Of a stretch of DNA of 34,621 bases, positions 1-34,621 are shown piece after piece. The DNA comes from a virus: positions 1 to 34,621 of IMG/VR virus record IMGVR_UViG_3300013113_000334; one strand, given 5' to 3'. Below the pieces are notes generated by a model, which was given only the letters and a program-made list of their open reading frames with translations, was not told the DNA's origin and did no database searches. Made by a program: the position numbers and the translations under genes. Every line of letters begins with the position of its first letter. Positions within the stretch are counted from its first letter, which is position 1.

Positions 1-72
1 CAGGCAGCCAGAGCCACAGGCAGCCAGAGCCACGGCCAGAGCCACGGCCAGAGCCACGGCCAGAGCCACGGC
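1..72. repeat. Short tandem repeat array (16-bp then 12-bp units)
   Basis: Two copies of CAGGCAGCCAGAGCCA are followed by about three copies of CGGCCAGAGCCA. The 12-bp unit looks like a shortened form of the 16-bp unit. The array runs off the left edge, so its full length is unknown. No coding sense is apparent. Confidence 0.85.
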
Positions 73-140
73 CCACAACCCCCCCTAGTGGGGGACACAA
101 CCCTTGCCTCCAATTACTACCCTAGGGGGGGTGCGATCAG

Positions 141-240
141 GACCGGGACCGGGGCCATGACCGGGGCCATGACCGGGGCCATGACCGGGGCCATGACCGG
201 GACCATGACCGGGACCATGACCGGGACCGGGACCGGGGCC
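141..240. repeat. 6/12-bp tandem repeat array
   Basis: The block is built from hexamers GACCGG, GGCCAT and GACCAT, mostly alternating to give a 12-bp unit such as GACCGGGGCCAT. The period is a multiple of three, so no stop codon arises and long ORFs appear in several frames on both strands. These encode only low-complexity Thr-Gly-Met or Gly-His-Pro strings and are not credible genes. Confidence 0.85.
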
Positions 241-428
241 ACCCCTCCCCTCCAGTGGGGGTGGCTGTATACCCTCTCCCCTCCAGCAGGGGGTCTGTAC
301 ACCCCCTCCCCTCCAGTGGGGGGACTGTACACCCGCTCCCCTCCAGTGGGGGGGCTGTACACCCGCTCCCCTCCAGTGGGGGGGCTGTACACCCCACACC
401 CCCCACCGGGGCTCCCCTCCAGTGGGGG
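237..428. repeat. 30-bp tandem repeat, each unit holding a CCCC-GGGG palindrome
   Basis: CTGTAC (CTGTAT in the first) recurs at 265, 295, 325, 355 and 385, giving an exact 30-bp period. The units starting at 325 and 355 are identical; those at 265 and 295 differ slightly and that at 385 is degenerate. Each unit carries a CCCC-TCCAGT-GGGG inverted repeat able to form a small hairpin, and a related one (CCCCCC-TAGT-GGGGG) lies near 84-98. Units abut with no unique spacers, so this is not a CRISPR array. The function is unknown. It may be a packaging or replication site, since it lies beside an HNH gene of the kind found next to terminase genes, or a captured intergenic repeat family. Confidence 0.85.
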
Positions 429-433
429 GTTGG

Positions 434-497
434 TAAAAAAATCGAAAATTTTCGCTCACGCGCCTGTGGGGCCCAGCAACGGGCCCCCTTGTTGGGC
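434..497 (-). terminator. Possible terminator region after the HNH gene
   Basis: Read on the minus strand, downstream of the HNH stop, there is a 9-bp stem with one G-T pair (arms 471-479 and 489-497), then a perfect CGAAAATTTTCG palindrome (443-454), then seven T residues (complement of 435-441). The palindrome is AT-rich and has almost no loop, so it is a weak terminator by classical rules. Confidence 0.35.
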
Positions 498-514
498 AAA
501 TATAGGAAAATTTT

Positions 515-820
515 TTACATCCACCTAGAGGCGCCGTTCTTTCCGTGCTGTTTGTCATGGCACGGGGTGCAAATAGACACGAGGTTCTCGGGTGCAAGCC
601 TGAGGTCTGGCCTGACCTCTATCTCTATCTTGTGGTGAACCTCCGTTGCAACAGTGGCTTTTCCCGCTGCAAAGCATATCTCACACAGTGGTCGCTCTTT
701 CCTTATCCGCTCTGACAGCTTCCGCCACTGGTGGTCATAGTTACCTTTGGTTTTCTTGGGGCAGCATTTTGCACATGGTGGATTTTTAACAGCAGCACCG
801 CATTTACACAATCTCAGCAT
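515..820 (-). CDS. Small HNH endonuclease
   Basis: The 101-aa protein has the layout of phage HNH nucleases. It has Cys pairs near the N-terminus (C5/C7, C16/C19/C20), a second CxxC at 46-49 (PLCEIC), the catalytic His pair VHH at 61-63, the Asn of ENL at 79, and CxxCH at 84-88 with a final His at 92. Such single-domain HNH proteins usually lie next to terminase genes and in several phages are needed for terminase nicking and packaging. The ATG at 820 has AAGGA seven bases upstream. It is transcribed with the late genes. On a circular map it would come shortly before the large terminase cut by the right edge. It could instead be a free-standing homing endonuclease, which is less likely given its size and place. 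Confidence 0.88.
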   Translation of the reverse strand: MLRLCKCGAAVKNPPCAKCCPKKTKGNYDHQWRKLSERIRKERPLCEICFAAGKATVATEVHHKIEIEVRPDLRLAPENLVSICTPCHDKQHGKNGASRWM

Positions 821-1020
821 TCCAGGGTCCTTGTTAGTGTGGTCTTTGCAAAATTTTTTAGAGGTGATATTTTTTTCCAGACCGGTTAAGCATTATTTCC
901 GGTCCCTTTATAGGGGCTCCTGTGGCCTCTCTAACGAACCAAGGGCCAGACATGACTCGTATGTCACGCCTGGCCCCGGAGGCTCTTAGAGTGGACGCTA
1001 GGCCCCTTCTTGTCGATTTC
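821..1020. other. 200-bp gap between the adhesin and HNH genes, with hairpin
   Basis: There is no gene. An imperfect inverted repeat spans 943-976, with arms GGGCCA-GACAT and ATGTC-TGGCCC, a 7-nt loop and a 5-nt bulge. It lies just downstream of the stop at 1021 and could end the tail-fibre transcript, but no T-run follows on the minus strand. A second 6-bp inverted repeat, GACCGG/CCGGTC, lies near 880-904. No clear promoter for the HNH gene is visible. Confidence 0.4.
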
Positions 1021-4000
1021 CTAGCTCAGTCCGTTGATGTTAACGTTCTGGATGTCGTTATTAACCATGCTAACCATCCTTACGGCTGTGAAGTTCTGGT
1101 CGGATGGGTAGACCTGATTTCGGATGACAGCATAAGCATCGCTTGTGCCGTCTCCCATCAACCAGACCTGAGTATTCCGGGCGCATCCATAGTCGTTCAA
1201 CTGGAAGTTGGAGTTGCTAAAGTTGTACCCGGTCTGCCTCCACAGGCTGCCGATCTTGTAGTCGATTAGCCACTGCTTCGGGTCACGGATCATCATCTTT
1301 ACCTCAGACTCGCTTGGCATGGCCTCATTAAGGTTGAGGTTAGTGATAACCATTGAAGCAACTTTTCCTTGGAAGCTGCGATTGCTATCGCGACCACCAA
1401 TAAAAGTGTTGCCAGCGACGCTGCGGTTCATGCGATTGCCAGTAGCGACCCACCGCGATGAGATACTGCGGTTGCCTCCATCGAGCGTATCGAGTTCTGT
1501 GCTGGAGTCCGTCACGTAGATGTCAAAGGCGCTAGCAAGGTTTGCTGGTGTAGCATCACCAGACGAGAACCTAGGCCCTCGGTGAGCAACGTACACCCCA
1601 TACCAGCGGTTTGTGTTGAGCGGATCGTCTTTGATCTTGCACTCGTTGTTACCTCCGTCGATACCCCAACCGAAATAAAGGTGTCCGTCAGAGTTCAAGC
1701 GGAGGTAGATGTTATCACCGTTGACGCCTTCGCCGTGGTTCCAGATGTGCTGGTTGCTTGAATTGCCGTTAGGCTTAAACACGACTGCTGTTGCCCATGG
1801 GCGAGCATCCGAGTCGTTTGATGTCAGGCTTGCATCGGATGAATGCTCAGGGACGGTAATGCCAGTAGGCAGATTCATGACGTTATTGTACTGGGTGCCA
1901 CCGCCCTCTTGGTGCATCCTCTCGTTGCTGCCACTAAAGTCAATCGCCTTTGTCCAAGGGGTCAAGATAGTTGCAGGCGCCGAAGGGATGTCAATGACCT
2001 GCATACCGCTTGTAGTGATAAGCATTGATCCACCAGACTTTGTTGCAAACACCAGCGGGAGAGTGCCCGACTGAGCGGTGTAGCCCTCAACCTTGTACAC
2101 CTTGGATGCGTCAAGTTCAGACACATGCCTGGAGGTTAAGTCAGTAAGGTCGCTGGTCCTAATAACCACAAGATCGGTTCCGTCCCACTCAATTGCTTGG
2201 TGATAGTATGAAGCCTTTGGCGAACTCATGATCGTAACGTGATTTGCGTCGGGCCCACCACCTACGCTCAGGGACACCTTGTGGTAATATTCGCCGGTCC
2301 ACTCCCACCGCATCACTGCATCGAAGTCGTTGTGTATGTCGACTTCACTCCAGTCAGCATCTGATGCTGGAACCCCAAAGTAAGCCTTGTCAAGCGACCC
2401 GTCAAGCTGAGACAGCACGTTCGCGTTGATCCAAGATGTCGGAACAACATAACGCTTCCCAACCTCAAGGCCACCGTCAATGCCCGCCACGCTATCCGAT
2501 GCGAGCGACCCGTCATTATTGACGCTGCCATGCTCAAGGGTGAAGCCAGCAGGAACTGTTGCAGGTGCGGTCAGGTTGTTAACGATAAGCGTCAACTGTC
2601 CCGTGCTGCTTCCATAGCTGTTCGTGCGGACCACATCAATCACATAGCTGTCGCTTGGGTTGGTCACATTATCGTCAGCAACCGTTGGGGCGGTTCCGCC
2701 GATCATGCCAGCACCCAAGTCAACCAGCCCAGCAGGGAGGTTGGTGAAGGTCGTGACGTATGCAGTATCAACAGGCTGGGTCTGGTAATTGACAGATGAG
2801 TCCTCTGATACAGTCAGGTCGTATGCACTGAATGAAGGCGGAGCAAGGTCAGCATTGTTGAGGCTTGTGATCTCAGTCCAGTTGATTGCGTTACCGTCAA
2901 AAGTCATGCCCTGACCCACCGGCGAGACACCATGGGACATGCTGTGAGAGGTGTTGGGCATGTACCAAGTCGTGTTTGCTGGATCATCGGGGTACACATG
3001 AGCATGACTCCCGTTGTCCACGCCGGCCTCAGTCAGCTCATAGTAGTCTGCCTCTGCCTCGGTTGCGAACAGTGGGTAGTCATAGTAACCGTCTGGAGAC
3101 TCGATGTAACGAAAGTACATCACAGGTGCGGCGGGTGCAAGCAGGTGAATCTTTGGCACAGTGTGTAGACGCCCGCGAGTTCCATATATCTTCACTCCAA
3201 GCTTGAACTCCTGTCCGTCCTGGACGGCAAACGATGATCGTTGGATCTGCTGCCACGCCGACTCGCTCACGTCCCAGTAGCTGATCTCGATGTAACCATT
3301 GGCGTCAAGGCCGACCTTCATCTTGATGGGCGCGTCTGCAATGTAGTTCACGCGCTCATCACTGGTGCCGAAGCTGTACCAGCCGCTTCGGATCGAAGCA
3401 GAGGTGTTCTGTCCGTAGTAGGTCCAGGGGCCTTTGTTTCCAGAATGGAACCAGTGGCTGTGCAGGTACCCCCAGTGTGCCGAGTTGGCAACGCCGTCAC
3501 AGAACCTGTTAGGGTCGCCATAGGAGTCAGCGCCATGCTCGACATCCCCGTCAACCTGAACAAGGCCGAAACCCATGCTGTCAGTCACGCGAATGTCAAA
3601 CGTGAAGTATTCGCCAGCTTGGTCGATGGTGTCGCTTGATAGCCAGCCACACTTGTTGTAGTGAGATGCACTAGATGCGAGTATGTCGTCACCAACTGGG
3701 TTGATCGCGTTGTCGCCAACGGAGCTGCCACTTGCCAGAACGCCACCGACATCGGCAACCATAGTTGCATATGGATCGCTGATAACTACGCTCTCAAATG
3801 CGCCAACAGTGAACAGTTCGTTCAATGCGTTGACAACATCATTAGGACCGCCGGAGATAAAGTCTCCATTGATCTGAAGGTTCTCGTGGGGGCAGTCCTC
3901 GTAGTGAACAATGGCGTTTCCGCTGTGGTCTGCCGAGAGGATGTCAACAAGTCCATCTGGACCCAGGACAGCCTTTAGCGTGTTCACGCCAAAGTTTTCG

Positions 4001-4386
4001 CCATTGTCAACCATGATGGTTGTGCTTGTGGCGTCTAAAACAAAGTTAGGGTGTTCGTCAAGCGAAGGACGAACGGCGCCACCGGCAGAGTAGTTTGATG
4101 CTTCGTTGTTAATGTAGGTAGCAACCTCTGCTACCGTGTAGCCAAGGTCTGCAATAAGGTTCTCGCCAGATTGGTTTTGAATCCTCGTGGCCTTGAGCCT
4201 GCGGAACAGCTTGCGGAACGTAACGCCGTCACGCTCTGTTCTGTCGGTTCTTTGGATAACAATTCTGTCGGTCTCGTCTGCCTTAACCGTTGCGATGATT
4301 GTCCCAAGAAACTTTGGCTCAACAGTTGAGCCATCAAAGAAGATGCAACCCTTGTTGCTGTCTCCGTAAATTTGTACTTTTGCCAT
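1021..4386 (-). CDS. Large tail adhesin with SPRY-like and LamG-like domains
   Basis: The 1121-aa structural protein is probably part of a tail fibre or receptor-binding complex. The ATG at 4386 is preferred over an upstream in-frame start because AAGGAA lies nine bases before it and it follows the previous stop by 11 bases. From the N-terminus: a basic attachment-like segment (about 1-90), a SPRY/concanavalin-like region with many Trp, Tyr and His (about 250-410), an Ig/cadherin-like segment with the cue GGTAP (about 510-610), a LamG-type jelly-roll (about 810-1010), and a C-terminal module with GDGTSDAYAVIRNQVYP. I associate that C-terminus with structural proteins of marine phages. No enzymatic motif was recognised. 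It is the last gene of the left-hand minus operon, after other LamG and fibre genes. The exact role (fibre tip or virion decoration) is inference. Confidence 0.75.
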   Translation of the reverse strand: MAKVQIYGDSNKGCIFFDGSTVEPKFLGTIIATVKADETDRIVIQRTDRTERDGVTFRKLFRRLKATRIQNQSGENLIADLGYTVAEVATYINNEASNYSAGGAVRPSLDEHPNFVLDATSTTIMVDNGENFGVNTLKAVLGPDGLVDILSADHSGNAIVHYEDCPHENLQINGDFISGGPNDVVNALNELFTVGAFESVVISDPYATMVADVGGVLASGSSVGDNAINPVGDDILASSASHYNKCGWLSSDTIDQAGEYFTFDIRVTDSMGFGLVQVDGDVEHGADSYGDPNRFCDGVANSAHWGYLHSHWFHSGNKGPWTYYGQNTSASIRSGWYSFGTSDERVNYIADAPIKMKVGLDANGYIEISYWDVSESAWQQIQRSSFAVQDGQEFKLGVKIYGTRGRLHTVPKIHLLAPAAPVMYFRYIESPDGYYDYPLFATEAEADYYELTEAGVDNGSHAHVYPDDPANTTWYMPNTSHSMSHGVSPVGQGMTFDGNAINWTEITSLNNADLAPPSFSAYDLTVSEDSSVNYQTQPVDTAYVTTFTNLPAGLVDLGAGMIGGTAPTVADDNVTNPSDSYVIDVVRTNSYGSSTGQLTLIVNNLTAPATVPAGFTLEHGSVNNDGSLASDSVAGIDGGLEVGKRYVVPTSWINANVLSQLDGSLDKAYFGVPASDADWSEVDIHNDFDAVMRWEWTGEYYHKVSLSVGGGPDANHVTIMSSPKASYYHQAIEWDGTDLVVIRTSDLTDLTSRHVSELDASKVYKVEGYTAQSGTLPLVFATKSGGSMLITTSGMQVIDIPSAPATILTPWTKAIDFSGSNERMHQEGGGTQYNNVMNLPTGITVPEHSSDASLTSNDSDARPWATAVVFKPNGNSSNQHIWNHGEGVNGDNIYLRLNSDGHLYFGWGIDGGNNECKIKDDPLNTNRWYGVYVAHRGPRFSSGDATPANLASAFDIYVTDSSTELDTLDGGNRSISSRWVATGNRMNRSVAGNTFIGGRDSNRSFQGKVASMVITNLNLNEAMPSESEVKMMIRDPKQWLIDYKIGSLWRQTGYNFSNSNFQLNDYGCARNTQVWLMGDGTSDAYAVIRNQVYPSDQNFTAVRMVSMVNNDIQNVNINGLS

Positions 4387-4397
4387 GTTGTTATTCC

Positions 4398-5303
4398 TTA
4401 GGATTGGATGTACCAAGTAAGGGCTCGCATACGAAGCGTGCCTTCAACTGTTGAACGGACCTGAAAGCGACACTTACCAGCATCACCAACGCCATTGGTG
4501 TCAATGGTGTCACCGACGAAGAACGAAAGCATTGGTTCTGCGTCATACTCGACATCTGCTCCGTTGTTCATATTGAGAGACACGTCTGCAATTGGAAATT
4601 GTTCACTCGGGGTCGTTCCACTGTGTCGATCAAAGAGCAGGCGCGTTTCTAGTTGCGCTTCGTCAACGTCCGGTTCGAACGTGAGCGATGCACGGAAGTT
4701 AACGGACGCGCGTGTTGTCAACCCTTCGACGAGAAAGACAACTGGGTCTGCAGATGTACCGGCGCCAGTATGCCCAACAGCATTTGCAACCTTCATTAGA
4801 GATGGCCTGTTGTCGAAGTTGCCAAGCGCGTCTACGTCGAAGTTGATATCCAGCCACTGGTCAACATCGTCTTCGCCGATCTCGGTAACCGTGGGTACGG
4901 CACCTGTGAAGTAGAAGTTAGTCAGAAGCCCGTAGTATCCTTGTATGTCGTCGGCAACAAGATCACTGAGGACATCATTATCACTGCTTACAAACTCTGC
5001 TCCGTTGTGAATAAGAACCTGGTCCGCCGTGCCGCTTGGCATGTGTTCAGAGTCGTGTGATGGTGGGGCGGGGCTTGCTCTGTGAACAATCTTGGCCAAG
5101 AGATTCCCGTTTGATTCCTTGATCTCAAATATATAGAGAGTTCCGCCGAGCCCGTCGACGCTTGTTCCCTCAAACACGCCCGTAGACACTTCCGTAAGAG
5201 GTATGTCTGTCTCAACTACCTCCCGGTGCCTAACGTTCTTGATGTCGAGAGTCATACCCGACTGACCTGCAAAATCTGGCAGGTCCAATGTAATGAAAGC
5301 CAT
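4398..5303 (-). CDS. Putative tail/baseplate fibre protein
   Basis: This 301-aa protein is not assigned to a named family. The sequence is acidic, beta-rich and poor in Lys and Cys, as in phage appendage proteins. The first 80 residues look like a small beta domain (start MAFITLDLPDF). The C-terminal half alternates hydrophobic and polar residues and ends in Trp-Tyr, consistent with a jelly-roll fibre domain. The ATG at 5303 has AAGGGA upstream. It is followed after 11 bases by the giant adhesin and preceded by a terminator-like hairpin, so these two genes may form a partly separate unit. A role as adaptor or lower fibre for the adhesin is inferred from position only. Confidence 0.6.
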   Translation of the reverse strand: MAFITLDLPDFAGQSGMTLDIKNVRHREVVETDIPLTEVSTGVFEGTSVDGLGGTLYIFEIKESNGNLLAKIVHRASPAPPSHDSEHMPSGTADQVLIHNGAEFVSSDNDVLSDLVADDIQGYYGLLTNFYFTGAVPTVTEIGEDDVDQWLDINFDVDALGNFDNRPSLMKVANAVGHTGAGTSADPVVFLVEGLTTRASVNFRASLTFEPDVDEAQLETRLLFDRHSGTTPSEQFPIADVSLNMNNGADVEYDAEPMLSFFVGDTIDTNGVGDAGKCRFQVRSTVEGTLRMRALTWYIQS

Positions 5304-5324
5304 TAAAATAATCCCTTAACGTGG

Positions 5325-5351
5325 GTTAAAAAGAATGCCCCCGCAGGGGCA
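5325..5351 (-). terminator. Intrinsic terminator between fibre genes
   Basis: Minus-strand stem TGCCCC, loop TGCG, stem GGGGCA (5336-5351), followed by TTCTTTTTAA. The stem is short but GC-rich and the T-run is close. It lies between the stop at 5367 and the start at 5303, so it would reduce readthrough into the last two fibre genes. Confidence 0.65.
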
Positions 5352-5366
5352 GTTGTTCTTGATTGA

Positions 5367-6647
5367 CTAGCCGAGCCATGGCGGAGTGCATGAAGACGGA
5401 GGAGACGTCTGTGTCAAGCTGAACACCGTTTGAGCCGGATCAGATGAGGTTATGCTTACTACCTGCCCAACCGGGGTGTCGTAGTTCGCTGGAGGCAGGA
5501 GGTCGAGTAGGTAAACTCCGCTGTCAAGATTAAAAACAACCTCTCCGTCGACTCCGGTAGTCAGGGAGAGTGTGGTTCCATCGACGTTGATCCTGGCGCC
5601 TTGCAGGGCAAGCCCGCTGCTGTCCTGAACCCTAACTGACGCTTGGAACATTCCCTCGCCGCCCGCCGACTGGTTTGTCAGGTCTGTTGTTGTGTCAACA
5701 AGCGTAACGTGGGCAACAGTGTCGGTAGCCGGGTCGAACGTGCTTATTCCCGCAAGGTCCGCCCAGAATGCCTCCGCCCTTGTCCCGTCAGTGAAGTAGT
5801 CATAGATGTCTGAGGCTGAATCTCCGCCGCCTCCCCCACCGCCGTTCGTAAGGTCCGTGGTCGTGTCCACGAGGGTCACGTGGGCCACCACATCAGATGC
5901 AGGGTCAAAGTCGTTCAGGCCACCGATTGCCGCTGTAATGACCCCCTGTGACGCCGTGACGTCTGCTGGCGTTGCAAACCCAGTTGCTGTTGCCCAATCG
6001 CCTTGATTGCCCTGGAGTTCGTTTGTGTCAGCCAAGATAGCTGAAATGCTGGCATTGTCTGGTGCCACGGTGTTGAACCCTGTTGCAGTCAACCAGTCGC
6101 CTTGGTTCTGCTGCAGCTCATCAGTGTCATTGTAGATTGCGCTGCATGTTGCACCAACCACACTGACGGCACTGCCAACGTTTCCGACGTTAGCGTTAAG
6201 CGTTGCAAGCCTGTAGTCAAGGTTGTCACCGAAGGTTCCGGCAGTAGTGTAGCTGGACTGATCTTCGCTCCAGATGTCGGATACTGAAATATCATTCAGC
6301 GCAGCGACGTCAGCAATGATCGTGTCCTGCTTTGCCTCGGTTGCATCGCTTGGGGCAGCCGTTACCGCCACGCTAAAGCTGTTAACGTAGTCCTGCGAGG
6401 AGATTGTTGCAGTCTCCTCAAGCGTGTACTGATCCCCAAGTACCTCTCCCGATGGACTGTAGCTACAGTCGTAGGTTCCGGTTGTTGCTGCCCTCTTTGT
6501 GACAGTTACGGAGTCAGCGGTGCTGGCCCCGTTCTTCCTGACAGCAACGGATGGCGTACTGTCAGCATCAACCAAGATTCCGTCAGCATCGTATGTAAGC
6601 AGGACCCAAAAAAGAGTGTTGTCTTTAAGTAGTTCTGTAGGTCTCAT
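5367..6647 (-). CDS. Repeat-containing fibre protein with C-terminal Ig-like domain
   Basis: The 426-aa protein starts with a beta domain (about 1-115) that may bind the tail. A middle section follows with two kinds of internal repeat: two copies built around ELQ-NQGDW-TATGF, and two copies of a 15-residue VAHVTLVDTTTDLTN segment separated by a run of eight glycines. The C-terminal 90 residues (ASVRVQDSSGLALQGARINVDG onward) look like a carboxypeptidase-regulatory or prealbumin-like beta sandwich, a fold common as a spacer in surface proteins. Its start overlaps the stop of the upstream LamG gene by TAATG. It is probably a trimeric or extended tail-fibre shaft. No receptor or enzyme activity can be assigned. 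Confidence 0.65.
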   Translation of the reverse strand: MRPTELLKDNTLFWVLLTYDADGILVDADSTPSVAVRKNGASTADSVTVTKRAATTGTYDCSYSPSGEVLGDQYTLEETATISSQDYVNSFSVAVTAAPSDATEAKQDTIIADVAALNDISVSDIWSEDQSSYTTAGTFGDNLDYRLATLNANVGNVGSAVSVVGATCSAIYNDTDELQQNQGDWLTATGFNTVAPDNASISAILADTNELQGNQGDWATATGFATPADVTASQGVITAAIGGLNDFDPASDVVAHVTLVDTTTDLTNGGGGGGGDSASDIYDYFTDGTRAEAFWADLAGISTFDPATDTVAHVTLVDTTTDLTNQSAGGEGMFQASVRVQDSSGLALQGARINVDGTTLSLTTGVDGEVVFNLDSGVYLLDLLPPANYDTPVGQVVSITSSDPAQTVFSLTQTSPPSSCTPPWLG

Positions 6648-7429
6648 TACCTGATCCTCGAATTGTAGTCTTGATTGAATCTTTTGTTAGAAAACGGGTT
6701 GTAGAACTCTGGTGTTCCACCTGGGGACCCAAGCACTCCGCGTGCTGTTGCCAAGTATGCTATTTCGGTTGCTGTCAGGATTCTGTCGTGCCACCGGATG
6801 TCGTCCATCCATTTGTTAACACCGATTGTCGTCCCGGTGCCTGACCTTCCGTCGCTGCCGATTGAAGCAATGCCCGTGTTACCGCCATTGGATGCCCACG
6901 GGTTGTCTGTGCTGACAGAGGTTCCCTTGAGTACCCCGTCAATCCATATCTCAGTGTTCGTACCGTCCTGCTGAACCACAGTATGGAACCATGTGTTTGT
7001 TGACACGGTGGCGGTACCGCCAAAGTTAAGTGTCTGCCAAACCCCGTTGCCACAGTATATGGTAACCTTGCCGGAAGTTGTTCTGACGAATATCCCGCCA
7101 GCTCCAGTAGATGTGCTTGAATTCGTGCCGTCCTGCACCATGCACCTGTTGCCGTTCACGCTAGTAAGGTTGGACCACCAGCTAAGCGTATTAAGGCTGC
7201 CGTCGACATGAGACGGGACAGAGATCATGTTTCCGTTTGAGTTAAAAAACCTAAAGGCGTGAGTACCGCCTGCCCCGGTGTCGGCGATGACTTGAACCGA
7301 AGCGCCGCCTGGGGACATCCTTGAGAACGTGCCGTGATTGCCGTTGCCGCTCTGGTCGTCAGCGTTGTACGAGCCGCCACCAACTGTGGGGCTGTACCAC
7401 TGAATTTCGGTCCCAAGTCCCGTTGCCAT
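6647..7429 (-). CDS. LamG-domain (Laminin_G_3-type) structural protein
   Basis: The 260-aa protein is almost entirely one concanavalin-like lectin fold. Diagnostic pieces are DQSGNGNHGTF near the N-terminus, LSWWSNL, then TWFHTVVQQDGTNTEIWIDGVLKG in two adjoining strands, and the closing DDIRWHDRILTATEI typical of Laminin_G_3 domains. Such domains in phages bind glycans or decorate virions and tail tips. It shares TAATG overlaps with both neighbours (stop at 6647 against the next start; start at 7429 against the previous stop), so it is translated as part of a coupled chain. Glycan binding is inferred from the family; I cannot predict the ligand. Confidence 0.8.
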   Translation of the reverse strand: MATGLGTEIQWYSPTVGGGSYNADDQSGNGNHGTFSRMSPGGASVQVIADTGAGGTHAFRFFNSNGNMISVPSHVDGSLNTLSWWSNLTSVNGNRCMVQDGTNSSTSTGAGGIFVRTTSGKVTIYCGNGVWQTLNFGGTATVSTNTWFHTVVQQDGTNTEIWIDGVLKGTSVSTDNPWASNGGNTGIASIGSDGRSGTGTTIGVNKWMDDIRWHDRILTATEIAYLATARGVLGSPGGTPEFYNPFSNKRFNQDYNSRIR

Positions 7430-7995
7430 TATTTACCCCACTCATTTGCCATTGTGTCAAGACCATACTGCCAATCTTCGCTGGTAGCGTTGGGATTGAG
7501 CATCAGCGGGGAGATATGGGCGTTATAAAGGCCGCTGTACTTGGCTTCGTTCTCAAGAGACGCCTGCACTGCCGCCTCTGATTCGCGAATCTCTTGGACC
7601 TTGTTAACATCAAGGTCTGGGTACGCGAGGCCTCCAGCAAGTTCAAGGACGTCTGCCGTGAACTGCGAGTCAACCACGCCAGCCATCTGCAGTCCGCCAA
7701 GCAGTTCGTTCATTTTAGACGCCCAAGGCTGGTCGAACGTGTCAACGCCAGTGCTGCGTGGTTTGTTGAGGTGGCTGAACAGTTCGCCAAGACCTTCAGC
7801 AAGAGCCTCGCCACCAATGGGCGCGTCTGTCATGAAGTCAATCAGGCTTCCTTCCCATGCGCCAGTAACGGCATTTCGCTTAGCAAGACCTGCGAAACCA
7901 AGAAGGTTCTCAAGTTCTTTACAGGGAATTGGGAGGACCGTGAGTGTGCTGTTCTTCGCAACTATTTCCTCGTTCGTCAAGTCAAAATCAAACAT
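7429..7995 (-). CDS. Uncharacterised structural-region protein
   Basis: This 188-aa protein is not recognised. It is acidic, with no signal peptide, membrane segment or catalytic motif that I can identify. Helical stretches dominate the middle (EALAEGLGELFSHL) and a helix rich in Glu and Ala spans about 130-150. It is coupled by TAATG to the membrane gene upstream and to the LamG gene downstream, which places it between the lysis-like and fibre genes. It could be a fibre chaperone or a minor virion protein. Both are guesses from position. Confidence 0.6.
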   Translation of the reverse strand: MFDFDLTNEEIVAKNSTLTVLPIPCKELENLLGFAGLAKRNAVTGAWEGSLIDFMTDAPIGGEALAEGLGELFSHLNKPRSTGVDTFDQPWASKMNELLGGLQMAGVVDSQFTADVLELAGGLAYPDLDVNKVQEIRESEAAVQASLENEAKYSGLYNAHISPLMLNPNATSEDWQYGLDTMANEWGK

Positions 7996-8213
7996 TATTG
8001 CCTTACCTTGTTTAGGATTTCCTGTGAGTGAGCGTGCATCTCATTGCACCTGATTACCTCGGCCCAGAGTTTCTTGCGGTCTTCGTCGCACTCCTCGCGG
8101 GCTTGTTTTGTTTCGCTGTAGTGGGTCATGATCTGACGCCACAAAAAAGTAACGACACCGCCAAGGGCCGAAATGGCCCCCAGTAATATCGTTGTGTCAG
8201 TTGATAGTTCCAT
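7995..8213 (-). CDS. Small membrane protein, holin- or spanin-like
   Basis: The 72-aa protein has one strong membrane segment at about 8-27 (ILLGAISALGGVVTFLW) and then a highly charged, probably coiled-coil tail to residue 72. This layout (short outside N-terminus, one helix, cytoplasmic charged tail) resembles XhlA-type holin accessory proteins and small phage holins. The charged helix could also suit an inner-membrane spanin. It is translationally coupled on both sides by TAATG and lies one gene from a secreted thioredoxin-like protein and a cysteine peptidase. A lysis role is inferred from topology and neighbours. Confidence 0.55.
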   Translation of the reverse strand: MELSTDTTILLGAISALGGVVTFLWRQIMTHYSETKQAREECDEDRKKLWAEVIRCNEMHAHSQEILNKVRQ

Positions 8214-8590
8214 TACTCTATGGCCTCAAGAACGCTGTTTAGCTTGGTGTAAAAATACTTTTTCTTGCTGAATCCATACCAGACTTTGCACTTGCCGTTT
8301 GACCAAACACGGAATGCCGGGTAAGCCTTGCCGATGCCGGTTGTCTTAACTACCGTCCATCCCTTTGACTCAAGCTCTTTTATTAAGCCAGACTCTTTGA
8401 ATCGAATGCACGGCGAACAACCTCTTGTTGTCTGGTATTCGAGAATCATGTGCTTCTCTGCTGGCTTCACGTCGACAATTGGATCTGGCTTTACTTCAAT
8501 GGCCTCGTTCGATACTGGCTGACAGCAGAACCAAACTCCAGTGCCTACGAATAAGTTGCTTGCAACCAAGAACAATGCTGAAAATCTCAT
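8213..8590 (-). CDS. Secreted thioredoxin-like protein with CxxC
   Basis: The 125-aa protein begins with a signal peptide or anchor (MRFSALFLVASNLFVGTGVW, then Cys22-Cys23). After a Lys/Pro-rich linker comes a compact thioredoxin-fold domain. The active site is RGCSPCIRF (C58, C61), and the cis-proline loop is AYPAFRV (P91). The fold would act outside the cytoplasmic membrane on disulfides. Thioredoxin-family phage proteins are usually cytoplasmic, so the export signal is unusual. Neighbours are the papain-like peptidase (start ATG overlaps its stop as ATGA) and a holin-like gene. Possible jobs are reduction or isomerisation of disulfides in host envelope proteins or of the Cys-rich tail protein encoded at 21322-23823; neither is demonstrated. 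Confidence 0.8.
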   Translation of the reverse strand: MRFSALFLVASNLFVGTGVWFCCQPVSNEAIEVKPDPIVDVKPAEKHMILEYQTTRGCSPCIRFKESGLIKELESKGWTVVKTTGIGKAYPAFRVWSNGKCKVWYGFSKKKYFYTKLNSVLEAIE

Positions 8591-9372
8591 TTAACTCTCC
8601 GGGGTTTAATTGACTTAATAACCAACGCTTCTGTCGGGTTCGCCCTATCGCCAAGGAGGACGCCATATCCACCTTCGCCCCAGGTGTAGTCCCAACTATT
8701 CACGATAACGATGCCCCACTGGCCACCGTATCGAATTCCTTGCAGCCCAAGGACCAAGTGGCCCCACCATGAAAGACCTAGTGTTACAGGTGAGCTGTTT
8801 AACGGATCGAGCAGTGCTGACATCGCACCGTCAAAATCGTATGAATCCAATCTCTCGTACTCCACAACGTCGTGAAGCTTGCTTGACTCAATGACCTCTG
8901 GATTATCTGGCAACTCTCGGTTAAACGAGCAGTTTGGCCATGCGTCCTGTGTTGGGATGCCGTACCTGTTGCAATACCTGACGGCCTCAACTCCCCAGCC
9001 ACCCTCGTTTGCGAAATCCTTTCCCTGGCAGGCCGGGCCGGCTGGTGACAACAGCGGAGCAACCCCGTCCATCTTGGCGTATCTGTTCATTACTCCCGCT
9101 ACCAAGCCGAAGCACCAGCAGTAGTTGGTTTTCCGCTGATTTAGCACAGGCACGTCAAAGTCTTTATGGACATGGTACGGGCTCGTTCTGTCTCGCTCTT
9201 GTAGGGCCATTAGTTCTGGCCAGTCTTTGCGGTCGTATCGCGCGCCCAGCACTCCGCTCTTGGAGTAGTATGGTTTGCCTCCAGAGAAGCCGCGAGACAG
9301 CCCCTTGGGTGTCTCAGGGACTCTTGTGATGATGTTGTTGGCAAGTCGTCCTAAATTTGATTCAAATGACAT
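8587..9372 (-). CDS. Papain-like (C1-type) cysteine peptidase
   Basis: In this 261-aa protein the papain catalytic elements are in order and correctly spaced: oxyanion Gln79 in VLNQ, nucleophile Cys85 in CWCF six residues later (papain has Q-x5-C-W-A-F), His205 in WWGHLVLG, and Asn225 in NSWDYTWGEGGYG, which matches the family signature around the catalytic Asn. The first about 70 residues resemble a short leader rather than a full inhibitory propeptide. There is no obvious signal peptide. It is coupled by TAATG to the gene upstream and ATGA to the thioredoxin-like gene downstream. Peptidase activity is well supported; the biological target is not. Candidates are virion maturation, host protein degradation, or attack on a proteinaceous envelope during lysis. 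Confidence 0.85.
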   Translation of the reverse strand: MSFESNLGRLANNIITRVPETPKGLSRGFSGGKPYYSKSGVLGARYDRKDWPELMALQERDRTSPYHVHKDFDVPVLNQRKTNYCWCFGLVAGVMNRYAKMDGVAPLLSPAGPACQGKDFANEGGWGVEAVRYCNRYGIPTQDAWPNCSFNRELPDNPEVIESSKLHDVVEYERLDSYDFDGAMSALLDPLNSSPVTLGLSWWGHLVLGLQGIRYGGQWGIVIVNSWDYTWGEGGYGVLLGDRANPTEALVIKSIKPRRVK

Positions 9373-9809
9373 TATCGCTTGTTCCTATCTAACATTGAGA
9401 CTGCATCCTCAATACTCTCTGGAATGTTCCAAGAGCTGAGGTATCCTGCGCGGTTGAGCATGCAAAAAGAGGGTACGCCACTGCTTAGTGCCGTCTCTCG
9501 CATTTTAACAATCTGCTCGCGGAGCGCCCGGATGTCGTCAGATAGAAGGATAGACGTCATTCCATAGCCGTTTTCTTCGCACCATAATCGGATTTTTGTG
9601 CTGTTGATAACAGAACCCTGACCGTAGCTGGTCCTGTTGCTGTCGAGTTCATGCAGTACAACTACCCACGGTTTCCAGTGTGGGTACCTCTTTGGGAGAA
9701 GCCTTGCGATCTCTTTGCGATTAACATAGCCAATTGCGCCGAGGGAAGCCCCGATCATGGCCGCGCTCGCTAGTTTCTGCAGGCTTTCCCGTCTGTTGAG
9801 AGTGTTCAC
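9372..9809 (-). CDS. Exported protein with Tat-like leader, possibly thioredoxin fold
   Basis: The 145-aa protein starts with GTG at 9809 (overlapping the previous TGA as GTGA). The N-terminus, NRRESLQKL followed by a hydrophobic Ala/Gly stretch to about 30, resembles a twin-arginine leader, although the usual Phe/Leu after RRx is Ser-Leu. The mature part has a beta-alpha pattern (WVVVLHELDS, then YGMTSILLSDD, then GVPSFCMLNRAG) compatible with a degenerate thioredoxin fold; SGVPSFCML sits where the cis-Pro strand would be. No CxxC is present. It lies between a membrane protein and the papain-like peptidase. The function is unknown. Confidence 0.6.
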   Translation of the reverse strand: MNTLNRRESLQKLASAAMIGASLGAIGYVNRKEIARLLPKRYPHWKPWVVVLHELDSNRTSYGQGSVINSTKIRLWCEENGYGMTSILLSDDIRALREQIVKMRETALSSGVPSFCMLNRAGYLSSWNIPESIEDAVSMLDRNKR

Positions 9810-10147
9810 GCATCACCCTCTTTCTCGTTCTCGAATTCGATAAGGTCAATGCCATACTCCTCAAGTTTCGCGTCAAGCAGGCGGAGAAGCTTCATCAGGA
9901 CGGGGCTCAACGATCTCCAGATGAATCCATAGACAGCGAGTGCCACACCACCAACGACGATGACAGCATCACAAACAACAGGTACAATACCGAGAATAAT
10001 ATTTGTGACTGAACCATAAGGGGACGCTCCAAAGTCAAAGAGAGAACCAATGCGAAAGAATACACCGGCCTTGTGTAGCTGCCAGATCAGGTAGATCGTG
10101 AAACAGCCTACCACGAATTTCACGGTGTCGCTAAACTTGTTGTTCAT
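9806..10147 (-). CDS. Membrane protein, candidate holin
   Basis: The 113-aa protein is read from the ATG at 10147, chosen because it follows the previous stop by one base and has GAGG upstream; a longer in-frame version would overlap the previous gene. It has two or three hydrophobic helices: one at about 10-30 (VKFVVGCFTIYLIWQL) and a long one at about 48-78 (IILGIVPVVCDAVIVVGGVALAVYGF) that may be two helices with a turn. A charged, acidic C-terminal tail follows. Size, helix number and charged tail suit a class II holin. It lies in the coupled block with the peptidase and thioredoxin-like genes. Confidence 0.6.
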   Translation of the reverse strand: MNNKFSDTVKFVVGCFTIYLIWQLHKAGVFFRIGSLFDFGASPYGSVTNIILGIVPVVCDAVIVVGGVALAVYGFIWRSLSPVLMKLLRLLDAKLEEYGIDLIEFENEKEGDA

Positions 10148-10148
10148 A

Positions 10149-10460
10149 TTACTTAACCTCGGTGTATTTGGATGGGACGGCAGAACCAAAAAGATTGTCT
10201 TTAACCCACTCTTCGACCCAGCGCATAGCCAGCTTGAGAAGAATACTCACGAGGATCGAAGTCAGGATTCCAGAGCCGTATTTTTGCTCGAGATCATCCT
10301 TTACTCCACGGCGTGTCGCTTCAACCCGATCACGGGCCGCTGAATGCAGGAGTCTGCTTGCTGGCTCGCGAGCAGATGCAACCTCCAGGTCCGCCGTATT
10401 CCACCTCCAGTGCATTCTGGCTGATTTGCGGGCAAATTCCCTGTGCTTCTGGCGAATCAT
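10149..10460 (-). CDS. Small protein with amphipathic/membrane helix
   Basis: This 103-aa protein is not recognised. The N-terminal 55 residues are Arg-rich and helical. Residues about 62-92 (GSGILTSILVSILLKLAMRW, then an acidic amphipathic stretch) could insert in or lie along a membrane. It is the first gene after the long structured gap at 10461-10765, and its ATG at 10460 is preceded by AAGGA 7 bases upstream. The following candidate holin starts one base after its stop. Position suggests a lysis accessory or membrane-targeting role, but this is inference. Confidence 0.6.
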   Translation of the reverse strand: MIRQKHREFARKSARMHWRWNTADLEVASAREPASRLLHSAARDRVEATRRGVKDDLEQKYGSGILTSILVSILLKLAMRWVEEWVKDNLFGSAVPSKYTEVK

Positions 10461-10480
10461 CGTTGGTTCCTTATGTTAAA

Positions 10481-10525
10481 CCTTAGTACCCCGACTGCCA
10501 GCGCAACTGACAATCGGGGCTAAGG
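10481..10525 (-). other. Leader hairpin before the membrane-protein operon
   Basis: Arms CCTTAG+CCCCGA (10481-10494, with a TA bulge) and TCGGGG+CTAAGG (10514-10525) pair over 12 bp. Inner TG/CA and CAG/CTG pairs extend the stem. Its minus-strand end lies 20 bases before the ATG at 10460, so it would form in the 5' leader and may protect the message or control translation. No run of T follows, so it is a weak terminator candidate. Confidence 0.6.
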
Positions 10526-10530
10526 CCGGA

Positions 10531-10658
10531 GAAAAAATTGTAGCGTCCACGGCGTAAACGCAGATCAGTGATTGACCTCAAGAGGCTGTTTTGCCGTGCC
10601 GCCGTCATTTCGGCGGAACCATTTTAAGGCGACGCTACCCGGAGTTGCGACCTCCGGG
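10531..10658 (-). ncRNA. Candidate structured RNA: three-way junction ending in a U-tract
   Basis: On the minus strand a closing stem of 8 bp (10631-10638 with 10540-10547) encloses two adjacent stems. The first is CCGCCG/CGGCGG (10611-10616 with 10599-10604, 6-nt loop). The second is CACGGC/GCCGTG (10593-10598 with 10548-10553). All three meet with almost no unpaired bases on one side. The closing stem is followed by AATTTTTTC, like an intrinsic terminator. A further hairpin CCCGGAG/CTCCGGG (10638-10658) precedes it. A TATAAT at 10730-10735 could start a transcript of about 190-200 nt. Short ORFs also run through it (26 codons at 10635-10715; 41 codons at 10483-10608 whose ATG lies in the hairpin loop), so a coding explanation is not excluded. 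No known RNA family was recognised. Confidence 0.45.
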
Positions 10659-10715
10659 CTTTGATTTGAATAGAATTTCCAGCAAAATAGGGTCAAAATT
10701 GTCGCAATATTTCAT
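10635..10715 (-). CDS. Possible 26-aa leader peptide
   Basis: The ATG at 10715 has AAGGA seven bases upstream, a good ribosome binding site, just after the TATAAT at 10730. The peptide MKYCDNFDPILLEILFKSK plus seven residues ends inside the hairpin at 10638-10658. A translated leader next to such a hairpin could influence folding of the downstream RNA. It may also be a chance ORF; its length alone proves nothing. Confidence 0.3.
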   Translation of the reverse strand: MKYCDNFDPILLEILFKSKPGGRNSG

Positions 10716-10729
10716 TTTGGGTTCCTTTC

Positions 10730-10761
10730 ATTATAGCCTAAAACACTCGGGAAACGGTCAA
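10730..10761 (-). promoter_or_regulatory. Promoter-like site before the structured leader
   Basis: TATAAT (complement of 10730-10735) is preceded by GTTTTAGGC, the same nine bases seen before the TATAAT at 31839. A TTGACC lies 20 bp upstream, which is too far for a normal sigma-70 -35 box, so the site would depend on the -10 region or a phage factor. It lies downstream of the helicase stop and would serve the 10460-to-1021 block. Confidence 0.5.
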
Positions 10762-10765
10762 CATC

Positions 10766-12421
10766 TTAAAACGGTGCCTCCAGATCAGGAAGTTCAATAA
10801 ATGGCGGTCTTTTCACGGTTCGAGGAAGCTTTAGTCGCCAGTATTTGCCGTCTTGCTTTACCAGAATTTTGTCAGGAACCGCCAAGGCTCCGGCATCTGC
10901 TAACGTGAGGGCCTCGTACACGGTGTCTGGGCAGTGGTTCCTGCTGAGTTTATTCCATTTCGCCTCAGCCATATCGCGCGCTACGCCCTCATGCTCAATG
11001 CAGAGCCACTCTGAATACTCAGGGGCAAATAGCTGACCTTCCTTGCCCTCCGCCTTGTAGATGACCCGCAAGCTATCTGGCTTCCCCTCTTTGCTGTGCC
11101 GGAAGTATTTTGCTTCCGCAACTTTCACCTCTGTCCATGGATTTTTAGCAGTAGCATTCATCACGTCGTTGACGCTATCAGCCGATGAATCGACATTGAT
11201 CTGAGGGGCTGGGAATTGGTATCCGCACCCGCACTCCCGGGAGGCCGCGTAAGCTTGAGATCCGCAGCATGGGCAGACCTTCATGACTGCCTCACCCTTC
11301 CCGGCCTCTGGCTTAGGCTTGTTGCCGTAATCAGGGTCATCAATCGCGCCGTGTCGCTTGACATTGCCGCCGAAGTCCAAGAGGATGCAATCAGTCTTGC
11401 CTGGGGATGTCCGTAAACCCCTGCCGCAAATCTGGCTGAACAAGCCAGCGGACAGCGTGGCCCGCATGACTGAAATGAGGTCAACGTTGGGGGCGTCGAA
11501 GCCCGTAGTTAGGACGTTGCAGTTCACAAGCCAACGAAGTCTGCCGGATCGGAAGTCAGCGATAAGCTGTGCGCGCTCCAGCGGGAGTGTGTCGCCGGTT
11601 ACGACGCCCACTTTCTCACCGGTCATCTCCCACTCGATGTACCTTGCTACTGCTGCTGCGTGATCCACTCCAGAGCAGAACACGAGGCATGATTTTCTGC
11701 CCTCAGATGAAGCGATAGCAACAGTCTCTCGGACAGACTCGCGGACATTACCCATGAACAGGTCGGACAAATCAGAGCCCTTGAAGTCCCATCCTGAGCG
11801 CCTGAGGCCGCTCGTATCGACCCCCAGGACATTCTTCGACAAGAGTGGCGCAAGATGCCCTTCGTCCAGTAGGCGGCCAACAGGGAGCCTGTACGAAACG
11901 CCCTCAAACGGCAGCCCAGTCCCGATGATCGACCCGTTGTCGAGTCGATACGGTGTTGCGGTCATGCCGATCATGCGAGCCTTGGGGTTAAGCGCCTTGA
12001 GCTGACGAAGAAACTTGTTGTACTGTCCGCCGTCCCCACGGGGGATCAAGTGGCATTCGTCCACGATCACCATAGATCGTTCGCCCAGCTCGCATTCTTT
12101 ATCGACCACCGAGCCGATGGTGGCATAGACGAAGTCTGCTTCGGACTGCTTGGACCGAAGCGATGCACTATAGATGCCAACAGACAGCTCTGGGGCCAGT
12201 GCTTTCAGTTTGGCCACGTTCTGCTCCGTCAGTTCGCGGGAGGGTTGCAGAATAATGGCCCTCTTACCCCAGCCAGCAACCTTCTGGCAGAGCATGGCCT
12301 GAACCAGAGACTTACCAGAGCCGGTGGGCAGCTCGATCAGCGGGCTACCCTTGGCCTTTCGCAAGTAATTCATTGTGGAATCGACCGCTTCGGTCTGGTA
12401 GTCTCTGGGTGTAAATTGCAT
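10766..12421 (-). CDS. SF2 DEAD/DEAH-box helicase with zinc ribbon
   Basis: The 551-aa cytoplasmic DNA or RNA translocase has these motifs in order: Q-like RDYQ at 6-9, Walker A PTGSGKS 32-38, motif II DECH 121-124, motif III TATP 154-157, motif V TTGFDAP about 305-311, and motif VI QICGRGLR 330-337. A four-Cys zinc ribbon follows (CPCCG at 383-387, CGCG at 397-400), then about 130 uncharacterised residues. The architecture resembles ResIII/UvsW-like phage helicases used in recombination-dependent replication or branch migration. No nuclease domain is attached. The start overlaps the previous stop as TAATG. It shares an operon with a Sak4-like ATPase and a DUF669 protein. Confidence 0.92.
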   Translation of the reverse strand: MQFTPRDYQTEAVDSTMNYLRKAKGSPLIELPTGSGKSLVQAMLCQKVAGWGKRAIILQPSRELTEQNVAKLKALAPELSVGIYSASLRSKQSEADFVYATIGSVVDKECELGERSMVIVDECHLIPRGDGGQYNKFLRQLKALNPKARMIGMTATPYRLDNGSIIGTGLPFEGVSYRLPVGRLLDEGHLAPLLSKNVLGVDTSGLRRSGWDFKGSDLSDLFMGNVRESVRETVAIASSEGRKSCLVFCSGVDHAAAVARYIEWEMTGEKVGVVTGDTLPLERAQLIADFRSGRLRWLVNCNVLTTGFDAPNVDLISVMRATLSAGLFSQICGRGLRTSPGKTDCILLDFGGNVKRHGAIDDPDYGNKPKPEAGKGEAVMKVCPCCGSQAYAASRECGCGYQFPAPQINVDSSADSVNDVMNATAKNPWTEVKVAEAKYFRHSKEGKPDSLRVIYKAEGKEGQLFAPEYSEWLCIEHEGVARDMAEAKWNKLSRNHCPDTVYEALTLADAGALAVPDKILVKQDGKYWRLKLPRTVKRPPFIELPDLEAPF

Positions 12422-12624
12422 TACCTTCTCCTATCGCTATCGTTGATAAACTTCTCTGCCAGCTTGCGGAATTCTCGGTATTCCATTCCCGGGGTTGCTC
12501 CGACGTCTTCTATCAGGCTCCTGGCCTTGCTAACGAGGCTGTCAGGCAACCCGCCGACGATAACAAAACCGTTAAGCAGCCGGTGAGAAAGCCTGATTAG
12601 GGCCGCATCGTCTTCGTAGATCAT
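12421..12624 (-). CDS. Small helical protein coupled to the helicase
   Basis: This 67-aa protein is not recognised and is mostly helical, with an acidic start (MIYEDDAAL) and a basic end (DSDRRR). The ATG at 12624 has a strong GGAGG eight bases upstream, located right after the terminator hairpin, so translation initiates efficiently on any transcript that passes the hairpin. Its stop overlaps the helicase start as TAATG. A regulatory or loading partner for the helicase is possible but unsupported. Confidence 0.6.
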   Translation of the reverse strand: MIYEDDAALIRLSHRLLNGFVIVGGLPDSLVSKARSLIEDVGATPGMEYREFRKLAEKFINDSDRRR

Positions 12625-12635
12625 AACCTACCTCC

Positions 12636-12672
12636 AAAAGGAAGGGCCCCGGAGCTATTTACCCCGGGGCCC
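12636..12672 (-). terminator. Intrinsic terminator/attenuator before the helicase pair
   Basis: On the minus strand, GGGCCCCGG (12664-12672) pairs with CCGGGGCCC (12644-12652) around an 11-nt loop, followed by TTCCTTTT. It separates the DUF669 gene from the two downstream genes. No promoter is evident between it and 12624, so it probably reduces rather than blocks helicase expression. Confidence 0.75.
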
Positions 12673-12698
12673 AGAAACAACAAAACAACTAGAGAATC

Positions 12699-13145
12699 CT
12701 AGAATGGCGACTCGTCCGAGTCAACACCGGATGCGTCAGGGGCCAAGGGGCTTACACAGAAACCCTTGACTTGGTCCTTAGAGACGCCGGCCTTGGTCTT
12801 GTAATGGCCGATAACAACCCCAACGGGCTTGTCTGAGATCAACTGAGCAAAATTCTCAAGAGTCTCGATCTCCAGCAAGTCCTTGAGGCTCACTAGCATC
12901 TGGCGGCCCTTGGCCTGCTTCCAGTCCGTCGAAGAATGAATATCCAAGAACGCAACCGTGCGGCGGTTCTGCAAATCACCATCAAGGAAACTCAACTTGA
13001 CCCACAGGGTCTTGCCGTCACCCGAATAGTCAGGCCTGACATCCACGTCATCGACCACCGCGCGATGGCGACCTGCTGGCAACAGCTCAAACTCGGCTGG
13101 GGCTTCGACTTCTGACAGATCAAAGTCAAGATTAAAATCACTCAT
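12699..13145 (-). CDS. DUF669-family protein, SSB-like
   Basis: The 148-aa protein matches phage DUF669 proteins in layout: an acidic N-terminus, LLPAGRHRAVVDDV opening an OB-like beta region, the GKTLWVKLSF strand, a helix with LLEIETL, and a second beta part ending VKGFCVSP. DUF669 proteins are found beside Sak/RecT-type recombinases and are thought to bind single-stranded DNA. The C-terminal tip DSDESPF resembles the acidic DDDIPF tail by which bacterial SSB recruits partners. The ATG at 13145 has GGAGAG upstream and its own well-formed promoter at 13188-13216. It lies two small genes downstream of the Sak4-like ATPase. Confidence 0.8.
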   Translation of the reverse strand: MSDFNLDFDLSEVEAPAEFELLPAGRHRAVVDDVDVRPDYSGDGKTLWVKLSFLDGDLQNRRTVAFLDIHSSTDWKQAKGRQMLVSLKDLLEIETLENFAQLISDKPVGVVIGHYKTKAGVSKDQVKGFCVSPLAPDASGVDSDESPF

Positions 13146-13187
13146 GCTCTACTCTCCAAAAAAGGTAATTACCAACTCAACACTTTC

Positions 13188-13216
13188 ATTTTACAGCAAT
13201 TCTCTCGGATGGTCAA
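13188..13216 (-). promoter_or_regulatory. Sigma-70-type promoter for the DUF669 gene
   Basis: TTGACC (complement of 13211-13216), an exact 17-bp spacer, TAAAAT (complement of 13188-13193). The spacer ends TGCTG, as in the plus-strand promoters at 15716 and 17178. The transcript would start near 13181, about 35 bases before the ATG at 13145. Confidence 0.8.
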
Positions 13217-13458
13217 GCGGATAACATCCGAGAAAACAAATTTACAGCCGACCACGCATTCGGGTCATATTCGCCGTATGTCACGACAGATGTTTTCTTG
13301 TTACCATTGACGCAGATAAGAAAATGGTGCTGCGTCTCTCTAGTATCCACGTCTGTCTCTGTCCATCGGTCGAGTGTCAGGATAGCGCCGTCGCTGTCTC
13401 TGGTCTTGTGTAGCATCCTGATCCCAACTGACCGCTCCAGTCTAGTCGTTTTTCCCAT
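13213..13458 (-). CDS. Small uncharacterised beta-rich protein
   Basis: The 81-aa protein is read from the ATG at 13458 (MGKTTRLERSVG), which has GGAGAA eight bases upstream; an in-frame extension to 13563 would swallow the small membrane gene and lacks such a site. The body has several beta-strand segments (AILTLDRWTETDV, HHFLICVNGNKKTSVVTYGEYD) and one C-terminal helix (AWSAVNLFSRML). The family is not recognised. It overlaps the 3' end of the 41-aa membrane gene in another frame, so the two are probably co-translated. Confidence 0.55.
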   Translation of the reverse strand: MGKTTRLERSVGIRMLHKTRDSDGAILTLDRWTETDVDTRETQHHFLICVNGNKKTSVVTYGEYDPNAWSAVNLFSRMLSA

Positions 13459-13567
13459 TGTGTTTTCTCCAGTCGAATATGTAAAAATCGGCCAAGACAA
13501 AAAGGCCGAGAACCATGAGCCCGGATGCTGCCGTGACAACAGCACTCCAAAAGTAAACCACATCCAT
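13442..13567 (-). CDS. 41-aa single-helix membrane protein
   Basis: The ATG at 13567 overlaps the stop of the Sak4-like ATPase gene as TAATG, the coupling used across this genome. The stop at 13442-13444 lies inside the start of the next gene, so the frame fills an otherwise empty gap of about 110 bases. The peptide has a hydrophobic stretch of about 25 residues (VVYFWSAVVTAASGLMVLGL and onward) flanked by Asp at the N-terminus and a basic tail DWRKHNGKND, the layout of a one-pass membrane protein with the basic end inside. Function unknown; superinfection exclusion or membrane anchoring of a host factor are possibilities. Confidence 0.6.
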   Translation of the reverse strand: MDVVYFWSAVVTAASGLMVLGLFVLADFYIFDWRKHNGKND

Positions 13568-14286
13568 TAAATCAGCTCCCTTAGGGTTTCGATATCAGAC
13601 ATATCAATAACCGATGCGACCTTCTCAGTGCTTCTGATCTTGGCTACATGTGATGCCGCTGGGTTGAAGTGGACAACCCTGCGACCGGTGCCTACTCCGA
13701 CGCCGCGCTTTGAGAAACCCGCCTGTTCCTCTCGAACCTTGATCTCGACCCGGCAGAAACCAACCGCGTCGGCCCATTCTTGGGTTCGTGCGTTTGATCG
13801 CTTTGACAGCTTGGGCTGCCAGCGAGAGTAGCTACCTCCCTCGGCCAACTCAATGCTCTTGCACTCGCTATGGGCGATAACAACCACCCGGCAACCCTGA
13901 TCTCTGATTACATCCAGACAACTGAGGATTCGCCCAACGCGAGCCCCGGCCTCCACCGCGCCCTTGCCGTAGGATCTATCAAAACACTCCCGGTCCATAT
14001 CAGACTCAATGAACAGCTCAGCCCAGTCGATGCTATCAAGAACGACGGTGTCGTGGTCGATCTCTCCCGACGTCAAGCTTTCCGAAATCCATTTCAACGA
14101 GCTAATGATTTCAGAGTATGACTTGCAAAGCGGAAGTCTGTCTGTGTCAACATGCCCCGAGCCGTCTTCTGTGGGTACGATGATCGCCTTGCCCAGCCTA
14201 GCCGCCAGGGTGGTCTTGCCAACGCCGGCCTCCCCATGGATCAGCAGCTTTTTCGTCTTTGGCACAATGCCGGAAATAATCTTCAT
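13567..14286 (-). CDS. Sak4-like RecA-fold ATPase (AAA_24)
   Basis: The 239-aa protein is read from the ATG at 14286, where GAGG lies five bases upstream; an in-frame start further up lacks a clear site. Walker A is GEAGVGKT at 18-25 and Walker B is TVVLDSID at 80-87 with Asp84. A conserved His and Ser in VVVIAHSE follow, in the position of the RecA-fold sensor strand. Phage proteins of this size and motif set (Sak4 group of single-strand annealing proteins) act with an SSB-like partner in recombination. The DUF669 gene two positions downstream fits that pairing. It has its own promoter at 14329-14357. Confidence 0.82.
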   Translation of the reverse strand: MKIISGIVPKTKKLLIHGEAGVGKTTLAARLGKAIIVPTEDGSGHVDTDRLPLCKSYSEIISSLKWISESLTSGEIDHDTVVLDSIDWAELFIESDMDRECFDRSYGKGAVEAGARVGRILSCLDVIRDQGCRVVVIAHSECKSIELAEGGSYSRWQPKLSKRSNARTQEWADAVGFCRVEIKVREEQAGFSKRGVGVGTGRRVVHFNPAASHVAKIRSTEKVASVIDMSDIETLRELI

Positions 14287-14328
14287 GTAAACCTCGTTGG
14301 TTCGTGTTAACGTCCTCGCCATACCCCT

Positions 14329-14357
14329 ATTGTATCATCCATCGCTCGGCCCGTCAA
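14329..14357 (-). promoter_or_regulatory. Sigma-70-type promoter for the Sak4-like gene
   Basis: TTGACG (complement of 14352-14357), exact 17-bp spacer, TACAAT (complement of 14329-14334). It lies over the 3' end of the 109-aa gene, with the start of transcription predicted near 14322 and the ATG at 14286. Confidence 0.8.
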
Positions 14358-14664
14358 GCATTTCGATGCTTACATCATATAGTTTCTTTAGGGAGTCTGC
14401 AATTTCACTGACAGAAAACCCCTTGATTGCAGCGTGGCTCATTACGGCTTCGATTTCGTCCTCTGGAACAACTCCGTCAAACCCTACGTCATACAGCACG
14501 AACCCAATGCACGTATGGACGTAGAGCGCGCTCTGGGCAACCATGTTCTCCATGTGCCACGTTGGGAGGCGGTCATTGTATGCTTCGATTTGCTCGCGAA
14601 CGTAGTATCCGTAGATAACCATGTCCCTGATAACTTCCGAATTAGCCAGTGAGTAGTAGTCCAT
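14335..14664 (-). CDS. Uncharacterised early protein
   Basis: This 109-aa protein is not recognised. It appears alpha-helical and acidic with several Tyr near the N-terminus (MDYYSLANSEV, YGYYVREQIEAY). A Cys-containing hydrophobic helix lies around 49-58 (YVHTCIGFVLYD), and a C-terminal helix (SEIADSLKKLYDVSIEML) may be an assembly surface. No catalytic motif is visible. Its 3' end contains the promoter of the next gene. The intergenic stretch before it is AT-rich and may carry its own promoter. Confidence 0.6.
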   Translation of the reverse strand: MDYYSLANSEVIRDMVIYGYYVREQIEAYNDRLPTWHMENMVAQSALYVHTCIGFVLYDVGFDGVVPEDEIEAVMSHAAIKGFSVSEIADSLKKLYDVSIEMLDGPSDG

Positions 14665-14700
14665 TTTTGTCTCTATGTATAAAAGAGAGTTATTACTGAT

Positions 14701-14729
14701 ATTATATTACATACCTAAAGAGATAAGTT
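14701..14729 (-). promoter_or_regulatory. Possible promoter in AT-rich gap
   Basis: A TATAAT (complement of 14701-14706) sits 37 bases before the ATG at 14664, in a gap of about 100 bases that holds no gene. The -35 position at 17-bp spacing reads AACTTA, a poor match. AT-richness makes chance occurrence likely. Confidence 0.35.
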
Positions 14730-14763
14730 CTTACCCCTTACACTTGTTCTATATAACGTGAGA

Positions 14764-15159
14764 TCAAAAATCTTGGTTGTCGCGGTACGCTTCTGCCCTT
14801 CTCATGATCTCGGAGACTGGGATCATGAAATCAACCCTACCGGAAGCTTCGTCCAAGTCATAGCTGTCGCCCTGGTCGTCTACGATCATTGGTAGTACAT
14901 TGAGAACCTCACCAGACCGATGAATAAATATCTCGCAGTGGCTAAACTTCCTTTCCACCATGGCGAGCCCGGACCAAACCGACTGCTGGCACTTGAGAAG
15001 CTTCTGAACAAGCTGACCTAGCCTCACCTTCTTGCCTCTTTCGGTCAGGCTTGAGTTTTCCACGAACTCAGCGATATCAGTAATCAGGCTGTTAATGTCC
15101 TTGATCTGATAGGGTCCGTTTTCTGTTTCGTCCTCAAACTTGGATTGATAGTCTTTCAT
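14764..15159 (-). CDS. Uncharacterised early protein
   Basis: This 131-aa protein is not recognised. The first 60 residues are acidic and helical. The middle contains a helix KVRLGQLVQKLLKCQQSVW, then a beta section with FSHCEIFIHRSGEVLNVLP, and a short helical end. It is the first gene of the minus-strand DNA-metabolism operon, reading away from a divergent control region. Leading position and small size suit an early regulatory or host-takeover protein, but no DNA-binding motif is evident. Confidence 0.6.
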   Translation of the reverse strand: MKDYQSKFEDETENGPYQIKDINSLITDIAEFVENSSLTERGKKVRLGQLVQKLLKCQQSVWSGLAMVERKFSHCEIFIHRSGEVLNVLPMIVDDQGDSYDLDEASGRVDFMIPVSEIMRRAEAYRDNQDF

Positions 15160-15182
15160 GGCCGAGCCTTTCGTGTTACAAT
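15154..15182 (+). promoter_or_regulatory. Weak candidate promoter for the plus-strand early operon
   Basis: TACAAT at 15177-15182 has TTTCAT 17 bp upstream (15154-15159), overlapping the start codon of the divergent gene. The -10 matches those of other early promoters here but the -35 is poor, so this is tentative. Confidence 0.35.
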
Positions 15183-15196
15183 GGGGTATGTCAGTG

Positions 15197-15217
15197 AGGG
15201 GGGTTCGGTACCCCCCT
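15197..15217. other. 8-bp hairpin in the divergent control region
   Basis: AGGGGGGT and ACCCCCCT pair around the 5-nt loop TCGGT. It lies between the divergent promoters and the two early operons, in the leader of whichever RNA crosses it. It could be an operator for a dimeric repressor or a leader hairpin. Confidence 0.45.
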
Positions 15218-15227
15218 GCCTATCTTT

Positions 15228-15256
15228 ATTATAGCCAATAACCCCCGGCGAACCAA
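15228..15256 (-). promoter_or_regulatory. Promoter of the minus-strand DNA-metabolism operon
   Basis: TATAAT (complement of 15228-15233) with TTGGTT 17 bp upstream (complement of 15251-15256). The bases before the -10 (GGGGGTTATTGGC) resemble those at 27623, 31839 and 10730. The transcript would start near 15221, about 62 bases before the ATG at 15159. Confidence 0.65.
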
Positions 15257-15732
15257 TGAGATTGTTAGACAAACATCTGTTCACAATGATAATTAAGGAA
15301 AATCTTTCCAACAACAACCAAGGCCAAGGCAGAAGCTGGCATAAGTCTGCCAAGGACCGGAAGACGATGGACTCCCGGGTTGCGGAAAGCATGATTGCAG
15401 TGATAGACGAAGACAAGCTTTCGGTGGCTCCGTTCGTGGACTCGCTGGCTGGGACGCAACTCTCGGACCTTGTCGTCCTGATAATCACGAGGGTTCTCGG
15501 GAAGAACCAGCGGCTATGGGACAGTGACAGCGTCCTGAGGGGGTCGGCGAAGCAGATGATTGACGCAATCGTCGGAACTGGGTTGCTGAAAGACGATAGC
15601 CCGAAGCATGTTGCACTCGTTATCGGACAGCAGGACGACTCCAGGCGAGAGGAGGGTCCGATGATCGAAGTCGACTTCTATCAGGTGGTTAACGGATCAC
15701 TGCCCATCAAACCAGTTGACACCGAGGGCTGA
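15256..15732 (+). CDS. RusA-like protein (putative Holliday junction resolvase)
   Basis: In this 158-aa protein the C-terminal half carries the cues of RusA-like phage proteins: an N-terminal basic Asn/His segment (SNNNQGQGRSWHKSAKDR) that would meet DNA, then WDSDSVLRGSAKQMIDAIVG where RusA has its Asp-Asn-hydrophobic helix, a DD pair in GLLKDDSPKHV, and a final strand PMIEVDFYQV. In RusA the acidic residues hold magnesium and cut four-way junctions. The N-terminal match is weak, so the assignment rests on spacing of the Asp residues. First gene of the plus-strand early operon; the ATG at 15256 has no strong ribosome binding site. Confidence 0.5.
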   Translation: MRLLDKHLFTMIIKENLSNNNQGQGRSWHKSAKDRKTMDSRVAESMIAVIDEDKLSVAPFVDSLAGTQLSDLVVLIITRVLGKNQRLWDSDSVLRGSAKQMIDAIVGTGLLKDDSPKHVALVIGQQDDSRREEGPMIEVDFYQVVNGSLPIKPVDTEG

Positions 15733-15744
15733 ATGCTGTACAAT
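15716..15744 (+). promoter_or_regulatory. Strong sigma-70-type promoter
   Basis: TTGACA at 15716-15721, exact 17-bp spacer ending TGCTG, TACAAT at 15739-15744. It overlaps the 3' end of the first early gene, predicts a start near 15751 and serves the genes from 15782 on. Confidence 0.85.
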
Positions 15745-15781
15745 GAAAGTATCGCATCAGGCAGTCCGAGGAGAATTAACC

Positions 15782-16060
15782 ATGAGCAAACAGCAAATCC
15801 TGAACGAGCAACTGCTTTCATTGCCCGAAGTCAAGGGAGTTGAATCATATCTCAAAGAGCCCAAAGAGGGGCAGACAGCCCGAAAGTACGACGTGATAGT
15901 CAAGCTTGAGTCTGGCGGATTGCTTGAGGCAAGGCTTGAAGGCCCAGCGGACTTGGAGTCCCTGCACGACGCCATAACGTTCTTTTCAGATTCGGGCCTC
16001 ACCCGCATCTCTTTTTACCCTGAACCCAAGAGAGAAGTAAAATGTTTAGAAAAATCCTGA
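15782..16060 (+). CDS. Small uncharacterised early protein
   Basis: This 92-aa protein is read from the ATG at 15782, which has AGGAGA nine bases upstream. Its N-terminus is MSKQQILNEQLLSLPEVKGV. A beta-rich centre (KYDVIVKLESGGLLEARLEG) is followed by a helix and a last strand, suggesting a small alpha/beta fold. No family was recognised and no catalytic residues stand out. It is the first gene after the promoter at 15716, so it is probably strongly expressed early. Its 3' end overlaps the start of the next gene by 19 bases. Confidence 0.6.
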   Translation: MSKQQILNEQLLSLPEVKGVESYLKEPKEGQTARKYDVIVKLESGGLLEARLEGPADLESLHDAITFFSDSGLTRISFYPEPKREVKCLEKS

Positions 16061-16284
16061 TTAGCTTGGTTTTAGTAACCTTCGAGGTTGTTCTTCTCAC
16101 AACGCCGTTCATTCCAGAGCGGTGCATTGCTTGCCACCAGACGAAATGCCCCTACGGTATCGCGAAGGACTTGCGAACCCTCAGCATTGTTGAATGGTTG
16201 TACGACAACACTCAAGACCTTCACTTGAATTTTTTCTGCCCCAGTAAGTTTGTAGCCGACAACGAAGCACGAGGAGCTAAATAA
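16042..16284 (+). CDS. Small exported Cys-rich protein
   Basis: The 80-aa protein opens with Lys-Arg and a hydrophobic helix (about 5-22, ILISLVLVTFEVVLLTT), giving a signal peptide or membrane anchor. After it comes RCIACHQTKCPYG with three Cys, and a fourth Cys lies later in FFCPS. The CIACH string fits the heme c pattern CxxCH, but an axial Met/His and cytochrome fold are not evident, so disulfides or metal binding are more likely. AGAGAAG precedes the ATG. An early exported phage protein could alter the host envelope. Function unknown. Confidence 0.55.
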   Translation: MFRKILISLVLVTFEVVLLTTPFIPERCIACHQTKCPYGIAKDLRTLSIVEWLYDNTQDLHLNFFCPSKFVADNEARGAK

Positions 16285-16285
16285 T

Positions 16286-16984
16286 ATGGCCAAAGTAGGA
16301 ATCGTCGGAGACACGCACAGTCCAGTAATGCTTGACGGCTATGCAGAGTGGTGCATGGACGTATTCGACCAGTGGGGTGTTGAACGCATCATCCACATTG
16401 GCGACCTTGCCGACTTTCATGCGGCCAGCTTCCACGACTCAGAGATCGGGTTCTTCGACGTTGTGAGCGAAATGGAGGCCGCTAAAGAGCAGATCCAGCA
16501 CATGCAGGAGGTATTCGGCAAGAAGGTCGAGGTGCTGACTGGCAACCATGACGCCAACCTGACTCGCAAGATGAAGGCCATTGGTCTTGACCCCTCGCTG
16601 CTCAGGACACCCTCGGACATCTGGGGGATCGACTGGAAGTTTCACAGACGTTTCGAGAAGCTGATTATCGACGACGTGATCTACATGCACGGCGACCAAG
16701 GGAGGGGCGGCAAGACGCCTGCCCTGGCGAAAGCAGAGGGGGAATGGATGTCAGTTGTGTGTGGTCATCACCATAGCGCGGCGGGAGTCTGGTATGGATG
16801 CAATGCCAACACCCGGTACTTCGGCCTCAATGTAGGCTGCGGCGTTGACCACAAGCACGCTGTAATGGCCTACGGTGCAACGTTCGCGCAGAAGCCAATG
16901 CTGGGATGCGGGGTCGTCATTGACGGCACCCCGTACTTTGAACCAATGCCGAAGGGCAACAGATACGGGAGGGTAGCTAAATGA
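16286..16984 (+). CDS. Calcineurin-like metallophosphoesterase
   Basis: The 232-aa protein has the five metallophosphoesterase blocks in order: GDTH 8-11, GDLAD 39-43, GNHD 86-89, MHGDQG 134-139 and GHHH 160-163. These bind two metal ions and hydrolyse phosphate mono- or diesters. The length and compact layout match phage enzymes of this superfamily, whose substrates include nucleotides, DNA ends or cyclic nucleotides. The GHHH motif is complete, so it is probably active. GAGGAG lies upstream of the ATG at 16286. Its stop overlaps the next start as ATGA. The substrate cannot be read from the sequence; a role in DNA metabolism or in removing host signal nucleotides is possible. Confidence 0.92.
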   Translation: MAKVGIVGDTHSPVMLDGYAEWCMDVFDQWGVERIIHIGDLADFHAASFHDSEIGFFDVVSEMEAAKEQIQHMQEVFGKKVEVLTGNHDANLTRKMKAIGLDPSLLRTPSDIWGIDWKFHRRFEKLIIDDVIYMHGDQGRGGKTPALAKAEGEWMSVVCGHHHSAAGVWYGCNANTRYFGLNVGCGVDHKHAVMAYGATFAQKPMLGCGVVIDGTPYFEPMPKGNRYGRVAK

Positions 16985-17181
16985 CTTACGATCCGCTCTT
17001 GATTGAGGGCGTCTTGTGGGATGGTGAGCCGGTTTACATGGACAACCCCCATGGTCGCGATAACGACTGGGTTAAGATAATCTGGAAAAAGTATATCAAC
17101 GGCTTTGAGGCCCCGCTGGCCGTGAAGCTGTACATGCTCAACGGCATACTCGGAGACCCGGTAGACAGAGCCGGCCCTTGA
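16981..17181 (+). CDS. Small uncharacterised protein
   Basis: This 66-aa protein starts in the ATGA overlap with the phosphoesterase stop, so it is translationally coupled. The sequence is Trp- and Tyr-rich (VLWDGEPVYMDNPHGRDNDWV, then IIWKKYINGF) with no recognised motif. It ends in GDPVDRAGP just before the promoter at 17178, which overlaps its stop. Possibly a partner of the phosphoesterase; not established. Confidence 0.55.
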   Translation: MTYDPLLIEGVLWDGEPVYMDNPHGRDNDWVKIIWKKYINGFEAPLAVKLYMLNGILGDPVDRAGP

Positions 17182-17206
17182 CGCGCGCAAGTCAGTGCTG
17201 TAAGAT
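17178..17206 (+). promoter_or_regulatory. Sigma-70-type promoter for the methyltransferase-like gene
   Basis: TTGACG at 17178-17183, exact 17-bp spacer ending TGCTG, TAAGAT at 17201-17206. It predicts a start near 17213, with the ATG at 17235 and GGAGAG between them. A longer gene beginning with the TTG of this -35 box can be read but is ruled out by this signal. Confidence 0.78.
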
Positions 17207-17234
17207 TAAGGTAACACAAACCCCGGAGAGAAGA

Positions 17235-17963
17235 ATGACCAACGGAAAAGGCGATAGACCTAGACCCGTGAACAGGAAGCAATACGAAATGAACTACGAA
17301 GACATAGCTTGGCGATTAAACGAGTGGGCCATTGATGACCACAATCGACCCAGCGTACTCGTTGGATGCGAGTGTAGCGGGCGTGTTGCTGGGGCGTTTA
17401 GGGACGTAGGTTGCGAAGCGTACTCCTGTGACACCAAGGCGGCGGACCATGACCACCCGTGCCCGCAGGCACACATTCAGGGAGACGTCTTTGACGCCAT
17501 TGAGTCACGGACGCACTGGGATATAATCATCCTCCACCCGCCATGCACCGCGCTTGCCGTTTCGGGCAACCGATGGTACGGCACAGGAAGGGAATACGAG
17601 CCAGAGCGCCACGAGGCAATGACGTGGACAGAGGCCCTCTGGAGGACGGCAAAGGAACACGCAAGCGCCGTTGCCCTGGAGAACCCTGTTGGGGTATTGC
17701 CGCACGTCATCGGCAAGGCGAGCCAGTATATTCAGCCGTGGCAGTTTGGCCACCCTGAAAGCAAGAAAACAGGTCTCTGGCTATGGGGCCTTGATCTGCT
17801 TCGCCCGACGAACGTGCTGGAGGTTCCTTCCTGTGGATACTGGAAGAACCAAACGCCATCGGGTCAGAACAAGCTTGGACCGTCTCCCCAGCGCGCTTCG
17901 TTGAGATCGCTGACGTATCAGGGCATCGCTGACGCAATGGCCCAGCAGTGGGGGGTGAGCTAA
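17235..17963 (+). CDS. C5-cytosine methyltransferase-like protein
   Basis: In this 242-aa protein the SAM-binding region is VLVGCECSGR at 41-50 with an acidic Cys-Asp strand (YSCD, 63-66). The catalytic-type motif is HPPC at 101-104, where cytosine-5 methyltransferases have PPC with the attacking Cys. The ENP motif, which takes the place of the ENV triad, is at 149-151. The protein is short: the C-terminal target-recognition part and the QxRxR motif are not obvious, and the end (LGPSPQRASLRS) is divergent. Many small phages carry this family, annotated as DNA cytosine methyltransferase, probably for protection from host restriction. Whether this one methylates DNA or another substrate is open. 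GGAGAG precedes the ATG; its stop overlaps the next gene as TAATG. Confidence 0.78.
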   Translation: MTNGKGDRPRPVNRKQYEMNYEDIAWRLNEWAIDDHNRPSVLVGCECSGRVAGAFRDVGCEAYSCDTKAADHDHPCPQAHIQGDVFDAIESRTHWDIIILHPPCTALAVSGNRWYGTGREYEPERHEAMTWTEALWRTAKEHASAVALENPVGVLPHVIGKASQYIQPWQFGHPESKKTGLWLWGLDLLRPTNVLEVPSCGYWKNQTPSGQNKLGPSPQRASLRSLTYQGIADAMAQQWGVS

Positions 17964-18127
17964 TGCCTGTTCACACTAAGACGCTATGGGAAAGCCCCAC
18001 TAGCTGCATGTACGACATAATCAAAAAGACGTGTAGCAAAACCGGTGCCACGTTGTTTGTTGGGACACGCACGGGCTTCATGGCAATGTATGGTTCTGAC
18101 ATAAAGCTAACCGAGGAGAGATCATGA
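17963..18127 (+). CDS. 54-aa small protein bridging two genes
   Basis: The start ATG at 17963 forms a TAATG with the methyltransferase stop, and its TGA at 18125-18127 forms an ATGA with the start of the exonuclease gene. Double coupling in one frame makes chance unlikely. The peptide (MPVHTKTLWESPTSCMYDII and on) has three Met near the C-terminal half, two Cys, and an FVGTRTGFMAMYGSDIKL beta-rich segment. No known family recognised. Confidence 0.65.
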   Translation: MPVHTKTLWESPTSCMYDIIKKTCSKTGATLFVGTRTGFMAMYGSDIKLTEERS

Positions 18128-18903
18128 GATTCATAGATAAGCCAATATCAGCCAGCGCACTCAAGTCGCTGAGCGTTTCCGTGGAACACTTGTGGGCCAA
18201 CCATCATGACCCACTGAAAGACCACAAGGCTTCTGATGCAATGCTGCTGGGCACGATGGTCCACGCGCTGCTGCTTGAGCCCGATACTTTTGAAGGCCGG
18301 TTCGTTACCATGCCGGAGGGCATGATTAAGCGTGGCAAGGCTTATGAGGCATTTAAGGCGGGAGTGCCAGAGGGAGCGGAGATCGTTAGCGACAAGTTGG
18401 CCAAGAAAGCCGACTTTCTGGCGAGCCGGGTCCACCTGGGGGGCTTCGGCCCACTCATGAGCGGTGGTGTCCCTGAGTTGAAGATCGAGTGGACTGACAC
18501 CGAGAACTACAGCAGGCCTGTTGACTTCGTTGGGTTCGTGGATTATGCCGGTTCATGCGGCCATGTGATCGACGTAAAGACGACATCAAGTTTCCAATCG
18601 CTGGGCAAGGCGGCGGCAGACGGTCGATGGGACTTGCAGCATGTTCAGTACAGGAACGGCCTTGGCGAACGGTTCGTCAATATGTCGTTTCTGGTAATCG
18701 AGACGGTGAGCCCGTTTAGGATCAGGCTTGCTAAACTGTGCCGGGACACAATTGCACTCGGTTCAGCCGACCACCACAGGCTGGTCGAGAAGTACATCGA
18801 CCTTGTCGACAACGGCGCAAAGCCATCTGAATCCTGCAGGTCGCAGGAAATCAGTTTTCCTAGCTACGTTACTAACCAACTGGAGAAGAAAAATGGATTC
18901 TAG
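18124..18903 (+). CDS. RecE-like PD-(D/E)xK exonuclease (DUF3799-like)
   Basis: The 259-aa protein has the layout of phage RecE-type 5'-3' double-strand exonucleases: MLLGTMVHALLLEP at 40-53 with the conserved His47, an acidic strand ELKIEW at 118-123, a beta hairpin with Asp residues near 134-140 (VDFVGFVD), the core VIDVKTT at 148-154 giving Asp150 and Lys152, and QHVQYRNGL at 172-180, where Gln and Tyr are conserved. Together these complete a PD-(D/E)xK active site. The enzyme would resect ends for annealing by the Sak4-like/DUF669 pair encoded on the other strand. It is coupled to the upstream small gene and slightly overlaps the next gene. Confidence 0.82.
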   Translation: MRFIDKPISASALKSLSVSVEHLWANHHDPLKDHKASDAMLLGTMVHALLLEPDTFEGRFVTMPEGMIKRGKAYEAFKAGVPEGAEIVSDKLAKKADFLASRVHLGGFGPLMSGGVPELKIEWTDTENYSRPVDFVGFVDYAGSCGHVIDVKTTSSFQSLGKAAADGRWDLQHVQYRNGLGERFVNMSFLVIETVSPFRIRLAKLCRDTIALGSADHHRLVEKYIDLVDNGAKPSESCRSQEISFPSYVTNQLEKKNGF

Positions 18904-19114
18904 TATTCAAAACTTGACCCGTGCCGAGGCAATCAGTAAGTGCGAGAAGGCTCAGCCGGGCCGCTTCATCTATAGCATGTTCTCGTATAACCACTGCAGT
19001 TCGCCAACGATTTTCAAGTGCAAGTGCTGTGGACACAGGTTTCTGGCCACGCCGGAGGCCATTTGGCGGAATTATTACCGAAATTGCCCAAACGCATCTT
19101 GCGACAAGTCTTAA
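18893..19114 (+). CDS. Small zinc-ribbon protein
   Basis: The 73-aa protein has a four-Cys zinc site in the C-terminal half: KCKCCGHRF at about 45-53 and CPNASC at about 66-71. Between them an aromatic helix (ATPEAIWRNYYRN) packs the site. It resembles small phage Zn-ribbon proteins of unknown role. GGAG lies seven bases before the ATG at 18893, inside the end of the exonuclease gene. It may be an adaptor or regulator for the nuclease. No helix-turn-helix is present. Confidence 0.65.
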   Translation: MDSSIQNLTRAEAISKCEKAQPGRFIYSMFSYNHCSSPTIFKCKCCGHRFLATPEAIWRNYYRNCPNASCDKS

Positions 19115-19127
19115 TTGGGTGTAAAAT
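19099..19127 (+). promoter_or_regulatory. Sigma-70-type promoter for the small-gene cluster
   Basis: TTGCGA at 19099-19104, exact 17-bp spacer, TAAAAT at 19122-19127, with TG just before the -10. A start near 19134 leaves 29 bases before the ATG at 19163. Confidence 0.7.
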
Positions 19128-19162
19128 TAAGGTATCGAGAAGCGAACTTCTAAGGGAAGTGA

Positions 19163-19420
19163 ATGATAATGAATGAAGAGATCGAGCGACTGCGAGAGGA
19201 CAACGAGCGGCTGCTGGCGTCAAACAAGACGCTGGGCTTTGAGAGAAAGGCGCTGGACTTTGTCCTGAGAGACCTGAAATGGGATAACGATGAGTTGCAG
19301 GCCGAGGTCAAGCGACTTCGTGAGCTGCTCAAAAAAAGCCAACCTTACGTTGAGGCTGGCCTTTCGTCGTGTGACACTCGACTGTGCGAAGCAGTCGCAA
19401 GGGAGGTGGGTGATGCGTGA
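19163..19420 (+). CDS. Coiled-coil protein
   Basis: This 85-aa protein is almost wholly a long helix with heptad-type leucines and Arg/Glu pairs (IERLREDNERLLASNKTL, then ELQAEVKRLRELLKK). The C-terminal part has two Cys (SSCDTRLCEA). Such sequences dimerise as coiled coils; there is no basic DNA-contact region at the N-terminus to make it a bZIP. An alternative start at 19169 is close by. AGGGAA precedes the ATG. The next gene overlaps its end by 8 bases, so they are co-translated; the two helices could pair with each other. Confidence 0.6.
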   Translation: MIMNEEIERLREDNERLLASNKTLGFERKALDFVLRDLKWDNDELQAEVKRLRELLKKSQPYVEAGLSSCDTRLCEAVAREVGDA

Positions 19421-19586
19421 TATAGAAGGTGCAACGGAATATATCATCGAGTTGCTAAAAGAGATTAAGCAACTTCGCGAGTTGATGAAGAAACTCGTGG
19501 AGAACGCAGAGGGAGGGGAATACGGAAAGGCTGTTGTTCTCAATGAGGATCTTGTCGAGATTGAAAAAGAACTGGGGGACAAGTAA
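19413..19586 (+). CDS. Small helical coiled-coil protein
   Basis: The 57-aa protein starts at the ATG at 19413, preceded by GGGAGG; an extended reading upstream lacks a good site and runs over the previous gene. Helix with Leu and Lys heptads (YIIELLKEIKQLRELMKKLV), then a Gly-rich turn and an acidic C-terminal helix (LNEDLVEIEKELGDK). It follows the previous coiled-coil gene with an 8-base overlap, and its TAA abuts the next ATG. A partner of the previous coiled-coil protein is plausible. Confidence 0.6.
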   Translation: MRDIEGATEYIIELLKEIKQLRELMKKLVENAEGGEYGKAVVLNEDLVEIEKELGDK

Positions 19587-20048
19587 ATGCAAGTTAGAGC
19601 AGTTGGCACTGACGACGGCTATCGACTTATCGATAAAGAAACTGGACGTGAAGCAAACGCGAGGAGACGAGAAAATGGCAAATTCGACATCACAATCAAT
19701 GGGAATGAATTCTACAACAATTCCCTCCGAGATTGTAAAGAATTACTTACTGCATCCGATTCGGAAGACACAGGAGAAGAGAGGCCCGGCCCTGGAAACC
19801 GTGGAGCATGGGACTGCGTCCACCCCTGCGCGTGGCTTATCGAACTCTTGGCAATCTCTGAGGACCGGATTAAGGGCAGCCCAGACTTTCAGGAACTATG
19901 GCCCGAGATCATCGAAACCCTCGACTGCTACGGCTACATCACCCCAGAAGGGGGGATCGACTCCGATGCGGCAAGATGGGAGATTGACCATTGGCTCCCT
20001 AAAAGGGATAACAAGCTTCCAGCGGATCAGCCTGCGACTGGGGATTGA
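19587..20048 (+). CDS. Uncharacterised early protein
   Basis: This 153-aa protein's start is fixed by the ATG at 19587 directly after the previous stop. The N-terminal 50 residues make a small beta domain (DDGYRLIDKETGREANAR, KFDITINGNEFYNN). A linker follows, then a helical part with Trp and acidic residues (DFQELWPEIIETLDCYGY, DAARWEIDHWLPKRD). No catalytic motif is recognised. The same stretch can also be read in another frame, but this frame has the better protein character and the good start. It lies in the cluster of small early proteins. Confidence 0.6.
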   Translation: MQVRAVGTDDGYRLIDKETGREANARRRENGKFDITINGNEFYNNSLRDCKELLTASDSEDTGEERPGPGNRGAWDCVHPCAWLIELLAISEDRIKGSPDFQELWPEIIETLDCYGYITPEGGIDSDAARWEIDHWLPKRDNKLPADQPATGD

Positions 20049-20373
20049 TACCCGGCATGTACGGCTTGCTGACGCCTTCGCGCATCAGCATAACCAGACC
20101 CCGGAAGTCCTTGATGGTGAAGTGGGTGCTATCAAAAGCCTTGAGCCTCGCCGGATTTTGGAGAAGGGGGTACTCTGCCGCGAGAGTGAAACGCTTGCCT
20201 ACTTTTTTGTTTCCATGGAAAAAGGAATTGTCTCAGGCAAACAGATGACAAACGATCAAGTCACGGCGGCGTTCGCGCAAAGCAGGCGGGAGTATCGCAA
20301 ATACGCAGAGAGATTCAAGGACAACAGGCTTTTCCGAAGCCCCAAAAAGGGCGAAGCGATGGTTGGTATATAG
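20044..20373 (+). CDS. Early protein of uncertain start
   Basis: The frame is open from well upstream to the stop at 20371-20373, and reads as a credible protein from about 20044 (RHVRLADAFAHQH, later LAYFFVSMEKGIVSGKQMT and a basic C-terminal helix). There is no ATG or GTG at the overlap with the previous stop; an ATT at 20044 forms an ATTGA overlap. The nearest in-frame ATG is at 19966, inside the previous gene (83-base overlap), and a GTG lies further down. Either a rare start, translational re-initiation, or a missed frameshift is possible. About 110 aa if started at 20044. Family unknown. Confidence 0.45.
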   Translation: MDTRHVRLADAFAHQHNQTPEVLDGEVGAIKSLEPRRILEKGVLCRESETLAYFFVSMEKGIVSGKQMTNDQVTAAFAQSRREYRKYAERFKDNRLFRSPKKGEAMVGI

Positions 20374-20414
20374 TATTACGTTGGTTTGTTTTCCCCAAGA
20401 ACTGGAGCATAGAG

Positions 20415-20684
20415 ATGAAGTACCGAAAAGCGCCGGCAAAGCGACCGGAAAAGTACAAGACGCCTTCGGAATTCGGGAGCCATCAAAGCATGATGGCCAC
20501 CGTGGAACAGTTGGCTGAATACGGATTGGATTCCACGGAACAAGAGCTGGCAATCACGGCGGGCAATGTTCTTCTGGTGGATGAAAAAGGCTTGTACTGC
20601 ACGAAAATCACAAGCCTGGACACCGGATTTGCCGATGTTCGCCGGTTTAATTCTGAGCGATATTATCGCAAGGTGAAAGAGTAG
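20415..20684 (+). CDS. Small uncharacterised protein, last plus-strand gene
   Basis: The 89-aa protein has a basic N-terminus (MKYRKAPAKRPEKYK) that could bind nucleic acid or a surface. A helix MATVEQLAEYGLDSTEQELA follows, and then a beta-rich half (GNVLLVDEKGLYCTKITSL). GGAG lies 8-9 bases before the ATG at 20415. It ends 10 bases before the stop of the convergent membrane gene. Function unknown. Confidence 0.6.
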   Translation: MKYRKAPAKRPEKYKTPSEFGSHQSMMATVEQLAEYGLDSTEQELAITAGNVLLVDEKGLYCTKITSLDTGFADVRRFNSERYYRKVKE

Positions 20685-20693
20685 CAACCGGGG

Positions 20694-20864
20694 CTAATGG
20701 CTACCTTGTGAGCTGCCCCAGCATGCCCAAACGATTGCAATGTTTGATACGCTATAACAGGCCCACATGAGGCCCAGCGGGTGTTCCGCTTTCCGAAAGT
20801 AGGCAACCGCTGTTATCGCGTACAGAACAGCGACAATTATTGGGCAAATCTTCTCCAGACTCAT
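20694..20864 (-). CDS. Small two-helix membrane protein
   Basis: The 56-aa protein, read from the ATG at 20864 (MSLEKICPIIVAVLYAITAV), has two membrane helices: about 6-22, and about 29-48 after an AEHP turn. A longer version begins at the ATG at 20918, but that codon is formed by the last base pairs of the terminator stem and its first codons are the T-tract, so it is less likely. No clear ribosome binding site is seen at 20864. It lies after the late operon terminator, convergent with the early operon. Superinfection or lysis roles are possible; not shown. Confidence 0.5.
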   Translation of the reverse strand: MSLEKICPIIVAVLYAITAVAYFRKAEHPLGLMWACYSVSNIAIVWACWGSSQGSH

Positions 20865-20905
20865 GATGATCTTGGTGTCCCAGTCCTTTCTGGGGTTCCT
20901 GTAAG

Positions 20906-20952
20906 TAAAAATTAGCATAAGCCCCGGGTGCGATCTGGCACCCGGGGCTTAT
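20906..20952 (-). terminator. Strong terminator with 15-bp perfect stem after the head-tail operon
   Basis: ATAAGCCCCGGGTGC (20917-20931) and its exact complement (20938-20952) flank the 6-nt loop GATCTG. On the minus strand the stem is followed by GCTAATTTTT; on the plus strand only by a weaker T-rich stretch. It lies 74 bases after the last gene of the head-tail operon and before a convergent region, so it may work in both directions. A minor 6-bp hairpin (AGGCGC/GCGCCT) lies near 20963-20979. Confidence 0.9.
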
Positions 20953-21025
20953 TTGCTGTTTAGGCGCCCTCAGCGCCTTCCTAACAGCCTCTTGATGAAT
21001 ATTCGTGTAGAATGTCGCGTTTGGC

Positions 21026-21322
21026 CTACAGGGCCTTAGAACGGCGCTCAGCGCGCCTGATTGCGATGTTCAGCAGCCGTTTGGCAACAACCCTGCGAAG
21101 CGGCGCGGGCACCTTCCCTAGTGAGGGTATCAGTAGGTCTGATTGCTTCGCTAGGTGGTTCACTAGGTACGCCTCGTTCTTCCGGCAACCGGCTGGCCCC
21201 CACCGGTCCATTTTTCTAGCGACACTCTTGCAGGCACACTTGCCCTCGAACTGTACCACCCACTTTGGTATCAGCTTTGTCAGCTCAGTGCCGGGGCCAG
21301 CGCCTTTTTTGATTATGGCCAT
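21026..21322 (-). CDS. Conserved-looking small protein with Cys motif
   Basis: This 98-aa protein is read from the ATG at 21322, where a TAATG couples it to the Cys-rich tail gene; a longer in-frame reading would overlap that gene by over 100 bases. The core is GPGTELTKLI at about 8-17, KCACKSVARKMDRWG with CxC at about 29, and GCRKNEAYLVNHL with a third Cys. I recall a family of this shape in phages and aquatic bacterial genomes. The Cys layout suggests a metal site. The C-terminal 30 residues are a basic helix (KRLLNIAIRRAERR). Last gene of the head-tail operon; function unknown. Confidence 0.65.
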   Translation of the reverse strand: MAIIKKGAGPGTELTKLIPKWVVQFEGKCACKSVARKMDRWGPAGCRKNEAYLVNHLAKQSDLLIPSLGKVPAPLRRVVAKRLLNIAIRRAERRSKAL

Positions 21323-23823
21323 TATGAACAGTCGATCCCCGTAAACGATACTCTCACGGTGCCGGTGTAGCTGCCAGAGCCCATGGAAGAATGGGTCCCT
21401 GAAACTGGTATGTCGATAACCTGCGGCGTTCCAGCCCCAGGACCACATGCGTCAGCCACGTATGTTCCCGATATAGATCCACCGAACGGAGCCGGCACTG
21501 TTCCCGAAATGGTCCAAGTGCTGCTGGCGTCGTCGTAGGTCAAGTCGAAACTCCCCGCTGGAGTCGATGCGTCACAGTAGCCGAACCAATTACCAACATT
21601 TGTCCAAGAGCAGTTGCCATTAGAAACAAGGTTGGTCGGCGTAAAGCCAATTGGACACGTGCCGTCAGTATATGATGACGGCGTACCGAGAAGCGCACCG
21701 CTAACTGTGATACCATCACAACAGCAGTCACTCGGCCCATCGCAAGGGCCCGACGAATCAAACGAAGTGCTTGCAACGCCAGACTCAGTCCCCTTGTTCG
21801 TACACCAATCAGACGAAGAACTCAGCTCCTCTACTGTGCCGCTGTCATACGTGATCGTGCAACAGCCTTCGTCTCCACCTGGGCATGGGTCGCACCCATC
21901 TGGCCACAGGATGTGGTAGTAATCAATATACGGATAGTCAGGATAGTTGATGATCTGAGTGTAGTCGATTTCGATACAGCTAGTGTCAATCGCAACACCA
22001 CTTGAGGAGTTCTCAACGCTGCCCAGGAACCTAATGGTCTTGTAGTCCTTGGCAAGAGAATCACCGGAACAGTAAACATCGTTCACGACATCCATTTCGT
22101 TGAATGTGAAAGTTGCCTCGTCGTCGGCTGTTGGGGTTGACTCGCAGACGTTTATCGTGGCCTTGCCCATGATAAGTTTTGGGTCGCCGTTGCTGTCTGT
22201 CCCGACCGTTACGGACTCCACGATGTCTTGGGTTGTCCAGTTCTCGAATGGCTGTTCGATCAGCTCCTCCTCGAATACGCAACAGTCATCTGATGCGCCC
22301 GATGCTGGGTTGCCGAACAACCATGTCTTGCCGATCCTCTTGTACTTGACCTCGCAGCCGTCGACGGTGATGATGGCCTCAGACTCGGGGTCTGCTGGCG
22401 GGCACTCTGGAGACAGTGTACCGACAATCGCAGCCTCGTGGGCCTCACCATTGAGGCTGCTGGACGTACTGCAGACGATGTACCTGAGACGCCCGGGCTG
22501 CCCGCCAGTGTTGTCAAGGAACGCTATGCCCTTGGTTCCGTCAGCCAGGCAGGGCCCGCTTTGGCTGTTAGCGCCTAGGATGTTGAGCGCAGGTGGGGTT
22601 TCAAAGTCGAAGTTCCATGGCGTTACGTTGGCGTCGAAAGGATTGTAGCCCTCCCAGACGTCAGAGTCCGTTCCCGACTCATACTCTACCCACTCGTTCG
22701 TCGCTTTTGCGTACTGGCAAGTGACCCATCGGGCCACCGGCTTCTCTACCGCCGTGATGACCCACTCAGAGTCGCTGTCATCCTCCTCTGGATCGTAAGG
22801 CGTAACGAGGTTTGTTGGCTCTTGGTCCATCGGGAGAGTCTGGCGTCTCTCGATCCAAACTTCTCCATTGTTAGCCGTGAACATATTCTGGTTGACGGCG
22901 GGTATGCTACTGCCCTCTGACAGTGTCGGCTCATTGTCAATGTAGGGCCACACACTCTCAATGCTCGTTATCGTGACATCAACTGTCTCGGTTGCCGAGT
23001 TTCCCGGGAGCTGTAGTATCGTCCCCTTGTATTTGTTAACCAACTGTGTGCATTCAGTGACCACCCACTGAGATTCTTCGTTGGTGTCAATCTTTGTTGC
23101 CCAGCCAATGCTGCCTCCGTTGCTAAAGCTTGATTCGTCGCTTCCGATTGCATACTCAAACATCTTCGACTGGTCAGTTACGTAGACCACGGAGCCGACT
23201 GGGGCAATTGTTTCGTCCGAGCTGGCGATAACGGAGGCTGAGCTGCGGCCAGTCTTCTTGCCAGCCTGTGGCAGGTTGCTTGCGTTGAGGTTCCACCCGC
23301 TGGTCAGCCTGAATTTTACCCAGAGGTTTCTGTCGCCTGGCTCTGGTGGTTCGTCCACGATGCAATAGCGATTTTGGATCTGGTACATCTTGACCCGCTC
23401 GTCAACCGGTATCACGCGCTCCGTGAGATTGACAACAGGAACGGTCATGTTTCCATCACCGTCAAAGTTCTCTTGTGGCGCGTACTGCAAGGACGACCCA
23501 GCGGGCTCGCCGATGCCGTTCAGGATGATGGCGTTCTCTGCGACTGTCGGGGGATACGGAACGCTCTGCCCAAGCACACTCACGGTAGCCCGGCCCTCAA
23601 TGCCAGCGGTCCACACGACATCTGGTTCTGTTCCGCTCTTTGTTGCCGCGTCACACTCTTGCGTTACGTAGCCATACATGCAGCCTGAGAACTGGTTGCC
23701 AGTCGTTGACCGAACTGTGGGAGATCCGTTCAGTGGGCCGAAGTCAATATTCTGCCATTGTCCACCGAAAAGCTGTTCTGCAGCAGCTCTTAGCGAGTCT
23801 TCGTTTCTCTGGTAGTGAATCAC
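21322..23823 (-). CDS. Large Cys-rich tail-tip protein
   Basis: The 833-aa protein starts with GTG at 23823, three bases after the previous stop, with GAGG nine bases upstream. The N-terminal about 350 residues are a mixed structural region. The rest is beta-rich, acidic and Ser/Thr/Gly-rich with many Cys, including clusters such as CDPCPG, GCCTITYD, CDGPSDCCCDG and DCCVFEE. Paired Cys with spacing of 2-10 suggest disulfide-stabilised or metal-holding beta domains. It follows the tape measure and one other gene, the usual place for tail-tip or central fibre proteins. No peptidase or LamG motif was found. It is probably exposed on the particle, where disulfides would form after lysis or under an oxidising system. 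Confidence 0.65.
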   Translation of the reverse strand: MIHYQRNEDSLRAAAEQLFGGQWQNIDFGPLNGSPTVRSTTGNQFSGCMYGYVTQECDAATKSGTEPDVVWTAGIEGRATVSVLGQSVPYPPTVAENAIILNGIGEPAGSSLQYAPQENFDGDGNMTVPVVNLTERVIPVDERVKMYQIQNRYCIVDEPPEPGDRNLWVKFRLTSGWNLNASNLPQAGKKTGRSSASVIASSDETIAPVGSVVYVTDQSKMFEYAIGSDESSFSNGGSIGWATKIDTNEESQWVVTECTQLVNKYKGTILQLPGNSATETVDVTITSIESVWPYIDNEPTLSEGSSIPAVNQNMFTANNGEVWIERRQTLPMDQEPTNLVTPYDPEEDDSDSEWVITAVEKPVARWVTCQYAKATNEWVEYESGTDSDVWEGYNPFDANVTPWNFDFETPPALNILGANSQSGPCLADGTKGIAFLDNTGGQPGRLRYIVCSTSSSLNGEAHEAAIVGTLSPECPPADPESEAIITVDGCEVKYKRIGKTWLFGNPASGASDDCCVFEEELIEQPFENWTTQDIVESVTVGTDSNGDPKLIMGKATINVCESTPTADDEATFTFNEMDVVNDVYCSGDSLAKDYKTIRFLGSVENSSSGVAIDTSCIEIDYTQIINYPDYPYIDYYHILWPDGCDPCPGGDEGCCTITYDSGTVEELSSSSDWCTNKGTESGVASTSFDSSGPCDGPSDCCCDGITVSGALLGTPSSYTDGTCPIGFTPTNLVSNGNCSWTNVGNWFGYCDASTPAGSFDLTYDDASSTWTISGTVPAPFGGSISGTYVADACGPGAGTPQVIDIPVSGTHSSMGSGSYTGTVRVSFTGIDCS

Positions 23824-23825
23824 GT

Positions 23826-24860
23826 TTATACCCTCAGGAAGCTGAAACTGATGTCATCATAGACTTTGAATGTGTCAATCGGAGGACAAGCGTTCTCGAA
23901 ATCGTTTGAGGCGTCTGCTGGGTCCTTCTTGCCTGGGTAGTGGTATATGTAGCCACTTTCCTTGAGGTATACCCATGACAGCGACTCGCTGATCGTCGAA
24001 GCAGGCATTATGACCTTCGATATACCGTCTGCCCCAGCTTGGTTTCTGTAGACCACCGAGTCGATCCTTGGGCGGGCCTGCCTCCAGTAAACAGGCTCAT
24101 TCTGTCGGTCTACAACGTATCTTACTGCAGCGCTGTCAGCTTCCATCGTGAGATCGTTTTCTTCGATCATGTACGTAACCTTGTAGGTCTCCGCGTACCC
24201 GGTAAGATACCCAATCCCCACAGGGACAGAGACCTTCTCATACTTGATATCGGAGATAAGGGCCTGCTCTGCCCCCATTACGTTCCACGCTGCTGTATTG
24301 ACCTTCTTGTGCCTAAGCTTTAGGTCTGCAATCGAAAATGCGTTCTCGAACTGAGTAACCTCAGCAACAAGACTTGAGTAATCAATAATAAGGGGCTGCT
24401 GGTACTTGGAGCCAGTCGGTAGCTGGTACTTCTTCCCGTCAAGGTCAGACCACCCCGTTCTTTGTCTCGACTTTACCGTGTACTTAATGCTTGGCAGATA
24501 GTCCTCTGGGTCTGGCTGCAGGTCTTGCTCGTCTCCCCCTGTTTCATCGACGTACTCTACAGCAACCTCAAACATATAGGGATTGTCTTCGTTTCTCTCG
24601 CAGGACTTATCCTGCACTGCGAAGTACGGGTAAACCTTTGATCCATCGGGGGAAATGTAGACGCTGTGTTTGAGCAGAGGCACTCCGGGTGCGCTGATTG
24701 CGTCGAACGTATCAACCTCAAACGGGTCTGAAATTCCTTTGGCAATGACAAGGTAGTTTCTTGTCATTCTCCTGGCGACTGCGGCATCGACGTCATTACC
24801 CTCAAGGTTCATCCCTGCGGATTCGTCCCTTCGTCTGCATACTTCCCATGTCAGTGACAT
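23826..24860 (-). CDS. Putative tail protein after the tape measure
   Basis: This 344-aa protein is not recognised by a named family. It starts in a TAATG overlap with the tape-measure stop and ends three bases before the next start. The sequence is beta-rich with many aromatic residues. It contains a well-ordered middle with IADLKLRHKKVNTAAWN and IKYEKVSVPVGIGY, and a charged acidic loop (ETGGDEQDLQPDPEDY). Position directly after the tape measure matches distal tail (Dit-like) or tail-hub proteins of siphoviruses. I see no sequence motif that confirms this. Confidence 0.6.
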   Translation of the reverse strand: MSLTWEVCRRRDESAGMNLEGNDVDAAVARRMTRNYLVIAKGISDPFEVDTFDAISAPGVPLLKHSVYISPDGSKVYPYFAVQDKSCERNEDNPYMFEVAVEYVDETGGDEQDLQPDPEDYLPSIKYTVKSRQRTGWSDLDGKKYQLPTGSKYQQPLIIDYSSLVAEVTQFENAFSIADLKLRHKKVNTAAWNVMGAEQALISDIKYEKVSVPVGIGYLTGYAETYKVTYMIEENDLTMEADSAAVRYVVDRQNEPVYWRQARPRIDSVVYRNQAGADGISKVIMPASTISESLSWVYLKESGYIYHYPGKKDPADASNDFENACPPIDTFKVYDDISFSFLRV

Positions 24861-27007
24861 TATGGCGTTCCCCTTCTACCTTGTGTGAGATCGTTTATTT
24901 TTGATAGGAATTTCTGTTCGTCTTGGTGGTGCCTCTCGGCCTGCTTGATTCGCCGTTCTTCAACGTTCTTGATTTCGTCAAGCTTAGCGTCTCTGCGCCT
25001 GTCAGCCTCGGTCTTTATTCTTTGGGCCTCGTATTCCCTCTGCATCTGGCCAGAGATCATATAGCTAGAGCCTGCTGTCATGAAGTCGCCGGAAGGCCCG
25101 CCTCGCTTCTGCGCGGCAGCCGCAGCCCTCTGGGCCATGTCCCGCTCTCGCTTGACCTGGCCGCGCATCTTGTCGCCCCACTTCTTGATATTTTTCTTCT
25201 GTAGTTCAAGCCGCGCAGTTTCAAGGTCCCGCATCTGCTCGTACTCGGCCTGCGACCTCTCTTTGGCCCTTTCCATATCGAACGCAGCCAATTCCGCAGC
25301 CTGCCGCTTGTACATTGCCTGTGGCAGCTTGACCGCCTCTTCAAAACTGCTGTCTTGCATGAGGGCATGCCAGACGGGCTTCATCTTGTCTCGCTCAGCT
25401 TCGTGCCGTCTCTTTATGTCTGACCGGGTTGTCTCTCCCTTCATGGAGTCCTCGGCAACCTTCCTTAGTTCACTTTCGGCCTTAATTCTCAGCTCGATAT
25501 CCTTGAGCGCCGAAGTCCTCAGGTCGGCAATCCTCTGCAAACTCTTTTCCTCTTCCTTTCGCGCGCTTACCTTGGAGTCGTTGAGATTGTTGAATGCGTG
25601 ATTGATTGACTCGTACGCATTGATCTCCTCCGAGGCGTAGCCCATGAGAAACAGGACCTCGTTCCTTGTGTTGTGCATCAACTTGGCAAAGCCCGACATC
25701 CCGGTCTTGTCTTCCGGGCCGTCTTGCATTTCGCCTTTCAGCTTCCTCAGCTCGCTGACCAGCTTGAATATAGACTCGGTTCCCTTGATGAACGAAACAG
25801 AAAACTCGCCCATGTTCTGCACGACGTTCTTGATCCACTCTTGGGTTCCTTCGCCCATTTCCGCGAACGCTTGGTCAATGGAGCCCATTGCTGTGATCCA
25901 CTTACCCTTAATTGTGTCAGCCGCCTTGTCGAGACGACCGTGGAACATCCCGCCCTCTGCCGTCAGGTTTGTCATGGCTTTCGTGAGGTGGTGGGCCGAT
26001 ATATTTCCAGCCTCCATTTCCTTGCGAAAATCCCTCATTTCAACCCCTGCAGCCTTCGCGATTTCCGCGACTGGGAAGCCCGCGTTGACAAGCTGCAGCA
26101 TCTCTTGGCCCATCAGTTTTCCGGCGCTCTGCACCTGGGCGAACGCCCTCGTGAGTGCGTCCATTTTTACGGTGTCACCGCCAGCGATTTCGCCGATGCG
26201 GTACATAGTGGACTCAAGGCCCTTTCTGTCGAGTCCGTAGCCAAGGAGCGTCTGCGAGCCCTTGATAAGCGCCTTTGACGTCAGTGGCGTCTGTCTAGCT
26301 ATGTCGCGGAGGTTTTGGACAAGTTCTGTCCCCTCTGACTGGCTTCCGAGAATAGACTGCATGTCAACAAGAGCTGACTCAAGTTCAATCGTTTCCTTTA
26401 CCATCTTGGCAACACCAAGGGCAAAGATGCCGGCTCCGGCAAATCCGGCGCCCATACCGGCCATGCGCCCAATTCCAGCACCCGGACCTCCGAATCCAAG
26501 GCCAGAGCCAAGTGAGCCCCCAAAGTTTGCCCACCTGTTGCTGGGTCTATTTGCGGCCTGTCTGCCATGGAAGAACATGCCGCCGCCCGGTCCTCCAGGT
26601 CTGCCAAGGCCAGTGATTCTCTGCGCCCTCTTGTTGCGCAGTATTGCCGCCGTGTTCTTGTCCAGGGCCCCGGTTGCAGCCAAGGTCTGCTTGGACACCG
26701 TTGCATGAGAACCGGAATACTTTTTGAGATTAACGCCAGCGAGATTAGCGGCCTGCACTTCTGCGTGATAGCTGGCCTTGATCTTTTTCTGCTGCGCAAG
26801 AACAGCCTGCTTGGTAACCATCCCCTTCTCGTACATGCCAAACAACTGTCTCAACGCAATGTTGTGCCTGTTGAGGGGCGTGAGGCCGTCACGGAATATC
26901 TTGTCGGCCTTCTTTTTCTCTGCCGATGTTGCTCGTATACCCTTTACGAACCTAGTAGAGTCCGTGACGATATCGTAACGGAGGGTTCCAATTGAGATGC
27001 CTGGCAT
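24860..27007 (-). CDS. Tape measure protein
   Basis: The 715-aa protein has an N-terminal helix-rich part (1-130), then a Gly-rich hydrophobic stretch (about 133-197) that may include a membrane-active segment. A tape_meas_nterm-like region follows at about 205-390, with motifs such as LEDIARQTPLT-like NLRDIARQTPL and EMLQLVNAGFPVAEIAKA. The C-terminal third (about 500-715) is highly charged coiled coil with many Arg, Lys and Glu, ending in Gln-rich helices. Tape measures set tail length at about 0.15 nm per residue, which would give a tail near 105 nm. Its start overlaps the chaperone stop as TAATG and its own stop overlaps the next start in the same way. No lytic domain was found. Confidence 0.92.
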   Translation of the reverse strand: MPGISIGTLRYDIVTDSTRFVKGIRATSAEKKKADKIFRDGLTPLNRHNIALRQLFGMYEKGMVTKQAVLAQQKKIKASYHAEVQAANLAGVNLKKYSGSHATVSKQTLAATGALDKNTAAILRNKRAQRITGLGRPGGPGGGMFFHGRQAANRPSNRWANFGGSLGSGLGFGGPGAGIGRMAGMGAGFAGAGIFALGVAKMVKETIELESALVDMQSILGSQSEGTELVQNLRDIARQTPLTSKALIKGSQTLLGYGLDRKGLESTMYRIGEIAGGDTVKMDALTRAFAQVQSAGKLMGQEMLQLVNAGFPVAEIAKAAGVEMRDFRKEMEAGNISAHHLTKAMTNLTAEGGMFHGRLDKAADTIKGKWITAMGSIDQAFAEMGEGTQEWIKNVVQNMGEFSVSFIKGTESIFKLVSELRKLKGEMQDGPEDKTGMSGFAKLMHNTRNEVLFLMGYASEEINAYESINHAFNNLNDSKVSARKEEEKSLQRIADLRTSALKDIELRIKAESELRKVAEDSMKGETTRSDIKRRHEAERDKMKPVWHALMQDSSFEEAVKLPQAMYKRQAAELAAFDMERAKERSQAEYEQMRDLETARLELQKKNIKKWGDKMRGQVKRERDMAQRAAAAAQKRGGPSGDFMTAGSSYMISGQMQREYEAQRIKTEADRRRDAKLDEIKNVEERRIKQAERHHQDEQKFLSKINDLTQGRRGTP

Positions 27008-27240
27008 TATAGTTTCCTGAGTTTATCTAGTGCTTCGTCAGGGGAACCGCTCCCGCTTCCAGACTCTAGCTCTGAGTCGAAGCGATAGTAAGCTATCCAG
27101 CTATCAAGAACAGACGGGTCTGTGTTGTTTAGCCAATAAGCCGGGTCGTCGATACCGAGGTCCTTGCAGACCTTGAAAGCCCAAGCCAAGCGGCTGTTCC
27201 GCCTGAAATGGGCAAGCATTCGCTCGATCCGGCCTATTCG
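27007..27240 (-). CDS. Tail assembly chaperone, C-terminal (T) portion made by -1 frameshift
   Basis: The frame is open from the slippery site at 27240-27246 down to its stop at 27007. It reads as 77 residues in the -1 frame after the last shared codon: RIGRIERMLAHFRRNSRL and on, with SGSGSGSPDEALDKLRKL at the end. An internal ATG at 27219 is not preceded by a good ribosome binding site, so the portion is probably made only as a fusion to the upstream chaperone (about 193 aa in total). In lambda and most siphoviruses the gpG-gpGT pair works in this way to wrap the tape measure. Its stop overlaps the tape-measure start. Confidence 0.85.
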   Translation of the reverse strand, partial: RIGRIERMLAHFRRNSRLAWAFKVCKDLGIDDPAYWLNNTDPSVLDSWIAYYRFDSELESGSGSGSPDEALDKLRKL

Positions 27241-27587
27241 TTTCCCTCGAACTCTCCGATTGCATTCGAGACAGCCACAAAGTAGGCATCCAGCTTTTTG
27301 CCGTCAAGGTCAAGAAGCAACTTGATATCCCTTTCGGTGAACAGCATTTCCCCATCCTTGTCACAAAGATGGTCGATTATTGTGTAGATACGACGCTTAG
27401 CCATGAACTTTGGGTCGATGTCACCGTTGCTTGTGAACATCTGGGAGGCGCGAGTTGATCGCTTTAGCTCGCTCATCGGCTTAACGTACATTACGACATC
27501 ACCAACTAATGTCTCGATGACCTCAATGTTTAGGCTTTCGATCAGAAGTTCGCGAGTCAGTGATTTTGAAGCATTTTTCTTGGGCAT
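27234..27587 (-). CDS. Tail assembly chaperone (G-like)
   Basis: The 117-aa protein is helix-rich and basic at the N-terminus (MPKKNASKSLTREL), then acidic, with a pattern seen in phage tail assembly chaperones of the gpG type. It ends one codon after the slippery site, so about 115 residues are shared with the fusion. GGAG lies seven bases before the ATG at 27587. It is located between the tail-tube and tape-measure genes, as expected. The following inverted repeat may regulate its translation. The protein would be absent from mature virions. Confidence 0.82.
   Translation of the reverse strand: MPKKNASKSLTRELLIESLNIEVIETLVGDVVMYVKPMSELKRSTRASQMFTSNGDIDPKFMAKRRIYTIIDHLCDKDGEMLFTERDIKLLLDLDGKKLDAYFVAVSNAIGEFEGNE
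27240..27246 (-). promoter_or_regulatory. Programmed -1 frameshift site GGGAAAC
   Basis: On the minus strand the codons GAG GGA AAC GAA TAG end the G frame. The heptamer G-GGA-AAC is in the register required for a -1 slip (X XXY YYZ). The -1 frame is open before and after, into the T portion. GGGAAAC is a site known from bacterial phage frameshift pairs. No downstream pseudoknot could be judged by eye. Confidence 0.85.
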
Positions 27588-27597
27588 TGTAAACTCC

Positions 27598-27640
27598 GGG
27601 GATTGTGCTTAGGACTTCATCCATTATAGCACCAATCCCC
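27598..27640 (-). promoter_or_regulatory. TATAAT inside an inverted repeat upstream of the chaperone gene
   Basis: Arms GGGGATTGTGC (27598-27608) and GCACCAATCCCC (27629-27640) pair with one bulged base. TATAAT (complement of 27623-27628) lies between them. The bases before it (GGGGGATTGGTGC) resemble those at 15228, 31839 and 10730, so it could be a promoter. The lower arm adjoins the GGAG of the chaperone ribosome binding site, so in RNA the stem could also influence translation. Confidence 0.5.
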
Positions 27641-27661
27641 CGTGAGTCTTTTGATATCCAA

Positions 27662-27958
27662 CTAGAAGTCACCGAAGTCGTGTGCAACGTCTTCCTCGGT
27701 GTCGCTCTTTTCAATTGGGGCTGCGCTGTAACTGCCTGCCGAAGTGCCGAGAATATCGGACACCTCAGAGAGTACAGCTTCCCTTTCTTCGTCGCTAAGG
27801 TTGTTCACGATAAAAGCAACAGTCCCGGGAACGGGGCTTCTGTCATGAACATAGCCGACCACATGGCCATCAAGACGCACCCGCTGGACGGGCATGTCAA
27901 TCTGGCTTCTGGTGGCTATACACCTGGCTTTAACGCGATCAACAGTTACGACTGACAT
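27662..27958 (-). CDS. Small protein between tail tube and chaperone
   Basis: This 98-aa protein is read from the ATG at 27958, which overlaps the tail-tube stop as TAATG; an upstream in-frame start would lie inside that gene. It has an alpha/beta first half (MSVVTVDRVKARCIATRSQI, GHVVGYVHDRSPVPGTVAF), then a helix with LSDEEREAVLSEVSDIL and an acidic Asp-rich C-terminus. Family not recognised. The place, just before the chaperone pair, is often taken by an additional small tail assembly or decoration protein. Confidence 0.6.
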   Translation of the reverse strand: MSVVTVDRVKARCIATRSQIDMPVQRVRLDGHVVGYVHDRSPVPGTVAFIVNNLSDEEREAVLSEVSDILGTSAGSYSAAPIEKSDTEEDVAHDFGDF

Positions 27959-28380
27959 TAGGCAGCCTCTGGCGAGTATGCAGGGCCAGTGTCGCCGTCG
28001 AAGCAAAAGGTAAGGTTCAGCTCAAGCAGCTCGTCGATCTGGAGGCTAGGCTGCCCAACGCTCATCACAAAGCCGGAGCCCGTAAGAGTTGCGTTGGTGG
28101 TGTTAGCTGGGTCGCCAATTGGGAACGTGATTGTGATGTCCTCAGCAACGCCGGGGGTTGGGACGTTAACCGATGGGTCGAAAACTGCAGTCAGCTCGAC
28201 TTGGCCGGGGTCAGTCAGGTCGCCGGCGATGAATCGCTTAAAGCCGGTGGTGTCCAGACATGATGCGTCGATCTTCTCTTGCACCCACTCGGGGAGTTCG
28301 ATGCTGCGAATGCACCCAATGTCGCCGGTTGATGAAAGCACGACGGTCGCGCCTTGTCCGGTCATTCCTACGTAAGCCAT
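27958..28380 (-). CDS. Major tail tube protein
   Basis: The 140-aa protein is beta-rich with a tail-tube layout: an N-terminal strand MAYVGMTGQGATVVL, charged loop ELPEWVQEKIDASCLDTTG, the extended strand region QVELTAVFDPSV, and a C-terminal LNLTFCF ending in acidic residues. Tube proteins of siphoviruses have about this length and order and form stacked hexamers. AAGGAA lies upstream of the ATG at 28380. The position between the tail terminator and chaperone genes supports the role. Confidence 0.78.
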   Translation of the reverse strand: MAYVGMTGQGATVVLSSTGDIGCIRSIELPEWVQEKIDASCLDTTGFKRFIAGDLTDPGQVELTAVFDPSVNVPTPGVAEDITITFPIGDPANTTNATLTGSGFVMSVGQPSLQIDELLELNLTFCFDGDTGPAYSPEAA

Positions 28381-28386
28381 GGTTGT

Positions 28387-28815
28387 TTATTCCTTCTCAT
28401 AAAGGTAGTAGTTGATATCAAAAGATTGAATTGTCCGGTATAGCCACCTATCCGAACCGTCGTAAGGCCTATCTGCCATCTGGTAACTTCCAGTTCCTTG
28501 CGATATTGAGCAGACCTGAATGCCTCCGTAGTTCCCCTTGTGGAGAACCTTGCTCAGCGCTTTGTTCACAAGGAGCCAAAGTGAGTCTGAGTTAGCTCTT
28601 GACTGCGATATGCACTCAACCCTAACCCTTGATTTTTCCATCCCCATCCCGCCGCTCATGGTGTCAAACGGGGTGCTTGACACTGCCCAGAGGGTTATCG
28701 CTGGCATAACGGCATCTTGGCAAAGCCAGTCCGGGTAGATCCGGTCGCCAACAACTGCCGACACGTCGGGGTCGTTGGCTAATATGTATCTTATTGCTGC
28801 AGGTCCTGTAGCCAT
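28387..28815 (-). CDS. Tail terminator (DUF3168-type)
   Basis: The 142-aa protein opens with MATGPAAIRYILANDPDVSAVVGDRIYPDW, split here as a helix and strand with VGDRIYPD, the entry seen in tail terminator/tail completion proteins (DUF3168, HK97 gp10 neighbours). The middle MSGGMGMEKSRVRVECISQ carries the usual beta strand pair, and the end is ISQGTGSYQMADRPYDGSD. These proteins close the tail tube and join it to the neck. It starts in TAATG overlap with the HK97-gp10-like gene. Confidence 0.75.
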   Translation of the reverse strand: MATGPAAIRYILANDPDVSAVVGDRIYPDWLCQDAVMPAITLWAVSSTPFDTMSGGMGMEKSRVRVECISQSRANSDSLWLLVNKALSKVLHKGNYGGIQVCSISQGTGSYQMADRPYDGSDRWLYRTIQSFDINYYLYEKE

Positions 28816-29447
28816 TACCAGTTAGCCCATTCGTTTTTCATTTTGTTGATATAAGCCCGCTCTTGCTCGGACGTTGTATTCCTTCCGGCTGGCTCCATGA
28901 ACGGCCTTGGCTTGAGGAAATAAAACTTGCCCGTGCCCCAGAGTTCTATGACTCCGCCGAACTCAAGTATGTGCGCCTGGTTACCCCAAGGTCTCCGTGG
29001 TCCAACCATGTGAAGGTATCCATTCTTGATCGACTTCGGCTTGATGCCGACCTTGTCAACCATGGACGCTCTGCCCGCCCTTGCCTCTTGCTGTTCCTGC
29101 GACTTCTTGTGGAATGTCCCCGTCATCATCGAATTGCCGGGATAAGCCCCTTCGTCTGGGCCATGTGGCGAAGACCCAAGGTAAAGCATTGTGTTCGCTG
29201 TTTCCCTGACAATAATAGCAGCAGCCCTCCCGCTTTTTTTTGCCACGGAGTTCTGCATTTCAAACGGGAACCGCTGCAGGATCTTTAGTCCGTATTCCCA
29301 GCTCTTGGAGTCCTTGGATACGCTCATAAAAGCGCCTGCCTTGACCCTCCCCTTTGCCAGCGACTTCCTCTTTGCCCTCATGGACATTGCTTCTGCGCGG
29401 CTAAGCAATCTGCCGACCTTCCTGGGCCTACCTGTTCTACTGGGCAT
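28815..29447 (-). CDS. HK97 gp10-like neck/tail protein
   Basis: This 210-aa protein has a basic N-terminus (RRK-rich, about 1-45) that precedes the gp10-like core, with the helix WEYGLKILQRFPFEMQNSV and the Ala/Ile helix AAAIIVRETANTM. The sequence ends FYFLKPRPFMEPAGRNT, with the R-P-F-M-x-P-A hallmark of the gp10 family. The domain folds around the tail start and the head connector in related phages. The ATG at 29447 follows the head closure gene stop by 10 bases. The protein is longer than the usual 130-150 aa because of its N-terminal extension and inserts. Confidence 0.78.
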   Translation of the reverse strand: MPSRTGRPRKVGRLLSRAEAMSMRAKRKSLAKGRVKAGAFMSVSKDSKSWEYGLKILQRFPFEMQNSVAKKSGRAAAIIVRETANTMLYLGSSPHGPDEGAYPGNSMMTGTFHKKSQEQQEARAGRASMVDKVGIKPKSIKNGYLHMVGPRRPWGNQAHILEFGGVIELWGTGKFYFLKPRPFMEPAGRNTTSEQERAYINKMKNEWANW

Positions 29448-29457
29448 TTGGGGCCGC

Positions 29458-29811
29458 CTAACTTAGTTCGACTTCTTTTCTTAACTCAACTCGCATTTCT
29501 GACCTTGTTCCGTCAGGGTCACCGACGCTCGTTATCCCGTAGTTGTGACCGTTATGCACGACTCTCATTTTTGTCGTAATGCCCTCAACTGCAGCAAAGT
29601 TGCCAAATGCTGCATGAGTGGACTTCTCGGTTACCATGCGCCCCCTCAGGATTTCGCCACCAACAGTGGAGATAAATTCGCATGGCCATCCAGAGAAGAA
29701 AACATCCCAGTCGGACGGGTTGTTGTATGTCTTCTGGCCGTATGAATCCACGGTCCCGTTGTGGACCATGATGTCAATCGAGTGTCGCCTGAACCCAATT
29801 CTTTTTCTCAT
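29458..29811 (-). CDS. Head closure / head-tail joining protein
   Basis: The 117-aa protein fits the phage head-tail joining family (SPP1 gp16-like): N-terminal basic beta strand MRKRIGFRRHSIDIM, a GxxDSYGQKTYN turn, WDVFFSGWPCEFIS, GGEILRG, then TKMRVVHNGHNYGITSVGDPDG, a strand-turn with the Asp-Pro-Asp seen in this family. It starts in ATGA overlap with the connector gene. The protein seals the capsid exit after packaging. Confidence 0.8.
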   Translation of the reverse strand: MRKRIGFRRHSIDIMVHNGTVDSYGQKTYNNPSDWDVFFSGWPCEFISTVGGEILRGRMVTEKSTHAAFGNFAAVEGITTKMRVVHNGHNYGITSVGDPDGTRSEMRVELRKEVELS

Positions 29812-30386
29812 GGGTAGCTATCTCTTGTTAGGTTAGAAACGATTGCACGATAGCCGTTCTCTTGGGAGTGCAGCGCGGAAGACTCTTGGGCAGGGTCGTA
29901 AAACCACTTGCCGACGCATAGCTTGATTGCTGCCTGTATTAGCGCCGGTATGCAAGGAGCATCCGTTCCGTAGCCTGCAGTAAATTCTATTTGAACACTG
30001 TCGGGCTGCCCGAGTAAAACAACTGGCCACTCTTTGCCAATCGCTGGCACGAGTTCTTGTGATCCGTCAATGTACCTGTAGTCGGATGACGGTAGGGTTT
30101 GAAGGACGCCGTCAGTGTCGTAATACTTGACCGAGGCAATCCCAGTTACGGGCTTGAGATTGATTCTCAATGGATTCTCGAAACAAGGGCCCATCAAAAC
30201 AAACGTGTTGGTGATTGTTATGCGATCTATGTCTCGCTCAATCCGGTCCTTTGCTGCGTAAATGAGAGACTGAATCTTTGAGTCTTGTGAAGTGTCGTTT
30301 TGCGCGATGTTAAGATGATCTTTTTGGTCGCTTACGGTTACCGGTAGCTCTTGGCTTCCTGTTGTTCTTTTTAGTGACCACTTCAT
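29808..30386 (-). CDS. Head-tail connector (gp6-like)
   Basis: The 192-aa protein has an N-terminal pattern typical of gp6-like connectors: LPVTVSDQKDHLNIAQND at about 15-32, followed by helix KIQSLIYAAKDRIERDI. Then comes a beta module, with LMGPCFENPLRINLKPV, and a C-terminal helix (IPALIQAAIKLCVGKWFYDP). It binds the portal ring and gives the joining protein its seat. The ATG at 30386 gives the expected N-terminus but overlaps the end of the upstream small gene by 77 bases in another frame, so both were kept. Confidence 0.8.
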   Translation of the reverse strand: MKWSLKRTTGSQELPVTVSDQKDHLNIAQNDTSQDSKIQSLIYAAKDRIERDIDRITITNTFVLMGPCFENPLRINLKPVTGIASVKYYDTDGVLQTLPSSDYRYIDGSQELVPAIGKEWPVVLLGQPDSVQIEFTAGYGTDAPCIPALIQAAIKLCVGKWFYDPAQESSALHSQENGYRAIVSNLTRDSYP

Positions 30387-30513
30387 TTGGACTAGCCTTA
30401 ATTTCTTTCGCTACACTTAGGGATATGAGTGTATTGGCGACACCGATCTTGTCGGTGTCCCAGATTGCCCCGGCTGGAAATCCCAACCGGGGCTTTAGGA
30501 ATTTGATCTTCAT
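30310..30513 (-). CDS. Small capsid-adjacent protein
   Basis: The 67-aa protein begins KIKFLKPRLGFPAGAIWD, a beta fold start seen in short phage proteins encoded just after the capsid gene (K-V-x-F-L-x-P then a G and acidic turn). GVANTLISLSVAKEIK then forms a helix, and the tail is very basic (KKNNRKPRATGNRKRPKR). The true ATG is at 30513 (a TTG at 30516 precedes it). There is no clear ribosome binding site. Two hairpins (30439-30459, 30467-30493) lie inside the coding start. Possible roles: capsid decoration or DNA condensation by its tail. It overlaps the connector start by 77 bases. Confidence 0.6.
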   Translation of the reverse strand: MKIKFLKPRLGFPAGAIWDTDKIGVANTLISLSVAKEIKASPNEVVTKKNNRKPRATGNRKRPKRSS

Positions 30514-30522
30514 CAACTATGA

Positions 30523-31785
30523 TTAGCTGAGGGTGATCTTGCTGAGGACCTCAGGGTTAACCGAAGCGATGTCAATCCGCTGAGTGCAGATGATACCGAC
30601 TTGGTCGTTAACTGCAAACAGTTCGTTCAGAACGTTGAAGTTAAGGGCGCGACGATCACCGAAGTAGTGAGACACGCTCAGGTCGCCGAAGGTCACGATA
30701 AGGTCGCCGGAGGCAGCGCCAGCACCGGGCATAGCCGATACGAGGTTAACTGGGTATCCGAACAGGCTCGGGCGAACGCCAGATGCCAAGTTGCTGTCTG
30801 CGTTTCCGCCAGCAGCATTCAACAGGTCGCGAACTTGACCGTTGAACAATGTTGCATTCATGTACCACTCAGGGGACAATCCGCGCTCTTGGCCGGATGC
30901 AACAACAGCAGCCGTCAGGTCCTCGAGAGTCAGCGCAGCAACGCTTGCTACGTTGCTTTCTGCGATTGCGGCATCGTTCTCGATTCCGTCAGTGTAGATG
31001 CTGCCGCCCGTGAACAGGTTCTCGTCCTCAGCCTTCGCAAACGACCATGCAAGGTCGCGGACGATGGTGTCAGTCATGGAGATAACCGAGTCCTCGGAAA
31101 CTTCCGTTGACATCTTGACCAAGCCGGCCATTTTCTTTGCCGTCAGCGTGATCTGAGCGAAAGTCAAGTCGCTTTCCGTGATCGGCGCAGCTTCTGCTGG
31201 GTAATAAACGGTTGCGTGACCGGTCAGCTTAGGAACCGACCAAGTGCTTGAACCCATGACAACCCGACGCAATGCGGTGCGAGCAACGCCGTAGCTTTCG
31301 ACCAAGTCGATCAACTCGGAAGCCAGTGGTGCGGGAACGGTGTATCCACCCTTGTCGTCAGTTCCTTCGCTCTGAGCTGCCATGAACTCTTGAGCCTTTT
31401 TGTCTCCGCCGATTGCAGCCAAGAACTGGCCAGCGGTGTAGGCGTCTTCGCTGCTTGCGAAAACGTTGGACTTGTTGTATTTTGCTTTCGCAGGGATTGG
31501 TTTCGACACAGGGGCCTCACTTGGGGTTTCTTCGTCCAGAGGCTGAACGCCAGCCTGTGGCTCTTTGGAATTAGCTCTGGCTTCCACGATGGCGGCCATT
31601 TTCTCTTGGACTTTCTCGGCTTTGGCCTTGGCCACGCTCAGTGCCTCGAACTCATCGCTGAGCGCAAGGATCTGGTCGTTGTCGGCGTCGGTCAATTCGC
31701 GAGTTTCTTCTGCGGCCACGGCGGAGATTGCTTCCATTTCGTCAGCAATGCTTTCCAAACGAGCCTGAATTTCTGAAAGATTCAT
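30523..31785 (-). CDS. Major capsid protein (HK97 fold)
   Basis: The 420-aa protein has two parts. The N-terminal about 110 residues are charged coiled coil (MNLSEIQARLESIADEMEA and on) plus a Pro/Ala/Glu-rich linker: the delta scaffold domain that the protease at 31866-32498 would remove. The rest has the HK97 P and A domains: GGYTVPAPLASELID at about 145-160, SYGVARTALRRV, STWSVPKLTG, then KMAGLVKMSTEVSEDS and FGDLSVSHYFGDRRALN, a sequence shape shared by Phage_capsid proteins. Expressed from the strong late region, with a TATAAT site upstream at 31839. There are no Lys-Asn crosslink signs I could prove. Confidence 0.95.
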   Translation of the reverse strand: MNLSEIQARLESIADEMEAISAVAAEETRELTDADNDQILALSDEFEALSVAKAKAEKVQEKMAAIVEARANSKEPQAGVQPLDEETPSEAPVSKPIPAKAKYNKSNVFASSEDAYTAGQFLAAIGGDKKAQEFMAAQSEGTDDKGGYTVPAPLASELIDLVESYGVARTALRRVVMGSSTWSVPKLTGHATVYYPAEAAPITESDLTFAQITLTAKKMAGLVKMSTEVSEDSVISMTDTIVRDLAWSFAKAEDENLFTGGSIYTDGIENDAAIAESNVASVAALTLEDLTAAVVASGQERGLSPEWYMNATLFNGQVRDLLNAAGGNADSNLASGVRPSLFGYPVNLVSAMPGAGAASGDLIVTFGDLSVSHYFGDRRALNFNVLNELFAVNDQVGIICTQRIDIASVNPEVLSKITLS

Positions 31786-31838
31786 GTTAACTCTTGATTT
31801 TTAAGGGTTTACTCTGCGACCTTCGCCGCACAGCTATT

Positions 31839-31869
31839 ATTATAGCCTAAAACCGCCGGCCAGCCTCAA
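31839..31869 (-). promoter_or_regulatory. Promoter-like TATAAT before the capsid gene
   Basis: TATAAT (complement of 31839-31844) is preceded by GTTTTAGGC; a TTGAGG is 19 bp upstream. The same nine bases before the -10 occur at 10730. The transcript would start near 31832, about 47 bases before the capsid ATG at 31785, and the site lies in the gap after the protease gene, so it may boost capsid expression. Confidence 0.55.
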
Positions 31870-32498
31870 ACATCTAACCGGAGGCGCATCTTGACGGCAG
31901 CAGCCTTGGCTTTAGCCGCTATTACACAGGGAGCGAGGGCTAAAACCTTGGGCTTTTCGGAGGACGCCTGTGGCCTGCTTTTCTTGATTTCCTTGACTTC
32001 GTCGACAATATTGAGGTTCAGCGCCTGTTTTGCGGACAGATATGTCTCATTTTCCATCATTTCCACGAATTCGTCGCGGATTCCGCCCGACTTCTCTACG
32101 TAGATGTCAGCCAGCATGCCGTCGAGGGCGTCAAGTTGCTCGACAAGATCCTTAAAGGTGCCTGCGTTGCCCATTGCTATAGTCCACGCACGGTGGATCA
32201 TTATCTGGCCGTTGCTATTGCAGATCAGGTGGTCGGCGGCGCATGCGATAGCGCTGGCGATACTTGCCGCAATGATATCAACGTGGATGGTTACCTTGCC
32301 CTCGTACTGCATCAGTGCGTTGTAGATGACCATGCCGTCCGAAACTGCCCCGCCAGGACTATCCAGGTTGATGAGGATGTCTTTTCCGTTGTGGTCCTGC
32401 AGTGCAGGAAGGAAGTCTTCGGCTGAGATTGCGCCCTCAAAGTCTCCGATTGGGCCACGGATTGTCATCGTTCCGGCTTCTGGGTTGCTTTCAAACAT
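31866..32498 (-). CDS. ClpP-like prohead protease
   Basis: The 210-aa serine peptidase of the S14 type has LINLDSPGGAV at 42-52 (oxyanion region), the nucleophile Ser79 in AASIAS, His102 in MIHRAW, and the closing ENETYLSAKQALNLNIVDEV at about 149-168, where the third residue of the triad lies. In HK97-type phages this protein cleaves the delta domain of the capsid protein. The C-terminal 35 residues are basic. AAGGAA is upstream of the ATG at 32498. It lies between portal and capsid genes as usual. Confidence 0.9.
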   Translation of the reverse strand: MFESNPEAGTMTIRGPIGDFEGAISAEDFLPALQDHNGKDILINLDSPGGAVSDGMVIYNALMQYEGKVTIHVDIIAASIASAIACAADHLICNSNGQIMIHRAWTIAMGNAGTFKDLVEQLDALDGMLADIYVEKSGGIRDEFVEMMENETYLSAKQALNLNIVDEVKEIKKSRPQASSEKPKVLALAPCVIAAKAKAAAVKMRLRLDV

Positions 32499-32521
32499 TA
32501 TAAAATTCCTTTAAGGTTGGT

Positions 32522-33868
32522 TTAGTTGTCTTCTTTGAGTGGTGCTGGTTTTGGGGTGTCTGACTTGTCCTTTTCCGGGTCGGAGACCTTCTCCTCCGTG
32601 GGATCGGCCTCAGAAGGCCCCTCAGAGCCTTCCTCAGGCCCGTTGCCGAGAGTCATGACTGCATAGTCATCTTCCAGCTCGGGGACGGGAGAGAGGCCGT
32701 GGAGGGCCCTGACCTCATTGCCGGAGATCATCCCTTGCTGACGCAGGCTGCTGGTATAGAGGGCCAGTCCGTCGCGGTCATTTGCAAACAGAGGGCTGAT
32801 ATCCATCTTGTAGGCGTAGTTCCCAGCCTTTGCGTTTCTTGCCGACATAAGTTTCTTGTCGGCCTCTTGCTCGATCTTGGTGATCCATCGGTTGAGACAG
32901 TTTGTCAAATACACGGCCTGCCGCTCCGTGACGCTCTTGTAGACGCTCCCGGAGTCATCCCCGATAACCGACTCAAGCAGGAAAAGGAGGGCCGCAGCCT
33001 CTCTTTGGAACTGCCTCATTGCAATGTGGCTCTGGTCCATCGCTGGGTAGCTCATTGGGATGGCTTTCATGCCATTGCGAAGCAGGCCTGTTTTGCCCTG
33101 ATTGTCAAGGCCAGTGTGGGCGTTGTTGAATGCCTCAAGGAAGGCCTGTGCGTCGTCGTTGGTTCCAAATGCACCGGTTGGAGCCTCCAGTAAGAGCCCG
33201 GGGCGCCCGCTGTTCTGGAAGATCGTTCCAGCCGACTCGCCTCCAGCGATTGATAGCCCGATGGTGTCTTTTGCGATGCTTAGGATGTTCTCACCCCAGT
33301 AGCCATTGGCAGACAGGCCCATGATGTAAAAACAATCCGCGTCTGGGATCTTGTACATCGTTCCGCCCTCTGACTTGGACTTGAGCTGCCCCTGCTCCGT
33401 GCCGCTATTGATCGACACGCAGTGCCACCGCTGGCCCTCGACCATTACGGTCTGAGTATTCTCTGCCTGGAGCGGTATAAGCGATGTTGGTTGTCCCATT
33501 GTGTTTCGCTCAATGTACGCACGTCCGTTGCCCATCAACAGGGCGTCGATCATCATCTTCTCAACAAGAGTCTGGCTTGTCTGGATGTCGTTTGGGGTTC
33601 GCCATACCTTGGCTCCACGGTCGGTCGAAACAATCTCTTGGCCTCCATTGGGCTTCGTCTCGTTCAGGTTCAGCGTCAGGCTGCTGAGGTGGCCACTTAC
33701 CTTGCTTACGGCGTTCCAGATTTCAGGAACACCAAGGGCTGAATTCAACGTGACAGTGATCCCAGTTGAACTCTTTGTGCCGCCCAGCATTTGCGTCAGC
33801 CACGTCGACGGGTTTTTTAGACCCGAAGTAAGGTTGAAGAGATTTCCGATCTTGCTTGTAAATTTCAT
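32522..33868 (-). CDS. Portal protein (HK97 family)
   Basis: The 448-aa protein begins with MKFTSKIGNLFNL and a helix, then the portal core: VTLNSALGVPEIWNAVSKVSGHL, the ALLMGNGRAYIERNT strand and loop, IPLQAENTQTV, GENILSIAKDTIGLSIAGGE with the crown helix, then ESVIGDDSGSVYKSVTERQAVYL in the stem region. The C-terminal 60 residues are acidic, rich in Pro, Glu and Ser, and disordered. Portal dodecamers hold the packaging motor and connector. Length is typical for the family (about 400-450). The start ATG at 33868 lies 17 bases after the terminase stop. Confidence 0.93.
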   Translation of the reverse strand: MKFTSKIGNLFNLTSGLKNPSTWLTQMLGGTKSSTGITVTLNSALGVPEIWNAVSKVSGHLSSLTLNLNETKPNGGQEIVSTDRGAKVWRTPNDIQTSQTLVEKMMIDALLMGNGRAYIERNTMGQPTSLIPLQAENTQTVMVEGQRWHCVSINSGTEQGQLKSKSEGGTMYKIPDADCFYIMGLSANGYWGENILSIAKDTIGLSIAGGESAGTIFQNSGRPGLLLEAPTGAFGTNDDAQAFLEAFNNAHTGLDNQGKTGLLRNGMKAIPMSYPAMDQSHIAMRQFQREAAALLFLLESVIGDDSGSVYKSVTERQAVYLTNCLNRWITKIEQEADKKLMSARNAKAGNYAYKMDISPLFANDRDGLALYTSSLRQQGMISGNEVRALHGLSPVPELEDDYAVMTLGNGPEEGSEGPSEADPTEEKVSDPEKDKSDTPKPAPLKEDN

Positions 33869-33885
33869 TTTCGTCTCATACTAGG

Positions 33886-34621
33886 TTAGATTAAGAAGTA
33901 ACTGTCAGCGCGTCCTGGGGCTGCAGAAGCCCGAGAGAATGCCATGACCAGCGCAACCGCTGGGTCGATTTTCTCTATGCTCTCGCGCTTGCAGAGCATC
34001 ATCCTATCCTGCTTGTCTGTGTCCGTGACAGCGTTGGCCATACACCAGCGCAGCAACGGGTTCCCGTCATGCGTGAACCGGCCATCTGCCATGCACTGCC
34101 GTATCTCCGAGATGGGAGTATTGAAGTGCCCGGTTGTCTGCGGCATTGCTACCGCTGGTATTCCATTGCTTTCCAAGTTCTCCGATGACCTCTGAGCCTG
34201 ATAGGGATCGAAAGCAACTTCCTGACATCCGTGCTTTCGGGCCTCCAGGATAAAGTCCTGCTCCAGCTCCGACACTGGGAACTTTGAGGTTGTCAGGAGG
34301 TTTAATTCAATGAACTGCTTGAACGGCTCTTTCGTTAGGTCTCTTGTTGTGTCGAAGCTGATGTAGCTCTTTGTCTTTCCCTCGTAGCGATAAACGGGGC
34401 TACCAACCTCGTTTACCTCTCCGGTCCTGAATCTTGCAACCATCCCAAAGGCCGCAAGGTCGTTCCTTCCTCCGAGGTCAATGCCTCCGGCGATTGCGTC
34501 CGCGTTACGCCAGTCCGACAGCGTTCCGGCACAAGCATCCCACTTGTCCATGTTGAAGGCCCCGTCAAGGCTGGACACCATTCGGTTACCGTGGTATCTC
34601 GTGAATCGACTGAGCGCGATA
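33886..34621 (-). CDS. Terminase large subunit, C-terminal part (cut by window edge)
   Basis: The frame is open to the right edge; about 244 residues are visible, so the ATPase domain and the start are missing. The visible part is the nuclease domain: GIDLGGRNDLAAFG (first metal-binding Asp), later VAFDPYQAQRSSENLE (second Asp), and KIDPAVALVMAFSRA near the end, where the third acidic residue lies. An in-frame ATG at 34581 is internal, as the sequence upstream (LSRFTRYHGNRM) is also coding. Large terminases of HK97-type phages are about 500-560 aa, so roughly half is absent. It cuts concatemeric DNA and drives packaging. It is followed by portal, protease and capsid genes. Confidence 0.92.
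   Translation of the reverse strand, partial: IALSRFTRYHGNRMVSSLDGAFNMDKWDACAGTLSDWRNADAIAGGIDLGGRNDLAAFGMVARFRTGEVNEVGSPVYRYEGKTKSYISFDTTRDLTKEPFKQFIELNLLTTSKFPVSELEQDFILEARKHGCQEVAFDPYQAQRSSENLESNGIPAVAMPQTTGHFNTPISEIRQCMADGRFTHDGNPLLRWCMANAVTDTDKQDRMMLCKRESIEKIDPAVALVMAFSRASAAPGRADSYFLI

Follow-up and report, generated by a model that had tools for sequence, protein, structure and literature searches.

A structured leader RNA at the head of a membrane protein and papain-like protease operon in an uncultured tailed phage

The gap between a helicase gene and a gene for a 103-aa protein (10461-10765), both on the minus strand of a tailed phage genome, holds a leader whose RNA structure is real and non-random. 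We analysed the window, a 34,621-nucleotide stretch of a virus record that carries terminase, portal, Clp protease, HK97-type capsid and tape-measure genes. The initial annotation had proposed a structured leader or small RNA upstream of a membrane/secretion operon. The leader is upheld by a repeated promoter box, by a promoter position after the helicase that is conserved, and by strong stem-loops in most relatives. The operon is also real, the 103-aa gene being followed 3' by genes for a membrane protein and then a papain-like protease, but its secretory role found no support. From the promoter box, the synteny and the non-random folding observed at the gap, we infer, tentatively and at somewhat short of an even chance, a cis-acting 5' leader that combines partial termination with stabilisation or processing of the readthrough mRNA. 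Transcription would start near 10723 from the operon's own sigma70-type promoter and the nascent RNA would fold into hairpin A and a closed junction, whose P1 stem, followed by U6, would act as a partial intrinsic terminator (attenuator) at which some transcripts stop at ~190 nt. The remaining transcripts would read through U6, and hairpin B would stabilise this mRNA or set a processing point for the message of the 103-aa protein, the membrane protein and the papain-like protease.

Promoter and folding of the leader

Every element named in the initial annotation was recovered on the minus strand where it had been placed (Table 1). The TATAAT proposed there lies within the box GTTTTAGGCTATAAT, which occurs exactly at 10744-10730 and at 31853-31839, before the capsid gene; a copy at 15242-15228 with 2 mismatches precedes the gene at 15159. 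All three copies stand at the heads of gene groups; 0.45 matches are expected in the window, and three were reached in 0/100 shuffles. The box was also the only noteworthy repeat that a repeat search returned inside the gap. The -35 element of the gap promoter is poor (TTGACC, 20-nt spacing), and a consensus promoter scan reported no canonical promoter at the gap. Despite the poor -35, the recurrence of this sequence is good evidence that the box marks a phage promoter. At the other two copies (15228-15242 and 31839-31853), a stem-loop immediately follows in the predicted RNA, at +1, with z scores of -1.0 and -1.8 that are not significant by shuffling.

Table 1. Features of the gap and of the genes on either side.
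Feature	Position	Strand	Remarks
Helicase gene, upstream, syntenic anchor	10766..12421	-	Pfam ResIII, DEAD, Helicase_C; relatives found
Promoter box GTTTTAGGCTATAAT (-10 region)	10730..10744	-	TATAAT at 10735-10730; predicted transcription start ~10723
26-codon ORF, SD-like AAAGGA	10635..10715	-	codon score -0.04; coding unsupported
Hairpin A, 7 bp, CCCGGAG/CTCCGGG	10658-10652 with 10644-10638	-	inner pairs probability 0.99-1.0
Closed junction, P1, P2 and P3 plus weak 3-bp arm	10540..10638	-	z -4.13, reached by 0/300 shuffles (folded as 10640-10538)
P1, 8 bp, GTAGCGTC/GACGCTAC	10638-10631 with 10547-10540	-	
P2, 6 bp, CCGCCG/CGGCGG	10616-10611 with 10604-10599	-	
41-codon ORF across junction	10483..10608	-	codon score -0.16; coding unsupported
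P3, 6 bp, CACGGC/GCCGTG	10598-10593 with 10553-10548	-	
T6 (U6) run, terminator-like	10532..10537	-	2 bases 3' of P1; within AATTTTTTC, after junction
Hairpin B, 20 pairs plus two outer GU pairs (20-22 bp)	10479..10527	-	2-nt bulge, 3-nt loop
First operon gene, 103-aa protein	10149..10460	-	homologues in relatives

The 7-bp hairpin, the U-tract and the long hairpin near the ATG at 10460 were all confirmed. A three-way junction with stems of 8, 6 and 6 bp, as described earlier, was borne out for these stems, to which the minimum free energy fold adds a fourth arm of 3 bp (GCC/GGT). In the RNA ending at T6, pair probabilities were 0.92-0.97 for P1 pairs 3-8, at least 0.97 for P2 and at least 0.96 for P3. 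The two outermost P1 pairs compete with hairpin A, and the outermost is only ~35% formed because base 10638 is common to both stems. P1 is followed by AAUUUUUU; an alternative local hairpin (10561-10543) is likewise flagged as terminator-like, with P1 strongly preferred over it (0.97 vs 0.03). Hairpin B, which few simple hairpins of the window surpass in stability, ends ~20 nt before the ATG. The first 60 nt from the predicted start are nearly unstructured (-3.3 kcal/mol), strong structures starting ~65 nt downstream of the 5' end. Other very stable intergenic hairpins lie at 20917-20952, 939-980 and 12644-12672. A second exact copy of the hairpin B arm TTAGCCCCGRTTG lies at 20685-20697, and copies with 2 mismatches occur in the hairpin at 20917-20952 and in one at 30467-30493; these stable hairpins are possibly the terminator-type hairpins of the phage.

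Folding was compared with dinucleotide shuffles. The whole leader (10723-10461; z -5.00) was matched by 0/120 shuffles and hairpin B (z -6.15) by 0/300, and the plus strand of the gap was less structured (z -2.66). A 200-nt scan of both strands placed 10422-10621 (minus) among the ten most over-structured of 690 segments. Among 4604 stretches of 97 nt ordered by raw energy, the junction comes only 111th, and the signal therefore lies in composition-corrected folding and in the arrangement of the elements, not in sheer stability. Seven other minus-strand U-runs likewise adjoin a stem of at least 6 bp.

The leader in related phages

Syntenic viral contigs were found via the helicase and the protease, and a promoter with a stem-loop between helicase and operon is present in these relatives also. 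The 103-aa protein shares 33% identity with a protein of contig L002 (E 4e-10), and further homologues were found. Downstream of the helicase stop codon, the L002 clade carries TTGACA-N17-TATGGT, and L082 and L119 carry the box TTTTGCTAAAAT; L122 and L114 have similar boxes followed by an inserted trypsin-like gene. Counted on the predicted RNA, the stem-loop of the relatives usually starts between +1 and +6. Leader z scores were about -4 in L082, L119 and L122, -2.5 to -2.9 in L091, L094 and L102, and near chance in L002, L092 and L114, while in L110 the cassette directly follows other genes with no gap and no leader. A clear U-run was seen in three relatives (L091, L095 and L102) and a weak one in two (L002 and L094), and in L082, L119 and L122 none comes after the hairpin; no relative has a terminator as clear as that of the window.

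The cassette of 103-aa protein, membrane protein and papain-like protease (8213-10460) recurs in phages with differing upstream genes (L110, L114, L122 and L088), and L114 and L122 contain the inserted trypsin-like gene. The protease, sought in bacterial and archaeal genomes for a lead to the host, gave no match there, and a tRNA/tmRNA search returned none. At the contig end (window 1-430), tandem arrays with a 12-bp unit, GACCGGGGCCAT, and a 30-bp unit, CCCCTCCCCTCCAGTGGGGGGGCTGTACAC, lie beside an HNH gene (515-820).

The leaders of the relatives share no sequence with the junction of the window. The sole hit of DNA similarity searches in phages and plasmids was a stretch of 25 nt in a single plasmid record, which we took as chance, and the exact 24-base junction core was absent from the viral contigs searched. 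A covariance model of the junction, built from a single sequence and of limited reach, recovered only itself from 47 sources and 11 whole records. Close relatives sought via the membrane protein, portal and protease came down to a distant portal and the 6.6-kb contig L103, which carries an identical portal fragment and was covered by the junction model search. The earlier statement that the leader belongs to no known RNA family agrees with Rfam, which gave no match in the window at the gathering threshold and nothing credible at relaxed thresholds (best match 17.8 bits against a cut-off of 43.8).

Covariation was measured in the 7 sequences of the L002 clade, the searches having found no homologue of the window's own junction. 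In the closed fold of this clade, 3 pairs were changed on both sides and 93% of cells were paired, and the covariation score exceeded 500/500 shuffles and all slid controls. These results indicate modest covariation of the leader in a clade whose sequences are few and related, the structure being derived from the same alignment. Unlike the closed fold, the simple terminator hairpin of the L002 clade showed no significant covariation. In this clade, the arm before the U-run can take either the 5' end or a nearer arm as its partner, the preference differing among sequences, and the window has the same layout in P1 and its local hairpin.

Attenuation and other readings of the RNA

The arrangement at the gap fits an attenuator: a promoter box upstream (10744-10730) and a gene downstream (at 10460) on the same strand, with a stable P1 stem followed after 2 nt by U6 (fold z -4.1). 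Attenuation is further favoured by a promoter position after the helicase that is kept in several lineages, by non-random folding, by the preference for P1 over the local hairpin, by covariation and alternative partners in the L002 clade, and by the missing leader in L110, where other genes directly precede the cassette. Against it stand the U-run, which is weak or absent in several relatives, the seven other stem-adjoining U-runs, the poor -35 and the failure of the searches to find any relative of the window's junction. Pfam and PHROGs searches of the early and flanking proteins found no Q-type antiterminator, and an unrelated antiterminator would be missed by them.

Because the U-run ranges from clear to absent among relatives, the main rival is a 5' UTR that is structured but has no regulated termination, in which the hairpins would only protect or process the mRNA, as a 5' stem-loop or an RNase III-type site, and U6 would be incidental. 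We regard this as a serious, if somewhat doubtful, possibility. The feature common to the relatives is the leader stem-loop and not the U-run, the window's two other promoters also precede a stem-loop at +1, albeit one not significant by shuffling, and hairpin B spans about two turns of helix. However, the leader differs from classical 5'-end stabilisers in having hardly any structure in the ~60 nt that follow its predicted start, and a U6 two bases beyond so strong a stem is unlikely to be entirely without effect. If termination at U6 is real, the leader would be a concrete switch for a conserved, uncharacterised cassette of uncultured phages, and its position could stay conserved while its sequence turns over; if there is no such termination, it would be an ordinary structured 5' UTR.

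An independent trans-acting small RNA of ~190 nt, running from the promoter to U6 and lying upstream of the operon by coincidence, would account for the promoter, the compact fold and the terminator-like end, but it is unlikely: no homologue appeared in any search made, no target is known, and in relatives the region invariably lies in front of this same operon, which favours a role in cis. Also improbable is a wider proposal, that of a phage lineage whose fast-evolving bistable leaders would switch the membrane-protein/cysteine-protease operon through an unknown antiterminator, with the window as the most elaborate form. The arm before the U-run would then choose between a distal partner, closing the multi-branched fold, and a proximal one.

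The frames of 26 and 41 codons reported earlier do exist, but codon usage and homology give no coding support. Genes score 0.32 ± 0.16, and both short ORFs fall below them and above out-of-frame averages. It is very unlikely that one or both are small genes, possibly encoding a leader peptide, even though an SD-like AAAGGA precedes the 26-codon ORF and the sister clade carries a small coding-like ORF after its leader. The 5' arm of P1 contains the stop codon of the 26-codon ORF (10637-10635), and translation of this ORF could therefore block the terminator. Apart from the codon scores, however, a homology search with the 26-residue peptide gave no credible relative, 6.5% of shuffles held an SD-preceded ORF of 25 codons or more and 21% held an ORF as long as 41 codons, and most of the SD falls before the predicted start at ~10723. 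In the sister clade, the small ORF (MKNVDLL..., L002 6798-7027, with homologous places in L091, L094 and L102) lies between the leader and the 103-aa homologue, overlaps the latter in another frame and shows coding-like substitutions.

Least probable of all is chance folding without function, for although several other parts of the genome fold as well or better and the junction's rank by raw energy is unremarkable, junction and hairpin B were matched by no shuffle, relatives are structured at the same place, and many of the higher-ranked stretches are GC-rich repeats or intergenic hairpins.

Comparison with known leaders

In the late leader of phage lambda, the promoter pR' is followed by the 194-nt 6S RNA and then by tR'. 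The window is similar in its promoter, its RNA of ~190 nt with a terminator-like end, and the operon that follows, which encodes small membrane proteins as well as an enzyme. It differs in that no Q homologue was found and there is no sequence likeness to lambda, that a lysis role of the operon is unsupported, and that termination is predicted. In lambda, tR' is relieved by Q (for the mechanism, see PMC7171158 and PMC6606751), and because no Q protein was found, the parallel with pR'-6S-tR' is one of likeness and not of membership.

Like attenuator leaders, the window and its L002 sister clade have an arm before the U-run with two possible partners; unlike them, they come with no identified ligand, protein or leader peptide, and in the window one partner dominates. 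Comparison can also be made with 5' stem-loop mRNA stabilisers of the ompA/papA type (PMC3997798), given the strong leader stem-loops in the relatives' operon and at two other promoters of the window. The gap's own RNA departs from this type since, given the predicted start, its 5' end is open, with no stem-loop near it. RNase III processing hairpins are found in phage mRNAs of the T7 type. Hairpin B resembles these in its ~20-22 bp, its small bulge and its location upstream of a gene start, and would be a putative cleavage site. Overall, the leader looks like a fast-evolving member of a familiar type of control region rather than a new class of RNA.
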